Assembly: GCA_003599865.1 (NCBI GenBank)
Contig: QZKS01000087.1
Span: 1 to 64,000, forward strand
Direction: 5' to 3'
Source of the DNA: Desulfobacteraceae bacterium
GTDB lineage: Bacteria > Desulfobacterota > Desulfobacteria > Desulfobacterales > SURF-7
Length of the DNA stretch: 64,000 bases
The notes beneath the pieces were generated by a model, which had not been told where the DNA came from, ran no database searches, and worked only from the letters and a program-made list of their open reading frames with translations. Both the position numbers and the translations under genes were made by a program. Below are positions 1 to 64,000 of this stretch, in pieces; position 1 is the first letter of the stretch, and the number at the start of each line of letters is the position of its first letter.

Positions 1-1457
1 TCAGAACGGTAAAGCCCTATACCTTCTGCTTTTAATTGATTAGCGATCGAAACCTCTGTCAGAAGATTGATGTTCGCAAAAAGCTCAACCCTCGTACCAT
101 CTATGGTTCGTGTAACCGGGTCCATCATTATCGCATTGCTTATCGTATCTTCCTTAAGCCGATTCTTTCGCTCAAACTTTTCCAAAATTTCTTTCGAAGG
201 ACGGATATAGATATTTCCCAGATCGGCATCCAGCAAAACCGGTGTATCGTCTTGAATCAGAAGCAGTAGCGGCTCCTCAACAATAACCAGCGGTATTTTC
301 AAGGACCGGGACAAGATGGAAATATGTGAGGTTATCCCACCACCAACCAGAATAATACCTTTCACATCATTGGTTACCAGATTCAAAATGTCAGAGGGAA
401 ACAGCTTCTCTGCGATAACAATCTTTTTTTCCCCCAATTCATTCTCAATCGGATTTTCCTTCTGAAAATTTTTCAATATCCGTAATGCCAAATCCTCTAC
501 ATCATTTGCCTTTTCGGCAATGTAGGGGTGAGGGTTGGATGTAAAAAGTGATATATATTGAACCGCTATTCTGCAAACCGCTTCTATCGGATCCGTGCCC
601 ATCTGAATAATATCTTCAATTTTTTGAATAAAACCAGGATCCTTTAAAATCATGAAATGAGCAGTAAAAATTAAAGAAGCGCCTTCTGGAAGCCGAGCGC
701 TGAAATCCTTTTGGAGTTTTTGAAGCTGGGCCCCTGTTTTATTGACCGATCTTCGGAAATCAGCCAAACCATAGCCTGACCCTGCCGCTGATAGTGGATT
801 CAGCAATAAAGATCTTCCTTTTTTCTTTATTACCATGGCTGGTGCGTAGGAAAATCCATCCGAGGCAACTTCACCTTTAATGAATTTCAGCTGTTCTGAA
901 GTTGTTTTTTCCCTTGCAACCAAATCATGAAAACTTAATAAAAGACGGGCATTTTCTACTGACGATGCCAATTGCGAAGCAACGGCACGGAGGGCAGTAA
1001 CATCAATTTCGTTAAAATAATTTTTCTTCTCGTGCTGAAGGCTGATGACCCCGATGCTTTCAACTCCTCGCTGCAGTGGAACAGAAAGAAAAGAAGTAAA
1101 ACCATCTTCCTTTGCTTCCTCAAAATATTTAAACTCCTGACTTTCTTCTACATCCCCAACACATATTGGCAAAACCCGTTTATGTGTTGCCCCCACAATT
1201 CCCTCACCAGGTTTCAGTTTAATTTTACCAACAGAATCCGGATTCAACCCCTGGGTTGCTGTTAAAACCAGTTCATTGTTTTTCTCATCATAAAGATAAA
1301 TTGAACAGACGTCTGCCTTGAGCCTCTCTGCAACCATTTCAACAACTTGTTGAAGAAAGCCTTTCATATCCACACTTCCGGTCAGCAAATTCGCAAGGTT
1401 ACTGACATCGCATAACAGGTTTATGTGGGTCTCATTTTCGGTTGCTGCTTTTTTCAT
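1..1457 (-). CDS. ptsP: PtsP-type phosphoenolpyruvate-protein phosphotransferase (EI-Ntr), 3' part outside window
   Basis: This frame is absent from the ORF track because it runs off the left edge without a stop; about 485 N-terminal residues are visible. Translating the minus strand gives a GAF domain (about residues 10-160, with 'ADVCSIYLYDEKNNELVLTA' and 'VPLQRGVESIGVISLQ'). The N-terminal and phosphohistidine swivelling domains of Enzyme I follow. The PEP-utiliser motif 'GGGITSHISILSRSLKIPLV' carries the phospho-accepting His near residue 377. In the family, PEP phosphorylates this His, which passes phosphate to NPr in the nitrogen PTS; GAF senses a small ligand. The C-terminal PEP-binding barrel would lie left of the window. 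The ATG at 1457 starts the GAF domain; the frame stays open about 120 bases upstream but has no other ATG there. Family assignment is firm, physiological role inferred. Confidence 0.9.
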   Translation of the reverse strand, partial: MKKAATENETHINLLCDVSNLANLLTGSVDMKGFLQQVVEMVAERLKADVCSIYLYDEKNNELVLTATQGLNPDSVGKIKLKPGEGIVGATHKRVLPICVGDVEESQEFKYFEEAKEDGFTSFLSVPLQRGVESIGVISLQHEKKNYFNEIDVTALRAVASQLASSVENARLLLSFHDLVAREKTTSEQLKFIKGEVASDGFSYAPAMVIKKKGRSLLLNPLSAAGSGYGLADFRRSVNKTGAQLQKLQKDFSARLPEGASLIFTAHFMILKDPGFIQKIEDIIQMGTDPIEAVCRIAVQYISLFTSNPHPYIAEKANDVEDLALRILKNFQKENPIENELGEKKIVIAEKLFPSDILNLVTNDVKGIILVGGGITSHISILSRSLKIPLVIVEEPLLLLIQDDTPVLLDADLGNIYIRPSKEILEKFERKNRLKEDTISNAIMMDPVTRTIDGTRVELFANINLLTEVSIANQLKAEGIGLYRS

Positions 1458-1638
1458 ATAAACAATGAACCGTTCGTGCTTTTTATTTTTAAACAATGTA
1501 TCAAAAAACCGACTCTCTAAATTGCGATATTTTAAACGATCTCCCCCAAACCAATATCGGAATATGCCCTATCATCATGTCCTCGTATTTTTGATCTCAG
1601 CCTTAAAAATTTTGTTTTATTTTTATTTCTTTCCATTC

Positions 1639-2472
1639 TTAACAATTTAATCCCATATTTATAAATACTTGGCACGCCCAGCCCTTTTCTACCAACTGCC
1701 ATAAACACAGAAAGCCATTTCGTATATAATTATCTTCCAGAACCGATAACTCCTCCGTTTTCACACCCGATAATACCACCCCACCCAAAGGCGTGGATAA
1801 ACTTCTTATAATTGGCGCTATTTGAATCAAGGTAGGAAGCCTCAAATTTGCCAGAATAAGGCTAAAATCCCCTGTGATTTCATCGAGCCCCTCGCCTGTA
1901 ATTCGAATTTTTGCAGAAAGGTCATTGTGCTCAACGTTTTCTACCGCTTCTTTTCGTGAAATAGCCTCAATATCCAAACCGATGGCACTACACATTCCTA
2001 GCTTTACCGCTGTAATTGCAAGAACACCAGAGCCGGTGCCAATATCCAAAGCCATCCCTTTTGATGCAGAATCACAAAACGATTTTTGGCTCAGTAAAAA
2101 ATCTATTGCCTTGATTGAAAGCCGTGTTGTTGGATGCCGTCCAGTACCAAACGATGCGCCATACCCCAATTTTACGCAAATTTTCTCTTTCGCCTCCTCC
2201 ACATGGACATCTACAGGAGCAAGGGATACTCTTTCAGATATCCGATTCACTTTGTGAATGGATTTTTCTAAAAAAGAACACCCATAATTATATGTATATG
2301 ACAACTCCCCGTTGTCAAGTAGCTCTCGAATAACACTCTTTACTGTCTTTCGATCACCCCATCCAGTCTTTATAAGCTCCTTCGCTAATCGATTTTGCGT
2401 GTATTTCTCTGCCGCTGTGGATATAAGATCCAACACCCTCCCTTTCATATCCTGCTGTAACCCAATTTTCAT
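1639..2472 (-). CDS. PrmA-like SAM-dependent methyltransferase with winged-helix-like N-terminus
   Basis: The protein has about 277 residues. The C-terminal two thirds match the ribosomal protein L11 methyltransferase (PrmA) fold: 'GYGASFGTGRHPTTRLSIKA' before the SAM site, motif I 'ALDIGTGSGVLAITAVKLG', then 'GLDIEAISRKEAVENV', and 'LILANLRLPTL' where PrmA has its substrate motif. The first 80 residues do not look like the PrmA substrate domain. They read as a small winged helix ('RLAKELIKTGWGDRKTVKSV'), so the target may differ from L11. ATG 2472 is preferred over 2499 because AGGAATAAT precedes it. It lies 59 bases past the stop of the upstream hypothetical gene and may be co-transcribed with mnmE and the YkgJ gene. 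Methyltransferase activity is well supported, substrate is not. Confidence 0.75.
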   Translation of the reverse strand: MKIGLQQDMKGRVLDLISTAAEKYTQNRLAKELIKTGWGDRKTVKSVIRELLDNGELSYTYNYGCSFLEKSIHKVNRISERVSLAPVDVHVEEAKEKICVKLGYGASFGTGRHPTTRLSIKAIDFLLSQKSFCDSASKGMALDIGTGSGVLAITAVKLGMCSAIGLDIEAISRKEAVENVEHNDLSAKIRITGEGLDEITGDFSLILANLRLPTLIQIAPIIRSLSTPLGGVVLSGVKTEELSVLEDNYIRNGFLCLWQLVEKGWACQVFINMGLNC

Positions 2473-2531
2473 ATTATTCCTATCTATGAAAGACAACACA
2501 GCTATTCTTATATTGCGGCCACCACTATTCT

Positions 2532-2876
2532 CTACTCAAATCCTTCTTTTTTAGACAAATTCGCATGCCATACGGCAAACGCATACATCCCCATATACCG
2601 ATCCTCCTTATTAACAATTCCAAGGCAAAGGTCAAAAGCACCCCTACCAAAATCATTACTATAACCATCCAGCGGCAGGCTTTGTAAAAACTCTCGAATC
2701 AGAACCTGACTGGTTCGTCTGGTTTTATCTTTTCGCATGTCAATAGGATCTTTTGGCTCTTCAAATGGATCCCAGGCATCATACCCTTTTTTTAAAATAT
2801 GATTTTGCCTCCGAATAGACATTTTATCAAAAACAGCCTTTTTTCGTTTTTCATTTTCCGGCGAACCGTTAGACAT
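2532..2876 (-). CDS. Conserved hypothetical protein, 114 residues
   Basis: Small, charged, cytoplasmic-looking protein with no signal peptide or membrane segment and no domain I can name. The N-terminal half is rich in Lys/Arg/Glu ('KRKKAVFDKMSIRRQNHILK') and the middle holds 'DAWDPFEEPKDPIDMRKDKTR'. The start overlaps the end of the YkgJ gene: its stop spans 2869-2871. AAGGAGAGA sits immediately upstream, giving good spacing to the second of two tandem ATGs (2876; the first is 2879). The overlap and Shine-Dalgarno argue that it is expressed and translationally coupled to the YkgJ gene. Function unknown. Confidence 0.7.
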   Translation of the reverse strand: MSNGSPENEKRKKAVFDKMSIRRQNHILKKGYDAWDPFEEPKDPIDMRKDKTRRTSQVLIREFLQSLPLDGYSNDFGRGAFDLCLGIVNKEDRYMGMYAFAVWHANLSKKEGFE

Positions 2877-3555
2877 CATTCTCTCCTTTTTCTTCCTTAC
2901 CATCAGAAATGCCGAGATATTTGGCATCATAATCTGTTATCAGCGCCATTGAGACCGGCACAAGGATATCTGCCATTTTCAAATGTTTTGACTGAATAAA
3001 CGCAACAAACTCCGTTGATATTTCATACAATTTCTTATAAATCGTATCCATGCTGACTGTCGGATATCTACCGCCTTCTGCAAACCCTGATTTTCCGCAA
3101 GCGTGGCTCATCCCTTGAATGACTGTCGGGATGCCATATATTCTGCATGTAATGGGTCGATGTTGGTATAATTCACACATCTCCTTTTCATCCAGCAGCG
3201 GACACCTGACCCTTTCCGCTCCGACATCCGCCAGTATTTTAACTTCATTCTCGCCATTCATCAATGCTTTGTGGGCCTGTCTTTTAATTTTATATATTTT
3301 TCGATCCGCACTATTGGCTCGCTCCAGTATCTGTTCCCTTTTTTTTCCGGCAACCGCTTCTATAAAGCGGTAATTAATATAGATGGCCTCAACAAGAGTT
3401 AAATCAAATAATGCATGACAACAATCCGAACACCCGGATTTACATTTTACCAAATCACCGTTTTCGCTCTTCACCCGTTCAAATGCACTGTCAGCCAAGC
3501 CCACAAGCGCCTCGTACTTTTTAAAAAATGGTTCAAAATCAATCTCGCTTGTCAT
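2869..3555 (-). CDS. YkgJ-family zinc/iron-binding cysteine-cluster protein
   Basis: About 228 residues. The eight-cysteine YkgJ (CxxCxxCC) arrangement is visible: 'CKSGCSDCCHALFDLTLVEA' near residue 40, then 'RCPLLDEKEMCELYQHRPIT', 'CRIYG' and a further Cys in 'SHACGKSG'. Family members bind a metal or Fe-S cluster through these cysteines, but no biochemical reaction is assigned. The track start at 3621 would overlap mnmE. ATG 3555 is preceded by AAAGGAGAGGAA and begins 'MTSEIDFEPFF', so I use it. The parS palindrome lies just upstream, between this start and the mnmE stop. It heads a minus-strand run with the 114-residue hypothetical and the methyltransferase. Confidence 0.85.
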   Translation of the reverse strand: MTSEIDFEPFFKKYEALVGLADSAFERVKSENGDLVKCKSGCSDCCHALFDLTLVEAIYINYRFIEAVAGKKREQILERANSADRKIYKIKRQAHKALMNGENEVKILADVGAERVRCPLLDEKEMCELYQHRPITCRIYGIPTVIQGMSHACGKSGFAEGGRYPTVSMDTIYKKLYEISTEFVAFIQSKHLKMADILVPVSMALITDYDAKYLGISDGKEEKGENDV

Positions 3556-3589
3556 TTCCTCTCCTTTTAACCTCGCCCTTTTTTCTATT

Positions 3590-3605
3590 TGTTTCACGTG
3601 AAACA
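3590..3605. promoter_or_regulatory. parS: Perfect parS centromere-like site (ParB binding)
   Basis: The 16-mer TGTTTCACGTGAAACA is a complete palindrome and equals the widely conserved bacterial parS consensus. It lies between the mnmE stop and the YkgJ start, next to the origin-proximal rpmH-mnmE block, where parS sites normally cluster. In known systems ParB loads here and spreads; SMC condensin is recruited. No parA or parB gene is in the window, so the proteins must be encoded elsewhere. I saw no second copy in the window. Confidence 0.88.
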
Positions 3606-5006
3606 TCATTTGCCAATACAAAAATTATCAAAAATTTGATCAAGAATGTCATATTGAATAAGCTTGCCGGTGACTGTATTTAAATACCGAATTGCATCGA
3701 TAAGATCAATTACAAGAAGGTCTAATGGAATATTGATCGAAAGGCCGCCAACAAAATGGGATAATGAGTCGAGTGTGTCGAGCAGGAGGTGCTTTTGACG
3801 AAGGTTCGGTAAAAGAGGGTCCTGAAAAACAGAAATTTTTTTGGCTATGAATTCTTCGATGGTCTTCTCCAGGGTGTCAATTCCAATGTTTTTCAGTGCT
3901 GAAGTATAGACCGAAGGAAAGGCAGCGAATCCATATGGAAGTTCAACCGAAGAAATCTCTTGAGTCAAATCGATTTTATTGAAAATAAAGATCACTTGTT
4001 TGTCGATGAGCATCTTACAAATATGAAATTCATTTATAGTTAAAGGTCTGCCCGCTTGAAGGACGAATAGAATTAGATCAGCGGACTGAATTTGTTTCAG
4101 GGTGATCTCTATACCGATTGCTTCAACGGGGTCTTCGGATTCATGAAGGCCCGCCGTGTCTACAAGGACTGTTGGGGTGCCCTGGATTTGGACGTATTCT
4201 TCAATAAGATCGCGCGTGGTTCCGGGATAAGGAGTTACAATGGATTTTTCTTTTCGCGTAAGGCAATTCATGAGGCTTGATTTGCCAACATTGGGTGCGC
4301 CGATAATAATTGCTCGAAAACTCTCAGTCAAAAAAAATGATTGATCATGATTATGGATAAGTTTTTCTATAGGGGCAATTACATGATCTTGAATCTTTTG
4401 AGATAATGTTACAGTTTCAATCATTTCGGTAACATTTTCAGAAAATTCGATTTCGGCCTGGCATTGAACAAGAATTGCTGTAAGAAATTCCTGAAATCCG
4501 GAAATGGCGTTTTTAAGATTGCCCGATATTTGAGAGAGTGCAATTTTCCTGGAAATTTCGGATCGAGCATTGATCAGGTCGATGACAGCCTCTGCTTGTG
4601 TGAGGTCGATTCGTCCATTCAAATAGGCGCGTTTGGTAAATTCACCTGGCTCGGCAGGTATGGCACCGGCATCAAATACGGCACTAAGGATAGATTTCAG
4701 GACCTGAAGTCCGGCATGACATTGAATCTCAACGACATCCTCACGGGTATAGGATTTGGGAGCTTTCATGAAAATGATTAAAACCTCATCAAGAAAAGCT
4801 GTTTCTTTAAAATTTAGTAGCTGTCCAAAATAAACACGATGAGACTGGAAGGGAAAGTGGCTGTCAGAAGGCTTTTGGACGGATTGGTTATAGGGTCGAA
4901 AAAGCTGAGACCCTATGGAAAAGGATTGGGGACCGGAGATTCGAACGATCCCTATTCCTCCGCGACCGGCAGGGGTTGCGATAGCGGCAATTGTGGAGGA
5001 GGTCAT
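3606..5006 (-). CDS. mnmE: tRNA uridine-5-carboxymethylaminomethyl modification GTPase MnmE
   Basis: 466 residues, normal length. The N-terminal formyl-THF-binding domain starts 'TIAAIATPAGRGGIGIVRIS'. The inserted G domain has Walker A 'GAPNVGKSSLMN', switch 'TPYPGTTRDLIEE', 'DTAGLHES' and 'NKID'. The protein ends in the diagnostic 'FCIGK' with the catalytic Cys. With MnmG it adds cmnm5 to U34 of several tRNAs. It sits downstream of jag in the order rpmH-rnpA-yidD-yidC-jag-mnmE; the usual next gene rsmG is missing. A hairpin terminator precedes it, so it may have its own promoter. Confidence 0.97.
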   Translation of the reverse strand: MTSSTIAAIATPAGRGGIGIVRISGPQSFSIGSQLFRPYNQSVQKPSDSHFPFQSHRVYFGQLLNFKETAFLDEVLIIFMKAPKSYTREDVVEIQCHAGLQVLKSILSAVFDAGAIPAEPGEFTKRAYLNGRIDLTQAEAVIDLINARSEISRKIALSQISGNLKNAISGFQEFLTAILVQCQAEIEFSENVTEMIETVTLSQKIQDHVIAPIEKLIHNHDQSFFLTESFRAIIIGAPNVGKSSLMNCLTRKEKSIVTPYPGTTRDLIEEYVQIQGTPTVLVDTAGLHESEDPVEAIGIEITLKQIQSADLILFVLQAGRPLTINEFHICKMLIDKQVIFIFNKIDLTQEISSVELPYGFAAFPSVYTSALKNIGIDTLEKTIEEFIAKKISVFQDPLLPNLRQKHLLLDTLDSLSHFVGGLSINIPLDLLVIDLIDAIRYLNTVTGKLIQYDILDQIFDNFCIGK

Positions 5007-5141
5007 GATTAGCCATTCCTGTTGTAAAGCTGTTCAATATGGTTTCAAGAATAAAAACATGTAAGGAAAAATTTTAGACCAATAGGTCAGAAAACTGTTT
5101 GTATTGTTTCCTGCAGAAGAAAAATATCAGGTAATAAAAAT

Positions 5142-5186
5142 GGAACCGGCAAGGTGTAAGATGAAAAAATATACCTGGCCGGTTCC
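5142..5186 (-). terminator. Rho-independent terminator downstream of jag
   Basis: Inverted repeat GGAACCGGC/GCCGGTTCC extended inward by AGGT/ACCT with one mismatch, 14 bases after the jag stop on the minus strand. Reading the minus strand, the second arm is followed by ATTTTTATT. It separates the yidC-jag transcript from mnmE. Confidence 0.7.
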
Positions 5187-5199
5187 TCAGATAGCACCA

Positions 5200-6057
5200 T
5201 TATTTGACGGCGATAACGTTATCCTTATGTTTTTTTTTCCTGTAATTGCTCTTTTTGGGAAAAATGACGAGCTTTCGATAATAACCATCGCCTATACTCT
5301 GGGTACGAACTTCTTTATCCGCTTTTAACGTTAAATGAACGGTTCGACGATCTTGCGCACTGATCTGGCCTATTGTCGATGGCCTTCCTGTTCTTTTGGT
5401 TTTTTCGGCTAATCTTCCTGCAAGTTTAACAAGATTTTCCTTGCGTGTTTTCAGATACCCTTCAACATCGACTTGAATGCGGACCCGTTTATCACTGTTT
5501 TTGTTTACGATCTTATCTATAAGATATTGAATGGCTTCCAAATTTTGGCCTTTTTTGCCAATAAGCACGCCGGAATTTCCACCAATTACATTGAATAATA
5601 CGAGTCCAGGACCAGCTTCGACGGAAACAGATGTTTCCTCAGTAATAAAGTCGATGATTTTTTGAAGTGCTTTTTTCCCGGCTTGTATGCTTTCAGATGC
5701 AATATCAACAGGAGCATCCAAAACGGTTTCAAGCAACTCATCATGTTTGGGAGGTACAATTGTCGGACGATCCGGCGCTTGTCTGAATGCTTCATCGACA
5801 AGGGTTTTTACATTATTTTCCTCAAACGACCGAACCCGATCCATCTTTGATATATGGTTTCGAACGTTGTTATTGTTTGAATCGGAAAGATGAACCCTGA
5901 TTTTTGCTTTTTTGGCCCCGACAAGACCAAAAATACCACTGGAACCATTTGATATAATGTCATATTTAATTTCAGATGGGGGTATGTTTAATTCTTCACT
6001 AGCGGCATTGATTGCTATTTTTACATTTTTACCCTCAAACTCTAAGTTAGACTTCAT
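5200..6057 (-). CDS. jag: Jag/KhpB RNA-binding protein (SpoIIIJ-associated)
   Basis: About 285 residues with the three Jag parts. The N-terminal Jag_N domain is 'LEFEGKNVKIAINAASEELN' to 'GIFGLVGAKKAKIRV'. A central acidic linker follows, then a type II KH domain with 'GVLIGKKGQNLEAIQYLID', then a C-terminal R3H-like end with 'RRTVHLTLKADKEVRTQSIG'. The family binds RNA and is tied to cell-envelope homeostasis. ATG 6057 is preceded by GGAGGGAAGTTC and is better than the track start, which would overlap yidC. Directly downstream of yidC, as in many bacteria. The end is basic ('KKSNYRKKKHKDN'). Confidence 0.93.
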   Translation of the reverse strand: MKSNLEFEGKNVKIAINAASEELNIPPSEIKYDIISNGSSGIFGLVGAKKAKIRVHLSDSNNNNVRNHISKMDRVRSFEENNVKTLVDEAFRQAPDRPTIVPPKHDELLETVLDAPVDIASESIQAGKKALQKIIDFITEETSVSVEAGPGLVLFNVIGGNSGVLIGKKGQNLEAIQYLIDKIVNKNSDKRVRIQVDVEGYLKTRKENLVKLAGRLAEKTKRTGRPSTIGQISAQDRRTVHLTLKADKEVRTQSIGDGYYRKLVIFPKKSNYRKKKHKDNVIAVK

Positions 6058-6074
6058 GAACTTCCCTCCATAAA

Positions 6075-7730
6075 TCATACTTTAGTTTTGGAAACAAAAT
6101 ATTGCTGGGCAATTGAAAGAATGTTGTTGATTAGCCAATACAAAACAAGACCAGATGAAAAGTTGATAAAAATTACGGTAAAAACGATAGGCATCATCAT
6201 CATCATTTTCGCTTGTGTAGGATCGCCAGCTGGTGGTTGTAATTTTTGTTGAATCAACATAGTAGCCCCCATTATGATAGTCAGAACAGGGATTCCATAA
6301 GGGGGTTCCATAAAAGGAACACTGAATCCAAAGTCAAAAAGACGATCAGGGGAAGAAAGATCGTTGATCCAACCAATAAAAGGTGCATGCCTGAGTTCAA
6401 TCGCTCCATATAGCATTTGATATAAAGCGAAAAAAACAGGAATCTGTGCAATCATGGGGAGACATCCACCCAATGGATTGATTTTATAGGTTTTATAAAG
6501 GCCCATTACCTCTTCATTCATGCGTTTTTTATCGTCTTTATATTTTTCTCTGATTTCGGCCATCAGCGGTTGGAGCTTTTTCATTTCATTCATGGATTTA
6601 TAACTTTTCGTTCCCAATGGCCAAAATAAAATTTTAATGAGGACGGTAAGAATTATAATTGCCACTCCATAGTTGGGTATGTACCGGAACAAAAAGTTCA
6701 TGAGCCAGAGACATGGTTTTGCAATAAAGTCAAAAAAACCGAAGTGAACAGCCATGTCCAAATCGACGTTTAAGCCTTGTAAAATAGAGACACTTTTGGG
6801 TCCCATATAAATCTGATAATTGTTTATCTGCTCTTGACCAGGACCAAGAGATAAAATGGGTTCATGATAACTGGTTGTCAAAAAATTATTTTTATCGATC
6901 GCCATTTCCATTTTGGATTCTTTTTCAAGCCTGGGTATTAAGCTGGAAATAAAGTACCTATCCTGTATGGAAATCCATTTTATTTTGCCGTTTATGCCCG
7001 GTGTTTCTTCTATATCGTCGATATCAATGGTTTCAAGTTTATTATTGATAAGTGCGCCAGGTCCCTCAAAACCATAGCTTTGTTTTTTCTCCGAAGTTAT
7101 ACTGCTCAAAGAAAGGACAAGGGTGTCGTTAAGAACGGCTTCACCTCGATTGGAGATGGAAACTTCCAAATCAATTACATATTGATCCGGGTAAAAACGG
7201 TATTTTTTGGAAACGACGATTCCACCGGCCGACTCCCAAGAAAAAGAAAGGGTCTTTGGTGAGTCGTTTACAATAATTTTCTGACCAGGCTCCGAAGCCG
7301 TGTAAATGGCTGTTTGTATTCCTGTGACGCTGTTGTTTAAAAAATGAGTGAAAATGGTTCCGAAATGATTCTCTCTCTGGATCAATTCTTTAAGTGGAGA
7401 ATCTGCCTCTACACTCTCTCGATAGTGCTTTAAAACGAAGCTGCTAAAACATGCCTGCTCTTCGGAAAGCGATACCTTATATATTGGCGTATCTACCACA
7501 ATCATGCGCGGTTCATCTTCCAATTTTTTCGGCAGCTCTTGTAAAGGTTGTTGGGTTATACCTTGAGGTTGATTATGAATTGCTTTAGAATCTGTCTTGG
7601 GTTGAATTTGATTTGTTTGTAACTCTGTTTGGACAGTTGTTTCTACGGGTTTTTCAACAAAAAAATAATTCCAAACAAAAAACACGAGAAAAGATAGTGC
7701 AATGGCCAGAAGCATTCGAGCCTGTTCCAT
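6075..7730 (-). CDS. yidC: Membrane protein insertase YidC
   Basis: 551 residues, the size of Gram-negative YidC. An N-terminal membrane segment ('MLLAIALSFLVFFVWNYFFV') is followed by a polar linker and the large periplasmic beta-sandwich domain. The conserved C-terminal five-helix insertase core has 'YGVAIIILTVLIKILFWPL', 'NPLGGCLPMIAQIPVFFALY' and 'FSSGLVLYWLINNILSIAQQ'. It inserts and folds inner-membrane proteins alone or with SecYEG. AGGAGACTACCT precedes ATG 7730. It lies between yidD (161 bases upstream) and jag (17 bases downstream) and probably shares their transcript. Confidence 0.97.
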   Translation of the reverse strand: MEQARMLLAIALSFLVFFVWNYFFVEKPVETTVQTELQTNQIQPKTDSKAIHNQPQGITQQPLQELPKKLEDEPRMIVVDTPIYKVSLSEEQACFSSFVLKHYRESVEADSPLKELIQRENHFGTIFTHFLNNSVTGIQTAIYTASEPGQKIIVNDSPKTLSFSWESAGGIVVSKKYRFYPDQYVIDLEVSISNRGEAVLNDTLVLSLSSITSEKKQSYGFEGPGALINNKLETIDIDDIEETPGINGKIKWISIQDRYFISSLIPRLEKESKMEMAIDKNNFLTTSYHEPILSLGPGQEQINNYQIYMGPKSVSILQGLNVDLDMAVHFGFFDFIAKPCLWLMNFLFRYIPNYGVAIIILTVLIKILFWPLGTKSYKSMNEMKKLQPLMAEIREKYKDDKKRMNEEVMGLYKTYKINPLGGCLPMIAQIPVFFALYQMLYGAIELRHAPFIGWINDLSSPDRLFDFGFSVPFMEPPYGIPVLTIIMGATMLIQQKLQPPAGDPTQAKMMMMMPIVFTVIFINFSSGLVLYWLINNILSIAQQYFVSKTKV

Positions 7731-7891
7731 AGGTAGTCTCCTAAAGTATAAGTTACTTACAAATCAGCAATGCTGCTGGATGATCTGTAAGAGAATAGTC
7801 TGCATTTGCATAACAAGATAAATACAACCAATAAATTCAGGGGGATTGTAAGAACAGGCAAAAGACTGATGCAGGAAGCTGTCCGGCATTG

Positions 7892-8125
7892 CTATGGCAC
7901 AGGATCAAAACCGCCAGGGTTGAACGGATGACAGCGTAAGATCCTTTTACACGAAAGAGACAAGCCCTTCCATATTCCATATCTCAAAACGGCTTGTCGT
8001 GCATATTCGGAACACGTAGGATAAAAGCGACACGAGGGTCCAAGGATGGGAGACACAAAAAGCTGATATATTTTAATAAAAATCAATAATATATTCTTTA
8101 TAATTTGACTCCTTGGCCAAGTCAT
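7892..8125 (-). CDS. yidD: Membrane protein insertion efficiency factor YidD
   Basis: About 77 residues, matching the family. It carries the signature '[20 protein letters not shown]' followed by '[19 protein letters not shown]' with conserved cysteines. It is a small inner-leaflet protein thought to assist YidC. The first 50 bases overlap the 3' end of rnpA. The track start at 8155 would deepen that overlap, so ATG 8125 ('[11 protein letters not shown]') is preferred, although neither has a strong Shine-Dalgarno. Confidence 0.93.
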
Positions 8126-8453
8126 CAAAAAGCTTTTCCAACGATGAAAATGCAATTTTTGAAGATATGGCAGAAGCTTTTTGTCTTGCTATGATGTTGA
8201 TATCCCAATTGCCTTGAATACGATGTCGATTCAGCCGAAAGTACTCTCTTGTAAAACGCTTAATCCTGTTTCGGGTGGCGGCGCATCCAATTTTTTTTGT
8301 AACCGTTATTCCGAGTCTTGTTATATTGGACCGTCCTGGTCCGACCGCTGCAATAAAATGCTCATTTTTGAGCTTTTGGCCCTTGTTTGATAGGTAAACA
8401 AACTCGTTCCTTTTAATAATTCTAGCCGATCTATTGAAATGGAATGACTTCAA
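8073..8453 (-). CDS. rnpA: Ribonuclease P protein component
   Basis: About 126 residues. The RNase P protein signature appears as '[20 protein letters not shown]' followed by '[11 protein letters not shown]', with the basic RNR helix that contacts the catalytic RNA in 5' maturation of tRNAs. The start codon is TTG (8453-8451) after AGGAATTTCA; no ATG is available in frame near it. It lies downstream of rpmH and overlaps yidD. Confidence 0.95.
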
Positions 8454-8513
8454 TGAAATTCCTAGAGATATTTTTTCGGCCTTCTTTACTTGGCCCTTCG
8501 GCTTGCCACACCC

Positions 8514-8530
8514 GGCCGATTTAATCGGCC
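8514..8530. other. Hairpin in the rpmH-rnpA spacer
   Basis: GGCCGAT-TTA-ATCGGCC, a perfect 7-bp stem with a three-base loop, in the 128-base spacer between rpmH and rnpA. The T-run follows only on the plus strand, so on the transcribed minus strand it is more likely an RNA processing or attenuation element than a terminator. Confidence 0.4.
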
Positions 8531-8581
8531 TTTTGCTGTTAACACGATAATCTTTGAATTTAGAAATTTGTTACACTTTAC

Positions 8582-8716
8582 TTATGCAGATAATTTTATT
8601 CTCCCTTTGGCTCTTCGCCGGTTGATAACTCTTCTTCCTTGTTTTGTTGACATTCTTTTTCTAAAACCATGGGTTCTAGCACGTTTAATCCGACTTGGTT
8701 GATATGTCCTCTTCAT
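8582..8716 (-). CDS. rpmH: 50S ribosomal protein L34
   Basis: Too short for the ORF track; found by translating the minus strand. 44 residues starting '[20 protein letters not shown]' and ending '[12 protein letters not shown]', which is the unmistakable L34 sequence (basic, almost invariant). TAA stop at 8584-8582. It is the first gene of the rpmH-rnpA-yidD-yidC-jag block. The 101-base AT-rich stretch between it and rng should hold its promoter. Confidence 0.98.
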
Positions 8717-8817
8717 AATATAAGCCCTTTAGTATAAATGAATTCAATTAGAATCTGAGTGTTATTTTTTGTGTTTAACCAAATTAAATAAACATAATAA
8801 CCTAAAGATGTCAAGAT

Positions 8818-10356
8818 TCATTTGATTATTTCAAAAACATCAAATTCCTCCACATGAAATCTTGAATTGGGATAAATAATGATCTGCTTGTTTAGCCGCT
8901 CCTCCAGCGAGGCAATAAGGTTATTTTCTTCTCCATGAAGAAGTTCCGCTATTTCCGGGTTGACCCTTAGTGTAAAACGGCTCCCAACCATATCTTGCGC
9001 TTCCCGTAATATCTCCCGGAAGATGTTATAGCAGATTGACTGTCTGGAAATCAAATATCCATCCCCATCACAATAAAAGCATGGCTCACATAATATCCTG
9101 GATAAAGATTTTCGTATCCGTTTTCGTGTCATTTGAATCAGCCCCATATCAGACATGGGAAGAACATTGGTTTTGCTTTTGTCTTTCTTCAGAGCGTCTT
9201 TCAAGGCACTAAAAACCTTTTCACGATCGGATGATTTTTCCATATCAATAAAATCAATGATGATAATACCGCCAAGGTTTCGCAATCGAACCTGGTATGC
9301 AATCTCCTTCACAGCTTCCAGATTGGTTTTTAATATCGTTTCTTCAAAATTGTGCTTGCCGACATACCTTCCTGTATTAACATCAATAGCTACCAGCGCT
9401 TCCGTTAGTTCAATAACAATGTAGCCGCCGGATTTAAGCCAAACCTTTTTTTTCAGTGCCCGGGAGATATCGACCTCTAGATTATAAGCATCAAAAATGG
9501 GTTCTTTCCCGGTATACAGCTCTACAGAATCTTTCAGTCCCGGCATAAATTCTTCAAGAAAAGAAAGCACCGATCGATAGGTATTGGGTGAATCCACAAT
9601 GAGCTTATCCGCCTCATCTGTCAATAGGTCACGAACAGCTCGAAGCGTTATGGTAAGATCCTTATGAAGCAGTATTGGGGCGGATACAGCCTGATGTTTT
9701 TTCTGAATCTTATTCCATAGATTGGTTAAAAAATGCATTTCTTTCTCAAGTTTATCCAGACCCACACCCTCACCTGCGGTTCTAATAATATATCCATACT
9801 CTTTGTCACGAAGAGACAGCATCATTTCTTTTAATCTCGATCGTTCCTCTTCATCCTCAATTCTTCTTGATATACCGATATGATTCACGGTAGGCATGAG
9901 TACAAGAAAACGACCAGGCAGTGATATATGCGATGTAATTCGCGCTCCCTTGCTTCCGATCGGTGATTTTGCAACCTGAACCAGGATTTCCTGGCCTTCG
10001 GAAATCAACTCCTCAATTGGGATAACCGGTTTTTCAATCGTAGATGGAATACCGAATTCTTCCTGTTCATTGTCCTCAACACCGGCATTTGCGGTATTTA
10101 AAAAAAATTTTTCAAAGTCTTGGTTAACATCTCCAATCACATCATCGACATAAATAAAGGCCGCCTGATGAAGTCCGATATCAACAAAAGCCGCCTGCAT
10201 TCCAGGAAGAACCCGCTGCACTCTTCCTTTGTAAATATTTCCGGCAATATTGGAATCATCTCCCCTGTCAATAAAAAGTTCTACAATTGTACCGTCTTCT
10301 AATAAGGCAACCCGCGTTTCATGCTCTGTTGAATTTATAATGAGTTCTTTATACAT
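8818..10356 (-). CDS. rng: Ribonuclease G / RNase E family endoribonuclease
   Basis: 512 residues, the length of RNase G rather than the much longer RNase E. An N-terminal S1-like domain begins 'GNIYKGRVQRVLPGMQAAFV'. The catalytic domain has 'GGYIVIELTEALVAIDVNTG' and 'GIIIIDFIDM', whose Asp residues bind Mg2+. A Zn-link like 'CEPCFYCDGDGYL' follows. It cleaves single-stranded AU-rich RNA in rRNA and mRNA processing. Its start overlaps the 3' end of the radical-SAM gene by 22 bases, implying translational coupling. Confidence 0.93.
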   Translation of the reverse strand: MYKELIINSTEHETRVALLEDGTIVELFIDRGDDSNIAGNIYKGRVQRVLPGMQAAFVDIGLHQAAFIYVDDVIGDVNQDFEKFFLNTANAGVEDNEQEEFGIPSTIEKPVIPIEELISEGQEILVQVAKSPIGSKGARITSHISLPGRFLVLMPTVNHIGISRRIEDEEERSRLKEMMLSLRDKEYGYIIRTAGEGVGLDKLEKEMHFLTNLWNKIQKKHQAVSAPILLHKDLTITLRAVRDLLTDEADKLIVDSPNTYRSVLSFLEEFMPGLKDSVELYTGKEPIFDAYNLEVDISRALKKKVWLKSGGYIVIELTEALVAIDVNTGRYVGKHNFEETILKTNLEAVKEIAYQVRLRNLGGIIIIDFIDMEKSSDREKVFSALKDALKKDKSKTNVLPMSDMGLIQMTRKRIRKSLSRILCEPCFYCDGDGYLISRQSICYNIFREILREAQDMVGSRFTLRVNPEIAELLHGEENNLIASLEERLNKQIIIYPNSRFHVEEFDVFEIIK

Positions 10357-12899
10357 TTTAGAGGATCATCCTGTCCTTTGGTCAAATCAGCATTAATTAC
10401 CTTTATGATTTTTGCCTGCCTGGCCTCTTGTTCGGATAGCATAAACATATGTGTAAGAATATCAAAAGGGCGTATGGTTTTTTCCGAATCATTTCGAATC
10501 ACAATATTCATCCGGTTCGCATCCAATATATCAATATTTTTAACTATATCTGTTAGATTTATTTTTTTCAACGCTCCTTTTTTATCCATATATTCCATCA
10601 TAATCTGATCTGAAGGATTCAACATGTCCATTTTAATTTGATCAATGCGGTTATTGGGCAGAGTTACCTCATAATGGGTTTCTGATTTTTTCTCCGAATG
10701 AATTTTGCTGGCCGAAACAGTACAGTCCAAAATACGAATTCCATCAGGCAATTGCTGGTTGAGTTTTGTGATGATATCAGATGGCTTAAGATGTTCGGTC
10801 AGCCGAATTGTAAATACCTCCGAGTAACTTTCAATCCCCAATGGAATGGGGTCGTCAAAAGACACCCTGGGCTTTGGATGAAAACCTTCTGAATAAAGAA
10901 CGGGTATGCCGGCACGTCGAATGGCTCTAAATATCAAACTTACCATCTCAAGGTGGCCAAAATATTTCGCCTGATCTTTTTTGGAATACCTTATCCGATA
11001 CATCAAATGGTAGGAATTATTTGTCGGAACCCCACCCAAAACGATAGAGGCCTGTTTCCTTGAATCATTAAAAACACGAGGCTCGATGTTTTGAAAATCG
11101 CAGACACCACAATCATTACAGACACCCTTCCGGCAGTCTTCTGTGATTTTTCTCTGGAAAGCATTCTTCCATTCATTGATAAGATATTCTTTAGTAACAC
11201 CGGAATGAATATGATTCCATGGAAGAATTTCGTTAACATCTCTTTGTCTGGTCGTGAAAAAATCAATATCAATTTCATTCTCATCAATTGCTTCCATCCA
11301 TTTGGAGTACTGAAATTGATCTGTCCAACTATCAAAACGACATCCCTTTTGATAAGCGGCAACAATCAATCTGCTCAAACGCCGGTCCCCTCGCGCAAAA
11401 AGGCCCTCAAGTTGACTAATCTCCGGGATTTGCCATTTAAAATCAATGCCGGGCATTTTTAAATCCCGCTTTAATCTTTGGATGTTTTCTTTTGCTTGAA
11501 CAAGAGAAATCTGGTTGGCCCACTGAAAAGGAACATGCGGTTTCGGTATAAATGTGGTAACACTTACGTTGATCTTCCGGAAACGCTGCCCTTTTGCTTT
11601 TCCCTTGCGCAGAACATTGATAAGGTCAATTATTCCTCTGAGATCTTCTTCTGTTTCCGTGGGAAGCCCTGTCATAAAATATAACTTAATAATCTGCCAC
11701 CCCATTTCAAATGCCTGGGATACTGTTGCTGTAATTTCTTCCTCGGTTATATCCTTATTAATGACATCTCTCAATCGCTGTGTGCCGGCTTCCGGCGCAA
11801 TGGTAAACCCAGTTTTTCTAACCTTCTTAATGAGGTGCATTAATTCAGGAGTCAGGGTTCCGGCACGAACCGAAGGTAACGATATGGCAATGTGTTCCCT
11901 TGCATATTTTTCCATCAATGTCTGCATCAGACAAGATAAACATCCATAATCACCAGTACTTAAAGAAAGCAGTGAAATGTCTTCATAGCCGGTTTGAGGA
12001 ATGGATGTTGACGCAATAGATAAAAGCTTTTCTACAGACCTTTCCCGTACCGGGCGGTAAATCATTCCGGCCTGACAGAATCGACACCCCCTTGTACAAC
12101 CCCTGGCCACCTCTAAACGAAGGCGGTCGTGAATGGGACGACCATAAGGGACGATAGGTTTATCGGGAAATGGCAATATCTCCAGATCTCTCTCAATGAT
12201 TCTTTTTATGGAGCATTCCTTTCCTATAAAAAGAGATGAAATCGTCTGAAAACCGTTTGCATCATAACCGATTTCATAAAACGAAGGTATGTAAACACCT
12301 TCCAGGTCAGACCATGTTTTTAACAGTTCATCCTTATCTTTTTTGCCCGACTGCTTCCATGAAATCCATGCCTCCGACATTTTAATGATAATACTTTCCC
12401 CATCACCAATGACAATGGCATCAAAAAAATCGGCTATTGGTTCAGGATTGCATGTGCATGGGCCTCCTGCGATAATCAATGGATAGGTTTCATCTCTTTC
12501 CGATGCAAAAAATGGAATGCCGGAAAGGTCCAACATGTTAAGAATATTGGTATAGCTTAGCTCATACAGCAAACTGAATCCAATTATATCCATGTTTTTC
12601 AATGGTGTTTTTGATTCAAGAGAAAAAAAAGGAATTCCCGTTCTTCTTAAATGATATTCCATATCTGTTGCAGGCGCATATGCCCTTTCAGCATAAATCA
12701 TGGGATGCTCATTTAATATATGATACAAAATCTGCATTCCAAAGTGAGATGTGCCGATCTCATAAAGGTCCGGAAAGGCAAGGCACATGTGTAATGGAAC
12801 CTGTTGAAGATCTTTTGTTTTGGTGTTAATCTCCGTTCCAAGGTATCGGCTAGGCTTTTCAACCAGATTCAAGATGTCTTGAACCAATTTAATTGTCAT
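10335..12899 (-). CDS. Radical SAM protein (TIGR03960 type) fused to DUF2344
   Basis: 854 residues. The N-terminal part resembles a cobalamin-binding-like domain with 'GTSHFGMQILYHILNEHPMI'. The radical SAM core carries the cluster motif 'CTRGCRFCQAGMIYRP' near residue 270 and 'SLLSLSTGDYGCLSCL'. A second Cys-rich stretch 'CRKGVCNDCGVCDF' precedes the C-terminal DUF2344 domain ('RIRYSKKDQAKYFGHLEMVS', 'YSEGFHPKPRVSF'). This architecture is known from many bacteria, often beside rng as here. The Rng-coupled position suggests a role in RNA or ribosome metabolism, but the reaction is unknown. The gene is divergent from the htrA gene, with 95 bases between them for both promoters. Confidence 0.88.
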   Translation of the reverse strand: MTIKLVQDILNLVEKPSRYLGTEINTKTKDLQQVPLHMCLAFPDLYEIGTSHFGMQILYHILNEHPMIYAERAYAPATDMEYHLRRTGIPFFSLESKTPLKNMDIIGFSLLYELSYTNILNMLDLSGIPFFASERDETYPLIIAGGPCTCNPEPIADFFDAIVIGDGESIIIKMSEAWISWKQSGKKDKDELLKTWSDLEGVYIPSFYEIGYDANGFQTISSLFIGKECSIKRIIERDLEILPFPDKPIVPYGRPIHDRLRLEVARGCTRGCRFCQAGMIYRPVRERSVEKLLSIASTSIPQTGYEDISLLSLSTGDYGCLSCLMQTLMEKYAREHIAISLPSVRAGTLTPELMHLIKKVRKTGFTIAPEAGTQRLRDVINKDITEEEITATVSQAFEMGWQIIKLYFMTGLPTETEEDLRGIIDLINVLRKGKAKGQRFRKINVSVTTFIPKPHVPFQWANQISLVQAKENIQRLKRDLKMPGIDFKWQIPEISQLEGLFARGDRRLSRLIVAAYQKGCRFDSWTDQFQYSKWMEAIDENEIDIDFFTTRQRDVNEILPWNHIHSGVTKEYLINEWKNAFQRKITEDCRKGVCNDCGVCDFQNIEPRVFNDSRKQASIVLGGVPTNNSYHLMYRIRYSKKDQAKYFGHLEMVSLIFRAIRRAGIPVLYSEGFHPKPRVSFDDPIPLGIESYSEVFTIRLTEHLKPSDIITKLNQQLPDGIRILDCTVSASKIHSEKKSETHYEVTLPNNRIDQIKMDMLNPSDQIMMEYMDKKGALKKINLTDIVKNIDILDANRMNIVIRNDSEKTIRPFDILTHMFMLSEQEARQAKIIKVINADLTKGQDDPLKCIKNSL

Positions 12900-12994
12900 G
12901 GTATTCTGTTCCGAATTATTATTTTGATATCCACAAAAAGAATGTGATATTATTCAAATCTTAAATTCCAGAAAAAATAAAAAAGTTTTCTATT

Positions 12995-14401
12995 ATGCCA
13001 GAAATTATCCGGTTTCACAACACAAGAATCATCCTGTTATTTTGGGTTCGACGATTATTGCCATTGTTTGGTATTTTTCTGTTTTCCATTCCGGCAACCG
13101 CTGAATATCCAAGGCGTAATGCCATTGTTGAAGCGGTCCAAAACGTCAGCCCGGCAGTTGTCAATATCAGCTCGGAATATCAGATTAGACGCCAAGCCAA
13201 TCCTTTTTCCGGTTTTGGTATGACACCTGGATTTGATTCCTTTTTTCGAGACTTTTTTGATTTTCATTATAATCAAAATATTAAACGAAGCAATCTGGGA
13301 TCTGGAATTATTATCGATGGAAACCGAAAGCTGGTTCTGACCAACGCGCATGTTATCGCTAAGTCCGCTGATATAACAGTTACTTTAATGGATGAGCGGG
13401 AATTCAAAGCCATCGTGGTAGGCGCTGATCCAGACTCTGACCTTGCGGTATTAAAAATAGAGTCCGATACATCTCTTCCTGATATTAAAATGGGAAACTC
13501 CGATGACCTGATGATCGGGGAGACGGTGATTGCAATCGGGAATCCTTTTGGGTTTCAACATACCGTTACTACAGGTGTTATCAGTTCAATAAACCGCAGC
13601 ATTAAAACCGAAGATCGGATATTTCACAATTTTATCCAGACCGACGCTTCCATCAATCCAGGTAACAGCGGTGGCCCCCTGTTAAACATCAATGGACAGC
13701 TTATCGGAATTAATACGGCTATTTATGAAAAGGCCCAAGGAATCGGTTTTGCCATTCCCATCAATAAGGCCAAAAGGATCATATCGGATCTGATAAGGTA
13801 TGGAGAAGTCATTCCTGCCTGGACCGGGATTGTTATACAAGATATCAATGATCAGCTTGCCCACTATCTGAATATTCCGGGTAAGAAAGGCGTGGTTGTC
13901 AAGAAGATTGAGGCGGGAAGTCCTGCACAAAAAAGCGGTATTCAAGAAGGGGATATTGTCATGTCTCTTAATCAAAACAAAATTGAATCTTCTGAAGATT
14001 TTTTACTGGTCATGAAAGATATTGCCGCGGAACAAACCATAAACATTACAATCCATAGAAATGAAAAATCGATCTCATTACCTATTAGAACCCAAATTTA
14101 TCCCATTGAAAAAGCCCTTCCTCTGGCATATGAGCTTCTTGGTATCAAGGTTCAAAATATAAAAAGCCTTTTTCATCGGAATCGATCCATCAAAGGAGTT
14201 GAAATTACCGATCTTCATCCAGGTTCCTATTTGTATAAAATTGGTGCTGCTCCAGGTGATATTATCAATCAAATCAATGAACAGATAATTAATGATTTGA
14301 ATGACTTTCAAAAAGCGATCATTAAATACCGGACAAAAGAATCCATGGTCATTCTTTTAATCAGGGGTGGTCAGGGTTATTACATTACAATAGCACTATG
14401 A
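12995..14401 (+). CDS. DegP/HtrA-type periplasmic serine protease
   Basis: 468 residues. A signal-like hydrophobic segment near residues 15-35 ends 'SIPATAEY'. The trypsin-like domain shows the full catalytic triad: His in 'VLTNAHVIAKS', Asp in 'DPDSDLAVLKI', Ser in 'NPGNSGGPLLNING'. Two PDZ domains follow ('VVVKKIEAGSPAQKSGIQEG' and 'GVEITDLHPGSYLYKIGAAP'). The family degrades or chaperones misfolded envelope proteins. Several homologs could be called degP, degQ or mucD, so no symbol is given. asnS starts 20 bases downstream, after a hairpin. Confidence 0.92.
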   Translation: MPEIIRFHNTRIILLFWVRRLLPLFGIFLFSIPATAEYPRRNAIVEAVQNVSPAVVNISSEYQIRRQANPFSGFGMTPGFDSFFRDFFDFHYNQNIKRSNLGSGIIIDGNRKLVLTNAHVIAKSADITVTLMDEREFKAIVVGADPDSDLAVLKIESDTSLPDIKMGNSDDLMIGETVIAIGNPFGFQHTVTTGVISSINRSIKTEDRIFHNFIQTDASINPGNSGGPLLNINGQLIGINTAIYEKAQGIGFAIPINKAKRIISDLIRYGEVIPAWTGIVIQDINDQLAHYLNIPGKKGVVVKKIEAGSPAQKSGIQEGDIVMSLNQNKIESSEDFLLVMKDIAAEQTINITIHRNEKSISLPIRTQIYPIEKALPLAYELLGIKVQNIKSLFHRNRSIKGVEITDLHPGSYLYKIGAAPGDIINQINEQIINDLNDFQKAIIKYRTKESMVILLIRGGQGYYITIAL

Positions 14402-14414
14402 TAATCATAGTGCT
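14392..14414 (+). other. Hairpin at the htrA-asnS junction
   Basis: AGCACTATGA-TAA-TCATAGTGCT is a perfect 10-bp stem that includes the htrA stop codon. It ends 6 bases before the asnS start and has no T-run. It could attenuate or stabilise the upstream message, or limit access to the asnS start. Confidence 0.45.
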
Positions 14415-14420
14415 GATTAA

Positions 14421-15821
14421 ATGGATCGAAATCGAATGATAAAAAGAATAAAAGTAAAAAAATTGCTCCAGGCCGAAAACGATAAGAATCAGGTATTGGT
14501 CAAAGGTTGGGTCAGAACCAAAAGAGCATCCAAGGGCTTTTCTTTTTTAGAGGTAAATGATGGTTCTTGTTTAAAAAACGTTCAGATCGTTGTTGATTCA
14601 ACCGTATCAAACTATTCGGAAGTTGAAAAACTGACAACCGGCTCCGCTGTTTCTGTTTCAGGCTTGCTTGTTGAATCCATTGGCGGAGGTCAAAAATGGG
14701 AAATTAAAGCCGAATCTGTTGAAATATTACATTTGGCTCCAGATACCTTTCCTCTCCAGAAAAAACGCCATACAGACGAATTTTTAAGAACCATAGCCCA
14801 TCTGCGACCGAGAACCAATAAATATGGAGCAACTTTTCGTATACGCTCTGAATTGTCCCACGCTGTACATCAGTTTTTCCGGGAACATAATTTTTATTAT
14901 ATCCATACCCCCATATTAACCGGATCCGATTGTGAGGGTGCAGGAGAGCTTTTCAGGGTTACGACATTTGACCTCAATAACATACCAAAATCAAATAATA
15001 AAATTGATTATCAGAACGATTTTTTTGGAAAGGAGGCAAATCTGACGGTATCCGGCCAGTTGTCTGCGGAAATGTTTGCTCTGGCCCTTGGGGATGTCTA
15101 TACATTTGGGCCCACTTTCCGAGCGGAAAATTCAAATACAGCAAGACATGCCGCTGAATTCTGGATGATCGAGCCGGAAATGGCTTTTTGTGATCTTACC
15201 CAAAACATTGCCCTTGCAGAATCCTTATTGAAATATCTGATCCATCATATTTTGGATCACTGTGATGAAGATATCGAACTGTTTTCAAGTTTTGTCGACA
15301 AGCAGCTGAGATCAACTCTGACAGCCATTATGGAATCAGAATTTATAAAAATAACATATGCCGAAGCCATTGAAATCCTATCAAAGACAAAAAACAGATT
15401 TGAATTTCCGGTAGAATTCGGCAAAGACCTTCAATCTGAACACGAACGATATCTTACGGAAACTCTTTTTCAAAAACCAGTTGTTATTTACAATTATCCG
15501 AAACAGATAAAGCCATTCTATATGAGGTTGAATGACGATAATCAAACCGTCGCCGCCATGGATGTCCTTGTTCCCAGAATTGGTGAAATTATTGGCGGAA
15601 GCCAACGCGAAGAAAGATTACATGTTCTTGAAACAAGAATGATCGAAAACTATCTCTCATTAGAGGATTACTGGTGGTATCTTGATTCCAGAAGGTTCGG
15701 ATCTGTTCCCCATAGTGGATTTGGATTGGGGTTTGAGCGATTGATGATGCTGATCACCGGTATCTCCAATATTCGGGATGTTATTCCCTTCCCTCGAACC
15801 CCGAAAAATATAGAGTTTTAG
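14421..15821 (+). CDS. asnS: Asparaginyl-tRNA synthetase
   Basis: 466 residues, the normal AsnRS size. The N-terminal OB-fold anticodon-binding domain has '[20 protein letters not shown]'. The class II core has motif 2 '[20 protein letters not shown]' and motif 3 '[17 protein letters not shown]'. '[13 protein letters not shown]' and '[12 protein letters not shown]' favour AsnRS over AspRS. It charges tRNA-Asn with asparagine. A second ATG at 14436 ('[11 protein letters not shown]') is an equally possible start. Its presence suggests direct Asn-tRNA charging rather than only the transamidation route. Confidence 0.96.
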
Positions 15822-15866
15822 GTTTGTTTTTATGATATGATTCGTTTTGCTATTTGTCTTTTTGCA

Positions 15867-16373
15867 TCATTTATTTGACGCCGGTTTCTGTAAGGCTTCA
15901 TCAAAAACATCGATAACGGTTATCAATAAAAAAAATAAATAACCGGTTTCTTTCTCAGAAAACAGATACTCATTGTTGCTTTCTTCCAAAAGTGATTGCG
16001 TTATATATTTCAACAAGAAGGGTTGATTCAGCAGACGAACCATTGTGATTCTTTCAAAAAATCGTTCGTGGATCCCCTTCATGTTAACTATCAGTGTTTC
16101 ATTTTTTTCAAATATTGTTTCGATTTCGTCAAAGGAAATTGGGGATATTCTCTTTTCAGTGCTGTTTTCAAACGCCCTGCAAATAACAAAAAAAATAAAC
16201 AGACACCGTTCAATTGCTTCCTGATTTTGATCCTGAGTAAATTCAATGATGAAATCCGTCAGATTGGGTTGTCGTTGACAAAACCTTGAAAATTCAACAT
16301 CAATTTTATCTTTTTTATAGCTTAAAATTTCCTGCCGGGTTTGCTCAATAATCTGTTCTGTAATTATTTTCAT
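15867..16373 (-). CDS. Hypothetical protein, about 168 residues
   Basis: No family recognised. The product is helical, acidic and cytoplasmic in appearance, with a hydrophobic stretch 'CLFIFFVICRAF' near the middle and 'TGYLFFLLITVIDVFDEAL' at the end. These could be membrane-associated helices or a buried core. It lies convergent to asnS (45 bases) and divergent from the histidine kinase. ATG 16373 ('MKIITEQIIEQTRQEI') is chosen over the track start 16448, because the extra N-terminus is unlike the rest; neither has a clear Shine-Dalgarno. The coherent 500-base frame argues for a real gene. Confidence 0.55.
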   Translation of the reverse strand: MKIITEQIIEQTRQEILSYKKDKIDVEFSRFCQRQPNLTDFIIEFTQDQNQEAIERCLFIFFVICRAFENSTEKRISPISFDEIETIFEKNETLIVNMKGIHERFFERITMVRLLNQPFLLKYITQSLLEESNNEYLFSEKETGYLFFLLITVIDVFDEALQKPASNK

Positions 16374-16674
16374 GCAGCCAACGTTGTTTTTGTTGTAAAT
16401 CAATGAAATCAATTGTTTACATTTATATGGTTCTATAGTATGATGCATGATCTTAAAATCATGCCTTTAAACAAATTCAACATATGCCCCTGTGCCATCT
16501 GCTATGCAAAATTGGACACGAAGGTGTCGTCAATTCATACTACAATATTGCAAAGAAAAATTTTTTTGAATGAAAAATATATTACTCTTAGCGACAACAC
16601 AATTTTTTATTTCGTTAGGGAAATATTTACTGATCTCGGATTTCCATTAAGATAAAAAAACAGATAGGTAACCC

Positions 16675-18570
16675 ATGAAAATAGCAGACCCTAAACAGCA
16701 TTTATTCAATATTGTTGAAAATTTCCCGGATATTATTCTAACGATTAATGATCGTCTAACGATTCTGTTTTTGAATAAGCCGTTTTTTGGAACGCCTGTT
16801 TCCGAAGCTACCGGAAAAAACATTCTTGATCTAATAATAACGAATCAAAAGGAGCTGCTCATCGAAAGCATCAAAAAAAGTATCAAAAGCGGTGGTATGG
16901 AATCAATTGAAGTCGAGGATCATTTTGGTGAATGGTGGGCGGTTCGGATCCTTTACATGAAGGTGAACACAAAACAAAAATTTCCTTTGTTGTTGATTGT
17001 TTTTAGGAATATTACAAAACAAAAGAAAACAGAAGTCGCCCTGCGGGAAAGTGAAGAGAGACACCGCTCACTTTTTATGAACAACCCCATTAAAACGATC
17101 ATTGTAGATCATAATGGAATTGTAACTGGTTATAATAAAAAATGGGCTGATAATAAAAATGAGTCTGTACCAGACCGGGTTCCCAACGTTGGTGACAGAA
17201 TGTATTCAGATGATTTTGCGGGCAAACATGAAATCGATATGCGTGCCCAATTAATGGATTGTATCCGGAAAGGTGAATCAAAAACATTTCCGGAACTGAA
17301 ATATAAAAACAAATATCTTTCCGTAAACATTACACCATATCCTTTCGGGGCAATTATTACCTCCAAAGATATTACGGATTGGCGTATCGAAGAGGAAGAA
17401 CGGAAAAAATTTGAACTCTGGCATCTGCAGACCCAAAAAATAGAAGCTGTCGGCACCCTCGCATCCGGAATTGCACATGAGTTTAATAATATTTTATGGA
17501 TCATTAATGGTAATATTGAATTGGCCGCAAATACTATTCCCATGGGCAATCAAGCAAGATATCATCTGGAACAAGTAGAAGAGGCCTGTGCAAGGGCCAA
17601 AGAACTGGTGATGCAGATCATCAGCTTTACCAAACAATCAGATCAGAATATTGAACCGCTTAAAATCGGTCTGGTTGTAAAAGAATTTTTCCGGTTAATC
17701 AGACCTTCCCTGCCCTCCACAATTGAAATACATCAGATGATTTCAGCGGAAAACGATACGGTAATGGCGGATCTGACACAAATAAACCAATTACTGATGA
17801 ACCTGTGTACCAATGCCTATTACGCGATGAAAGACCGCGGAGGAAAACTTGAAATTAATGTGTTGAATATTGATATCGAAGATGAAGATACTGATTTATA
17901 TAAAGATTTGACTCCGGGAAAATACGTATTGATCACCATTTCCGATACCGGCCATGGCATCAAACCGGAAATAATGAAAAATATTTTTGATCCGTTTTTT
18001 ACTACAAGGTCAGAAAGTGAATTAACCGGTATGGGATTATCCGTGGTTCATGGTATTGTAAAAAATCATGGCGGTGCAATTACGGTGCAGAGTAATGATG
18101 GAAAAGGAACGGTATTTAATATTTTTTTACCGTGTTATATTAATCAGGATATCGATATTTTACCGACCAGACCGGCTATCTCCCTCAATCATGAAAAAAT
18201 TCTCTTTGTGGATGATGATAAAGCAATTGTCGATGCGGCTAAAAGAATGTTGGAACGACTTGGGTATCATGTAAGTACCGCATTGAATGGAAATCAGGCA
18301 TTAAAATTTTTTCAAACAGAGTCACACCCCTTTGATATTATCATTACGGATATGACAATGCCTGGTCTTACCGGTGCAGATTTGGCAAAAAAAATTTTTG
18401 AAATTGATCCGGATAGCGCTATCATTCTGTGCACGGGATTCAGCACTTCCATCACGCCTCAAAAAGCGATGGATATTGGTTTTAAAGATTTTCTTCTGAA
18501 ACCGGTTACCAAAAACAAAATTGCGGAAACTATTCGCAGGGTAATTGATCAAAAACAGGAAATGTCATGA
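16675..18570 (+). CDS. Hybrid sensor histidine kinase with PAS domains and C-terminal receiver
   Basis: 631 residues, apparently soluble with no membrane segments. Order: a PAS domain (residues about 10-120, 'FPDIILTINDRLTILFLNKP'), a second PAS (about 125-235), then the HisKA box 'ASGIAHEFNNILWIINGNIE' (His near 265). The HATPase has 'NLCTNAYYAM', 'ISDTGHGIKPEI' and 'GMGLSVVHGIV'. A receiver with 'KILFVDDDKAIVDAA' and phospho-acceptor Asp in 'IIITDMTMPG' follows. It autophosphorylates and relays to its own receiver; the output partner is not adjacent, so it may act through another regulator. Its stop overlaps the convergent GAPDH stop. Confidence 0.92.
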   Translation: MKIADPKQHLFNIVENFPDIILTINDRLTILFLNKPFFGTPVSEATGKNILDLIITNQKELLIESIKKSIKSGGMESIEVEDHFGEWWAVRILYMKVNTKQKFPLLLIVFRNITKQKKTEVALRESEERHRSLFMNNPIKTIIVDHNGIVTGYNKKWADNKNESVPDRVPNVGDRMYSDDFAGKHEIDMRAQLMDCIRKGESKTFPELKYKNKYLSVNITPYPFGAIITSKDITDWRIEEEERKKFELWHLQTQKIEAVGTLASGIAHEFNNILWIINGNIELAANTIPMGNQARYHLEQVEEACARAKELVMQIISFTKQSDQNIEPLKIGLVVKEFFRLIRPSLPSTIEIHQMISAENDTVMADLTQINQLLMNLCTNAYYAMKDRGGKLEINVLNIDIEDEDTDLYKDLTPGKYVLITISDTGHGIKPEIMKNIFDPFFTTRSESELTGMGLSVVHGIVKNHGGAITVQSNDGKGTVFNIFLPCYINQDIDILPTRPAISLNHEKILFVDDDKAIVDAAKRMLERLGYHVSTALNGNQALKFFQTESHPFDIIITDMTMPGLTGADLAKKIFEIDPDSAIILCTGFSTSITPQKAMDIGFKDFLLKPVTKNKIAETIRRVIDQKQEMS

Positions 18571-19599
18571 TTGATTAACCTGGCTATAGGCATTCATCAG
18601 TACGGCAGTGGTATCCAGCATACGATTTGCATATCCCCATTCATTGTCAAACCAGGCCAAAATTTTTACCAAACGAGATCCGCTCACACGGGTTTGATTT
18701 CCATCTACAATGGAAGATCGATAATCATGATTAAAATCACACGAAGCAAGAGGTTCTTCCGTATATCCGAGAACATCCGACAATTTTCCCCTGATTGCAT
18801 TTTTAAAAATTTCATTAACTTGATCTGAATCTGTATCCTTATTTACGACCATCGTAATATCCATGGCTGAAACATTGATTGTGGGCACCCGCATGGAAAC
18901 CGCTTTAAATCGTCCGGATAATTCCGGAAATATTCGATCAATTCCCTTGGCAAGCTCTGTATTGACAGGAATGATGGATCGTCCTGCACATCTTGTTTGT
19001 CGTAAATCACGATGATGATAGGCATCAATAATTGGTTGATCATTCATCATTGAATGGATGGTTGTAATGGTTCCAAACGCAATCCCCAAATTTTCATTGA
19101 TTATTTTTATAATGGGAATAATACAATTGGTTGTACAAGAAGCATTGGAAATAATGGTATGATCAACTGTTAATATTTGGTCATTAATTCCATAAACAAT
19201 CGTCGCATCTACATTTTTTTGAGCTGGATTGGAGAATATGACTTTTTTGGCGCCTTGTTGAATATGTTTTTCTGCATCTGCCCTTTTTGTATAAAACCCG
19301 GTACATTCAAGAACGACATCAATATTCAGCTCCGCCCAGGGTAATTTTTCAATATCTTTCTGACGATATACTTTAATATAATCATTATTAATATATAGAT
19401 TATCGTTCTGTATTTCTACAGAACCCGTAAAACGGCCATGGGTGGTATCATATTTTGTTAGGTGTGAAATGGTTTTAATATCGGATAGTTCATTGATCGC
19501 AACAATTTTTAGATTCTGATAATGTCTGGATTCATATAATGCGCGAAGAATCGATCTTCCGATTCGTCCATACCCGTTAATAGCGATTCGATAACTCAT
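18565..19599 (-). CDS. Glyceraldehyde-3-phosphate dehydrogenase family, Epd-like
   Basis: 344 residues. NAD-binding start 'RIAINGYGRIGRSILRALYE', catalytic Cys in 'SNASCTTNCIIP', and 'WFDNEWGYANRMLD' near the end place it in the GAPDH family. Several stretches resemble erythrose-4-phosphate dehydrogenase (Epd) more than typical Gap: 'VAINELSDIKTISHLTKYDT', 'IHSMMNDQPIIDAYHHRDLR' and 'SIIPVNTELAKGI'. It could serve glycolysis/gluconeogenesis or pyridoxal-phosphate synthesis; sequence alone does not decide, so no symbol is given. It starts 78 bases downstream of gyrB's stop, beyond a strong terminator. Confidence 0.88.
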   Translation of the reverse strand: MSYRIAINGYGRIGRSILRALYESRHYQNLKIVAINELSDIKTISHLTKYDTTHGRFTGSVEIQNDNLYINNDYIKVYRQKDIEKLPWAELNIDVVLECTGFYTKRADAEKHIQQGAKKVIFSNPAQKNVDATIVYGINDQILTVDHTIISNASCTTNCIIPIIKIINENLGIAFGTITTIHSMMNDQPIIDAYHHRDLRQTRCAGRSIIPVNTELAKGIDRIFPELSGRFKAVSMRVPTINVSAMDITMVVNKDTDSDQVNEIFKNAIRGKLSDVLGYTEEPLASCDFNHDYRSSIVDGNQTRVSGSRLVKILAWFDNEWGYANRMLDTTAVLMNAYSQVNQS

Positions 19600-19618
19600 A
19601 AATACATGTAAAAAGCGA

Positions 19619-19648
19619 AAAGGTCAAAAAATTTGGTTTTTGACCTTT
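19619..19648 (-). terminator. Terminator downstream of gyrB
   Basis: Perfect 12-bp inverted repeat AAAGGTCAAAAA-ATTTGG-TTTTTGACCTTT, 30 bases past the gyrB stop on the minus strand. It closes the dnaN-gyrB transcript before the GAPDH gene. Its A/T-rich flanks would allow it to work on either strand. Confidence 0.75.
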
Positions 19649-19677
19649 ATTGAAGAAATATAAAATTTATAAAAAAA

Positions 19678-23216
<3,539 letters not shown>

Positions 23217-23573
23217 GTTTTATCCTGTAAGATTTGATTTATGTTAATCTATCTCAGTGTAAGTCGCCTTCTTATAGAAATGACGCTGATATGAAGGTTA
23301 ATGAATAGTCATATATTCATAAAAGATCAATATAAAAATAGTTTGATGGAGATACTGGTTTTATATTTTTATTTTATAAAATATTTTCATATTCATAAGG
23401 GGTGTCAATAATGGTAACAACTTTTTAACTATTTTAATTTTTTAAAAAATTTATTAAAAAAGCAATGACATTACTATGATCGTAAAATGCAAGAAACATA
23501 TGGTTTATCAACCGTGAAATGAATGGATGTTCATAAACCTTGTATTATGAACATCCTTCCAATATGGTTTTCT
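23217..23573. other. AT-rich intergenic region upstream of dnaN
   Basis: 357 bases without a credible gene. The middle is extremely A+T rich (runs such as TTTTATATTTTTATTTTATA). It should contain the dnaN-gyrB promoter. No DnaA box (TTATNCACA) was found, so an origin call is not supported. At its right end is a perfect 12-bp inverted repeat, described separately. Confidence 0.6.
23525..23556 (-). terminator. Possible terminator after the OmpA-family gene
   Basis: GGATGTTCATAA and TTATGAACATCC form a perfect 12-bp stem with an 8-base loop, 18 bases past the OmpA-family stop on the minus strand. No clear U-run follows, so termination strength is uncertain. Confidence 0.5.
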
Positions 23574-25076
23574 TCATTGTGAAATGGGTTGAATCACGAC
23601 ATCGATTCGACGGTTTTTGGCTTGTCCTTCCGGTGTTTCATTGGATGCAACCGGATGGGTTTCCCCATATCCTTTTGCTTGAATTCGATCCCATGAAATA
23701 TTTGAATTCGCAATAATATATTGCCTGACAGCTTCAGCTCTGTCTTCTGACAACTGTTGATTTACAGAATCACCGCCAATGGCGTCTGTATGACCTTCAA
23801 TGGTAATAAAACAGCCTGGGAACTCGGAAAATGCATTTTTTAATTTAGACAGAAGTCCAAAAAATTGAGGTTTTATATCCGATTTTCCAGAAGGAAAATT
23901 AAGTCCATATAGACGGATTAATACATTTTTACCATCCAATAATGCTTTTCCTTCATCGGAAGAAAAAGAAGCGCTGATCCGATGTATTTTTTCTTTCCGT
24001 ATTTTTTCCTGTTCAATTTCAAATTTAAGCTTTTCTTCAGAACTGGCCAATTTATTCAATCGATTTTCCAGATATCCTATTTTGTCATTTAACTCTTTGA
24101 TCTCATTATTTTTCATTTTAATAATATTGGAAAGCTCGGATTTATCATTCTGCAATATTTTTGAAAGTTCAATATTTTCTTTTTGTAATAAATGTATGGA
24201 ATTAATAATATTTTGTGTCGGAATATCAAATCCTTCATCAAATTTTACAGATAAGGATAATGAATTGGCAATGTTTTTGATAGGGATCTCGGCATCTAAA
24301 AAAATGGATTCAAAAGTTCGGTCATTATCTTCCAGTGGTTTGATGATACCTGCCATGTAAATAGCGTGTTTGACTTCATATTCAGCCTGGTTGGAAAGTT
24401 GTTCTGCATCTTTTTGATCATATCGATGCAGATGAAGAAGTGATTCTGCTTTTTTTGCAAAATTTTTCGCTTTTTCCAATGTGATGGGAGCATATTTTCG
24501 AATATCCATATTCTCCGCTTTATTTAAAAGAGACCATACCTCCTTCAAATATTTTGATTGAATCGCTTTTAATTCAGCCTTTCGATATAGTATTTCAGCC
24601 TCTTTACCGATTGATTTTGCATTATCCGAATCACCGTCTTCAAGTTCTTCCGCAGCATCTCGAAATAAAAATTCCGCTTCGTTCCAATTTACTGGATCCA
24701 GTTGATCGCCATTTATTTTCAGGGTGTCTTCTCGGGCTACCATGGTTTCTGTAAACAACACACCGGCTATTTGGGAATCTTTGATTGCTTTTTCAAATAA
24801 ATCTTTTGACCTATCTATAAATTGTTTCATTTCATCCATATCTTCTTTGTTTTGATACATTTCTTCTGCTTCACGATAATATTTCATTCCTTTCTTGAAT
24901 GTATCCGGTACCAATAGGTCGGCTTTCACCTCTTTTGCCATTTCTAATTTTTCGTCTGTAGATCGGAAAATGACACTTTTTGGTTGTAAATAATTGGCCG
25001 AAAAAACGGTACTGATCGGTGAAAAACAAAATAAAATAATGGCAAACCCTATAAAAATCCAGTATTTTGGTTTCAT
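23574..25076 (-). CDS. OmpA-family peptidoglycan-binding protein with long helical N-terminal region
   Basis: 500 residues. A signal peptide ('IFIGFAIILFCFSPISTVFS') is followed by about 200 residues of TPR-like, DUF4398-type helices rich in 'AEEM', 'AEILYRKAELK' and 'KAKNFAKKAESL' repeats. A coiled coil comes next (about 300-360, 'NNEIKELNDKIGYLENRLNK'). The C-terminal OmpA domain has 'LNFPSGKSDIKPQFFGLLSK', 'ITIEGHTDAIGGDSVNQQLS' and 'KGYGETHPVASNETPEGQAK', which binds the peptide of peptidoglycan. No outer-membrane barrel is seen, so it probably sits in the periplasm. Specific role unknown. Confidence 0.88.
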   Translation of the reverse strand: MKPKYWIFIGFAIILFCFSPISTVFSANYLQPKSVIFRSTDEKLEMAKEVKADLLVPDTFKKGMKYYREAEEMYQNKEDMDEMKQFIDRSKDLFEKAIKDSQIAGVLFTETMVAREDTLKINGDQLDPVNWNEAEFLFRDAAEELEDGDSDNAKSIGKEAEILYRKAELKAIQSKYLKEVWSLLNKAENMDIRKYAPITLEKAKNFAKKAESLLHLHRYDQKDAEQLSNQAEYEVKHAIYMAGIIKPLEDNDRTFESIFLDAEIPIKNIANSLSLSVKFDEGFDIPTQNIINSIHLLQKENIELSKILQNDKSELSNIIKMKNNEIKELNDKIGYLENRLNKLASSEEKLKFEIEQEKIRKEKIHRISASFSSDEGKALLDGKNVLIRLYGLNFPSGKSDIKPQFFGLLSKLKNAFSEFPGCFITIEGHTDAIGGDSVNQQLSEDRAEAVRQYIIANSNISWDRIQAKGYGETHPVASNETPEGQAKNRRIDVVIQPISQ

Positions 25077-25203
25077 AAATTATCCTCGCGATGATCAAAT
25101 TAAGATGATCAATTTTAAAAGGCTGTCGAAACAATGAAAAGTATATTTGTTTTACAATAATTGAGGGGAGAGTAAAGATAAAAAAACGGTCAGGATAAAA
25201 TAA

Positions 25204-25728
25204 TCAGGATTGAATCCAGTTTTTTATCAAAGGAACAGTCTTTTCTTTCCAAGTATTTTTAATTCTGAGGGCGATAAATTGGGTATATAGCTTTTCAAGA
25301 AGTGTTACCACTTTTTCATAAAGATACACTTTTTCAAGAACAACACCTTCAATATCTTCCTTTTTTTCAATATTTCCGGTTTCAGGTGATTTTAATGAAG
25401 AAATGTTCAGACTTTCACCCTTGATGTTGAATTTCCATTCCAGATCACCCATTTTTAGAGAAAAATTACATTCTGTGACAACACCACCTTTTTGAAGAGA
25501 AAGCTTTGCCTCTTCAAGCCCCGCATCGTCACCTTTAATCGTAATGTTTTCCGTCAGATTATCGAAGCTGTTTTCAAGAACGATACGGTTATGAATCTCA
25601 AAAGAAATCAAATCTTCCTGTAAAGATTTGATATAATTTTGATCGGTATCGATCATGAACCATAACCAGGTTAAAAATTCATGACCGAGAAACTTGTAAC
25701 GATTGTATGAAACAGAAACATCCAACAT
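25204..25728 (-). CDS. RdgC C-terminal part, separated from the N-terminal part by an in-frame TAA
   Basis: 174 residues. 'EEAKLSLQKGGVVTECNFSL' followed by 'MGDLEWKFNIKGESLNISSL' aligns by eye with the C-terminal half of RdgC (the 'KVVTKLALDW' and 'DGSLKRLKF' region of the E. coli protein). The helical end likewise resembles its C-terminal helix. It is in the same frame as the upstream RdgC N-terminal ORF; only TAA and one codon (ATC) lie between them. So it may be a genuine split subunit made by reinitiation, or the tail of a nonsense-mutated gene. No independent Shine-Dalgarno is evident. Confidence 0.65.
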   Translation of the reverse strand: MLDVSVSYNRYKFLGHEFLTWLWFMIDTDQNYIKSLQEDLISFEIHNRIVLENSFDNLTENITIKGDDAGLEEAKLSLQKGGVVTECNFSLKMGDLEWKFNIKGESLNISSLKSPETGNIEKKEDIEGVVLEKVYLYEKVVTLLEKLYTQFIALRIKNTWKEKTVPLIKNWIQS

Positions 25729-25731
25729 GAT

Positions 25732-26346
25732 TTAATCCACAAATTTTATAGGTGAAATCGTATTAAAAAGATCACGATCCTTATCGGTTAGTGTTTTTGA
25801 AAGATCAGCCATCGTATATGGAAATAATCGAACCAGTTTCAGTCTGAATGTTTTTGAAAAAAGGGTTTCCAATTCTTCATTTGCCGCTTTTTGATTGGAA
25901 AAAAACCATAAAAAAGATTCTTCATAATTCCAGAGAATGTCATAAATATTTGGTGATGCCGGAATGCGAAGAGATAAAAAATTAACGACATTATCTTTTA
26001 TTGTTTTTTTTTCATTTCTGGATAGATGTTCCCTTTCACTCTCAGCCAGCTTTTTGGCTATTTCCGCCATATAATATTTTTTGATAATTTTGGAGGGGAT
26101 GCTTTTTTTATCAATTCGCAGGGAAAAAATAAAATAGGTTCCAATAATACAGGATGTTTTGTCAAAATCGGGGATATACGGGTTTTCAAAGCAGGTCCAT
26201 CCAGCAGTTTTTTGAACCGGTTCATGATCAATATCGGTTATGGAAAATTTTTTTAAGCCCTCGGTAATGGTAGCTGTGAGATTACCATTGACTTCACCGA
26301 TTACTTTATATTGGGTGATGGATACGGATGATGATAATAATCCCAT
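25732..26346 (-). CDS. rdgC: Recombination-associated protein RdgC, N-terminal part
   Basis: 204 residues up to a TAA. The pattern matches RdgC: 'GWTCFENPYIPDFD', 'YFIFSLRIDKKSIPSKIIKK', the charged 'KKLAESEREHLSRNEKKTIK' and 'LSLRIPASPNIYDILWNYEE'. In E. coli RdgC is a ring-shaped DNA-binding dimer of about 300 residues that modulates RecA. Here the two halves together would be about 380 codons, interrupted once. Divergent from the EndoQ-UvrD gene with about 120 bases between. Assignment rests on pattern recognition without an alignment. Confidence 0.75.
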   Translation of the reverse strand: MGLLSSSVSITQYKVIGEVNGNLTATITEGLKKFSITDIDHEPVQKTAGWTCFENPYIPDFDKTSCIIGTYFIFSLRIDKKSIPSKIIKKYYMAEIAKKLAESEREHLSRNEKKTIKDNVVNFLSLRIPASPNIYDILWNYEESFLWFFSNQKAANEELETLFSKTFRLKLVRLFPYTMADLSKTLTDKDRDLFNTISPIKFVD

Positions 26347-26465
26347 ATAAGAAAATCCTGAATACCTTTATGCTATATACAGTTGACGGAAATGAGATAT
26401 GCATATAGCTTGATTGTTAATCAGTTACAAGGTTTTTATCAAAAAAAGATGCATTGGTGAAAAAA

Positions 26466-29400
26466 ATGAAATTTATAGCGGATCTTCATATTCATTCCAA
26501 ATATTCCAGAGCGACAGCGAAAAATCTTGATCTGGAAAACCTGTATATTTCAGCCCGGCGAAAAGGCATAACGGTTGTAGGAACAGGGGATTTTACCCAT
26601 CCACATTGGTTTTCCGAATTAAAAGAAAAACTGATACCAGCTGAACCAGGATTGTTTCAATTAAAGAAGGAAATAGCCGGAGTCTGTGACCGTGAAGTGC
26701 CGGAATCCTGTAAATCACAGGTTCGGTTTATACTGGAATCCGAGATCAGCAATATTTATAAAAAAAACGGTAAAACAAGAAAAAACCATAATCTTGTTTT
26801 TTTTCCCGATTTTGAAAAAGCGGAAATATTTAATTCCAAACTGGATCGTATCGGCAATATCAAATCGGACGGAAGGCCGATACTGGGATTGGATTCCAGA
26901 AATCTGCTTGAAATTATACTTGAAACATCAGAAAATGCCTATCTGGTTCCAGCACACATCTGGACACCATGGTTTTCGCTGTTGGGATCCAAATCCGGAT
27001 TTGATTCCATTGAAGAGTGTTTTGAAGATTTAAGCCCGTATATATTTGCAGCGGAAACAGGCCTTTCTTCAGACCCTCCAATGAACTGGAGGATTTCCAG
27101 TCTTGACCGGATAACACTGATATCCAATTCCGATGCGCACTCACCCGGCAAACTGGGAAGAGAATCCAATCTGTTTAATACGGATCTGGATTATTTTGCC
27201 ATAAGAAAAGCCATGGAAACCGGAAATCCGGATCAATTTTTAGGGACATTTGAATTTTATCCGGAAGAAGGAAAGTATCACCTGGATGGTCATAGAAAAT
27301 GTAATATATGCTTCACACCTGAGGAGTCCAGAAAACATAAAGGAATATGTCCGATATGCGGAAAATCCATGACGCTTGGCGTATTATACAGGGTTGAAGA
27401 ACTGGCGGACCGGAAAGAGGGATATATCCCGAGCAATCATCATCCCTATTACAGCATTGTTCCATTACAGGAAATTCTTTCGGAATTGTTAAAGGTCGGC
27501 CCTCAATCCCAAAAAGTAAAAAATTACTATGAGGTGCTCATTCAAACCTTTGGCTCGGAATTAGACATATTACATACTATGGATCCGGTACGGATTGAAG
27601 CTGCCGGGATTCCTTATCTCGGGGAGGCCATACAACGAATAAGAGACCGGAAAATAGTATTGTTTCCGGGGTATGATGGAGAGTATGGAAAAATTCAGAT
27701 CTTTGACGAAAGGGAAAGACAAAAACAGCAGGCTCAAAAAAATTTGTTTGAATTACCGGAAACCCTGGAAAAAGAAATGGGGATAGTAAATAAAAAAAGA
27801 ATATCATCCGGTCCGTCTGAAAAACTGGAACGAAAAACCCGAACTTCCTTTCAACAAATCAGCAGGATAAATGATCTGAATGAGCAGCAGCGCAGCGCTG
27901 TTTCCCATATGGGAACCCCTCTGTTAATTGTCGCCGGCCCCGGTACCGGGAAAACCCTTACCCTTACCCATAAAATTGCATATTTAATCCATAAAAAGGA
28001 AATTTCTCCTGATCATATTCTTGCCGTGACCTTTACCAATAAGGCGGCGCAGGAGATGAAAGAACGACTGAAAAGACTGTTGGGAGATGATGCACCATTG
28101 CCATTTGTGGCCACATTTCATTCCCTCTGTTTTCATATTTTAAATGAAGTGAATTATGGTCAGCAATATACCATTGCCGATGAGGACGATCGTATCTTTT
28201 TTATAAAAGAGGCCTGCGCCCGGGTCCGGGAAACAGGAATCAAACTTCCTCATTCAGAAAAAACTTTTTTACACATGATCATTGCCGCAAAACAAATTAT
28301 TAGGGAACCATTCGATGATATTACATCGATAGCGAATGATTATGGTTGCCGTGTTGATCTGTTACGGAAAGTATATGGTGAATATCAGAATGTTTTATCC
28401 GGTCAGGGGGTGTATGATTTTGAGGATTTGATCTTCAAGGTGGTTAAACTGCTGGAAACAGATGATAAAATTTGTAAAAAATACAAAAACTTATACACAC
28501 ACATCTTGATTGATGAATATCAGGATTTAAATCAGGGTCAGTATCGGATTGTCAAAGCCCTTGCATCGGAAAATCCGAATTTGTTTGCCATTGGAGACCC
28601 GGATCAGTCGATTTATGGATTCAGGGGTTCAGATGTTCAATTTTTTAAAATGTTTATAAATGATTATCCCCAGGCCAAAACCATCCACCTTACCCGTAAT
28701 TATCGTTCCACCGAAACCATTTTGCAGGCATCTTTTCAGATTATACGAAGCCAGCATGACCAGCCTTCTGAATCAAGAGTGTATTCAGAAATTGATGGTA
28801 CGAAAACCATATCGGTGATGAAGTTTTCCAGTGAAAAAGCAGAAGCGGTCGCCATTGGAAAAATAATTGAGCAGATGGTTGGAGGGCTTGGATTCTACTC
28901 TATTGATTTTCAGAAGGCAGGTGATGGTTTTGAAATCATGGACAGGAGTTTTTCCGATTTTGCCATTCTGTATCGTACCAATACCCAGGGCAATCTTTTG
29001 GGAGAAGTTTTGGGTCGAGCGGGCATACCCTTTCAACAGGCAAGTCGTGACCAGGCGTTTTCACAAAAGGGCATCCGGGAAGTATTGTCTTTACTCAAAA
29101 TCGTATCCGGGGTAGGCACTCATGCTGATTTTCAGCAAGTGATGGAAACCATAGGAAAGGGATTCAATCAAAAGGACGGCAAAATTTTTAAAAAATGGTG
29201 TTTCCGTAATAATTTTCGTCTGGAAGAAAGCTTGAATCGCGTGCTTCGATTTCCCGTACCCGGAATGGGCACAACCAACCAGTTACAATTAAACCATTGG
29301 ATCAACAAACTATTTGAATACAGACAAGCCTTCAAAAATAGGCAGATAGATGAAAATCTTTTCGATCTGCGGGAACAATTTCTAAAAACGAGCGGTAACA

Positions 29401-29879
29401 TTCAGCAGGAAAAAGAAACAGACGAAGCCTTTTCACTGCTGTTGAAAACAGCACGTTTGTATCAGAACAATGTGGATGGTTTTTTTGAAATGGTATCCTT
29501 GTGCGTGGATGTGGATGCCTGCGATTTTCAGAGTGAAAAAGTAACGCTCATGACCATGCATGCAGCCAAGGGGTTGGAATTTCCCGTTGTATTTATTGCC
29601 GGGTGTGAAGAGGGATTTATTCCGTATCAAAAAAAAGAAGAGAAAATCAATATAGATGAAGAGAAGAGATTGTTTTATGTGGCGATGACACGGGCAAAGG
29701 AACATCTATTTCTTACACATGCTGTAAAAAGGAAAATCTTTGGAAAAAGCATTGAGAGAAAACCATCCCCTTTTGTATATGAAATTGAAGATCGTTTGAG
29801 ATATCATGAAAACACTGAACCCAAAAAGAGCAAAACAGGGAAGCATTCAAACCAGATTCAACTGGAACTTTTTCGATAA
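26466..29879 (+). CDS. EndoQ-type PHP endonuclease fused to UvrD/PcrA-family helicase
   Basis: About 1137 residues. Residues 1-390 form a PHP domain of the TIGR00375/Endonuclease Q type. Its metal motifs are 'IADLHIHSKYSRATAKNLDL' and 'LISNSDAHSPGKLGRESNLF', with an internal zinc ribbon 'CNICF' ... 'GICPICGKSM'. After a linker, a superfamily 1A helicase follows: 'NEQQRSAVSHMG', Walker A 'VAGPGTGKTLTLTHKIA' (about residue 490), Walker B 'HILIDEYQDLNQGQY', 'GDPDQSIYGFRGSDV', 'TMHAAKGLEFPVVF' and 'RLFYVAMTRAKEHLFL'. Archaeal and some bacterial EndoQ enzymes nick 5' of deaminated bases; UvrD unwinds nicked DNA. A joint role in deaminated-base repair is inferred. ATG 26466 is preferred to the track's TTG; GGTGA lies 6 bases upstream. 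Confidence 0.88.
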   Translation: MKFIADLHIHSKYSRATAKNLDLENLYISARRKGITVVGTGDFTHPHWFSELKEKLIPAEPGLFQLKKEIAGVCDREVPESCKSQVRFILESEISNIYKKNGKTRKNHNLVFFPDFEKAEIFNSKLDRIGNIKSDGRPILGLDSRNLLEIILETSENAYLVPAHIWTPWFSLLGSKSGFDSIEECFEDLSPYIFAAETGLSSDPPMNWRISSLDRITLISNSDAHSPGKLGRESNLFNTDLDYFAIRKAMETGNPDQFLGTFEFYPEEGKYHLDGHRKCNICFTPEESRKHKGICPICGKSMTLGVLYRVEELADRKEGYIPSNHHPYYSIVPLQEILSELLKVGPQSQKVKNYYEVLIQTFGSELDILHTMDPVRIEAAGIPYLGEAIQRIRDRKIVLFPGYDGEYGKIQIFDERERQKQQAQKNLFELPETLEKEMGIVNKKRISSGPSEKLERKTRTSFQQISRINDLNEQQRSAVSHMGTPLLIVAGPGTGKTLTLTHKIAYLIHKKEISPDHILAVTFTNKAAQEMKERLKRLLGDDAPLPFVATFHSLCFHILNEVNYGQQYTIADEDDRIFFIKEACARVRETGIKLPHSEKTFLHMIIAAKQIIREPFDDITSIANDYGCRVDLLRKVYGEYQNVLSGQGVYDFEDLIFKVVKLLETDDKICKKYKNLYTHILIDEYQDLNQGQYRIVKALASENPNLFAIGDPDQSIYGFRGSDVQFFKMFINDYPQAKTIHLTRNYRSTETILQASFQIIRSQHDQPSESRVYSEIDGTKTISVMKFSSEKAEAVAIGKIIEQMVGGLGFYSIDFQKAGDGFEIMDRSFSDFAILYRTNTQGNLLGEVLGRAGIPFQQASRDQAFSQKGIREVLSLLKIVSGVGTHADFQQVMETIGKGFNQKDGKIFKKWCFRNNFRLEESLNRVLRFPVPGMGTTNQLQLNHWINKLFEYRQAFKNRQIDENLFDLREQFLKTSGNIQQEKETDEAFSLLLKTARLYQNNVDGFFEMVSLCVDVDACDFQSEKVTLMTMHAAKGLEFPVVFIAGCEEGFIPYQKKEEKINIDEEKRLFYVAMTRAKEHLFLTHAVKRKIFGKSIERKPSPFVYEIEDRLRYHENTEPKKSKTGKHSNQIQLELFR

Positions 29880-29931
29880 ATGAATAATAGATTGAAAAAA
29901 TATAATCAATGAAAGAAATAGGGATGAACAA

Positions 29932-30324
29932 ATGGATGACGGAATCGTAAAAGAACTGGATCTTGAAAATAATTTACATGTCCGAATATATGATCGTTCA
30001 AAAAAATTGATCGGGGACAGATATCAGGTTATAATGCAGGCTGAAATGGATATTCCCATTACCCAAGCCATTCTGGAAAAAGATGTCCGGAAGTTGAAAA
30101 ATATTCTCGGGGACAGGGTTACATTTAAACAAACAAGGGAAAAAACTTTTATTGATGAGGGGGAAAAGGAAAAAGTATTAAATAACATGATTGATTCATT
30201 CATAAATGATATGATTCCCTATTTGTCTCGTCCGGATTTTCCAGTTCGATTTATCAACAAACAATATCAAGATCAAGAAAAGCGGATCAGGCTGAAACAA
30301 TTGCAATCAGAGCAAACAGATTGA
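29932..30324 (+). CDS. Conserved hypothetical protein, 130 residues
   Basis: Cytoplasmic, charged protein with no recognised domain. The N-terminal half is beta-rich ('ELDLENNLHVRIYDRSKKLI', 'YQVIMQAEMDIPIT'), the C-terminal half helical and basic ('QYQDQEKRIRLKQLQ'). It lies 52 bases after the EndoQ-UvrD gene and 10 bases before the lytic transglycosylase gene, suggesting one operon. 'GDRVTFKQTREKTF' may be a conserved core. Function not assignable. Confidence 0.7.
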   Translation: MDDGIVKELDLENNLHVRIYDRSKKLIGDRYQVIMQAEMDIPITQAILEKDVRKLKNILGDRVTFKQTREKTFIDEGEKEKVLNNMIDSFINDMIPYLSRPDFPVRFINKQYQDQEKRIRLKQLQSEQTD

Positions 30325-30334
30325 GGATGTTTTC

Positions 30335-30913
30335 ATGCGGGTGAAAATGAAAGTTGCCGTTTATACGTTGGCCATAGTTGTAACATCAGTTTTGATTTCA
30401 CATGCTGATATTTATAGATATATTGATAGCAACGGTGTAATGCATTTTACAAATACCCCCATGTCAACAGGATATGAATTATATATCAAGGAAAGACCGG
30501 AAAAGAAGCCGGAATTTTTTGTACCCACAGAATATGATGATTTTATCATGCAGGCGTGCAAAAGACACGGTATAGATTTTCCTTTGGTAAAAGCGATGAT
30601 TAAAGTGGAATCCAATTTTGATAATTGGGCGGTGTCCAAAAAGGGAGCCAAGGGGTTAATGCAGATTATGCCGGATAATTATCAAAAATTAAAAATTCAA
30701 GATCCGTTCAACCCCTGGGAAAATATTATGGGTGGTACGGAATATATTAAACTGATGATGGATCGGTTCAGCGGAAAGCTGCCTCTGGCTCTGGCTGCAT
30801 ATAATGCAGGTCCGGCAGCTGTTGAAAGATTTGATGAAATTCCGCCATATAGTGAAACGGAACATTACGTGAAAAAAGTTATGAAATATTACAATTTGTT
30901 AAAAAATTACTAG
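30335..30913 (+). CDS. Lytic transglycosylase (SLT domain) with N-terminal DUF4124
   Basis: 192 residues. The signal peptide ('VAVYTLAIVVTSVLISHA') is followed by a DUF4124-type motif 'DIYRYIDSNGVMHFTNTP'. The SLT/goose-lysozyme-like domain has catalytic Glu in 'VKAMIKVESNFDNWAVSKKG', then 'AKGLMQIMPDNY' and 'LALAAYNAGPAAVERF'. It cleaves the MurNAc-GlcNAc bond in the periplasm. GAGG lies 8 bases before the ATG. Probably co-transcribed with its neighbours. Confidence 0.92.
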   Translation: MRVKMKVAVYTLAIVVTSVLISHADIYRYIDSNGVMHFTNTPMSTGYELYIKERPEKKPEFFVPTEYDDFIMQACKRHGIDFPLVKAMIKVESNFDNWAVSKKGAKGLMQIMPDNYQKLKIQDPFNPWENIMGGTEYIKLMMDRFSGKLPLALAAYNAGPAAVERFDEIPPYSETEHYVKKVMKYYNLLKNY

Positions 30914-30942
30914 ACCGGCATATTAATTTGTGGATAATATAA

Positions 30943-31854
30943 ATGAAAAAATTGAGAATTGTTACTCGTCCTGATTTCGACGGTATTGTCTGTGCGGTAA
31001 TTTTATCAGAGGCTCTGGATATTACGGAGCCGATACTGTGGATAGAGCCGAATGAGTTGCAGAAAAACAAAGTGGATATACAACAATATGATATTATAGC
31101 CAATCTTCCTTTTCATCCCAATTGTTACCAGTGGTTTGATCATCACGTTTCAAATCGAATCACAGAACCCTTTGAAGGAGCGTTTGATATCGCGCCATCT
31201 GCAGCAGGCGTTGTCTATTACTATTACCAGGATAAGCTGAAAAATGAATTCAAGGATTTGATCCGGGAAACAGATCGAATCGACTCGGCAAATCTAAGCC
31301 TGGATGAGGTAGAACATCCGGAAAAATATCCATATGTGCTTCTATCCATGACCATTACCAACCAGAAAAGCACGGATGAATCATATTGGAACCTTCTGGT
31401 GGAATTGCTTCGACACAATCATATTGATCGTGTATTGGAAAATCCGGATGTCAAAAAACGCTGCCGGTTTGTTGTGGATCAGAATCGGGAATTCAAACAG
31501 CATCTTTTGAAACATACGGTTGTTCAAAAGCATGTTTCCATCACAGACTTCCGTTCCTTTGATCAGGCTCCTACCGGGAATCGTTTTCTGGTGTATTCCT
31601 TGTTTCCGGAGGCTGTAGTGAGCATGAAAATTCGATTGGACAATCAGGACAAAGAAAAGGTGATTGTCAGTGTCGGGCATAGCATTTTTAATCGAAACTG
31701 TAATGTGAATGCCGGATTGATGCTTTCCAATTTTGAAGGTGGGGGGCATCGGGGAGCAGGCGCCTGCCGGTTTCATATCAGCAAGGCAGATCTTTATATA
31801 CCGAAGATTATCGATATTCTATTGAAGAATGAAGATAACGAGCAATCTTCATGA
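30943..31854 (+). CDS. DHH/DHHA1-family phosphoesterase (exopolyphosphatase-like)
   Basis: 303 residues. DHH motifs: 'IVTRPDFDGIVCAVILSEAL' (DxDG metal site), 'NCYQWFDHHVSNR' (DHH), and the DHHA1 C-terminal 'GLMLSNFEGGGHRGAGACRF'. Family enzymes are Mn2+-dependent phosphoesterases acting on nanoRNA, cyclic dinucleotides or polyphosphate. Size and the 'GGGHRGAGA' loop agree, but the substrate is open. A perfect TGTGGATAA lies just before the start (see rejected list). A strong bidirectional terminator follows. Confidence 0.85.
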   Translation: MKKLRIVTRPDFDGIVCAVILSEALDITEPILWIEPNELQKNKVDIQQYDIIANLPFHPNCYQWFDHHVSNRITEPFEGAFDIAPSAAGVVYYYYQDKLKNEFKDLIRETDRIDSANLSLDEVEHPEKYPYVLLSMTITNQKSTDESYWNLLVELLRHNHIDRVLENPDVKKRCRFVVDQNREFKQHLLKHTVVQKHVSITDFRSFDQAPTGNRFLVYSLFPEAVVSMKIRLDNQDKEKVIVSVGHSIFNRNCNVNAGLMLSNFEGGGHRGAGACRFHISKADLYIPKIIDILLKNEDNEQSS

Positions 31855-31875
31855 AAAACGCCGGGCAGAAATAAG

Positions 31876-31910
31876 TTCCCGGGGTATTCACAAGGTAAAC
31901 ACCCCGGGAA
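31876..31910. terminator. Bidirectional terminator between DHH gene and ilvE
   Basis: TTCCCGGGGT and ACCCCGGGAA form a perfect 10-bp GC-rich stem with a 15-base loop, in the 65-base convergent gap. It lies 21 bases past the DHH stop and 9 bases past the ilvE stop, so it can serve both genes. Confidence 0.85.
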
Positions 31911-31919
31911 CAATCGATT

Positions 31920-32993
31920 TTAAACCGTTATTTTTTCAATCCATCCTTTCGGTGCATCCACTTTTCCGTACTGGATATCGGTCAGATCTTTAAAAAAGCG
32001 GTTGGCAATCGGACCGACTTTTCCGTCACCGATTTCAATTACCTTTTTATCATACTTGATCAGGCCTACCGGAGAAATAACAGCCGCTGTTCCGGAGCCG
32101 AAAGCCTCCTGCAGGGTACCGGCGGCATGGGCGTCAAACAGCTCCTCGATGCTGATTCTGCGTTCATTAACCGGCATGTTCTGTTTTTTGGCCATGGCGA
32201 TGACCGAGTCGCGTGTAATTCCGGATAAAATACTTCCATTGAGTGCCGGTGTAACGAGTTCGTTGCCGATGACAAAAAAGATGTTCATGGAACCGACTTC
32301 TTCAATATATTTCAATTCGACACCGTCCAGCCAAAGTACCTGTGTATATCCGTTTTTATGAGCTTCTTCTCCGGCAAAAAGGCTTGCGGCATAGTTGCCG
32401 GCGGTTTTTACAAACCCGACACCACCTCTTACAGCCCGAACATGATCTTTTGTCACCCAGATTTTAACCGGATTAAAACCTTCTGCATAATAGGCGCCTA
32501 CCGGAGATAAAATAATGAAAAAGCGATAGGTGTGAGAGGCTCTTACTCCCAGAAAGGGATCCGTGGCGATGATGGTCGGACGGATATAAAGAGATGTTCC
32601 CAGTGCTTTCGGAACCCAGTCTTTTTCAAGTCGGATCAATTGTTTCAAGCCTTCGAGAGCGAGTTCCTCGTCAAACTCGGGAATACACATGGTTCTGGCG
32701 GAAAGATTGAGACGTTTAAAATTATCCCGAGGTCGGAACAGCTGAATCTGGTTTTCAGGTGTTCGAAACGCCTTGAGGCCTTCAAAAATGGCCTGTCCAT
32801 AATGGAGAACCATGGTCGATGGTTCCATATGGATCGGCTGGTAGGGCTCAATGCGGGGATTGTGCCATCCTTTATCCGGATTGTAGTCCATGTTGAACAT
32901 GTGGTCTGTAAATACGGTTCCAAATCCAAGCTCCGTGTCTTTCGGGCGCGCTTTCAGGCGATCTGTTTTTGTTATTGAAAGGTTCACAATCAT
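31920..32993 (-). CDS. ilvE: Branched-chain amino acid aminotransferase
   Basis: 357 residues, the longer class of IlvE (fold type IV PLP enzyme). 'STMVLHYGQAIFEGLKAFRT' and 'LYIRPTIIATDPFLGV' are family motifs; the PLP lysine is in 'GGVGFVKTAGNYAASLFAGE'. 'GITRDSVIAMAKK' and 'EAFGSGTAAVISPVG' bind the cofactor phosphate. It interconverts Leu/Ile/Val and their keto acids. The Shine-Dalgarno GGGAG lies too close to the track ATG but ideally before a GTG two codons on (32987), which may be the real start. Confidence 0.95.
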   Translation of the reverse strand: MIVNLSITKTDRLKARPKDTELGFGTVFTDHMFNMDYNPDKGWHNPRIEPYQPIHMEPSTMVLHYGQAIFEGLKAFRTPENQIQLFRPRDNFKRLNLSARTMCIPEFDEELALEGLKQLIRLEKDWVPKALGTSLYIRPTIIATDPFLGVRASHTYRFFIILSPVGAYYAEGFNPVKIWVTKDHVRAVRGGVGFVKTAGNYAASLFAGEEAHKNGYTQVLWLDGVELKYIEEVGSMNIFFVIGNELVTPALNGSILSGITRDSVIAMAKKQNMPVNERRISIEELFDAHAAGTLQEAFGSGTAAVISPVGLIKYDKKVIEIGDGKVGPIANRFFKDLTDIQYGKVDAPKGWIEKITV

Positions 32994-33049
32994 TCTCCCT
33001 GTTTATAGTAGCATCTATTGTCTGTATGTAAATCAAATCATAGGATCCG

Positions 33050-33487
33050 TCAAGGATGGAACATTCTCCAGAGCATCAGCCCGGTCTGGTGATCATGTTC
33101 ACGATCAAGCGGTTTTCCGGAAAACGTCTGAATATGAATTTCACCTGCAAAAATAATAGTTTCAGAAAAAACATGACCGCCAACAGCATTTCCTTTTTCA
33201 TCTGTGAGTACGGCATGTGCATGAACAAAGGGTTTGCCGTCTTTTCGGGAGATATTGCCGGAACAGGAGGCAATTTCAAGCCGGCAATCAGCTTTAGAGG
33301 TCACATATACCATCTGCTTTTGATCATAATACCCGAGTGTGACGGATGAAACAGCACCTATCAGGGAAAACCAGCCCATCTCAATATGGGTTTTCAGACA
33401 AAAATCTTCAATGGACGCGATCATATCTCTGTTGTGAGGAAGGCGTCCGATGTAATGCTTTTCCGGTCTGACTTCAGTGCAGATCAT
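33050..33487 (-). CDS. PPC/DUF296-domain protein
   Basis: About 145 residues from ATG 33487. The PPC (plant and prokaryote conserved) fold is recognised from 'IGRLPHNRDMIASIEDFCLK', 'GWFSLIGAVSSVTLGYYDQK', 'EIASCSGNISRKDGKPFVHA' and 'GNAVGGHVFSETIIFAGEIH'. 'GKPFVHAHAVLTDEKG' contains the conserved His residues of the family. In plants the domain occurs with AT-hooks; bacterial single-domain versions have no settled function and may bind metal or nucleic acid. The track start at 33595 adds a basic segment with no support. Confidence 0.8.
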   Translation of the reverse strand: MICTEVRPEKHYIGRLPHNRDMIASIEDFCLKTHIEMGWFSLIGAVSSVTLGYYDQKQMVYVTSKADCRLEIASCSGNISRKDGKPFVHAHAVLTDEKGNAVGGHVFSETIIFAGEIHIQTFSGKPLDREHDHQTGLMLWRMFHP

Positions 33488-33849
33488 CTGTAATGAAATC
33501 CTCTTGACGATGGTTATGATATCTCTTACCTTTGCCGATAGGTGAAAATATAAATATTTGTATGTGAAATCAAGAAATTTATTGCGCCGTTGCATTGGCT
33601 TTTGAATTGTGTTTCAGCAAAGATCCGACCAAGATGTTTGACATTCGGATGATCCACGTATATGAATGACGATTTCTTCCGGTTCGGAAGCAATCATTTT
33701 CGAAAAAAGCTTTTACGTTGAAAAAACGGTCCCTATTTCAATAATTTTCCATTCAATGTAAAAACAGTGTGATGGATGAGAACGCACTTGAAATTCCGGG
33801 TGAGATATCGGAGGTTCATGTATGCTTGGAAAAAAAGGAGAGATTACAT

Positions 33850-34653
33850 ATGGAATTTCCAGAAAACAAGGCCGGCATTCAGCCTGTAAGATTCGGACCA
33901 GAGAGCGGATTCAAATTTAAATGTCATAAAGAGGTACGTTGTTTCACCAAATGTTGTCGGGGAATCAACATTATTTTAACACCATATGATATTGTTCAAC
34001 TTAAAAATCGTCTGGGGATATCTTCCGGCGAGTTTTTGGCAATATATACCGTACCGCAGTTGCTGGAGAAAACCGATCTTCCGGTTGTCACATTGAAGCT
34101 TCTGGATGATGAACAGCAGTCATGTCCGTTTGTAAGGGATGATGGATGCCTGGTTTATGAAAATCGACCCACAACCTGCCGCTATTATCCTTTGGGGGTG
34201 GCATCTTTAAGCCATAAGGAAGACGCAGATGGGGAGGGTTTTTATTTTTTTGTGGATGAACCGCACTGTCTGGGATTTGAAGAAGATAAGGAATGGACGG
34301 TAAAAGAGTGGAGAAAGGATCAGGGGGTTGATATCCAGGATGAGATCAATGCCGGATGGACGGACCTGATCGTAAGAAAGCGATCCTTTCCTGCCAATGT
34401 TCAATTAACGGAAAAAACCAAAAAAATGTTTTTCACTACCTGCTATGATATTGACCAGTTCAAGGAGTTTGTATTTGAAAGCTCGTTCCTGAAACTGTAT
34501 CAGGTTGATGACAAAACCATTCAGGCGATCCGGAATGATGAAGTCGCTCTTCTTGATTTCGGGTTTCGCTGGATGAAGTGGGTTTTGTACAAGATTGGTG
34601 ATTTTACAATCAATTCAGAGGTTGCACAGAAACGACAGGAAAGAAAAAAATGA
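33850..34653 (+). CDS. YkgJ-family cysteine-cluster protein (second copy)
   Basis: About 267 residues. Cysteines 'FKCHKEVRCFTKCCRGINII' near the start, then 'SCPFVRDDGCLVYENRPTTC' and 'RYYPLGVASLSH' fit the YkgJ metal-binding pattern, with a longer C-terminal helical region than the first copy. ATG 33850 is chosen because AAGGAGAGATTACAT precedes it; the track's start at 33769 adds 27 residues with no Shine-Dalgarno. Only weakly similar to the YkgJ protein at 2869-3555, so not a recent duplicate. Convergent with the DapA-like gene across a hairpin. Confidence 0.83.
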   Translation: MEFPENKAGIQPVRFGPESGFKFKCHKEVRCFTKCCRGINIILTPYDIVQLKNRLGISSGEFLAIYTVPQLLEKTDLPVVTLKLLDDEQQSCPFVRDDGCLVYENRPTTCRYYPLGVASLSHKEDADGEGFYFFVDEPHCLGFEEDKEWTVKEWRKDQGVDIQDEINAGWTDLIVRKRSFPANVQLTEKTKKMFFTTCYDIDQFKEFVFESSFLKLYQVDDKTIQAIRNDEVALLDFGFRWMKWVLYKIGDFTINSEVAQKRQERKK

Positions 34654-34665
34654 AAATATGGCCCT

Positions 34666-34730
34666 GCCTGTCGGTCGGTTTTCCCGGATTGAAAAAAAGA
34701 AAGTATATTCGGGTTAACCGACGCACAGGC
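34666..34730. terminator. Bidirectional terminator between ykgJ copy and dapA-like gene
   Basis: GCCTGTCGGTCGGTT and AACCGACGCACAGGC pair over 13 of 15 positions, with a 35-base loop. It is placed 12 bases past the plus-strand stop and 34 bases past the minus-strand stop. Confidence 0.65.
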
Positions 34731-34764
34731 CGGATTGATATGGGTTTTTGCTAAAAAGCAGCGA

Positions 34765-35802
34765 TCAATATTCGGTATAATATAGCCCTTTCAGATACCG
34801 GTCTGAATTCAGTCTTTCATGAATATCAATATGGAAAGCTTCTGCAGCCGGTTCAAAAATTTCAGGATTTTCCGCCTGCACTTTCCGGGCAGCCCGGACA
34901 ACCGTCTCAATTCCATTTTTTGTCATTCTTCCTAATGGTTGTCGGCACCTTCCGGAAGGCATGCCAAGAATCGACATCAGGGTTTTTGTGGCAAGGGGGT
35001 TTCTGGCCCGGCATTCCACATTTCCCCTGATGGTGGATTCCATCGTTTTCACGGTTACCAGTTCAAAAAGAGGTTTAAGGGCTTTCTGTAATTTTGTTGC
35101 CGGCCCAATTTCCCCTGCGGACAGATAACGAACCATTTCTGAGATCGCTTTGGGAGCGATATTGGAAATAACGGAAATGACACCGGTGCATTGAATCTCC
35201 GGATCGGTCATCATGGTAAACGTCAGCCCGTCATCACCGGAAATAATGGTAAAATCAGGTCCGCAGTATTTCCTGGTTTGTTTCATATTTTCCAGATTGC
35301 CGGTCGCCTCTTTTACAGCACGAACATTTTTACAGGTTTCCGTTAAGATTGCCAGATCTTCCGGGAGCAGTTGTGTTCCGGTTCGGCCGGGAATGATATA
35401 GGGAATAATATCCAGTGATGGAAAGGCTCCGGCAACCGGCTCAATGTATTCTTTTCGGATCTCAAGGGAGCTTGGACCATTATAATATGGATCTACCAGC
35501 AGGACGGCATCTACACCTGCATGGAGTGCATGCTTTGTAGCGGTAAGTGCCTCGGCTGTATTATTGCTTCCGGTTCCGGCAATGCATATACAATTATTTT
35601 TTGTTTTTTCAGCAACTTTTTCAATAACCTTGTTGTGTTCATCCCAAACGAGTGTCGGGCTTTCACCGGTCGTTCCCACAGCCAGAATTCCTGAAATTCC
35701 ATTCATAATCTGGAAGCTCACAAGTTGTTCCAGGCCGTGATAGTCGACTTCGTTGTTTTCCGTAAATGGCGTTATCAGCGCCGTAAATGAACCTGCTATC
35801 AT
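34765..35802 (-). CDS. Dihydrodipicolinate synthase-family aldolase (DapA-like) with C-terminal extension
   Basis: 345 residues, about 50 longer than typical DapA. The class I aldolase barrel is clear: 'ITPFTENNEVDYHGLEQLVS', 'GILAVGTTGESPTLVWDEHN', 'VDPYYNGPSSLEI' (Tyr) and the Schiff-base Lys in 'VRAVKEATGNLENM'. The usual 'YNVPGRT' is here 'YIIPGRTGTQ'. The extra C-terminal region ('PEIFEPAAEAFHIDIHERLN') is not part of standard DapA. It could be the lysine-pathway enzyme or a related pyruvate-dependent aldolase. AGGAGG precedes the ATG. Confidence 0.83.
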   Translation of the reverse strand: MIAGSFTALITPFTENNEVDYHGLEQLVSFQIMNGISGILAVGTTGESPTLVWDEHNKVIEKVAEKTKNNCICIAGTGSNNTAEALTATKHALHAGVDAVLLVDPYYNGPSSLEIRKEYIEPVAGAFPSLDIIPYIIPGRTGTQLLPEDLAILTETCKNVRAVKEATGNLENMKQTRKYCGPDFTIISGDDGLTFTMMTDPEIQCTGVISVISNIAPKAISEMVRYLSAGEIGPATKLQKALKPLFELVTVKTMESTIRGNVECRARNPLATKTLMSILGMPSGRCRQPLGRMTKNGIETVVRAARKVQAENPEIFEPAAEAFHIDIHERLNSDRYLKGLYYTEY

Positions 35803-36169
35803 TCCGTCCTCCTAAATGATTCGAAGAAAAACCGAATAAATGGTTATAAAACACAAACCGCTTGAGATTTTATAAAAAATTCTACATGATCGTTCTATCT
35901 TATTCCGGCAGTTGTGAGATCTGTTTTTGCTTGACAATAAGACTTGCTCATATTAACCAGCATCGGTTATTGATTAACCCAGATAAATAGTATCAAATGA
36001 ATGGAATGTAAACACAAATATCTAAATTTAATGAAACCGTAAAGAGTTATTGCCCGGTCAGCTTGCACCTCGCTCCATTCCCTGTCTTTTCAGGAATGAT
36101 ATCAGATCGAATGATCAACTTTTTACATATACATCAAGATCGCCTATTGATTTTGTTGAGGAAATAACG
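35803..36169. other. Divergent intergenic region between dapA-like and TPR genes
   Basis: 367 bases with no credible gene. It should carry promoters for both flanking genes. A TTGACA at 35931-35936 is followed by TATTAA only 14 bases later, too short for a confident sigma70 promoter. No repeat or hairpin stands out. Confidence 0.5.
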
Positions 36170-36790
36170 ATGGAAAAATCGAGAAATGCCGAAGAATTCA
36201 TTGCCAGGCAGCGAGCTGCGATTGCCGCCAATCCGGAATGTGGAACATCCCACTACAATCTGGCTGTAGCTCTTCTGGGTCAGCAAAAGTATGATGAAGC
36301 GGAAAACGAGTTGATTGAGGCAATCAATTGCAGCCCGACCCTTGCCGAAGCCTATGTGCAACTGGGGGGCATATGCCTGCATCGCGGAGATCTGGAAGGG
36401 TGCCTGAATTATAATAAACAGGCTGTCAAGTCAAGGGCGGTATTTGCCGAAGGGTGGGGGAATATCGGTTTTGTCGAACTCCAGAAGGGGAACCTTGAGG
36501 AGGCGATTCGGGCCCTGAAAAAGGCGATTATCTATAATAGCCGATTTATTCAGGCTTATACCACTCTTGCCAATGCGTATCTGATGTCCGGTTTGATAGC
36601 GGAAAGTATTGAAACAAATCTGAAAGTAATTGAGATTGAACCGGATTTTCCGATTGCGCATAACAATCTGGCAATCTGTTATCTGGAACAGGGAAATCAT
36701 GAAAAGGCCATAGAGCACTGTGACCGGGCAATCGAGCTTGGATACCAGGTTAATCCGGAAATCCTGAAGGAAATTAACAGTCATCGGTAA
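36170..36790 (+). CDS. TPR-repeat protein upstream of dsrAB
   Basis: 206 residues made almost wholly of about five tetratricopeptide repeats ('HYNLAVALLGQQKYDEAENE', 'EGWGNIGFVELQKGNLEEAI', 'AHNNLAICYLEQGNHEKAIE'). No signal peptide, so cytoplasmic; TPRs mediate protein-protein contacts. GAGGAAATAACG precedes ATG 36170; the track's longer start is unsupported. It is one base from the next gene and about 1.5 kb before dsrA on the same strand, so a role in Dsr assembly or expression is possible but inferred. Confidence 0.85.
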   Translation: MEKSRNAEEFIARQRAAIAANPECGTSHYNLAVALLGQQKYDEAENELIEAINCSPTLAEAYVQLGGICLHRGDLEGCLNYNKQAVKSRAVFAEGWGNIGFVELQKGNLEEAIRALKKAIIYNSRFIQAYTTLANAYLMSGLIAESIETNLKVIEIEPDFPIAHNNLAICYLEQGNHEKAIEHCDRAIELGYQVNPEILKEINSHR

Positions 36791-36791
36791 T

Positions 36792-37955
36792 TTGCACGTC
36801 ACCACTCCCGGGTTTAATTTTTTTTTATATGATCGGAGCCAACCGGTTTCAGAGGACAGTCCGGTCTGGAACCGGAAGTTGCCGTCAGGCTGGAATTATC
36901 GGGTTGAAGACACCGATTTTTCCGTTTCTTATGGTGATTATTTTACAGCGGTACAATCATTTCTGGAAGAAAATAATCACCAAATTCTTAGAGAGGCGGT
37001 TTCCCTTCAATCCCGTAAAAACATCTCACCGGATCAGCCTCTATCAAAAAATGTTTACCTGGAAAAGCATGGTGCGCTTTATCATCCTTCACGAATCGAG
37101 CTGATTTTTCGGGAGGAGACAATCCAATTTGTCCTGAATGTTGCCGTATCTGCATCCGGACGAAAAATCATTGATCAGGAATATGCGGCCCTGACAAGAC
37201 TCTGCAAAGATTTGCATTGTCCTTACATACCGGCGGTATATGGAAAGGGATCGGGAAGAGCCGGCCAGGGGTCATATCCCATGTTTTTGGGCCAATGGCT
37301 TGAGGGTTTTCATGAGTTTCATCTTTCCGAAACATCCCCGGGAAAAAGAGAGATTGTCGTGTGGGATATGGTGAGTGGAAACCGGTATCTTTCCGACAAG
37401 CAGGCAAAACAACTGTATCGCAAGGCAGCATTTATCCTGACAAGCTGCTACCATCCCATAACATTTGAACACATTTTTCCCTGGCATCATGCCGCCGGGG
37501 ATTTTGTCGTAGGGTTGCAGGATAATTTGTTGGATCTTCGCTTGATAACGGTTCGTGGTTATTCATCTTTGCGTGCGGATAATGTGGATATAAATCTGCA
37601 ATCCATTCTGGAAACCATGCTGGTGTTTTTTCTGACTTTGTCTATCCGGATGCGGATAGACCGGCTGGATGGTGTTAAAGAGCTTGCATGGGCGGATGAT
37701 TTTTCGGTTCAGGAAACCTTGAATGGTTTTTTTGAAGCGCTGGAAACCATGCCGGAGGAAACGACAAGGGGGATTCCTCTTGCGGAATGTTTTGAATACT
37801 ATCTGTTTTCAATGGAGGAGAAAAATCTTTTATCGGTTGCGGAGGAAATCGTCGATCATTACCACACGCAGGTAATAGAGCGAAAGATTATTCAGGAAAA
37901 TATTGAAGCCCATATTGCCTGCATAAAACAGGGCCTGATCAACAGACATCTGTAA
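36792..37955 (+). CDS. Conserved hypothetical protein upstream of dsrA
   Basis: 387 residues, no recognised domain. Start codon TTG right after the TPR stop, suggesting translational coupling. Visible features: 'GWNYRVEDTDFSVSYGDYFT', a helical C-terminal half with 'LQSILETMLVFFLTLSIRMR' (hydrophobic, perhaps membrane-associated) and His-rich 'TFEHIFPWHHAAGDFVVG'. No signal peptide or Cys cluster. Its place between a TPR gene and dsrAB suggests a sulfite-reduction accessory, but nothing in the sequence gives a function. Confidence 0.75.
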   Translation: MHVTTPGFNFFLYDRSQPVSEDSPVWNRKLPSGWNYRVEDTDFSVSYGDYFTAVQSFLEENNHQILREAVSLQSRKNISPDQPLSKNVYLEKHGALYHPSRIELIFREETIQFVLNVAVSASGRKIIDQEYAALTRLCKDLHCPYIPAVYGKGSGRAGQGSYPMFLGQWLEGFHEFHLSETSPGKREIVVWDMVSGNRYLSDKQAKQLYRKAAFILTSCYHPITFEHIFPWHHAAGDFVVGLQDNLLDLRLITVRGYSSLRADNVDINLQSILETMLVFFLTLSIRMRIDRLDGVKELAWADDFSVQETLNGFFEALETMPEETTRGIPLAECFEYYLFSMEEKNLLSVAEEIVDHYHTQVIERKIIQENIEAHIACIKQGLINRHL

Positions 37956-38080
37956 GAATTGAGATCAAAATAGCACAATATGCAATGGATTTACTTTTTA
38001 TAAATACAATATAAGGTATGTCATGTGTTTGTCATCAAGCGGAATGATCCGGATAATCCTATGAAAATAAACCTTTTTTA

Positions 38081-38109
38081 TTGACAAAAGCCGTGATTGA
38101 TTTTATATC
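38081..38109 (+). promoter_or_regulatory. Candidate sigma70 promoter for dsrABD
   Basis: TTGACA (38081-38086), a 17-base spacer and TATATC (38104-38109) lie in the 316-base gap before dsrA. That would leave a 5' leader of about 155 bases, AT-rich with no obvious riboswitch. A near-consensus -35 fits the high expression known for dsrAB. Predicted by eye only. Confidence 0.5.
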
Positions 38110-38271
38110 TCACAACTTAGTTTTATGATTTTTATTATAGAAAAGCATATATTTACTTTTTTTGGTAAATTTAGATAGTTAGTTGTTTGTGTTGCTTTGA
38201 CGATCTTGAAAAAGAGGATAGTGTATTTTTGAGTCAAGGTTGATTAAATTCTTATTTAATGGAGGTTAGAA

Positions 38272-39591
38272 ATGGCAAAGCATAAAACCCCTTTGTTGGA
38301 TCAGCTTGAATCAGGACCATGGCCGAGTTTTGTGTCCGACCTCAAGCAGGAAGCTGCAAAAAGGGCGAAAAATGAAAAGGGCCTGGAACTTCAGATTCCA
38401 AAGGATGTTGTCGAAGACCTTCTGGGTGTTCTGGAGCTTTCGTACAAGCACGGGAAAACACACTGGAAGCATGGCGGGATCGTCGGTGTATTTGGTTATG
38501 GCGGCGGTGTTATTGGAAGATATTGTGACCAGCCCACAATGTTCCCGGGTGTAGCACATTTTCATACCGTTCGCGTGGCTCAGCCGGCCGGTAAATTCTA
38601 CTCTACTGAGCACTTGAGAAAACTTTGCAACCTATGGGATTTCCGCGGAAGTGGAATCACCAATATGCATGGTTCCACCGGTGATATCATTCTGATCGGT
38701 ACCACAACCCCGCAGCTGGAAGAAATTTTCTTTGAAATGAGTCATAACATGAATCAGGATCTAGGCGGTTCCGGATCCAACCTGCGTACACCGGCTGACT
38801 GTATCGGCCAGGCCCGTTGCGAATACGCATGTTATGATACACAGGATCTTTGCCATACCCTTACCCTGGAATATCAGGATGAACTACATCGGCCGGCTTT
38901 CCCGTACAAATTTAAATTCAAGTTTGACGGATGTCCGAACTGCTGTGTAGCCTCTATCGCTCGTTCCGACATGTCCTTTATCGGAACATGGAAAGACGAT
39001 ATCCGGATTGATGCGGAAGCGGTAAAAGCATATGTCGGCGGCGAAATCAAACCCAATGGCGGCGCTCATGCCGGTCGTGACTGGGGTAAATTTGATATTC
39101 AGAAAGAAGTAGTTGCTCTTTGTCCCACCGGCTGCATGAAATACGAGAATAATAAACTCACCATCAACAACAGAGAATGCACCCGCTGCATGCATTGTAT
39201 CAATGCAATGCCACGTGCATTGAGAATTGGTAAAGAAACAGGATGCTCAATCCTGGTTGGTGCAAAAGCTCCGATTTTGGATGGTGCACAGATGGGCTCA
39301 CTCTTGGTTCCGTTTGTTGAAGTGAACAAGGATGATGGCTATCAGGCAATCAAAGATGTGGTTGAGGGAATTTGGGATTGGTGGATGGAAGAAGGCAAAA
39401 ACCGCGAGCGGCTGGGTGAATTGATCAAACGCCAGGGATTCCAGAAAATGCTTGAGGCTGTCGGAATTGATCCGGTACCACAGCATGTTAAGGAGCCTCG
39501 TTCCAATCCGTACATCTTCTGGAAAGAAGAAGAGGTTGAAGGCGGATGGACACGCGATATTGACGCATTCAGAAAAGATCATATGAGATAA
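38272..39591 (+). CDS. dsrA: Dissimilatory sulfite reductase alpha subunit
   Basis: 439 residues, standard DsrA. Siroheme/[4Fe-4S] cysteines occur in 'ADCIGQARCEYACYDTQDLC' and 'FKFDGCPNCCVASIARSDMS'. An inserted ferredoxin domain carries 'NNRECTRCMHCINAMPRALR' for a second cluster, preceded by 'LCPTGCMKYEN'. DsrA2B2 reduces sulfite in the last step of dissimilatory sulfate reduction in the cytoplasm, making the DsrC trisulfide. GGAGG precedes the ATG by seven bases. dsrB follows after 12 bases. Confidence 0.99.
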   Translation: MAKHKTPLLDQLESGPWPSFVSDLKQEAAKRAKNEKGLELQIPKDVVEDLLGVLELSYKHGKTHWKHGGIVGVFGYGGGVIGRYCDQPTMFPGVAHFHTVRVAQPAGKFYSTEHLRKLCNLWDFRGSGITNMHGSTGDIILIGTTTPQLEEIFFEMSHNMNQDLGGSGSNLRTPADCIGQARCEYACYDTQDLCHTLTLEYQDELHRPAFPYKFKFKFDGCPNCCVASIARSDMSFIGTWKDDIRIDAEAVKAYVGGEIKPNGGAHAGRDWGKFDIQKEVVALCPTGCMKYENNKLTINNRECTRCMHCINAMPRALRIGKETGCSILVGAKAPILDGAQMGSLLVPFVEVNKDDGYQAIKDVVEGIWDWWMEEGKNRERLGELIKRQGFQKMLEAVGIDPVPQHVKEPRSNPYIFWKEEEVEGGWTRDIDAFRKDHMR

Positions 39592-39603
39592 GGGGGTAAT
39601 AAA

Positions 39604-40749
39604 ATGGCTTTTGTATCTTCAGGTTATAATCCTGACAAACCGATGGAAAACAGGATTTCCGATATCGGACCACGGCACTTTGAAGAATTTTACCCCGAAG
39701 TTATCAAGAAAAATAAGGGTAAATGGCTGTATCATGAAATTCTGGAACCCGGTATTCTGGTTCATGTTGCCGAATCCGGCGACAAAGTTTATACGGTAAG
39801 ATGTGGTGGTGCTCGCCTCATGAGTACCAGCCTGATCGAAGAAATTTGTGATATCGCTGACAAACATTGTAACGGAAAATTGCGTTTTACCACCCGTAAC
39901 AATATCGAGTTTATGGTGGACAGGGAAGACAAAGTCGCTCCGCTGAAACAGGATCTTCAGAGCCGTAAGTTTGCAGGCGGCAGCTTCAAGTTCCCCATTG
40001 GCGGAACCGGCGCGGGTATCACCAATATCGTTCATACCCAGGGATGGATTCACTGCCATACACCGGCTACCGATGCATCCGGCCCGGTAAAGGCGACCAT
40101 GGACGTTTTGTTTGATGACTTCCAGAACATGCGTCTTCCGGCACACCTTCGTGTTTCTTTGGCCTGCTGTCTGAACATGTGCGGTGCCGTGCATTGCTCC
40201 GACATAGCGATTCTGGGATACCACAGAAAACCGCCGCTTCTGGATCATGAGTATCTTGACAAGATGTGTGAAATTCCTTTGGCGATTGCCGCTTGTCCGA
40301 CTGCAGCCATCAAACCGGCGAAAGTTGATTTCAAGGGCACGGAAGTAAAGAGTGTCGCGGTCAATAACGAACGATGTATGTTCTGTGGTAACTGCTACAC
40401 CATGTGTCCTTCCATGCCGCTTGCGGACAGAGATGGAGACGGTATCGTAATCATGGCCGGTGGAAAGGTTTCCAACAGAATCAGCACACCCAAGTTTTCC
40501 AAGGTTGTTGTTGCATTCATTCCCAACGAGCCCCCGAGATGGCCGAAGACCACAGAAGTAATCAAGAAGATGGTTGAAGCGTATGCAAAGGGTGCTAACA
40601 AGTATGAACGCCTTGGCGAATGGGCCGAGAGAATCGGATGGGAAAGATTCTTTGACGTGTGTGAAATTGACTTTACCCACCATCTGATAGATGATTTCCG
40701 TGATCCAGCTTACTATACATGGCGCCAGACAACACAGTTCAAATTTTAA
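39604..40749 (+). CDS. dsrB: Dissimilatory sulfite reductase beta subunit
   Basis: 381 residues, standard DsrB. The heme/cluster cysteines lie in '[20 protein letters not shown]' and '[14 protein letters not shown]'. The ferredoxin domain is '[20 protein letters not shown]'. It completes the alpha2beta2 enzyme, with functional siroheme held at the alpha/beta interface. AGGGGG lies before the ATG, so translation should match dsrA. A hairpin separates it from dsrD. Confidence 0.99.
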
Positions 40750-40762
40750 TTTGAATTTTTTT

Positions 40763-40795
40763 ATGCAGGGAGGGGAATTTCTCCTCTCCCTGCAT
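40763..40795 (+). other. Intercistronic hairpin between dsrB and dsrD
   Basis: ATGCAGGGAG and CTCCCTGCAT form a perfect 10-bp stem, extended by further G-C pairs, 13 bases past the dsrB stop. It has T-runs before the stem and pyrimidines after. It could protect the dsrAB message or partly terminate, lowering dsrD-cobB relative to dsrAB. Confidence 0.65.
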
Positions 40796-40822
40796 TCTTC
40801 CCTTTAAAGCGAGGAACGAATT

Positions 40823-41065
40823 ATGGATCAAGCAGAAGCCCAGGAAAAAATTGTTACAGCTTTGAAAGCAAAATTAAAATCCAAATCCAAATTCTATTTC
40901 AATGATCTTTCCGGTATCTTGGATATGAAACCACGAGAGGCCAAAAAATTTATCAATAAAATGGTAGAAGATGGTATTCTGGAGTACTGGTCAAGCGGCA
41001 GTACCTCCATGTACGGTCTTCCCGGCACCGGCAAACAGGCCGGCGCGGAGCACGAAGAAAAATAG
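40823..41065 (+). CDS. dsrD: DsrD, sulfite-reductase-associated winged-helix protein
   Basis: 80 residues, normal length. 'KFYFNDLSGILDMKPREAKK' followed by 'FINKMVEDGILEYWSSGSTS' is the winged-helix core of DsrD. In sulfate reducers DsrD has been reported to stimulate DsrAB activity. Its presence marks reductive, not oxidative, use of Dsr. GAGGAACGAATT precedes the ATG. Confidence 0.97.
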   Translation: MDQAEAQEKIVTALKAKLKSKSKFYFNDLSGILDMKPREAKKFINKMVEDGILEYWSSGSTSMYGLPGTGKQAGAEHEEK

Positions 41066-41127
41066 AAGGACCGATTACCCCTGAATCATTTTTATTTTGA
41101 AAAAGATCTTTTCAGCGGCAGAAGGAC

Positions 41128-42534
41128 ATGACTGTTCCGGGAATCGTAATTTCCGCACTGAAAGGCGGAGCTGGGAAGTCCATCCTTTCCATTGGCATTG
41201 TTGCTTCGTTACGCGACAAGGGCAAAACTGTCGCGCCTTTTAAAAAAGGACCGGATTATATTGATGCGGGCTGGCTGGCGCTTGCTGCCGGCCGGCCTTG
41301 CTATAATCTGGACCTTTTTCTCATTGATAGAAACACCATTCAAAAATCCTATATCCAACATACGCGCTCATTTGATTATTCCATTATTGAAGGAAATCGA
41401 GGCCTTTTTGACGGAATTGATGTAGAAGGCCATACCAGCACGGCTGAAATTGCCAAACTTCTGGATCTGCCGGTTGTGATGTGTGTGGACTGTACAAAAA
41501 CCACAAGAACCATGTCTGCGGTTTTGCGTGGATGCATGCAGTTTGATCCGGAAGTGAAGCTCAAGGGGGTTGTATTAAACCATGTGGCCGGACCCCGGCA
41601 TGAGAATATCCTGCGGCAAAGTATAGAGCATCATTGTGGCATACCGGTAATCGGCGCCATCCCTAAACTGAAAACCGGTGATTTTCCGGAACGTCATATG
41701 GGGCTTGTTCCGACGCCTGAACATGCCTGGGCGGAAAAATCCATTTCCGCAGCAATGAATATCGTAAAACAGAATGTCGATCTGGATGCTCTTGTCCGGA
41801 TAGCAGAATCAAACACCGGGATTCTCGATGATCCGCCGGATCAGGAAACAGAAAATAGTATAGAAATTCATTTTGACAGAAAGCCCAGGATCGGCGTTAT
41901 TCGCGATTCGGCATTTCAGTTTTATTATCAGGAAAACCTGGACGCGCTGGAAACTGCCGGTGCAGAGCTGGTGTTCACCAGCCCCCTGACGGATGTCGAG
42001 CTGCCGCCAATTGACGCCCTGTATATCGGCGGCGGGTTTCCGGAAACGCATGCGCAAAAGCTGTCCGACAATGAAACCTACCGGAATATGATAAAGGATA
42101 TGGCTGATGATGGAATGCCGATCTATGCAGAATGCGGCGGTCTGATGTATCTTGGTGAGCGGCTGGAGATGGGCGGGCAGACCTATGATATGGCAGGCCT
42201 ATTTCCCATTGTGTTTGGCCTTTCCAAAAGACCCCAGGGGCATGGATACACGATCATGGCGGTAGATCAGGAGAATCCGTTTTTCCCGGTCGGAACGGAA
42301 TTGAAAGGCCATGAATTTCGATATTCCACCATTCAGGAGTGGCGGGGCACAGACGAGGATATGGTATTTGCAACGATCCGGGGTACAGGCTTCTGCAATA
42401 ATCGGGACGGTCTGAACCGCAAGAATGTCCTTGCCACCTATACGCATATTCATGCTCTGGGCATTCCCTTCTGGTCGTATTCCCTTGTAAAATCAGCTGT
42501 TGAGTATTCTCGAAAAAAATCGGAACAGAAATAA
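41128..42534 (+). CDS. dsrN: Cobyrinate a,c-diamide synthase-family amidotransferase (CobB/CbiA; DsrN in dsr clusters)
   Basis: 468 residues. An N-terminal P-loop dethiobiotin-synthetase-like domain ('VISALKGGAGKSILSIGIVA', 'IIEGNRGLFDGIDVEG') is joined to a C-terminal class I-type glutamine amidotransferase with Cys in 'YAECGGLMYLGERLEMGGQT' and His in 'LATYTHIHALGIPFWS'. The CobB/CbiA family amidates acetate side chains of cobyrinate. In dsr operons the homolog DsrN is thought to amidate siroheme for DsrAB. Position 62 bases after dsrD favours that role, but a cobalamin role is not excluded. Confidence 0.9.
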   Translation: MTVPGIVISALKGGAGKSILSIGIVASLRDKGKTVAPFKKGPDYIDAGWLALAAGRPCYNLDLFLIDRNTIQKSYIQHTRSFDYSIIEGNRGLFDGIDVEGHTSTAEIAKLLDLPVVMCVDCTKTTRTMSAVLRGCMQFDPEVKLKGVVLNHVAGPRHENILRQSIEHHCGIPVIGAIPKLKTGDFPERHMGLVPTPEHAWAEKSISAAMNIVKQNVDLDALVRIAESNTGILDDPPDQETENSIEIHFDRKPRIGVIRDSAFQFYYQENLDALETAGAELVFTSPLTDVELPPIDALYIGGGFPETHAQKLSDNETYRNMIKDMADDGMPIYAECGGLMYLGERLEMGGQTYDMAGLFPIVFGLSKRPQGHGYTIMAVDQENPFFPVGTELKGHEFRYSTIQEWRGTDEDMVFATIRGTGFCNNRDGLNRKNVLATYTHIHALGIPFWSYSLVKSAVEYSRKKSEQK

Positions 42535-42540
42535 AAAGAA

Positions 42541-44931
42541 TCAGTTTTTCTTGTTTCGTAACAGATCCGCATACATCTGCCCTTCTATATATTTGGCTGC
42601 AGCGGCAACGGCACGGTCTGCCGTTCGGAAAACAGGAATGTCTCCTTTTTCCAGAGCCTCAACCAGGGGATCATAGATGGTTCCACCATCGACAACGGTA
42701 ATAATCGGTTTTTGGGATTGTTTTACCAGTTCCGGCAGCAATACGGCAATGCTGTTTTCCGAAAAATGCCCATCCGTACCGGGTTCGGGAAGGGTCTGCA
42801 TGGCCGGGGACATGGGGACAATTCCGATCACGATGCAGTCGACGGAAGGGTCCTGTAAAAGAACTTCGGTAATCTGAATGTGGAGAAGATCATTGGCAGC
42901 CGGGTTGATATCCATGGGATTTTTGATATCCACCAGCGCATCAAGGTGATGTTCCCGGATCAGCTTTTCCAGTCTGGAAATGGTAGCGGAAGACAGAGAA
43001 GACATTTGAAGGGAAAAGGTTTCTCCTTGTATATTGTCGGCCATTCCCACCGCAACAAATCCGGCGCCGCTGAGAACCGCCAGTCGGTTGCCGGTTATTT
43101 TTTTGGTATGAAACCTTGTGGCAAGAACATACAGATCTTCAAACTGGGAAAAGTTATCCGCAACCATGGCGCCTGCCTGTCTGACGCAGGATTCACAAAC
43201 CGCATAGTCACCGGCAAGGGATGCTGTATGGCTGGAGGTCGCGGTTTTTCCTTCCGGAGTGCGGCCGGCCTTGTAAAATATTATCTGCTTGCCGTTTTCA
43301 ACAGCCTGCCGGACAGACCGGCAAAAGGACAGGCCATCCATCTCGTTGAATCCTTCCATATAAATGGCGAGTATATCGATATGATCCAGATCCTTCAGAA
43401 AGGTTACGATATCTCCGACAGTGAGGTCGATCTGATTCCCGATGGAGATCATATATCCGGGATCAATATTGGGAAGTTTTCCGGTCCGGGTAATCAGAAA
43501 AGCGCCGCTTTGGCTGATGAAAGCCGAGTTACGTTTGGCGGTCAGGCGTTTTTCGGAAAGTTTTTCTTTGGGCACAAATACCGTGTCATAATGGCCGGGA
43601 AAGGAAATGACTCCCATGCAATTGCTGCCCAGAAAGACAGGACCTCCTTCTTTCGTCAAATGAGCGGAACTGATTTTTTGATGAAGCTGTTCCGCTTTTT
43701 GTTCGCTGCCCTTTTTTTCTCCGATTCCTGCCGGTATGAGCATGACCGACTCTGCTGCATCCAGATCAATGACCTGTTGGACAAGTCCGGGGACATTCTC
43801 GGCAGATACGGCAACAACAAAGAGGTCTATTTTCCTTTTTAAGGCGGAAAGACTGCTCACACACGTCACCCCATTAATTTCGGAAGCATCGGGACGGATA
43901 ATCACAATATTGGACTTCCGGAAGCCTGCTGCCAGAATGTTTTTCAGTATGATTTTTCCAAAGTTGTTTTTGGTGATAGACACACCGATGATGGCAATGG
44001 TTTTTGGATGCAGCAGATGATGAATTTTTGGCAGCGGCCTTTTGACGGGCAGCGGTTTGGGAAAGGAAAAACTGCAAAGCCCATCCAGGGGAACCATCTG
44101 ATAATCGGTAAATGCAAAGGGGTTGATTTCAAGCTCTTCAATAATGACCGGTGCATCCGGATTGAAAGGCGAGTAGTAGTTTGCCATGGAAATAAAAGAG
44201 GAAAAGCATTCAATCAACTGCTGGTCGGAAACAATTCGTGTTTGTCCTCTTGAGATGCCGGCCAGCTTTTGATAGGCAATGGTTTGCCGGAAAAGATGGA
44301 AAAAGGATTCTCCGTCAATCATCTCCGTTGAAGCGGATACAATGGCCTGCCCTTTTCGAAAGCGCGTAGCATAAAGTTCCGTATCGGTACCGCCAAGACC
44401 GGCGGTGATGATCATGCCGAATTCTCTGGTTTTGCGAATACTGACAAGCAGTTCGTTTCCAAAGGCTTCCGAGTCGGGCGGCATGTATTGACACAGCAAT
44501 ACACCCTGTATGTCCTTTCGAATTGCCTGCAGTAGATCTTCACCGGAAAGGTTTGCATAACAAGGGGGGCGCAGACTTTTGTTCTTTTCCATCCAGGAGG
44601 CATAGTTGGCCGGTATCTCATCCATCATTCTTCGCCGGCTGGAGCGAATTTTCGCGGGTTGATTGTCCAGGATTTTAACGCCCTTTACTTCGGTTTTGTG
44701 AATAATCGTCGGGGAAACGATTTTCATAACAATCCTGTTTCCGGGAATGGAAGACAACTCGTCTTCTCGGGGATGCGCATCTTTTTTCAGGAAATGTACT
44801 TGGGGAGGGGTTTCGGAACCGGAGTTTTTCAGCAGTTCATATATTTCATATTCGAATAAAAAGGTGCGATTTTCCTGAATCGCTTTTTGAAAAGACTGTG
44901 TGATCTTATCGAAATGGATCTGGACTTCCAT
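42541..44931 (-). CDS. ADP-forming acyl/acetyl-CoA synthetase-like protein, single chain
   Basis: 796 residues. An ATP-grasp domain comes first (residues about 20-290, 'RIVMKIVSPTIIHKTEVKGV', 'IIEELEINPFAF'). The CoA-binding domain ('IHHLLHPKTIAIIGVSITKN') and ligase domains follow, with the phosphohistidine segment 'ATSSHTASLAGDYAV'. This beta-then-alpha order differs from the alpha-beta order of many fused acetate-CoA ligases. Family enzymes interconvert acyl-CoA, ADP and Pi with acid, CoA and ATP. Substrate unknown. It is convergent with dsrN, stops six bases apart, with no terminator seen. Confidence 0.87.
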   Translation of the reverse strand: MEVQIHFDKITQSFQKAIQENRTFLFEYEIYELLKNSGSETPPQVHFLKKDAHPREDELSSIPGNRIVMKIVSPTIIHKTEVKGVKILDNQPAKIRSSRRRMMDEIPANYASWMEKNKSLRPPCYANLSGEDLLQAIRKDIQGVLLCQYMPPDSEAFGNELLVSIRKTREFGMIITAGLGGTDTELYATRFRKGQAIVSASTEMIDGESFFHLFRQTIAYQKLAGISRGQTRIVSDQQLIECFSSFISMANYYSPFNPDAPVIIEELEINPFAFTDYQMVPLDGLCSFSFPKPLPVKRPLPKIHHLLHPKTIAIIGVSITKNNFGKIILKNILAAGFRKSNIVIIRPDASEINGVTCVSSLSALKRKIDLFVVAVSAENVPGLVQQVIDLDAAESVMLIPAGIGEKKGSEQKAEQLHQKISSAHLTKEGGPVFLGSNCMGVISFPGHYDTVFVPKEKLSEKRLTAKRNSAFISQSGAFLITRTGKLPNIDPGYMISIGNQIDLTVGDIVTFLKDLDHIDILAIYMEGFNEMDGLSFCRSVRQAVENGKQIIFYKAGRTPEGKTATSSHTASLAGDYAVCESCVRQAGAMVADNFSQFEDLYVLATRFHTKKITGNRLAVLSGAGFVAVGMADNIQGETFSLQMSSLSSATISRLEKLIREHHLDALVDIKNPMDINPAANDLLHIQITEVLLQDPSVDCIVIGIVPMSPAMQTLPEPGTDGHFSENSIAVLLPELVKQSQKPIITVVDGGTIYDPLVEALEKGDIPVFRTADRAVAAAAKYIEGQMYADLLRNKKN

Positions 44932-45149
44932 CTAATTGCGTTAGCCTTTCCCAAACAAAGACCGGTAAGCCAAAAGCGGATCATTGGCTGAAAAATCTCA
45001 CTTCTTCAAAACCGGGCGTCTGGTAATAAAGGGCGCCGGAACAGCCATGGTTTTATTGTGTCAATACAGATGATCGTAATGGAAAAAGAGAAGAATAACT
45101 ATCTAATAGGATAAAAACAGATTCTTTTCAAGAAATGATTTCCGTATGG

Positions 45150-45180
45150 CAAAAGGCAGGGAAACCATCCCTGCCTTTTG
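45150..45180 (-). terminator. Terminator after the diheme protein gene
   Basis: CAAAAGGCAGGGA-AACCA-TCCCTGCCTTTTG, a perfect 13-bp stem, 15 bases past the stop of the diheme protein gene on the minus strand. No strong U-run follows, but the stem itself is very stable. Confidence 0.65.
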
Positions 45181-45194
45181 CAGAAAAGAATTGT

Positions 45195-46412
45195 TTAGTA
45201 TAAGGATCGGATAAAACAGGTGCTGTCATCATCATCATCGGCGGCAGCGGTTGTATCCGTGTTTGAGGCAGGAACATTCGATTCGCTGATGGCACCATAA
45301 ATGATGACTTTTTCCTCATCAACGTAATTCCATCCGGCTTCCAGAACATTGATATCGGTTGTCCCTTCGGGAAGAGGCTCCACCCGGATGATGGTGGCGC
45401 TGCGTGAGCAGGAGCCTGCGTTGTGATCCCAGTCATAGTTGTACGGCCAGGTCACACTCTGATTGGAGGATTTGCTGGACTGGTCCGGAGGGCCCGGATT
45501 TTTCTGGGGAACAACTACCCGGAAAGGCCCTTCGCCATCCAGCTTGTTTTCAGATGTCAGAATGCCTTTGTCCATGGCGACCCCTTCCCGTTTATACGCC
45601 AGGATCATTTTCAAACCATTGGTGTTAACAATAGGATCATTGTTGTTTCTTCCAACACAGGATGGAGCGCTGTAGTCGCACCATTCACCGGAATCGTCTG
45701 CCTTGTAAAACAGGGATTGGGGATAGGTGCCGTTGACATGATAGAATTCCGGATCTTCCGATTCCGTCAGCGGGTGATAGTTTGACCACCCGTCAGGGGC
45801 ATATACGGTAATCCCGGTGGCGGAGTCAAGAATACCGGCATTCGTGAGCAGGGTTTCCATGGGTACACCGGTGTATTCGGCATAAAAGTCACCGGAGCGG
45901 GCAGTATTCATCAGGAGAAACTGGGTATGGGGCGCCATGGCCTCAAGTTCGGACCGCGTATACACACGGTAGGGTGCCTGTGTTTTGCCGGGGTCGTCGT
46001 TGCCGTCACCGGGAAAGCGTTCCGCCTCGATTTCGGTTTTGTTGGTATAACCGTCTCCATCGGAATCAAGGGTGTCAATGGCGGAAATGGCCGCTGCATT
46101 TCTACCGTTGGCAAAATAGGCGATCCCGTATTGGTTCAGGGTATCGACGATATTGCCTGATCCGTCGTAGCCATAGGAGTAATGACACCACTGACAACTG
46201 CCGAGAGACTCATAAACGCCTGGTTTTTGTTCGTATTGTCCCCCGGTATGACACAGTGCACAATGGTCCAGTTTGGAGCCGGCCATTCCCGGATAAGCGG
46301 CTAAAAAGTTAGCGGCATCACTTTCGCCTTCATGATGATAGGCTGCAAAAGCGATTGCGCAAAGAAGAAAAATACATGCCGGCACGATAAAGATGATGGA
46401 CTTTTTTTTCAT
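45195..46412 (-). CDS. Exported diheme cytochrome with sulfite-oxidase-like domain and CFI-like tail
   Basis: 405 residues. Signal peptide 'IIFIVPACIFLLCAIAFA', then two heme c motifs, 'CALCH' and 'CQWCH', near residues 50-80. A calcium-loop motif 'DTLDSDGDGYTNKTEIEA' follows. The rest resembles the molybdopterin-dependent oxidoreductase fold ('GVPMETLLTNAGI', 'VYAPDGWSNYHPLT', 'GEGPFRVVVPQKNPGPPDQS'), without an obvious Mo-binding Cys. The C-terminus is acidic and ends 'DDDDDSTCFIRSLY', like a shortened CFI-box tail. Probably periplasmic or surface electron transfer. GGAGG precedes the ATG. It is 38 bases after the porin gene, likely one operon. Confidence 0.72.
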   Translation of the reverse strand: MKKKSIIFIVPACIFLLCAIAFAAYHHEGESDAANFLAAYPGMAGSKLDHCALCHTGGQYEQKPGVYESLGSCQWCHYSYGYDGSGNIVDTLNQYGIAYFANGRNAAAISAIDTLDSDGDGYTNKTEIEAERFPGDGNDDPGKTQAPYRVYTRSELEAMAPHTQFLLMNTARSGDFYAEYTGVPMETLLTNAGILDSATGITVYAPDGWSNYHPLTESEDPEFYHVNGTYPQSLFYKADDSGEWCDYSAPSCVGRNNNDPIVNTNGLKMILAYKREGVAMDKGILTSENKLDGEGPFRVVVPQKNPGPPDQSSKSSNQSVTWPYNYDWDHNAGSCSRSATIIRVEPLPEGTTDINVLEAGWNYVDEEKVIIYGAISESNVPASNTDTTAAADDDDDSTCFIRSLY

Positions 46413-46450
46413 ACTTCTTTCCTCCTGTTAAATGTTGTATATCGGCATCG

Positions 46451-47770
46451 CTAAAAATCGATACTGAATCTGCATGTTACGACACTTTCTCGATGGATGT
46501 AATCGACACTTCCATCCGGATTCACACGCGATCGGATCGGATCGGAAAAATCCGTATAGGTATAATCCAGAACAAACCGCTGCATGGGAAACAAAATCCA
46601 GTTTGCCGCAATACTGAAACCGTCAGCTTCCCTGACGGAAACAAAGCCATCCGGCGTAATCCAGTCCTTGTCTCCTGAAAAGTGTTCGATCCGGGCAGCA
46701 AGACAAAGGGCGCCGTATGTTCCTTCTTCAGGATTAAAAAAATGTTTTGGATACAAGGGCTTCATGACGCCGTTGGACAGGACAAGGTCTTCACCGGTAA
46801 GGCAATACAGAATACTCGCATACCAGGAATGAAAATCAGCGTCTCTTCTCCGTTGACCGGACGGCACAAGGTCTTTGTAGCGCAAGGCCATAAATTCTCC
46901 CATCAAGGCAAAGGGGCCTTCGGCCCATGCGGTTTCAAAACCAAACCGTTGTCTGCTGTCCACATCCTGCAATACGCCGAATTTGGTGTTTTGCAGCAGA
47001 ACGTAAATATTCCGGTTGCTTGAGGCCATACCGGTGCTTTTTACTTCCAGGTCCACATTGTTCAGTTCGATTTTGGAATAGGTCATGGATGTACCGATCT
47101 GAAAAGATGATAAAAATGGAAGATGTCGATTTTTGAATGGAGCATATACCAGGCGGGTTGAAAATTCAGGATCATCGCCCTGGTTTCCTTCGCTGGAACC
47201 GTCGATTCCATTTCCATTGAAGATACCGGCGGAGTAAACAAAGGATTGATCAAAAAAGGATCCGGAGAGCATCGCTCCCACGTCACGACCCGGCGTGAGG
47301 TAATACCCCATGGAACGTTCGGCAAAGTAAAATCCTTTGTCTTTTGTCTGCCATTCCAGGCTGAACGGTTCCTTGAACTGGCCGAATCGCAGAAAATGGA
47401 CACCGTAGACGCATTCCCCGGATGCATCGATCAGATGTTTGGTATCGTTTCCCTGAAATTCATATTCCAGGTCGAATTTGAAATATCGCGTCAGTGTTCC
47501 CCGGAAAGCAAGGCGGGACCGGCGGATATCAAATCCGTCATCCGCCCTCTCCTGTTCTCCAAAGGTTTGGTAGTCAACCTGAAAAGCACCGCCAAGGTGC
47601 AGGGCCATTCCCCCTTCCTGTTCGGATTTTATATAAAATCCGTCATCATATCCGGCAAAAAAGATCCGTTCCGCACGGGATTCTCCGGCGATAGCCAGGA
47701 ATAACAGGAGGAAACCAAGTACAAGGGCCGGCCTGTCGACTTTCTGCAATACACCTTGAAGGTGGAACAT
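46451..47770 (-). CDS. Phosphate-selective porin O/P-family outer-membrane protein
   Basis: 439 residues. Signal peptide 'ALVLGFLLLFLAIAGESRA'; the mature part is an outer-membrane beta-barrel with alternating pattern and a terminal aromatic-rich strand ending 'CRFSIDF', as expected for BAM substrates. OprO/P motifs include 'DDGFDIRRSRLAFRGTLTRY', 'RFGQFKEPFSLEWQTKDKGF' and 'YLTPGRDVGAMLSGSF'. OprP transports phosphate, but the family also covers other anions, so the solute is unknown. First gene of a pair with the exported diheme protein. Confidence 0.85.
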   Translation of the reverse strand: MFHLQGVLQKVDRPALVLGFLLLFLAIAGESRAERIFFAGYDDGFYIKSEQEGGMALHLGGAFQVDYQTFGEQERADDGFDIRRSRLAFRGTLTRYFKFDLEYEFQGNDTKHLIDASGECVYGVHFLRFGQFKEPFSLEWQTKDKGFYFAERSMGYYLTPGRDVGAMLSGSFFDQSFVYSAGIFNGNGIDGSSEGNQGDDPEFSTRLVYAPFKNRHLPFLSSFQIGTSMTYSKIELNNVDLEVKSTGMASSNRNIYVLLQNTKFGVLQDVDSRQRFGFETAWAEGPFALMGEFMALRYKDLVPSGQRRRDADFHSWYASILYCLTGEDLVLSNGVMKPLYPKHFFNPEEGTYGALCLAARIEHFSGDKDWITPDGFVSVREADGFSIAANWILFPMQRFVLDYTYTDFSDPIRSRVNPDGSVDYIHRESVVTCRFSIDF

Positions 47771-48036
47771 AAATGCCTTCCATATTATCGTGATAAAAAG
47801 TAATTTTGATATCCATAAGAGGTATCCTTGTCAATGATGAAAAACAAATAGTGGATAAAAATCCATATAAATGACTATAAATAACCATAACTGACACAAC
47901 GAGGAAGTTGAATAGTTACATTGGATTAAAAAAAACTGAAGGTTTGCAGGCAATCAGCCGATATCACCAGGTAGTGCCTTGTTTTCAGGAACATGGTGAA
48001 TCGTGAGTTGCAGAAAGAAAAAACAGGAGGGTCCCC

Positions 48037-48846
48037 ATGATTCAAGGAATTTCACCGGCAATTTCAGCAGTTAAAAATCTGGGCAAACGCATTGGAAATG
48101 TGGCAAACAATGTAGCCAATGTGGCAACTGCCGGTTACAAGAAGAGCCGGTCAACGGCCACCCCGCTTCCGGGATATCATGTAAACACCGCTTCCGGAAC
48201 ATCTTCGGTGGGCATGGGGTCTGCTCTTGAAGATATTTCTAAAGTATTTCAGCAAGGTGCCTTTGAACCCAATGTCTCCCCGACCAGCATGGCCATTGGC
48301 GGAGAAGGTTTTTTCATTGTCCGGGACGGGGAAGGGAAATCGTACTATACGCGGGAAGGCAATTTCAGCTTTAATCAAAACGGCAGCCTGGTGAACTCCC
48401 AAGGCTTTATTGTGCAGGGCCGGCATATGGATCCGACCGGGTCACCCCAGGGATCACTGGGAGACATTTCCATAGACGGCTACAATGCCGGTGAACTCGA
48501 AGCCATCGCGGTCAGTCCGGATGGTGTCATAACCGGAAGCTATACAAACGGCAATCCGGTAGACCTGTTCCAGGTGGCAACGGCTGATTTTCAGAACCCC
48601 AATGGTCTGGAACAGTTGGGAAACAATCTTTTTGCCGCAACCGGAGATTCCGGCAGTGCCATTACCGGAAGCCCGGGCTCCGGAGGCCTGGGACAAATCG
48701 TTCCCCATGCTTTGGAAATGTCCAATGTGGATCTTGTGGAAGAGTTCACCATGCTCATCCTGTTTAAAAGAAGCTTTCAGGCCAATGTAAAGGTGATCGA
48801 GGTGGAGAACGAGCTGAAAGGGGATGTGCTTGATATCATATCCTGA
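48037..48846 (+). CDS. Flagellar hook/rod-type protein (FlgE/FlgF/FlgG family), orphan
   Basis: 269 residues. N-terminal coiled motif 'RIGNVANNVANVATAGYKKS' and C-terminal 'MSNVDLVEEFTMLILFKRSF' with 'QANVKVIEVENEL' are the matching ends of FlgE/F/G proteins; 'AIGGEGFFIVRDGEG' is the D1 motif. Length is like FlgG or FlgF. CAGGAGGGTCCCC precedes the ATG. No other flagellar gene is nearby, so it stands alone between the porin and ferritin genes. Convergent with the ferritin gene. Confidence 0.88.
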   Translation: MIQGISPAISAVKNLGKRIGNVANNVANVATAGYKKSRSTATPLPGYHVNTASGTSSVGMGSALEDISKVFQQGAFEPNVSPTSMAIGGEGFFIVRDGEGKSYYTREGNFSFNQNGSLVNSQGFIVQGRHMDPTGSPQGSLGDISIDGYNAGELEAIAVSPDGVITGSYTNGNPVDLFQVATADFQNPNGLEQLGNNLFAATGDSGSAITGSPGSGGLGQIVPHALEMSNVDLVEEFTMLILFKRSFQANVKVIEVENELKGDVLDIIS

Positions 48847-48885
48847 ATCCGGAAACCGGCCGATATTCGGAACATTGTATGAAGA

Positions 48886-49359
48886 TCATATGGCGTTCCG
48901 GGCATCCATCAACAGGCGGATATGATTTCTTTCCTCATCACAAATGGTCTGAATTACAGTTGAATCATCTCCATGAAACAGCTTCTTGATTTCATGAAAA
49001 TACAAGAGAGTGTCTTTCTCAAACCGGATGGCGGTCTGAATCAACTGGTCACGGGTAAGGGCATGTTCGATCTTCAATGATTCCGATATTTCCGAAACCA
49101 GCAATTGGATAAACATTCCATATTCTCCAAACAATGCATCCTGAACTGCCGGCGTTCCGGTGATTTTGGATGAGAGTTCCTTATACAGGGCTTCGTGCTT
49201 CTGCTCCTGATCAATCAGAAACAGCAGGATGGATTTCAGGTCATCATCCTGGAACGAGGTAACCGCCTTTTCGTAAAACTCCCTTCCTTTTTTTTCCAGC
49301 CATATTGCCACATCCAGAACCGATTCAATGGATTTGATGCTGTTGATGAGATCAAACAT
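48886..49359 (-). CDS. Ferritin-like / rubrerythrin-family protein
   Basis: 157 residues, four-helix ferritin-like. Candidate di-iron ligands are in 'AIWLEKKGREFYEKAVTSFQ', 'LIDQEQKHEALYKELSSKIT', 'IRFEKDTLLYFHEI' and 'ICDEERNHIRLLMDA' (Glu and ExxH pattern). No rubredoxin domain, so it is not a full rubrerythrin. Probably iron or peroxide handling in an anaerobe. GGAGGACAAACC precedes the ATG. A terminator separates it from the upstream cytochrome c3. Confidence 0.85.
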   Translation of the reverse strand: MFDLINSIKSIESVLDVAIWLEKKGREFYEKAVTSFQDDDLKSILLFLIDQEQKHEALYKELSSKITGTPAVQDALFGEYGMFIQLLVSEISESLKIEHALTRDQLIQTAIRFEKDTLLYFHEIKKLFHGDDSTVIQTICDEERNHIRLLMDARNAI

Positions 49360-49411
49360 GGTTTGTCCTCCGGTTATTGTGCTGTTTTATCAAAAACGGT
49401 TTCCGTTAAAA

Positions 49412-49457
49412 TGATAAAGGCAGCTACCCTAATATGAAAGGATACCTGCCTTTATCA
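49412..49457 (-). terminator. Terminator downstream of cytochrome c3
   Basis: TGATAAAGGCAG and CTGCCTTTATCA form a perfect 12-bp stem, extended with mismatches. It lies 22 bases past the cytochrome stop on the minus strand, followed there by ATTTTAA. Confidence 0.7.
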
Positions 49458-49479
49458 AAAGGGCTGCCAAAAACCGCGA

Positions 49480-49926
49480 TTATTTCTTAGGATGGCATTC
49501 TTTGCATGTGGTGGGTGCGGCCTTGGTGTTGTTCTTTTTGTTATAGTCCTTATGACATCCCTGGCAATTGTCATGAATGGCTTCATGATGAAAGGCCAGT
49601 TTGTCTGCTTTGGAAAGCTTGCCTTTGGGTTTTTTTTCGGTTTTGCTGTGGCATTCAATACAGTTTTTTACATTGTCCCCTTCTTTCAGGCTGGTCAAGG
49701 GCTGGCCTTTTTCATCGTGATGGCATTCTCCGCAGCCGGCCTTGTACTCGACAACATGCTTTTTGTGGGAAAACTCAACGATACCCTTTTCATGTTTCGC
49801 ATACGCCTTGTTTTCCATCTTGATGACATCCTGAACCGCCGTACCGGCAGAGAGCACTCCAACACCGGCAATACAGACAGCAGCAACACCAGTCAGTGCG
49901 ATTTTTAACAGAGTTCTCATTTTCAT
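49480..49926 (-). CDS. Tetraheme class III cytochrome c (cytochrome c3 type)
   Basis: 148 residues. Signal peptide 'KIALTGVAAVCIAGVGVLSA'. Four CxxCH motifs: 'CGECH', 'CIECH', 'CQGCH', 'CKECH', plus distal His candidates in 'VEFSHKKHVVEY' and 'LAFHHEAIHD'. This is the small periplasmic cytochrome c3 arrangement of sulfate reducers, which takes electrons from hydrogenase or formate dehydrogenase to membrane complexes. Lysine-rich, as expected for docking. Spacing of the heme pairs could also fit a c7-like form, but four hemes are present. GGGAGGATTACG lies upstream. Confidence 0.93.
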   Translation of the reverse strand: MKMRTLLKIALTGVAAVCIAGVGVLSAGTAVQDVIKMENKAYAKHEKGIVEFSHKKHVVEYKAGCGECHHDEKGQPLTSLKEGDNVKNCIECHSKTEKKPKGKLSKADKLAFHHEAIHDNCQGCHKDYNKKNNTKAAPTTCKECHPKK

Positions 49927-50033
49927 GTTTCCGTAATCCTCCCTTGGACCTGGTTAGTATATGAAAGAAAAAACGTAATAACAAACGTAAGCAGATAAGA
50001 TGACCGCTAATTTATCAACTACACTGCTGTCTG

Positions 50034-52214
50034 TCAATCCCATATTAGTTTGCGGGCCAGCCCGGACAGACGCTCCCTTGGTTTGTCATTGTTGACGGCA
50101 ACCGATAATGCCTTGCGGGTTCCAATGAGAATCACCAGTTTTTTTCCCCGGGTCATGGCGGTATACAAGAGGTTTCGCTGCAGCATGACATAATGCTGGG
50201 TCAGCAGCGGGACGATGACCACCGGATATTCCGATCCCTGGGATTTGTGAACCGAGATCGCATAGGCCAGGGAAAGCTCGTGCATCTCCTCCGGTTCATA
50301 TTCGACCTTCCTTCCTTCATAATCCACGGTCACCAGCCGGGTCTGGTGGTCGATGGCTGCAATGGTTCCGATATCCCCGTTAAACACATCCTTTTCATAG
50401 TTGTTTTTCAAATGCATGACCTTGTCGTTTGGTTTATAGGTGATCCCCATAATTTCCATTCCGGTATGATCCGGATTCAGGGTTTTCTGGAGCGCCTGGT
50501 TCAGATTGATCGTTCCGATCAATCCCTTGTGCATGGGGGTCAGCACCTGAATGTCCCGGATGGGATCAAAGCCGAACCGATGGGGAATGGATTCGGCGCA
50601 CAGGGTTTTGATGGTTTCCACCACGGTATCGGGGCTGCTCTGCCGGATAAAATAAAATTCCGAGAGTTCATCTTCCGGGCCGGCGGTCTGAAAGTCCGGG
50701 ATCTCGCCCGGATGATTCCAGTCCCGGACCATATGGGCATTAACGATAATCGGGCTCTCCTGGGCCTGCCGGAAAATGGTTTTCAGATAATAGACGGGAA
50801 CGGCATGGGATTGAATGATGTCTTTCAGGACATTTCCCGGGCCTACGGAAGGAAGCTGAAAAACATCCCCCACCAGGATCAATACCGATGTCACCGGAAC
50901 AGCCCTGATCAGATGAAACAGCAGGAGGGTGTCCACCATGGATGCTTCGTCAATGATAATCACATCCGCGTCAATAGGGTTGTTCGGGTTGATCTCAAAC
51001 CGCTGCTCTTTTAAATTGTATTTCAGCAGACGATGGATGGTTTTGGCATCCCGCTGTACGACTTCGGAAAGGCGTTTGGCGGCGCGGCCGGTAGGGGCAG
51101 CCAGAACCACCAGCTTTCCCATTCGCTCAAAGATGGCGTTTACGGACCGGATCAGGGTGGTTTTTCCGGTTCCGGGCCCGCCGGTGATGACCGCCACACG
51201 ATGCTTCAGAATCTGTTCCAGAACTTCCAGTTGTCCGGCGGAGAGCTGGATGGCCAGTTTTTTCAGTATTTCACAGGTAAGCTCTTCCGGATTCATGTTC
51301 AGCATCGGCATGGGTACGGACAACAGGGCCTTGAACCGATTGGCGATCCCCTGTTCCGCGGCATGCAGCTCTTTGGAATATACGGCTTTTTGATCCTGTT
51401 TGTCCGGAATATCCTCCCGGACAAGAATGCCGCTGTCTGCCAGCTCGTCCAGGGCAAGGGCGGCAATTTCCGGATCGATCTGAAAGGTCTGCCCGCATTG
51501 ATCAATGATGACGGTATCCGGAAGAAAGGTATGGCCATCGTTTTCCCCCTGGCCGATGAGATACCGAATGCACCCCCGGACCCGTTTGGGGTCGTCCTTG
51601 GGCAGGCCGTTGTGCCGGGTGATGGTGTCGGCGATCAGAAAACCAATCCCCGGGATGTCTTCGGCAAGCCGGAAAGGGTCTTTTTTCAGGATATCCAGGG
51701 CTTCTTCTCCATATTCCTGCAGGATGCGGGCACTGTAGGCACCCTTGATCCCCCGGGCCTGCAGAAACTGCATCAGTTCCCGGACGATATGGTGTCCTTT
51801 CCACGAGCGTTCAATCAGCCCGGCCTTTGCCTTGCCGATCCCATTGACCTCGGTGAGTCTTTCCGGACATTGTTCAATGACCTCCAGTGTTTTTTTGCCA
51901 AAATGCCGGACAAGGCGCTTGGCGATCAAAGGGCCGATGTTTTTGATCACACCGGACTCCAGGTATTTCCGAATCCCCTCGATGGTTTCCGGAAGGCTGA
52001 CCGCAAAGGTTTCAATCTTGAACTGCTGTCCATAACGGGGATGGGTTTCCCAGTTTCCGCTGAGGCGAAGGGTCTGGCCGGGTGAAATGCCCGCCATGAA
52101 ACCGACAATGGTGATCATGCTGCCGGGCGTTCCGGTTGCCAGCCGGGCAATGGTATAGTGGTTTTCCTCGTTCTGAAAGGTAATCCGTTCCAGGTTTCCC
52201 TCAAGGATGATCAT
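50034..52214 (-). CDS. recD2: RecD2-type ATP-dependent 5'-3' DNA helicase
   Basis: 726 residues from ATG 52214. An N-terminal OB-like region and helix-hairpin-helix segment ('CPERLTEVNGIGKAKAGLIE', 'DIPGIGFLIADTI') are followed by helicase motifs: Walker A 'VITGGPGTGKTTLIRSVNAI', 'VIIDEASMVDTLLL', 'GDVFQLPSVGPGNVL' and 'AYAISVHKSQGSEYPVVIVP'. RecD2 acts without RecBC in repair. The track start at 52373 overlaps gmhB; ATG 52214 overlaps the gmhB stop by four bases (ATGA), the usual coupling. Confidence 0.95.
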   Translation of the reverse strand: MIILEGNLERITFQNEENHYTIARLATGTPGSMITIVGFMAGISPGQTLRLSGNWETHPRYGQQFKIETFAVSLPETIEGIRKYLESGVIKNIGPLIAKRLVRHFGKKTLEVIEQCPERLTEVNGIGKAKAGLIERSWKGHHIVRELMQFLQARGIKGAYSARILQEYGEEALDILKKDPFRLAEDIPGIGFLIADTITRHNGLPKDDPKRVRGCIRYLIGQGENDGHTFLPDTVIIDQCGQTFQIDPEIAALALDELADSGILVREDIPDKQDQKAVYSKELHAAEQGIANRFKALLSVPMPMLNMNPEELTCEILKKLAIQLSAGQLEVLEQILKHRVAVITGGPGTGKTTLIRSVNAIFERMGKLVVLAAPTGRAAKRLSEVVQRDAKTIHRLLKYNLKEQRFEINPNNPIDADVIIIDEASMVDTLLLFHLIRAVPVTSVLILVGDVFQLPSVGPGNVLKDIIQSHAVPVYYLKTIFRQAQESPIIVNAHMVRDWNHPGEIPDFQTAGPEDELSEFYFIRQSSPDTVVETIKTLCAESIPHRFGFDPIRDIQVLTPMHKGLIGTINLNQALQKTLNPDHTGMEIMGITYKPNDKVMHLKNNYEKDVFNGDIGTIAAIDHQTRLVTVDYEGRKVEYEPEEMHELSLAYAISVHKSQGSEYPVVIVPLLTQHYVMLQRNLLYTAMTRGKKLVILIGTRKALSVAVNNDKPRERLSGLARKLIWD

Positions 52215-52783
52215 GCGGGTTTCCGGCTCCCTGTCATCCATATTGCGGCATCCAGCAGGTTTTCGGCAATATGGTCGGGGACAATTTGTTTTTCGGCAAG
52301 CGCAGTCCTTGCTTGTGGACCATTGCCGGTCAGCACCAGGATCGTTTTTCCGCAGCCCGCATTTAGGCCGCACTCAATATCCCGGGCGCTGTCGCCCACC
52401 ATGAACGACATTTCCATGTCGATCGGATAGGCCTGTTGCGCCTGCCGGATCAGGCCCGGCAGGGGTTTGCGGCATCGGCAGCCATCTTCGGGCGTGTGCG
52501 GGCAGTAAAAGATATCGGTGAGCCGTCCGCCGGCGGCAAGGATCTCCTGTTTCATCATGGAAAACATATATTCAAGGTCGGAAAGCGGAACCATTCCCCG
52601 GTTGACCATGGACTGGTTGGTAATCAGGAAGACCTGAAAATCGTGTTGGGTCAGAAGCCGGATGGCTTCCAGGCTTCCGTCGATAAAGACAACCTCCTCC
52701 CAGCTTTTGATATAGTCGGGAGAATCCATATTGATGACACCGTCCTTGTCCAGAAATACGGTATATCGCTGTTTGCTTTTCAT
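52211..52783 (-). CDS. gmhB: D-glycero-beta-D-manno-heptose-1,7-bisphosphate 7-phosphatase
   Basis: About 190 residues. HAD motif I 'TVFLDKDGVINMDSPDYIKS', motif II-like 'LITNQSMVNRGMV', zinc loop 'FYCPHTPEDGCRCRKPLPGL', and motif IV 'FMVGDSARDIECGLNAG'. The zinc loop is characteristic of GmhB, which makes heptose-1-phosphate for LPS core. ATG 52783 ('MKSKQRYTVFLDKDG') chosen; a TTG at 52792 is possible. Flanked by rlpA upstream and recD2 downstream in one minus-strand run. Confidence 0.92.
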   Translation of the reverse strand: MKSKQRYTVFLDKDGVINMDSPDYIKSWEEVVFIDGSLEAIRLLTQHDFQVFLITNQSMVNRGMVPLSDLEYMFSMMKQEILAAGGRLTDIFYCPHTPEDGCRCRKPLPGLIRQAQQAYPIDMEMSFMVGDSARDIECGLNAGCGKTILVLTGNGPQARTALAEKQIVPDHIAENLLDAAIWMTGSRKPA

Positions 52784-52797
52784 GAATACCAAGTCTG

Positions 52798-53577
52798 TTA
52801 TTCCGCGACAATAAAGGAATCGGTAAACCCGGCTTCCGCCAGCAGGCTTTCTTCCTTCATGATCTGCTGAAGAGACGTGTACTTCCCTACCCGAACCCGG
52901 TAAAAGGTTTCCTGCCCGGTGTCATGCCGGGAGATATGGGCGTTCTCATACTGCCGGCTCAAGGTCTGCACCAGCCGTTCCGCATTTTCCCTGTTCTTGA
53001 AGGCGCCTACCTGGAAGGTAAACGTGCCCGCGTCGTAGTTGACCGGTACAAATTCGGTCGGCGTATCGGTTGGCCGGGATTTGTCTTTGGAAGCGCCCAA
53101 TGCCACCACGATGACCGGTGCGGTTCCGGGCCCGACCATATCCAGTTTTTTGGCGGCGGTATATGAGAGGTCAATGATGCGGTTTCCCACAAAAGGGCCC
53201 CGGTCGTTGATCCGGACAACAACCTCTTTTTCATTTTTTTTGTTATACACGCGGACCCAGGTTCCCAGAGGCAGGGTTTTGTGCGCGGCGGTCATGGCAT
53301 GCATATCATAGATCTCGCCATTAGAGGTCTTTTTGCCATGAAACTGATCCCCATACCAGGAGGCGATTCCATCCTGCTGAAAGCCGCCGGCGTGAGATAT
53401 GGGCTGATACCACTGTCCCAGGACCTTGTATGGCTTGGGCTGGCCGGGTATGGCTTTGGGGGGCGGAGTATCCGGCCGCATCCGGGCACAGCCTGCCGTA
53501 AGGGCCATACACAGAAGTATGGGAAGGGCAAGTTTTATCAAACCGGAAAACCGGTTGTATGCAGGGTGTTTTTTCAT
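52798..53577 (-). CDS. rlpA: RlpA-family septal ring lytic transglycosylase lipoprotein with SPOR domain
   Basis: About 259 residues. A lipobox 'ALTAGC' ends the signal peptide. The double-psi RlpA domain has 'GIASWYGDQFHGKKTSNGEI' and 'VRINDRGPFVGNRIIDLSYT' with the catalytic Asp region. The C-terminal SPOR domain ('FTFQVGAFKNRENAERLVQT', 'FYRVRVGKYTSLQQIM') binds denuded glycan. It cleaves peptide-free peptidoglycan at the septum. Start chosen at ATG 53577, which gives a typical n-region; ATG 53589 is an alternative. Confidence 0.93.
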   Translation of the reverse strand: MKKHPAYNRFSGLIKLALPILLCMALTAGCARMRPDTPPPKAIPGQPKPYKVLGQWYQPISHAGGFQQDGIASWYGDQFHGKKTSNGEIYDMHAMTAAHKTLPLGTWVRVYNKKNEKEVVVRINDRGPFVGNRIIDLSYTAAKKLDMVGPGTAPVIVVALGASKDKSRPTDTPTEFVPVNYDAGTFTFQVGAFKNRENAERLVQTLSRQYENAHISRHDTGQETFYRVRVGKYTSLQQIMKEESLLAEAGFTDSFIVAE

Positions 53578-53860
53578 CGGGCAGCTCATTTCCGTTTCAA
53601 GATTTATGATTCTTCATGCCATTAACACAGGTTTTGATAATGATTCAAATTGTTTTATGGAAAAGATGCGTATTTTTTACAAGACTGAAAAAATTCCATC
53701 ATATTGCCCGCACGGGAGAATGATCGGCTTGCAACCACCCCGGACACATGATAATAGGAAGGTGATCTTGTCTCAAGCCTTTTTATGAAAAAGGAAACTT
53801 CCAGGGCCGGTCAATTTCAGGTTTATATTTTTCCACGACCATAAAATCATAGGGGGAAAT

Positions 53861-54430
53861 ATGCTGATTCCACATTCATGGCGGCGTCGAATTTCTTTTA
53901 TCATGGCGGTTCTGTTTCTTGTTTTTACCGTCGGCACAACGGCATCGGCCGGTGGATTTTTAACCGCACCGGTTGATACACTGCACCCCTGTCTGTCATT
54001 GAGTGAAGCTGATTTTTCCCACCTGTTGGCCGGGGATCAACCAATATCGTTGCCCACACCGGAGTCGCCTTCAATGGATGTCGATTTCGGAAAGGTGCAT
54101 AAATATCTGGGATACAGTACAATCCTTCTGGCAGGTCTGGCGGCGGTCACCAGTTCAAGTAAGTCCCTTCATTACGGAGCGGCCTATTCGGCCACCGGTG
54201 CGGCGTTGGCCACGTGTTTTACCGGGTATTATGAATACCGGGACCGTTTTGATCTGGATAACGGGATTCTGGCCGAAGACAATGTGCATATCCTGTTGGG
54301 AACCCTGGGCGCCCTTGGTGTCGCCACCGCAATCGCCATTGCGGATTCCGGCGAAAATAATAGCCATGCGGGTGCAGGCATTATCGGCGGTGCGGCGATG
54401 ATGCTGTCCGTTATCGTGATCAAATGGTAG
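53861..54430 (+). CDS. Hypothetical exported or membrane protein, 189 residues
   Basis: Signal peptide near residues 10-30 ('ISFIMAVLFLVFTVGTTASA'). Later hydrophobic, Gly/Ala-rich segments: 'YLGYSTILLAGLAAVTSSSK', 'LLGTLGALGVATAIAI' and 'GAGIIGGAAMMLSVIVIKW', with charged 'YYEYRDRFDLDNG' between them. Probably three to four membrane helices in the inner membrane. No family recognised. A plus-strand run follows: LysE, ArfB, ADP-ribosylglycohydrolase. Confidence 0.7.
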   Translation: MLIPHSWRRRISFIMAVLFLVFTVGTTASAGGFLTAPVDTLHPCLSLSEADFSHLLAGDQPISLPTPESPSMDVDFGKVHKYLGYSTILLAGLAAVTSSSKSLHYGAAYSATGAALATCFTGYYEYRDRFDLDNGILAEDNVHILLGTLGALGVATAIAIADSGENNSHAGAGIIGGAAMMLSVIVIKW

Positions 54431-54441
54431 TCTTGCCATAA

Positions 54442-55059
54442 ATGATTGGTATGATCACCACCGGAATATTGCTGGGCCTATCCGCAGGCTTATCGCCCGG
54501 CCCTCTTCTCACGATTGTGATCGCGGAAACGATTCGTCATGATATCAAAGCCGGCATCCGGGTGGCCCTGGCCCCTCTGATAACGGATGTTCCGATTATC
54601 GCTGTCACGGTCTATATTGTAAGTCGCTTGTCACAGTTTGATGTGATACTGGGATGCATTACCCTGGTCGGAGGCGGTCTGGTGCTGTTTCTGGGATATG
54701 AAAGCTTACGGACCAAACCGGTTGCGGCAGATACCTTCATGGCCAGGCCGCATTCCCTGCTGAAAGGGATCGCGGTGAATGCCATGAGCCCGCATCCGTA
54801 CCTGTTCTGGTTCAGTGTCGGCGGCCCGATTCTCCTGAAAGCGCTGGAAAACAACATGCTGTCCGGAATCCTGTTTCTGTCCGGCTTCTATCTTCTGCTG
54901 GTCGGATCAAAGGTGATGATCGCGCTGCTGGTCAACCGGTCCCGGGCGTTTTTGCAGGGAAAGGCCTATCCGGCGGTCATGAGAATGCTGGGGATTCTAC
55001 TAATCGGATTTTCCGTTTTTCTTTTTCAGGAAGGTCTGGTATTGCTGGGTTTTATCTGA
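54442..55059 (+). CDS. LysE/RhtB-family amino acid exporter
   Basis: 205 residues with about six membrane helices. It carries the LysE signature 'LGLSAGLSPGPLLTIVIAET' near the start, 'GIRVALAPLITDVPIIAVTV', and 'GIAVNAMSPHPYLFWFSVGG'. Family members export amino acids or homoserine lactones; substrate not deducible. Starts 11 bases after the previous stop. Confidence 0.87.
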   Translation: MIGMITTGILLGLSAGLSPGPLLTIVIAETIRHDIKAGIRVALAPLITDVPIIAVTVYIVSRLSQFDVILGCITLVGGGLVLFLGYESLRTKPVAADTFMARPHSLLKGIAVNAMSPHPYLFWFSVGGPILLKALENNMLSGILFLSGFYLLLVGSKVMIALLVNRSRAFLQGKAYPAVMRMLGILLIGFSVFLFQEGLVLLGFI

Positions 55060-55100
55060 GAAGCAAAGGATCCAGACAAGATGAACGACAGGAAGCGAAG

Positions 55101-55529
55101 ATGCCGGATGACAGGTTGAGAATATCCAGTCAGATTATGATTCCCCTGAAGGAGATCGAAGTAAACGCGATCCGTGCCCAGGGAGCGGGCGGCCAGAATG
55201 TGAACAAGGTTGCTTCGGCTGTGCATATCCGTTTTGATATCCGGAACTCGTCCCTTCCGGATTTTTGCAAGCACAGACTGCTGGCCTTAAACGACCACCA
55301 CATCACCGGACAGGGACTGATTATCATCAAGGCCCAGCAATTCCGCAGCCAGGAGAAAAACCGGGATGACGGCCTGAACCGGCTGAGACGGATTATCCTC
55401 AATGCCATGGTCATCCGGAAAAAACGGAAGAAAACCATGCCCACCCAGGGCTCCCGTATCCGGCGCCTGGACCGTAAAATCCGGCGGGGCCGGATCAAAA
55501 CCCTGCGCCGAAAACCGGACGATGAGTAA
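55101..55529 (+). CDS. arfB: ArfB-type ribosome rescue peptidyl-tRNA hydrolase
   Basis: 142 residues. The release-factor-like GGQ loop is in 'NAIRAQGAGGQNVNKVASAV'. The basic C-terminal tail 'RRLDRKIRRGRIKTLRRKPD' would enter the empty mRNA channel. Length fits ArfB (YaeJ), which frees stalled ribosomes by hydrolysing peptidyl-tRNA. GGAAGCGAAG precedes the ATG. Between LysE and the ADP-ribosylglycohydrolase. Confidence 0.93.
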   Translation: MPDDRLRISSQIMIPLKEIEVNAIRAQGAGGQNVNKVASAVHIRFDIRNSSLPDFCKHRLLALNDHHITGQGLIIIKAQQFRSQEKNRDDGLNRLRRIILNAMVIRKKRKKTMPTQGSRIRRLDRKIRRGRIKTLRRKPDDE

Positions 55530-55540
55530 AGGAGGATGTC

Positions 55541-56317
55541 ATGATCGGTGCCATTGCCGGAGATATCATCGGCTCGGTGTTTGAATCCCGGCCGGTCAAA
55601 ACAACCGATTTTCTCCTGTTTTCGAAACATTCCCGGTTTACGGATGATACGGTGTTGACCCTTGCCGTGGCCCATGCGATTCTCCGTCAGACCGATTATT
55701 CCGCAGCCCTCAAAACCTTTGGCGCAAGATATCCGGATGCCGGATACGGCATGTCCTTTCTGAACTGGATTTTTGCCGAACAAAGCGAGCCCTACAACAG
55801 CTGGGGAAACGGATCCGCCATGCGGGTCAGCCCTGTCGGGTTTGCCTTTTCCACCATGGAAGAGGTGCTCGAGCAGGCGGAAAAAAGCGCTTCCGCAACC
55901 CACAACCATCCCGAAGGAATCAAGGGCGCCCAGGCAACCGCCCTTGCCGTTTACCTTGCCCGGAACGGACAAAACAAAGAGGCCATCAGGGAGGAGATCA
56001 CCCGAAGGTTCGGGTATGCCCTGGACCGGACCGTGGAGGATATCCGTCCCGCGTACCGGTTTGATGTTTCCTGCCAGGGGTCGGTCCCCCAGGCCATCAT
56101 CGCCTTTCTGGATTCCGAAAACTATGAAGATGCCGTCCGAAAGGCCGTTTCTCTGGGCGGCGACAGCGATACCCAGGCGTGCATTGCCGGCGGGATTGCC
56201 CAGGCCTATTACCGGTATATTCCGGAATCGATCATCCGGCAGGTGCATGGCATTTTGCCGGAACCCCTGTTATTGGTTCTCCAAGAGTTTACGGAGCGAT
56301 TCGGTCCATATTATTGA
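55541..56317 (+). CDS. ADP-ribosylglycohydrolase (DraG/ARH) family protein
   Basis: 258 residues. Mg2+-binding motifs 'IGAIAGDIIGSVFESRPVKT', 'SRFTDDTVLTLAVAHAI', 'WGNGSAMRVSPVGFAFS' and 'SLGGDSDTQACIAGGIAQAY' are all present. The family removes ADP-ribose from proteins, nucleotides or nucleic acids; DraG itself controls nitrogenase reductase. No draT or nif gene is nearby, so the substrate is open. AAAGGAGGATGTC precedes the ATG. Confidence 0.9.
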   Translation: MIGAIAGDIIGSVFESRPVKTTDFLLFSKHSRFTDDTVLTLAVAHAILRQTDYSAALKTFGARYPDAGYGMSFLNWIFAEQSEPYNSWGNGSAMRVSPVGFAFSTMEEVLEQAEKSASATHNHPEGIKGAQATALAVYLARNGQNKEAIREEITRRFGYALDRTVEDIRPAYRFDVSCQGSVPQAIIAFLDSENYEDAVRKAVSLGGDSDTQACIAGGIAQAYYRYIPESIIRQVHGILPEPLLLVLQEFTERFGPYY

Positions 56318-56679
56318 TCCCATTCCATGGAACTTGAAATTAACTGCATTTTGCGGAAAATCAGCGAAAATTCCAGATTTTCCAGAAAATGACCATTGTT
56401 CATAACTTGTCAATTTCTCCATAACAACCTGGAAACGGATAGAAAAATCAGCCTTCACCGGCGATGGTATTTTTTCTGAATCACCGATCAATGGATGATA
56501 AAAAAATCTGTTAAGTCAAACGGATATGTTCTGTCAATAACTATCCGGAACCGGCCGGGAAAGATCCGGAATATCCGGTTTGACAGAACCGCCTTGAATT
56601 TTTTATAGCAGGCATCATTGAGCGGTATCATATTCTTGCCCGCAATCCAAACCAACCGATACGCAAGGAGGAGTTCAGC
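56318..56679. other. Non-coding region with an imperfect inverted repeat
   Basis: 362 bases without a credible gene. GTTCTGTCA (56528-56536) and TGACAGAAC (56581-56589) are inverted around a CCGG-rich core (CCGGAACCGGCCGG ... CCGGAATATCCGG), able to form a long hairpin. It may be a terminator for the upstream operon or a small repeat element. The right end supplies the Shine-Dalgarno for the next gene. Confidence 0.5.
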
Positions 56680-56943
56680 ATGATTTCACCATCCTTTGAT
56701 ATCCATCAATTTATTGAAAATGTGAAAGAAAAAGACCCTTTAGACAGGGTATCCCTGGCAGAGCAGGAAGCGGTTCTGACCTGGAGGCAAAGTTATACAA
56801 GAAACGGCTCCCTGACCGAAGAGCAGAAAAACGGCATGCTGTATGAAAACAAACTTCTGAAAATTATCGACTATATCCGATATGGCATTATTCACAGGGA
56901 TATTGCTGAAATTGACCCGGAACTGCTGAGCGCCATTCGATAA
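56680..56943 (+). CDS. Hypothetical protein, 87 residues
   Basis: Small helical cytoplasmic protein ('IDYIRYGIIHRDIAEIDPEL'). No family recognised. AAGGAGGAGTTCAGC gives a near-perfect Shine-Dalgarno, and a strong terminator starts eight bases after the stop, so it looks like an independently expressed single gene. Confidence 0.68.
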   Translation: MISPSFDIHQFIENVKEKDPLDRVSLAEQEAVLTWRQSYTRNGSLTEEQKNGMLYENKLLKIIDYIRYGIIHRDIAEIDPELLSAIR

Positions 56944-56950
56944 TATCCCA

Positions 56951-56994
56951 AACACCAGGCAGCAAGATCCTCCAACTGCCTGGTGTTTTTTTTT
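56951..56994 (+). terminator. Strong Rho-independent terminator
   Basis: AACACCAGGCAG and CTGCCTGGTGTT pair perfectly over 12 bp with a 13-base loop, followed by a run of T. Clearest terminator in the window; closes the small 87-residue gene. Confidence 0.95.
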
Positions 56995-57147
56995 CGCCCT
57001 CCCATGTTCTGCATTCACACCCCCCTTGCCAGACTCATCAAATAAGAGTAAATTTTCAACAAAGCACCTCAGTGGGCTCGGTGGAAGCCGGTGGCATTAT
57101 CTGCACCCACGGGGCCGGGTGTCCGCTGTATCAAAGGAGAATATGGC

Positions 57148-57879
57148 ATGGTGAAAATCAATGAAAATGAATTGTCGGCCATGTTGTTGGAGAATTTTAC
57201 GCTCAGGGAGGTTGAGCCGAATATCTTCTCCGTTCTCCCTGATAATGAATTTGGTAACGAGTATGACAGTCAGTTCGGTTTTGTTTACGACTTGGTAGCA
57301 TGCAATCCAATATACAACCGCCTTATTTGGGGCTATCCTGTCAAAATATTTCATCAAACAGCCAGTGAAGCACTGCATTCTTCACAAGAAGGGCACGTTT
57401 TGGATATTGGCTGTGGCTCTCTGGCATTCACAGCAAAAACATATAGTCAATATAGTGAACGGCCGGTTGTCTTGGTCGATCAATCGCTTAAAATGCTCCG
57501 CATGGCTAAATCAAGGTTAGTGAAACAAAACGGCCAAGTTCCAGATAATCTGGTTTTTCTTCATGCGGACGCTCTACAACTCCCATTTCAAGAAAACATT
57601 TTCACAACAATCCTTTCCGAGAATTTGCTTCACTGCCTCAGTGACACGGGTATTTTGCTGAAACAATTAAAAGCAGTCACATCAAAGAACAGCAAAATGT
57701 ATTTCACGACATTGGTGAAAAACAATCGTTTAGCTGACAAGTACCTTGAGGCGTTAGCTGACAGCGGCAAATTGGTATCGAGGGCCGTGGTTGACCACAA
57801 AAAAGTATTTGAGCAAATCGGCTTGTCTGCAAAATATGAAACAATCGGTAACATTTTGATAATCAAAGGAAATAAATAG
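57148..57879 (+). CDS. Class I SAM-dependent methyltransferase (possible gene cassette)
   Basis: About 243 residues. Motif I 'GHVLDIGCGSLAFTAKTYSQ', 'PVVLVDQSLKMLRMAKSRLV', 'LHADALQLPFQENIFTTI' and 'SENLLHCLSD' define a Methyltransf_11/25-like fold; substrate unknown. ATG 57148 is preceded by AAAGGAGAATATGGC; the track's 57091 start lacks support. It looks lower in G+C than the genes to its left and begins the row of small same-strand genes. A GC-rich palindrome follows it. Confidence 0.85.
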   Translation: MVKINENELSAMLLENFTLREVEPNIFSVLPDNEFGNEYDSQFGFVYDLVACNPIYNRLIWGYPVKIFHQTASEALHSSQEGHVLDIGCGSLAFTAKTYSQYSERPVVLVDQSLKMLRMAKSRLVKQNGQVPDNLVFLHADALQLPFQENIFTTILSENLLHCLSDTGILLKQLKAVTSKNSKMYFTTLVKNNRLADKYLEALADSGKLVSRAVVDHKKVFEQIGLSAKYETIGNILIIKGNK

Positions 57880-57897
57880 ACAATCAGCGAACAATCG

Positions 57898-57977
57898 GAT
57901 CAACCTTACCGCGGGAAGCTCGCCGGCGCTACACGGGTAAGGTCATTGGCGCGGTCAGGTTACCCGTGGCGTTATGA
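57898..57977 (+). repeat. attC-like imperfect palindrome 1
   Basis: GATCAAC at the left and GTTATGA at the right could be R''/R' boxes. Inner CCGCGGG and CCCGTGG pair at six of seven positions. Further ACCTTACC/GGTAAGGT and CACGGGTAA/TTACCCGTG repeats lie inside. The GTTATGA box is only ten bases before the next start codon, as in integron cassettes. Called by eye; boxes deviate from consensus. Confidence 0.4.
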
Positions 57978-57987
57978 AGGAGCAGAA

Positions 57988-58323
57988 ATGAACAATATTT
58001 TTCCCGATCCAATCAGAAACCTACCAGAAGCCGATATCCCTCTTGACGGCATCACCGCCTATTTATCACAGGCCAAAGATCATCAGGTGATCTTTATGCA
58101 ATTTGAAAATGATGTGGATCTTCCTGAACATTCTCATGCAGCACAAGTAGGGTTTGTCCTTAGCGGAAATATTGAATTGACGATCGATGGAATCAAGAAT
58201 AAATACAGCAAGGGAGATATTTATTTGATCCGGGAAAATGTAAAACACTCAGGAAAAATCTATGCCGGGTATGCGGACATTACCTTCTTTCAAGAGGCCA
58301 CCCGCTATAAAGAGAAAAAATAG
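57988..58323 (+). CDS. Small cupin-domain protein
   Basis: 111 residues from ATG 57988 (GAAGGAGCAGAA upstream). Cupin motif 1 is 'LPEHSHAAQVGFVLSGNIEL' with His metal ligands; motif 2 is 'GDIYLIRENVKHSGKIYAG'. Single-domain cupins include isomerases, dioxygenases and sugar-binding proteins; no specific assignment. Lies between two attC-like palindromes. Confidence 0.87.
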   Translation: MNNIFPDPIRNLPEADIPLDGITAYLSQAKDHQVIFMQFENDVDLPEHSHAAQVGFVLSGNIELTIDGIKNKYSKGDIYLIRENVKHSGKIYAGYADITFFQEATRYKEKK

Positions 58324-58331
58324 CGGGAATT

Positions 58332-58404
58332 TCATAACGAGTCAGTAAACCGGACGCCGGAAAAGCAGCGGCGCTTCGCGGACAGTTCAGTGGCGGCGCT
58401 GATT
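58332..58404 (+). repeat. attC-like imperfect palindrome 2
   Basis: TCATAAC at the left is the exact reverse complement of the GTTATGA box that precedes the cupin gene. Inside, CGCCG and CGGCG form a short stem followed by GCGCTTCGCGG. The right-hand box is degenerate, so the boundary is approximate. Confidence 0.38.
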
Positions 58405-58443
58405 ACTTCCAATATTGCCGAAACGAAATTGAACATACTGATC

Positions 58444-58884
58444 ATGACAAAAACAAACCGAAAAAAGATGACAATCCATGCAGATTTAATTGCACCATGT
58501 GGAATGAACTGCCGGCTCTGCTGGGGATACATTCGAGAAAAGAATACATGTCCAGGTTGTCTCAGGATCGATAGCCAAGAGAGTCGGAAATCAATATGCC
58601 GAACCATATGTAGAATCAGAAATTGTGAACAAATCACCAACGGCAAAACCAAGTACTGTTCTGATAGTTGTGATAGTTTCCCCTGCGCCAGGTTGAAACA
58701 ATTGGATAAGCGATACAGAACCAAGTATGGAATGAGCATGATCGATAACCTCAAATTGATAAATGAAGCCGGGATCAGACATTTCATTGGTAATGAAAAC
58801 CAAAAATGGATTTGTCCCGAATGTGGGGAAATAATTTGTGTTCATAAACCAACATGCCTTTCTTGCGGGTATAAATGGTATTAA
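58444..58884 (+). CDS. DUF3795-type cysteine-rich protein
   Basis: About 146 residues. N-terminal 'LIAPCGMNCRLCWGYIREKN' is the DUF3795 hallmark, with 'TCPGCLR' and 'YCSDSCDSFPCARLKQLDKR'. A C-terminal zinc ribbon is 'CPECGEIICVHKPTCLSCGY'. Likely metal-binding and cytoplasmic; no known reaction. ATG 58444 is taken; 58468 is another possible start, and neither has a clear Shine-Dalgarno. Confidence 0.85.
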   Translation: MTKTNRKKMTIHADLIAPCGMNCRLCWGYIREKNTCPGCLRIDSQESRKSICRTICRIRNCEQITNGKTKYCSDSCDSFPCARLKQLDKRYRTKYGMSMIDNLKLINEAGIRHFIGNENQKWICPECGEIICVHKPTCLSCGYKWY

Positions 58885-58933
58885 GAAAAAAAACGGGGTC
58901 TTCATTCTTGACAGAATTGGAAACAACGGCTTT

Positions 58934-58987
58934 GCCGAACCTGCACGGGACGCCAAACAGCTGGCGCCTGTGAGTTTTCAGTTCGGT
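58934..58987 (+). repeat. attC-like imperfect palindrome 3
   Basis: GCCGAAC and GTTCGGT are nearly complementary outer boxes. Inside, CGCCA-AACAGC-TGGCG extends to CACGGGA.. / ..CCTGTG with bulged bases. Bulges in a hairpin are a feature of attC recombination sites. Total about 54 bases, within the attC range. It lies between the DUF3795 gene and the next small gene. Confidence 0.45.
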
Positions 58988-59015
58988 CTCATAGAAGGGC
59001 ATTCATAAGTTTAAA

Positions 59016-59417
59016 ATGAAAAAATATGATACATCTTGGGATCTGATTAAAAGTGAGAAGGGAAACTTACCAGACGATCAAAATGCCTTCGATAAAAAAT
59101 ATCGAGAATGGCAAGAGCGTTCATGGGAGTTGTGGCTTAATGAAAACCTTAAATTTCCATTTCTTGTTAAAAGGATGGAAGATGAAGACGATGCATATTT
59201 TACAGACATTGCTGATCATGAACCCTTTAGACTTGGTCATGAAATGAAAGTTGTGGCACTTGATATGGAGGATGATCTGTACGGTGTGATAGTCAAGGTC
59301 AGAGAAGGGCGGAGAGTTGGATATGTCCCTCTTTGCGATTTTGAAGTACCTGATAAAGAAGACCCAAATTACTGGCCTGTTCGGGAATATGTGGTTTGGT
59401 TTGCTAACCTATGTTAA
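59016..59417 (+). CDS. Hypothetical protein, 133 residues (possible gene cassette)
   Basis: Acidic, soluble. N-terminal half helical ('DKKYREWQERSWELWLNENL'), C-terminal half beta-rich: 'GHEMKVVALDMEDDLYGVIV' followed by 'KVREGRRVGYVPLCDFEVPD', perhaps an SH3- or OB-like barrel. No family named. Only 28 bases separate its stop from the DUF4160 start. Confidence 0.7.
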   Translation: MKKYDTSWDLIKSEKGNLPDDQNAFDKKYREWQERSWELWLNENLKFPFLVKRMEDEDDAYFTDIADHEPFRLGHEMKVVALDMEDDLYGVIVKVREGRRVGYVPLCDFEVPDKEDPNYWPVREYVVWFANLC

Positions 59418-59445
59418 TTTTGGCCGAACAAATGAGGGATTTGAA

Positions 59446-59682
59446 ATGCCTACTATATTCCGGATAGGACCTTACCGCTTTTTCTTTTACTCAAGTGACC
59501 GTGATGAACCGTTCCATGTCCATGTTGAGCGTGAAAAGAGCATTGCAAAAATATGGATGGATCCAATAAGGCTGCAAAATAGTGGTGGGTTTAACAGATC
59601 CGAAATAAACAGAATATTATCGCTCGTATCTGAGCACCAAACTGAAATAACGGAGGCTTGGCATGAATACTTTGGCGATTAA
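59446..59682 (+). CDS. DUF4160-domain protein
   Basis: 78 residues from ATG 59446. 'MPTIFRIGPYRFFFYSSDRD' then 'EPFHVHVEREKSIAKIWMD' is the DUF4160 core with conserved His residues; 'LSLVSEHQTEITEAWHEYFG' ends it. It overlaps the DUF2442 gene by 20 bases, a pairing often seen and suspected to be toxin-antitoxin-like. Function unproven. Confidence 0.87.
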   Translation: MPTIFRIGPYRFFFYSSDRDEPFHVHVEREKSIAKIWMDPIRLQNSGGFNRSEINRILSLVSEHQTEITEAWHEYFGD

Positions 59683-59965
59683 CATTGAATTACCGAATAT
59701 ACACTGCGTCCAGACTACTGAAGATACATTAACAGTCGAGCTTGATGACGGCCGCACATTATCAGTTCCCATTGCATGGTATCCTAGATTACAGCACGCA
59801 ACACCGGAAGAAAGAGAAAATTGGCGATTAATTGGTGGGGGCCAAGGCATTCACTGGGAATCCTTAGATGAAGACATTAGCATCCAAGGGATTATTGCTG
59901 GAAAGTCATCCGGTGAGAGCCAATCATCATTTAAAAAATGGCTTGAATCCCGAAAGATCGAATAG
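59663..59965 (+). CDS. DUF2442-domain protein
   Basis: 100 residues. 'DTLTVELDDGRTLSVPIAWY' and 'PEERENWRLIGGGQGIHWES' with 'LDEDISIQGIIAG' are the DUF2442 signature. Translationally coupled to the DUF4160 gene. A GGCGTTAT motif follows shortly after, matching the boundary before the cupin gene. Confidence 0.87.
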   Translation: MNTLAINIELPNIHCVQTTEDTLTVELDDGRTLSVPIAWYPRLQHATPEERENWRLIGGGQGIHWESLDEDISIQGIIAGKSSGESQSSFKKWLESRKIE

Positions 59966-60010
59966 CCTTGCTGCCCATGACAGAGGCGTTATTTTCCAAT
60001 GGAGTAAGTG

Positions 60011-60415
60011 ATGAGTAATTTTCAGGACCACATCAACTCGGCCAAACGAACTGGAAATATCGAGTTTTCCATTGAGGAGCGGAGGGCTGATTGCGTTATC
60101 AGTCGTATGCCGGTTACCGCTGGTGTCCTAAACCCTTATGGTACGGTGCAGGCCGGTGCGATGATCTGGTTGGCGGATGTTACCGCATCGGTCCTTGCGC
60201 TTGAGGGACAAACGATTGGAGAAAACGGAAAGGGATTCCCCCTTGCTATCGATATTCATACAAATCTTCTCGGTAACCAAAGGGCTGGAGAAATTAAGGC
60301 AGAGGCCAGATTTGTGAGCAAAGGGAAAACGGTTCAGGTGATCAGGACCCAGGTGATTGGCAATGAAGGCAAGCTACTGGCCGAAGTCACAACGACCCAT
60401 ATCCTGGCAAAATAG
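60011..60415 (+). CDS. PaaI-type hotdog-fold thioesterase
   Basis: 134 residues from ATG 60011, preceded by GGAGTAAGTG. 'GVLNPYGTVQAGAMIWLADV' is the hotdog helix motif of PaaI-like enzymes, followed by 'IDIHTNLLGNQRAGEIKAEA' and 'GKTVQVIRTQVIGNEGKLLA'. Hydrolyses an acyl-CoA thioester, probably aromatic or small. 19 bases before phzF. Confidence 0.87.
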   Translation: MSNFQDHINSAKRTGNIEFSIEERRADCVISRMPVTAGVLNPYGTVQAGAMIWLADVTASVLALEGQTIGENGKGFPLAIDIHTNLLGNQRAGEIKAEARFVSKGKTVQVIRTQVIGNEGKLLAEVTTTHILAK

Positions 60416-60434
60416 GTCGGAGGGAACAAAAACT

Positions 60435-61310
60435 ATGAAAAAACGCATTTTTTACATCCTGGATGTGTTTGCCGAGAAAAAGTATGCCGGTAATCAGCTG
60501 GCTGTTTTCCGGAATGCGGGGGAACTTTCCGGCGAAGAAATGCAGCATATCGCGCGTGAGATCAATTTTTCGGAAACCACATTTATCCTTTCCGATGAAC
60601 AGAACAATAACGGCTTTGACGTGCGGATATTCACCCCAAAGGAAGAAATCCCTTTTGCCGGTCATCCGACCATAGGAACCGCAAAAGTCATTCAAAGTTT
60701 CATTTTGCAAGGCAAAGCGGAAAAGGTGGTTCTGAATTTAAAGGCAGGCCGGATTCCGGTCACCTTTGATCCGGATGGCTATTCCTGGATGAACCAGATC
60801 CGGCCCGTATTTGGTCAACAGCACGGACCGGAACCTCTGGCAAAAATTATCGGTGTGGATGTTTCGGAAATGGATACGCGTTTTCCCATTCAGGAAGTTT
60901 CGACCGGATTGCCGTTTTTCATCGTGCCGCTGAAGGATATTGCCGCTTTGCAAAAGGCAAGGATTGATCAGGAAATGTATTTTGAATATATCAAAAACAC
61001 AGAGGCAAAGGGCATTCTCATTTTTTCCCCGGAACCGCATGAGCCGCAGAATCATATCAGCGTCCGTGTTTTTGTGGATTATTACGGTGTTCCGGAAGAT
61101 CCGGCAACCGGCAGCGGAAACGGATGCCTGGCCGGTTATCTGGTGAAGCATCGGTATTACGGGCAGGACAGTATTGATATCCGCAGTGAACAGGGCTATG
61201 AGATGGGCAGGCCGTCTCTGCTGCTGTTGAAAGCGAGGCAGCAGGACAACGGCATAGACATCTTTGTCGGCGGAAAATGCGTCATGGTGGCCCAGGGGGA
61301 ATTTGTTTGA
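60435..61310 (+). CDS. PhzF-family isomerase/epimerase
   Basis: 291 residues from ATG 60435. Two-domain PhzF: '[15 protein letters not shown]' with catalytic Glu in '[14 protein letters not shown]', '[20 protein letters not shown]', and the matching second-half motif '[20 protein letters not shown]'. In phenazine producers PhzF isomerises DHHA, but most homologs lie outside phenazine clusters and have unknown substrates; no phz operon is here. Confidence 0.92.
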
Positions 61311-61356
61311 TTTTTTGGGCGTTCCATATCAAACAGGTAGGAAAATGACGATCATT

Positions 61357-61384
61357 GTAGAGACGCGATGTATCGCGTCTCTAC
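61357..61384. repeat. GTAGAGACGCGAT palindrome, copy 1
   Basis: Arms GTAGAGACGCGAT and ATCGCGTCTCTAC, 13 bp each, separated by GT. Between phzF and aqpZ. Copy 2 lies on the other side of aqpZ. It resembles mobile palindromic (REP/MITE-like) repeats. Confidence 0.88.
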
Positions 61385-61443
61385 GGGATAACGGATTATC
61401 AGGGCACTGGGTATCACAATCAATATCACAGGAGGATGGTAAT

Positions 61444-62133
61444 ATGAAAAAATATGTCGCGGAGTTTTTTGGAACATTCTGGCTGGTTCTTGGCGGTTGC
61501 GGCAGTGCGGTTCTGGCGGCGGCGTTTCCCAATGTGGGAATCGGGCTGCTTGGCGTTTCCCTGGCATTTGGTCTGACGGTTCTGACCATGGCCTTTGCCA
61601 TCGGGCACATATCCGGCTGCCACCTGAACCCGGCAGTATCGTTTGGTCTGTGGGCCGGTGGCCGTTTTCCGGCAAAAGACCTGCCGCCGTATATTGTTGC
61701 GCAGGTCCTGGGCGGGATTGTTGCCGGCGGTGTCCTGTATCTTATCGCCGGCGGCAAGGCGGGCTTTGATCTGTCCGGAGGATTTGCTTCCAATGGTTAC
61801 GGCGAACATTCGCCGGGCGGGTATAATCTGACGGCAGCCCTGATAACGGAAGTGGTCATGACCATGATGTTCCTGATCGTGATTCTCGGTTCCACGGACA
61901 AGCGGGCGCCGCAGGGATTGGCGCCGATTGCCATCGGCCTTTGCCTGACGCTCATCCATCTGATCAGCATTCCGGTTACCAACACCTCGGTAAATCCGGC
62001 GCGCAGTACGGGCGTTGCCGTGTTTGTGGGCGGCTGGGCGATTTCACAGCTCTGGCTTTTCTGGGTGGCTCCGATTATCGGCGGCATGCTTGGCGCTGTG
62101 GTCTATCGTTTTATCGGTGATGAAAAAAATTGA
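61444..62133 (+). CDS. aqpZ: Aquaporin Z-type water/glycerol channel
   Basis: 229 residues, six membrane helices. Both NPA boxes are present: '[20 protein letters not shown]' and '[20 protein letters not shown]'. '[20 protein letters not shown]' is the AqpZ start. The narrow-pore Arg follows the second NPA. GGAGGATGGTAAT precedes ATG 61444; the track's 61264 start is unsupported. Flanked by copies of one palindromic repeat. Confidence 0.95.
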
Positions 62134-62157
62134 TCGGGGGGTATTGTTTATAAAACG

Positions 62158-62203
62158 GTAGAGACGCGATGCATCGCGTCTCCACCATGCATCGCGTCTC
62201 TAC
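62158..62203. repeat. GTAGAGACGCGAT palindrome, copy 2 with an extra half
   Basis: GTAGAGACGCGAT-GC-ATCGCGTCTC, then CACC, then ATGCATCGCGTCTCTAC: a full palindrome (last arm with one mismatch) plus a further arm. Starts 25 bases after the aqpZ stop. Confidence 0.88.
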
Positions 62204-62262
62204 CGCTGATAATTGACGAACATCCAATGGAAATAAAGAGGAAAACAGGAGCGCGTCACCGA

Positions 62263-62748
62263 ATGAAACGAAAAATGCCGATCATTTTGATGATGATTTT
62301 CTTGCTGCCCATGGTTTCCATTGCCGCGGAAACGGAGGATGCAGCATATTATTCCAAGGATGATCGCGTCCCCCGGTATATTATCAACGGACTGAGAGCC
62401 TATGCCGAGGAGGGATATGAGGCTGCGGTAAACACCTGGTTTCAGGACAGCCCCTGGGCCAATGCCGCCGTTCTGGTCGGGCGCATTGCCTTTTTCAAGA
62501 ATATCGAAATGATGTACGGCCAATATCAGGGATATGAAATCGTGATGACCAACGAAACCCGGACATCCCAGATCACCTATATCCGGTTTATCTTTTCCAA
62601 AATGCCGGGGTATGTGATGTTCCTCTCACAGATGCGCAACAACCGATGGGTTCTTTCCCAGCTGGATGTACACAGAATGCAGAAATATGCGGAGGTGAAA
62701 ACAAATCAAACGTCTACGGAAGGTGACAGGCGCGGCCCCATGAATTGA
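62263..62748 (+). CDS. Hypothetical exported protein, about 161 residues
   Basis: Signal peptide 'MPIILMMIFLLPMVSIAAET' at the start. The mature part is helical and aromatic-rich ('AYAEEGYEAAVNTWFQDSPW', 'IEMMYGQYQGYEIVMTNETR'), reminiscent of small DUF-type periplasmic proteins, but not recognised. Start ATG 62263 is preceded by GGAG 11 bases upstream; 62227 is an alternative. Confidence 0.72.
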   Translation: MKRKMPIILMMIFLLPMVSIAAETEDAAYYSKDDRVPRYIINGLRAYAEEGYEAAVNTWFQDSPWANAAVLVGRIAFFKNIEMMYGQYQGYEIVMTNETRTSQITYIRFIFSKMPGYVMFLSQMRNNRWVLSQLDVHRMQKYAEVKTNQTSTEGDRRGPMN

Positions 62749-62782
62749 ACGGCGCTTTTTTCTCAGCAGATGATGCTCCGGA

Positions 62783-63016
62783 TCAGGAAAAAGCCTGGGA
62801 CGGATTGGCTGAGGCCGTTGACTCCGTTGGGATACCTGCCTGTGATTTTCCGGCAATCGGCCGTTGAATGATCGGATTGAGGCTCACCTCGGCATATTCG
62901 TAAATCGCGTGCCTGGTCAGGCTGTCCGACCGGCTTGCCAGACATGCGGCAGCCATCAGAAAGATTCCGATTGAACCACCGATCAGGATTCCGATTGTCA
63001 TCCAGAATATTCCCAT
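62783..63016 (-). CDS. Small single-pass membrane protein (DUF3789-like)
   Basis: 77 residues. N-terminal membrane helix 'IGILIGGSIGIFLMAAACLA', then a short cytoplasmic tail. The GG-rich helix followed by polar sequence resembles DUF3789-type small proteins. AAGGAGGATACA precedes the ATG, a near-ideal Shine-Dalgarno. Convergent with the exported protein gene. Confidence 0.72.
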   Translation of the reverse strand: MGIFWMTIGILIGGSIGIFLMAAACLASRSDSLTRHAIYEYAEVSLNPIIQRPIAGKSQAGIPTESTASANPSQAFS

Positions 63017-63184
63017 TGTATCCTCCTTGAAAGAAGCCTGTTCGCCGAAATCGGCTTTTCAGGTATGTTGTATTGGTTGTTTTCCCGGGAGATGTTATTC
63101 ACCAGAACAGGTGATATCTATATTATCGTCCGGAAACCTCCTATCCTTGAATAAAAAGTGTAAAAAAAACCATCATCTCCGTTT

Positions 63185-63928
63185 TCATGCCATTTTTGCG
63201 ATGACGGAGACGGGTAGAATCTTCAGCAGTCTTCCCATTATATTCCAGGGGAAAACCGGAACCGTGGAAGACTTTTTCTTTTTTTCAATCAGATCGGCGA
63301 TAATGGCCGCACCTTTTTCCACGGAAATCAGAAAGGGCCGGTTGTGAATCATATTGTTCAGCGGTGTGTCAATATATCCGGGATACAGAACCGTGACATG
63401 GATTCCCTTTTTGTATACTTCCGCCCGGAGGGCTTCGAGGTAGACCGCCAGTCCGGCCTTGGACGCGCAGTAAGATGCATTGCCCGGCATGCCCCGGAAA
63501 GCCGCCACGGACGAAACCCCTACAACATGCCCTTTTCCCTGACGCAAAAAATACGCAACAGCCGCATCCACGGTGGCCATGGCGCCGATCATGTTGGTCT
63601 CAATGGTCTTTCTGGCCTGATCGAATTTTCCATGACCGACCTTTTCCCCCAGTCCGATTCCGGCATTGACCATGACGATATCAATATGCTTCATCGCATG
63701 GGAAAAATAGGATAAAACCTCCGGTATGGTTCCGTAATCGGTCACATCCAGATGGCGGACCGCAATTTTTGCAGAGGGATGTCTTGCAAGGATCTGTTCC
63801 TGAATTTGTTTCAGTTCGTCTTCCCGCCTGGCGGCAAGTCCCAAGGCATAACCGCGCCCTGCCATTTCAAAAGCCAGTGCCTTTCCGATTCCGGAAGATG
63901 CGCCGGTGATCAGAATAGAATCCGTCAT
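63185..63928 (-). CDS. Short-chain dehydrogenase/reductase
   Basis: 247 residues from ATG 63928, preceded by AGGACAGGAATC. Cofactor motif 'ILITGASSGIGKALAFEMAG' and Arg in 'LAARREDE' suggest NADP(H). The catalytic Ser and the YxxxK pair are in 'VVGVSSVAAFRGMPGNASYC' and 'YCASKAGLAVYLEALR'. 'VMVNAGIGLG' is the structural NAG motif. Substrate unknown. Confidence 0.92.
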   Translation of the reverse strand: MTDSILITGASSGIGKALAFEMAGRGYALGLAARREDELKQIQEQILARHPSAKIAVRHLDVTDYGTIPEVLSYFSHAMKHIDIVMVNAGIGLGEKVGHGKFDQARKTIETNMIGAMATVDAAVAYFLRQGKGHVVGVSSVAAFRGMPGNASYCASKAGLAVYLEALRAEVYKKGIHVTVLYPGYIDTPLNNMIHNRPFLISVEKGAAIIADLIEKKKKSSTVPVFPWNIMGRLLKILPVSVIAKMA

Positions 63929-64000
63929 GATTCCTGTCCTTCCAAAATCCGGGTTGGTTGTGAGGGTGCTTTTTGATCTGGAATGAAGATATGAGATCAA

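Follow-up and report, generated by a model that had tools for sequence, protein, structure and literature searches.

A probable CALIN: a small, partly decayed cluster of integron cassettes without a neighbouring integrase in a Desulfobacterales-type genome

The segment between 57148 and 60415 of the DNA analysed here is very probably (probability about 0.9) a CALIN, a small and partly decayed cluster of integron cassettes without a neighbouring integrase. The window, meaning the whole stretch that was analysed, comprises bases 1-64,000 of contig C19 (76,280 bases) in a draft genome of 5.0 Mb and 100 contigs that belongs to a Desulfobacterales-type sulfate reducer. A preliminary description of the window had proposed a CALIN at this place, and the proposal is supported by attC matches at three gene junctions, by an integron integrase gene (intI) elsewhere in the genome and by a gene order that is not conserved in relatives. 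The cluster is a known, common kind of element in a new place.

Seven small open reading frames (ORFs) lie in this segment, all on the positive strand, in agreement with the six to seven unrelated one-strand genes first described. They are typical small accessory genes, and the one then listed as unknown is present and is a CcbP-like protein (Pfam Calci_bind_CcbP):

57148 to 57879, + strand: methyltransferase gene (cassette 1), Pfam Methyltransf_31/11
57988 to 58323, + strand: cupin gene (cassette 2), Pfam Cupin_2
58447 to 58884, + strand: DUF3795 gene (cassette 3), Pfam DUF3795 at 21.6 bits, just under the cut-off of 22.6
59016 to 59417, + strand: CcbP-like gene (cassette 4), Pfam Calci_bind_CcbP at 41.4 bits
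59446 to 59965, + strand: DUF4160 and DUF2442 genes, an overlapping pair, Pfam at 64.7 and 86.5 bits
60011 to 60415, + strand: hotdog thioesterase gene (last cassette), TIGR00369 at 47 bits

The G+C content of the ORFs ranges from 0.39 to 0.50 and that of the region is 0.434, below the 0.532 of the left neighbours (50000-56346) as had been noted, with the far left of the window lower still.

The evidence that these genes are cassettes comes foremost from their junctions. A covariance model (R1) was built from 13 aligned attC sites, all taken from intI-adjacent arrays of other genomes within the order, and run over the full 64 kb on both strands with filters off. Its three best matches in the window are all on the positive strand and all at gene junctions of the region, followed by a next-best match of 11.6 bits (E 2.7). 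The two top matches of a second model (R2), made from 56 sites that include this genome's own array and loci carrying related cassettes, are once more 57886-57977 and 58934-58987. The sites are as follows:

57886 to 57977, + strand: attC1, with R'' AGCGAAC, R' GTTATGA and crossover G57971
58332 to 58420, + strand: attC2, with R'' TCATAAC and an R' degraded to ATTGCCG (58414-58420)
58934 to 58987, + strand: attC3, with R'' GCCGAAC and R' GTTCGGT

With R1, attC1 scores 20.2 bits (E 0.018, 57887-57977), attC2 16.8 bits (E 0.13, 58332-58418) and attC3 20.6 bits (E 0.014); the corresponding R2 values are 23.5 bits (E 0.012, 57886-57977), only 9.2 bits (58332-58420) and 19.8 bits (E 0.075), all of these E-values being moderate (0.01-0.13) and based on a short calibration. 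Two of the sites used to train R1, from loci L066 and L064, can be recognised as relatives of attC1 and attC2; this lifts the R1 scores of attC1 and attC2, which are therefore not wholly independent; the resemblance itself is homology to real integron sites. As a positive control, R1 was applied to contig C8 of the same genome, which lay outside the training set, yielding 14 matches of 14.0-29.6 bits, all on the strand that cassettes heading away from intI should occupy, and no sites of 14 bits or more in the 30 kb adjoining the C8 array. The preliminary description had named a covariance search as a check on its reading, and our own attC model returned matches at three junctions, where the GC-rich imperfect palindromes it had reported between several genes are indeed present.

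Both attC1 and attC3 fit the structure model, their R'' and R' boxes retaining AAC and GTT with outer bases that depart from RYYYAAC/GTTRRRY, while attC2 has ATT for GTT. Because the window sites carry other R-box bases, a strict TAAC/GTTA scanner, which detected arrays beside intI, returned nothing in the region. A search of the window against Rfam at gathering thresholds gave no match. When the junctions were simply folded, their R boxes did not pair with each other, as one would expect of R'' and R' boxes that derive from different cassettes.

In a linear array the R' box of an attC belongs mostly to the following cassette, so each cassette's own start and end should match. The cupin cassette displays this pairing exactly: GTTATGA (57971-57977) stands ten bases before the cupin ATG (57988) and TCATAAC (58332-58338) eight bases after the stop, the two being exact complements at 7/7 positions, as a circularising cassette needs. 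The pair had been pointed out before, and it holds to the letter; the window has it at that spacing a single time, and none of 100 shuffles has it. Likewise, the R'' box AGCGAAC behind the methyltransferase gene matches at 7/7 positions the start, GTTCGCT, of the cassette that carries its homologue in genome G002, and the CcbP-like cassette starts with GTTCGGT and has, by eye, GGCCGAAC after its gene. Pairing between the start and end of one cassette accounts for the deviation of the outer boxes from RYYYAAC/GTTRRRY, which had been remarked on and is seen here too. The integrase IntI1 is reported to use the G of 5'-GTTATGA-3' as crossover point (2026 paper, PMC12901181). The motif GGCGTTAT occurs at 57968 and 59985 and in two more copies in the window; its recurrence before the thioesterase gene, noted earlier, is thus present, but four copies against 1.6 expected are not significant alone.

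Comparison with other genomes places several cassette borders at the same boxes. On its left, junction 1 resembles the first attC of an intI array in G034 (72% identity over 87 bases), a site that follows an unrelated gene, and the similarity stops at 57976; on its right, similarity to a cupin cassette of G135 sets in at 57970. Junction 1 is therefore a chimera in which two matches to different organisms meet in CGTTATG, the R' box. In the same manner, the DNA match of the thioesterase cassette to G006 begins at 59987, at CGTTAT, where G006 has a whole attC. These breaks (57970-57977 and 59987) show past recombination at the R' crossover. Next to attC2, which over 25 bases shares 92% identity with an attC of L064, the DUF3795 gene has a DNA match to G006 from 58421, just past the site, with 77% protein identity. 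The core of attC3 (58942-58980) is 92% identical to a site in the intI array of this genome (L009, 6884-6921) behind an unrelated gene, and it shares 80-93% identity with sites in L071, L141 and L142, none of which accompanies a DUF3795 gene. Homologous genes also stand in cassette settings elsewhere: the methyltransferase has 75-83% protein identity in G002 and G145, the G002 copy lying directly behind an attC-like site, the thioesterase has 85-89% protein identity to homologues within attC clusters of G006 and G135, and in L169 and L149 an attC site immediately precedes a cupin homologue, while 8 of 10 cupin homologues of at least 57% identity are not directly behind one. A CcbP-like homologue in G079 (77%) has no attC beside it. 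The stretch read at L149 (G135:C15, 805-4821) is another cassette cluster with at least four attC sites and no integron integrase, carrying a cupin and a thioesterase that are both related to the copies in the window.

The remaining junctions hold partial or degraded sequences, identified by eye or from a homology border:

57054 to 57126, + strand: putative decayed attC0, with R''-like TTTTCAACAAAG and R'-like GTCCGCTG, ahead of the methyltransferase gene (by eye)
59422 to 59435, + strand: possible R'' remnant GGCCGAACAAATGA, after the CcbP-like gene (by eye)
59985 to 59994, + strand: R' half-site GGCGTTATTT with crossover G59988, ahead of the thioesterase gene

The cassette of the methyltransferase homologue in G002 begins with GTTCGCTGAAG, which fits the GTCCGCTG of attC0 with one change, so attC0 might just be a decayed first site before the methyltransferase gene; the covariance search found nothing above chance there. 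Similarly, GGCCGAACAAATGA complements GTTCGG, the start of the CcbP-like cassette, with a covariance score of 4.9 bits that is not above chance, and the search gave no site above chance at the junction of the CcbP-like and DUF4160 genes. This junction (59418-59445, 28 bases) and that between the DUF2442 and thioesterase genes (59966-60010, 45 bases) are too short for a whole attC; the DUF4160-DUF2442 pair has no recognisable attC on its left side, and the thioesterase gene has the right half of an attC only. The crossover G of attC2, between the cupin and DUF3795 genes, appears to be mutated, judging from its bases. The earlier reading as a cassette array consequently stands for the cluster but not for every gene as its own cassette, as the DUF4160-DUF2442 pair and the thioesterase gene are without a whole attC.

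A whole-genome search with TIGR02249 gave no match on C19 and a single match above cut-off, on C8, where an intact intI (28183-29133; 441 bits against a cut-off of 265) has the catalytic motifs and the integron-specific patch. The earlier statement that there is no integrase is thus accurate for the contig but not for the genome, in which the suggested look for intI elsewhere found this gene with its own attC array. Across the order, intI is above cut-off in 75 of 146 genomes. The DNA of the C8 gene (27976-29162) is 93% identical to L083 (1-1199) from a same-genus genome, in which other shared DNA nearby is about 81% identical, a difference that may reflect a recent exchange of the integrase gene.

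With at least two attC sites as the IntegronFinder default for a CALIN (PMC12444791), the cluster has three matches of E < 1 with R1 and two with R2, no integron integrase nearby and co-oriented small genes; a complete integron would have intI and attI beside the array, and no intI lies on the contig. The cluster shares with CALINs its co-oriented, small, unrelated genes and, as in those of Xanthomonas, its position apart from the integron of the genome (PMC12444791), but differs in having three recognisable sites only, one of them without its crossover G, and two gene boundaries without a whole attC. The sedentary chromosomal integron on C8 has the attC type of the window, including the site that resembles the attC3 core, but its array lies beside intI with many more and stronger sites. 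Insertion of cassettes at attG sites was reportedly described by Loot et al. in 2024 (as cited in PMC12444791 and PMC12901181); such insertions likewise lie away from the integron platform, whereas no attG was identified at the window cluster. In bacteria, CALINs are reported to outnumber complete integrons (PMC9668308).

Two genomes of the same genus, G001 and G003, share the left flank in synteny up to 56991, after which they have different accessory genes, with no attC and no intI at the locus. The comparison of gene content in relatives, suggested along with the covariance search, thus found that gene order with flanks is not conserved. In G001 and G003 the counterpart of the right flank (from 62.2 kb) is found on other contigs, and neither the right-hand boundary nor an exact empty site was found in this comparison. 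The flanks of intI match between C8 and the integrase contigs of both genomes, placing the gene at a conserved integron locus. An ADP-ribosylglycohydrolase gene of the window (55541-56346) is absent in G001, where 29 bases separate the syntenic stretches, and is a second gene gain or loss adjoining the cassette cluster.

For the arrival of the cluster we favour, with some reserve, insertion in trans. Each cassette would have been a free circle, formed by an integron integrase joining two folded bottom-strand attC hairpins, and the cassettes would have been inserted one after another in the same orientation. The integrase would presumably have acted from its own integron on C8, the insertions falling outside the integron platform at a chromosomal spot of variable gene content, and the cassettes would probably have entered at a genomic (attG-type) site, not as an array piece brought in by ordinary recombination. 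Given the damage to attC2 and to the sites after it, the cluster may now be nearly fixed. Loss of intI in place, which is a known way for a CALIN to form, would instead make the cluster the remnant of a second integron, as its single orientation would allow. This we regard as improbable: C19 has no integron-integrase remnant, G001 and G003 lack attC and intI at the locus with the left flank kept to 56991, and their intI stands at the same place as that of C8, which favours insertion away from the platform.

Alternatively, ordinary recombination or another mobile element may have carried or copied a piece of array into this spot without the integrase. The spot is variable, with other accessory genes in G001 and G003 and with the nearby ADP-ribosylglycohydrolase gene present here and absent in G001, but no transposase gene was seen between 56.3 and 62.2 kb and the same cassette order occurs nowhere else in the genomes searched, making this route unlikely, though one to be reckoned with. 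A reading of the segment as a plain island of accessory genes whose palindromes arose by chance is very hard to sustain; GGCGTTAT alone is not rare and some sites score weakly, but the window's three best covariance matches all fall in the region, homology breaks at R' boxes and homologous genes stand behind attC sites elsewhere.

It is conceivable, but doubtful, that in this lineage an active chromosomal integron seeds cassette clusters at several other places in the chromosome, with off-platform insertion as a regular natural route of gene gain. Five more attC places in the genome bear on this idea (four sites on C88, three on C66, two each on C15 and C43, and one on C12); places that lie close to contig ends may be parts of a single array. 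CALINs are known as common and their origin is less settled; the cluster lends itself to tests of off-platform insertion, since the genome has its own intact intI and other attC places and the same-genus genomes are cassette-free here with the platform kept.

On the right side of the cluster, the PhzF and aquaporin genes were considered as extra cassettes and rejected, as there is no attC between them and the thioesterase gene. In 59 relatives the homologues of PhzF are all distant, with no more than 32% identity across most of the protein. The aquaporin gene is flanked on both sides by the palindrome GTAGAGACGCGATGxATCGCGTCTCxAC (window 61357-61384 and 62158-62203).
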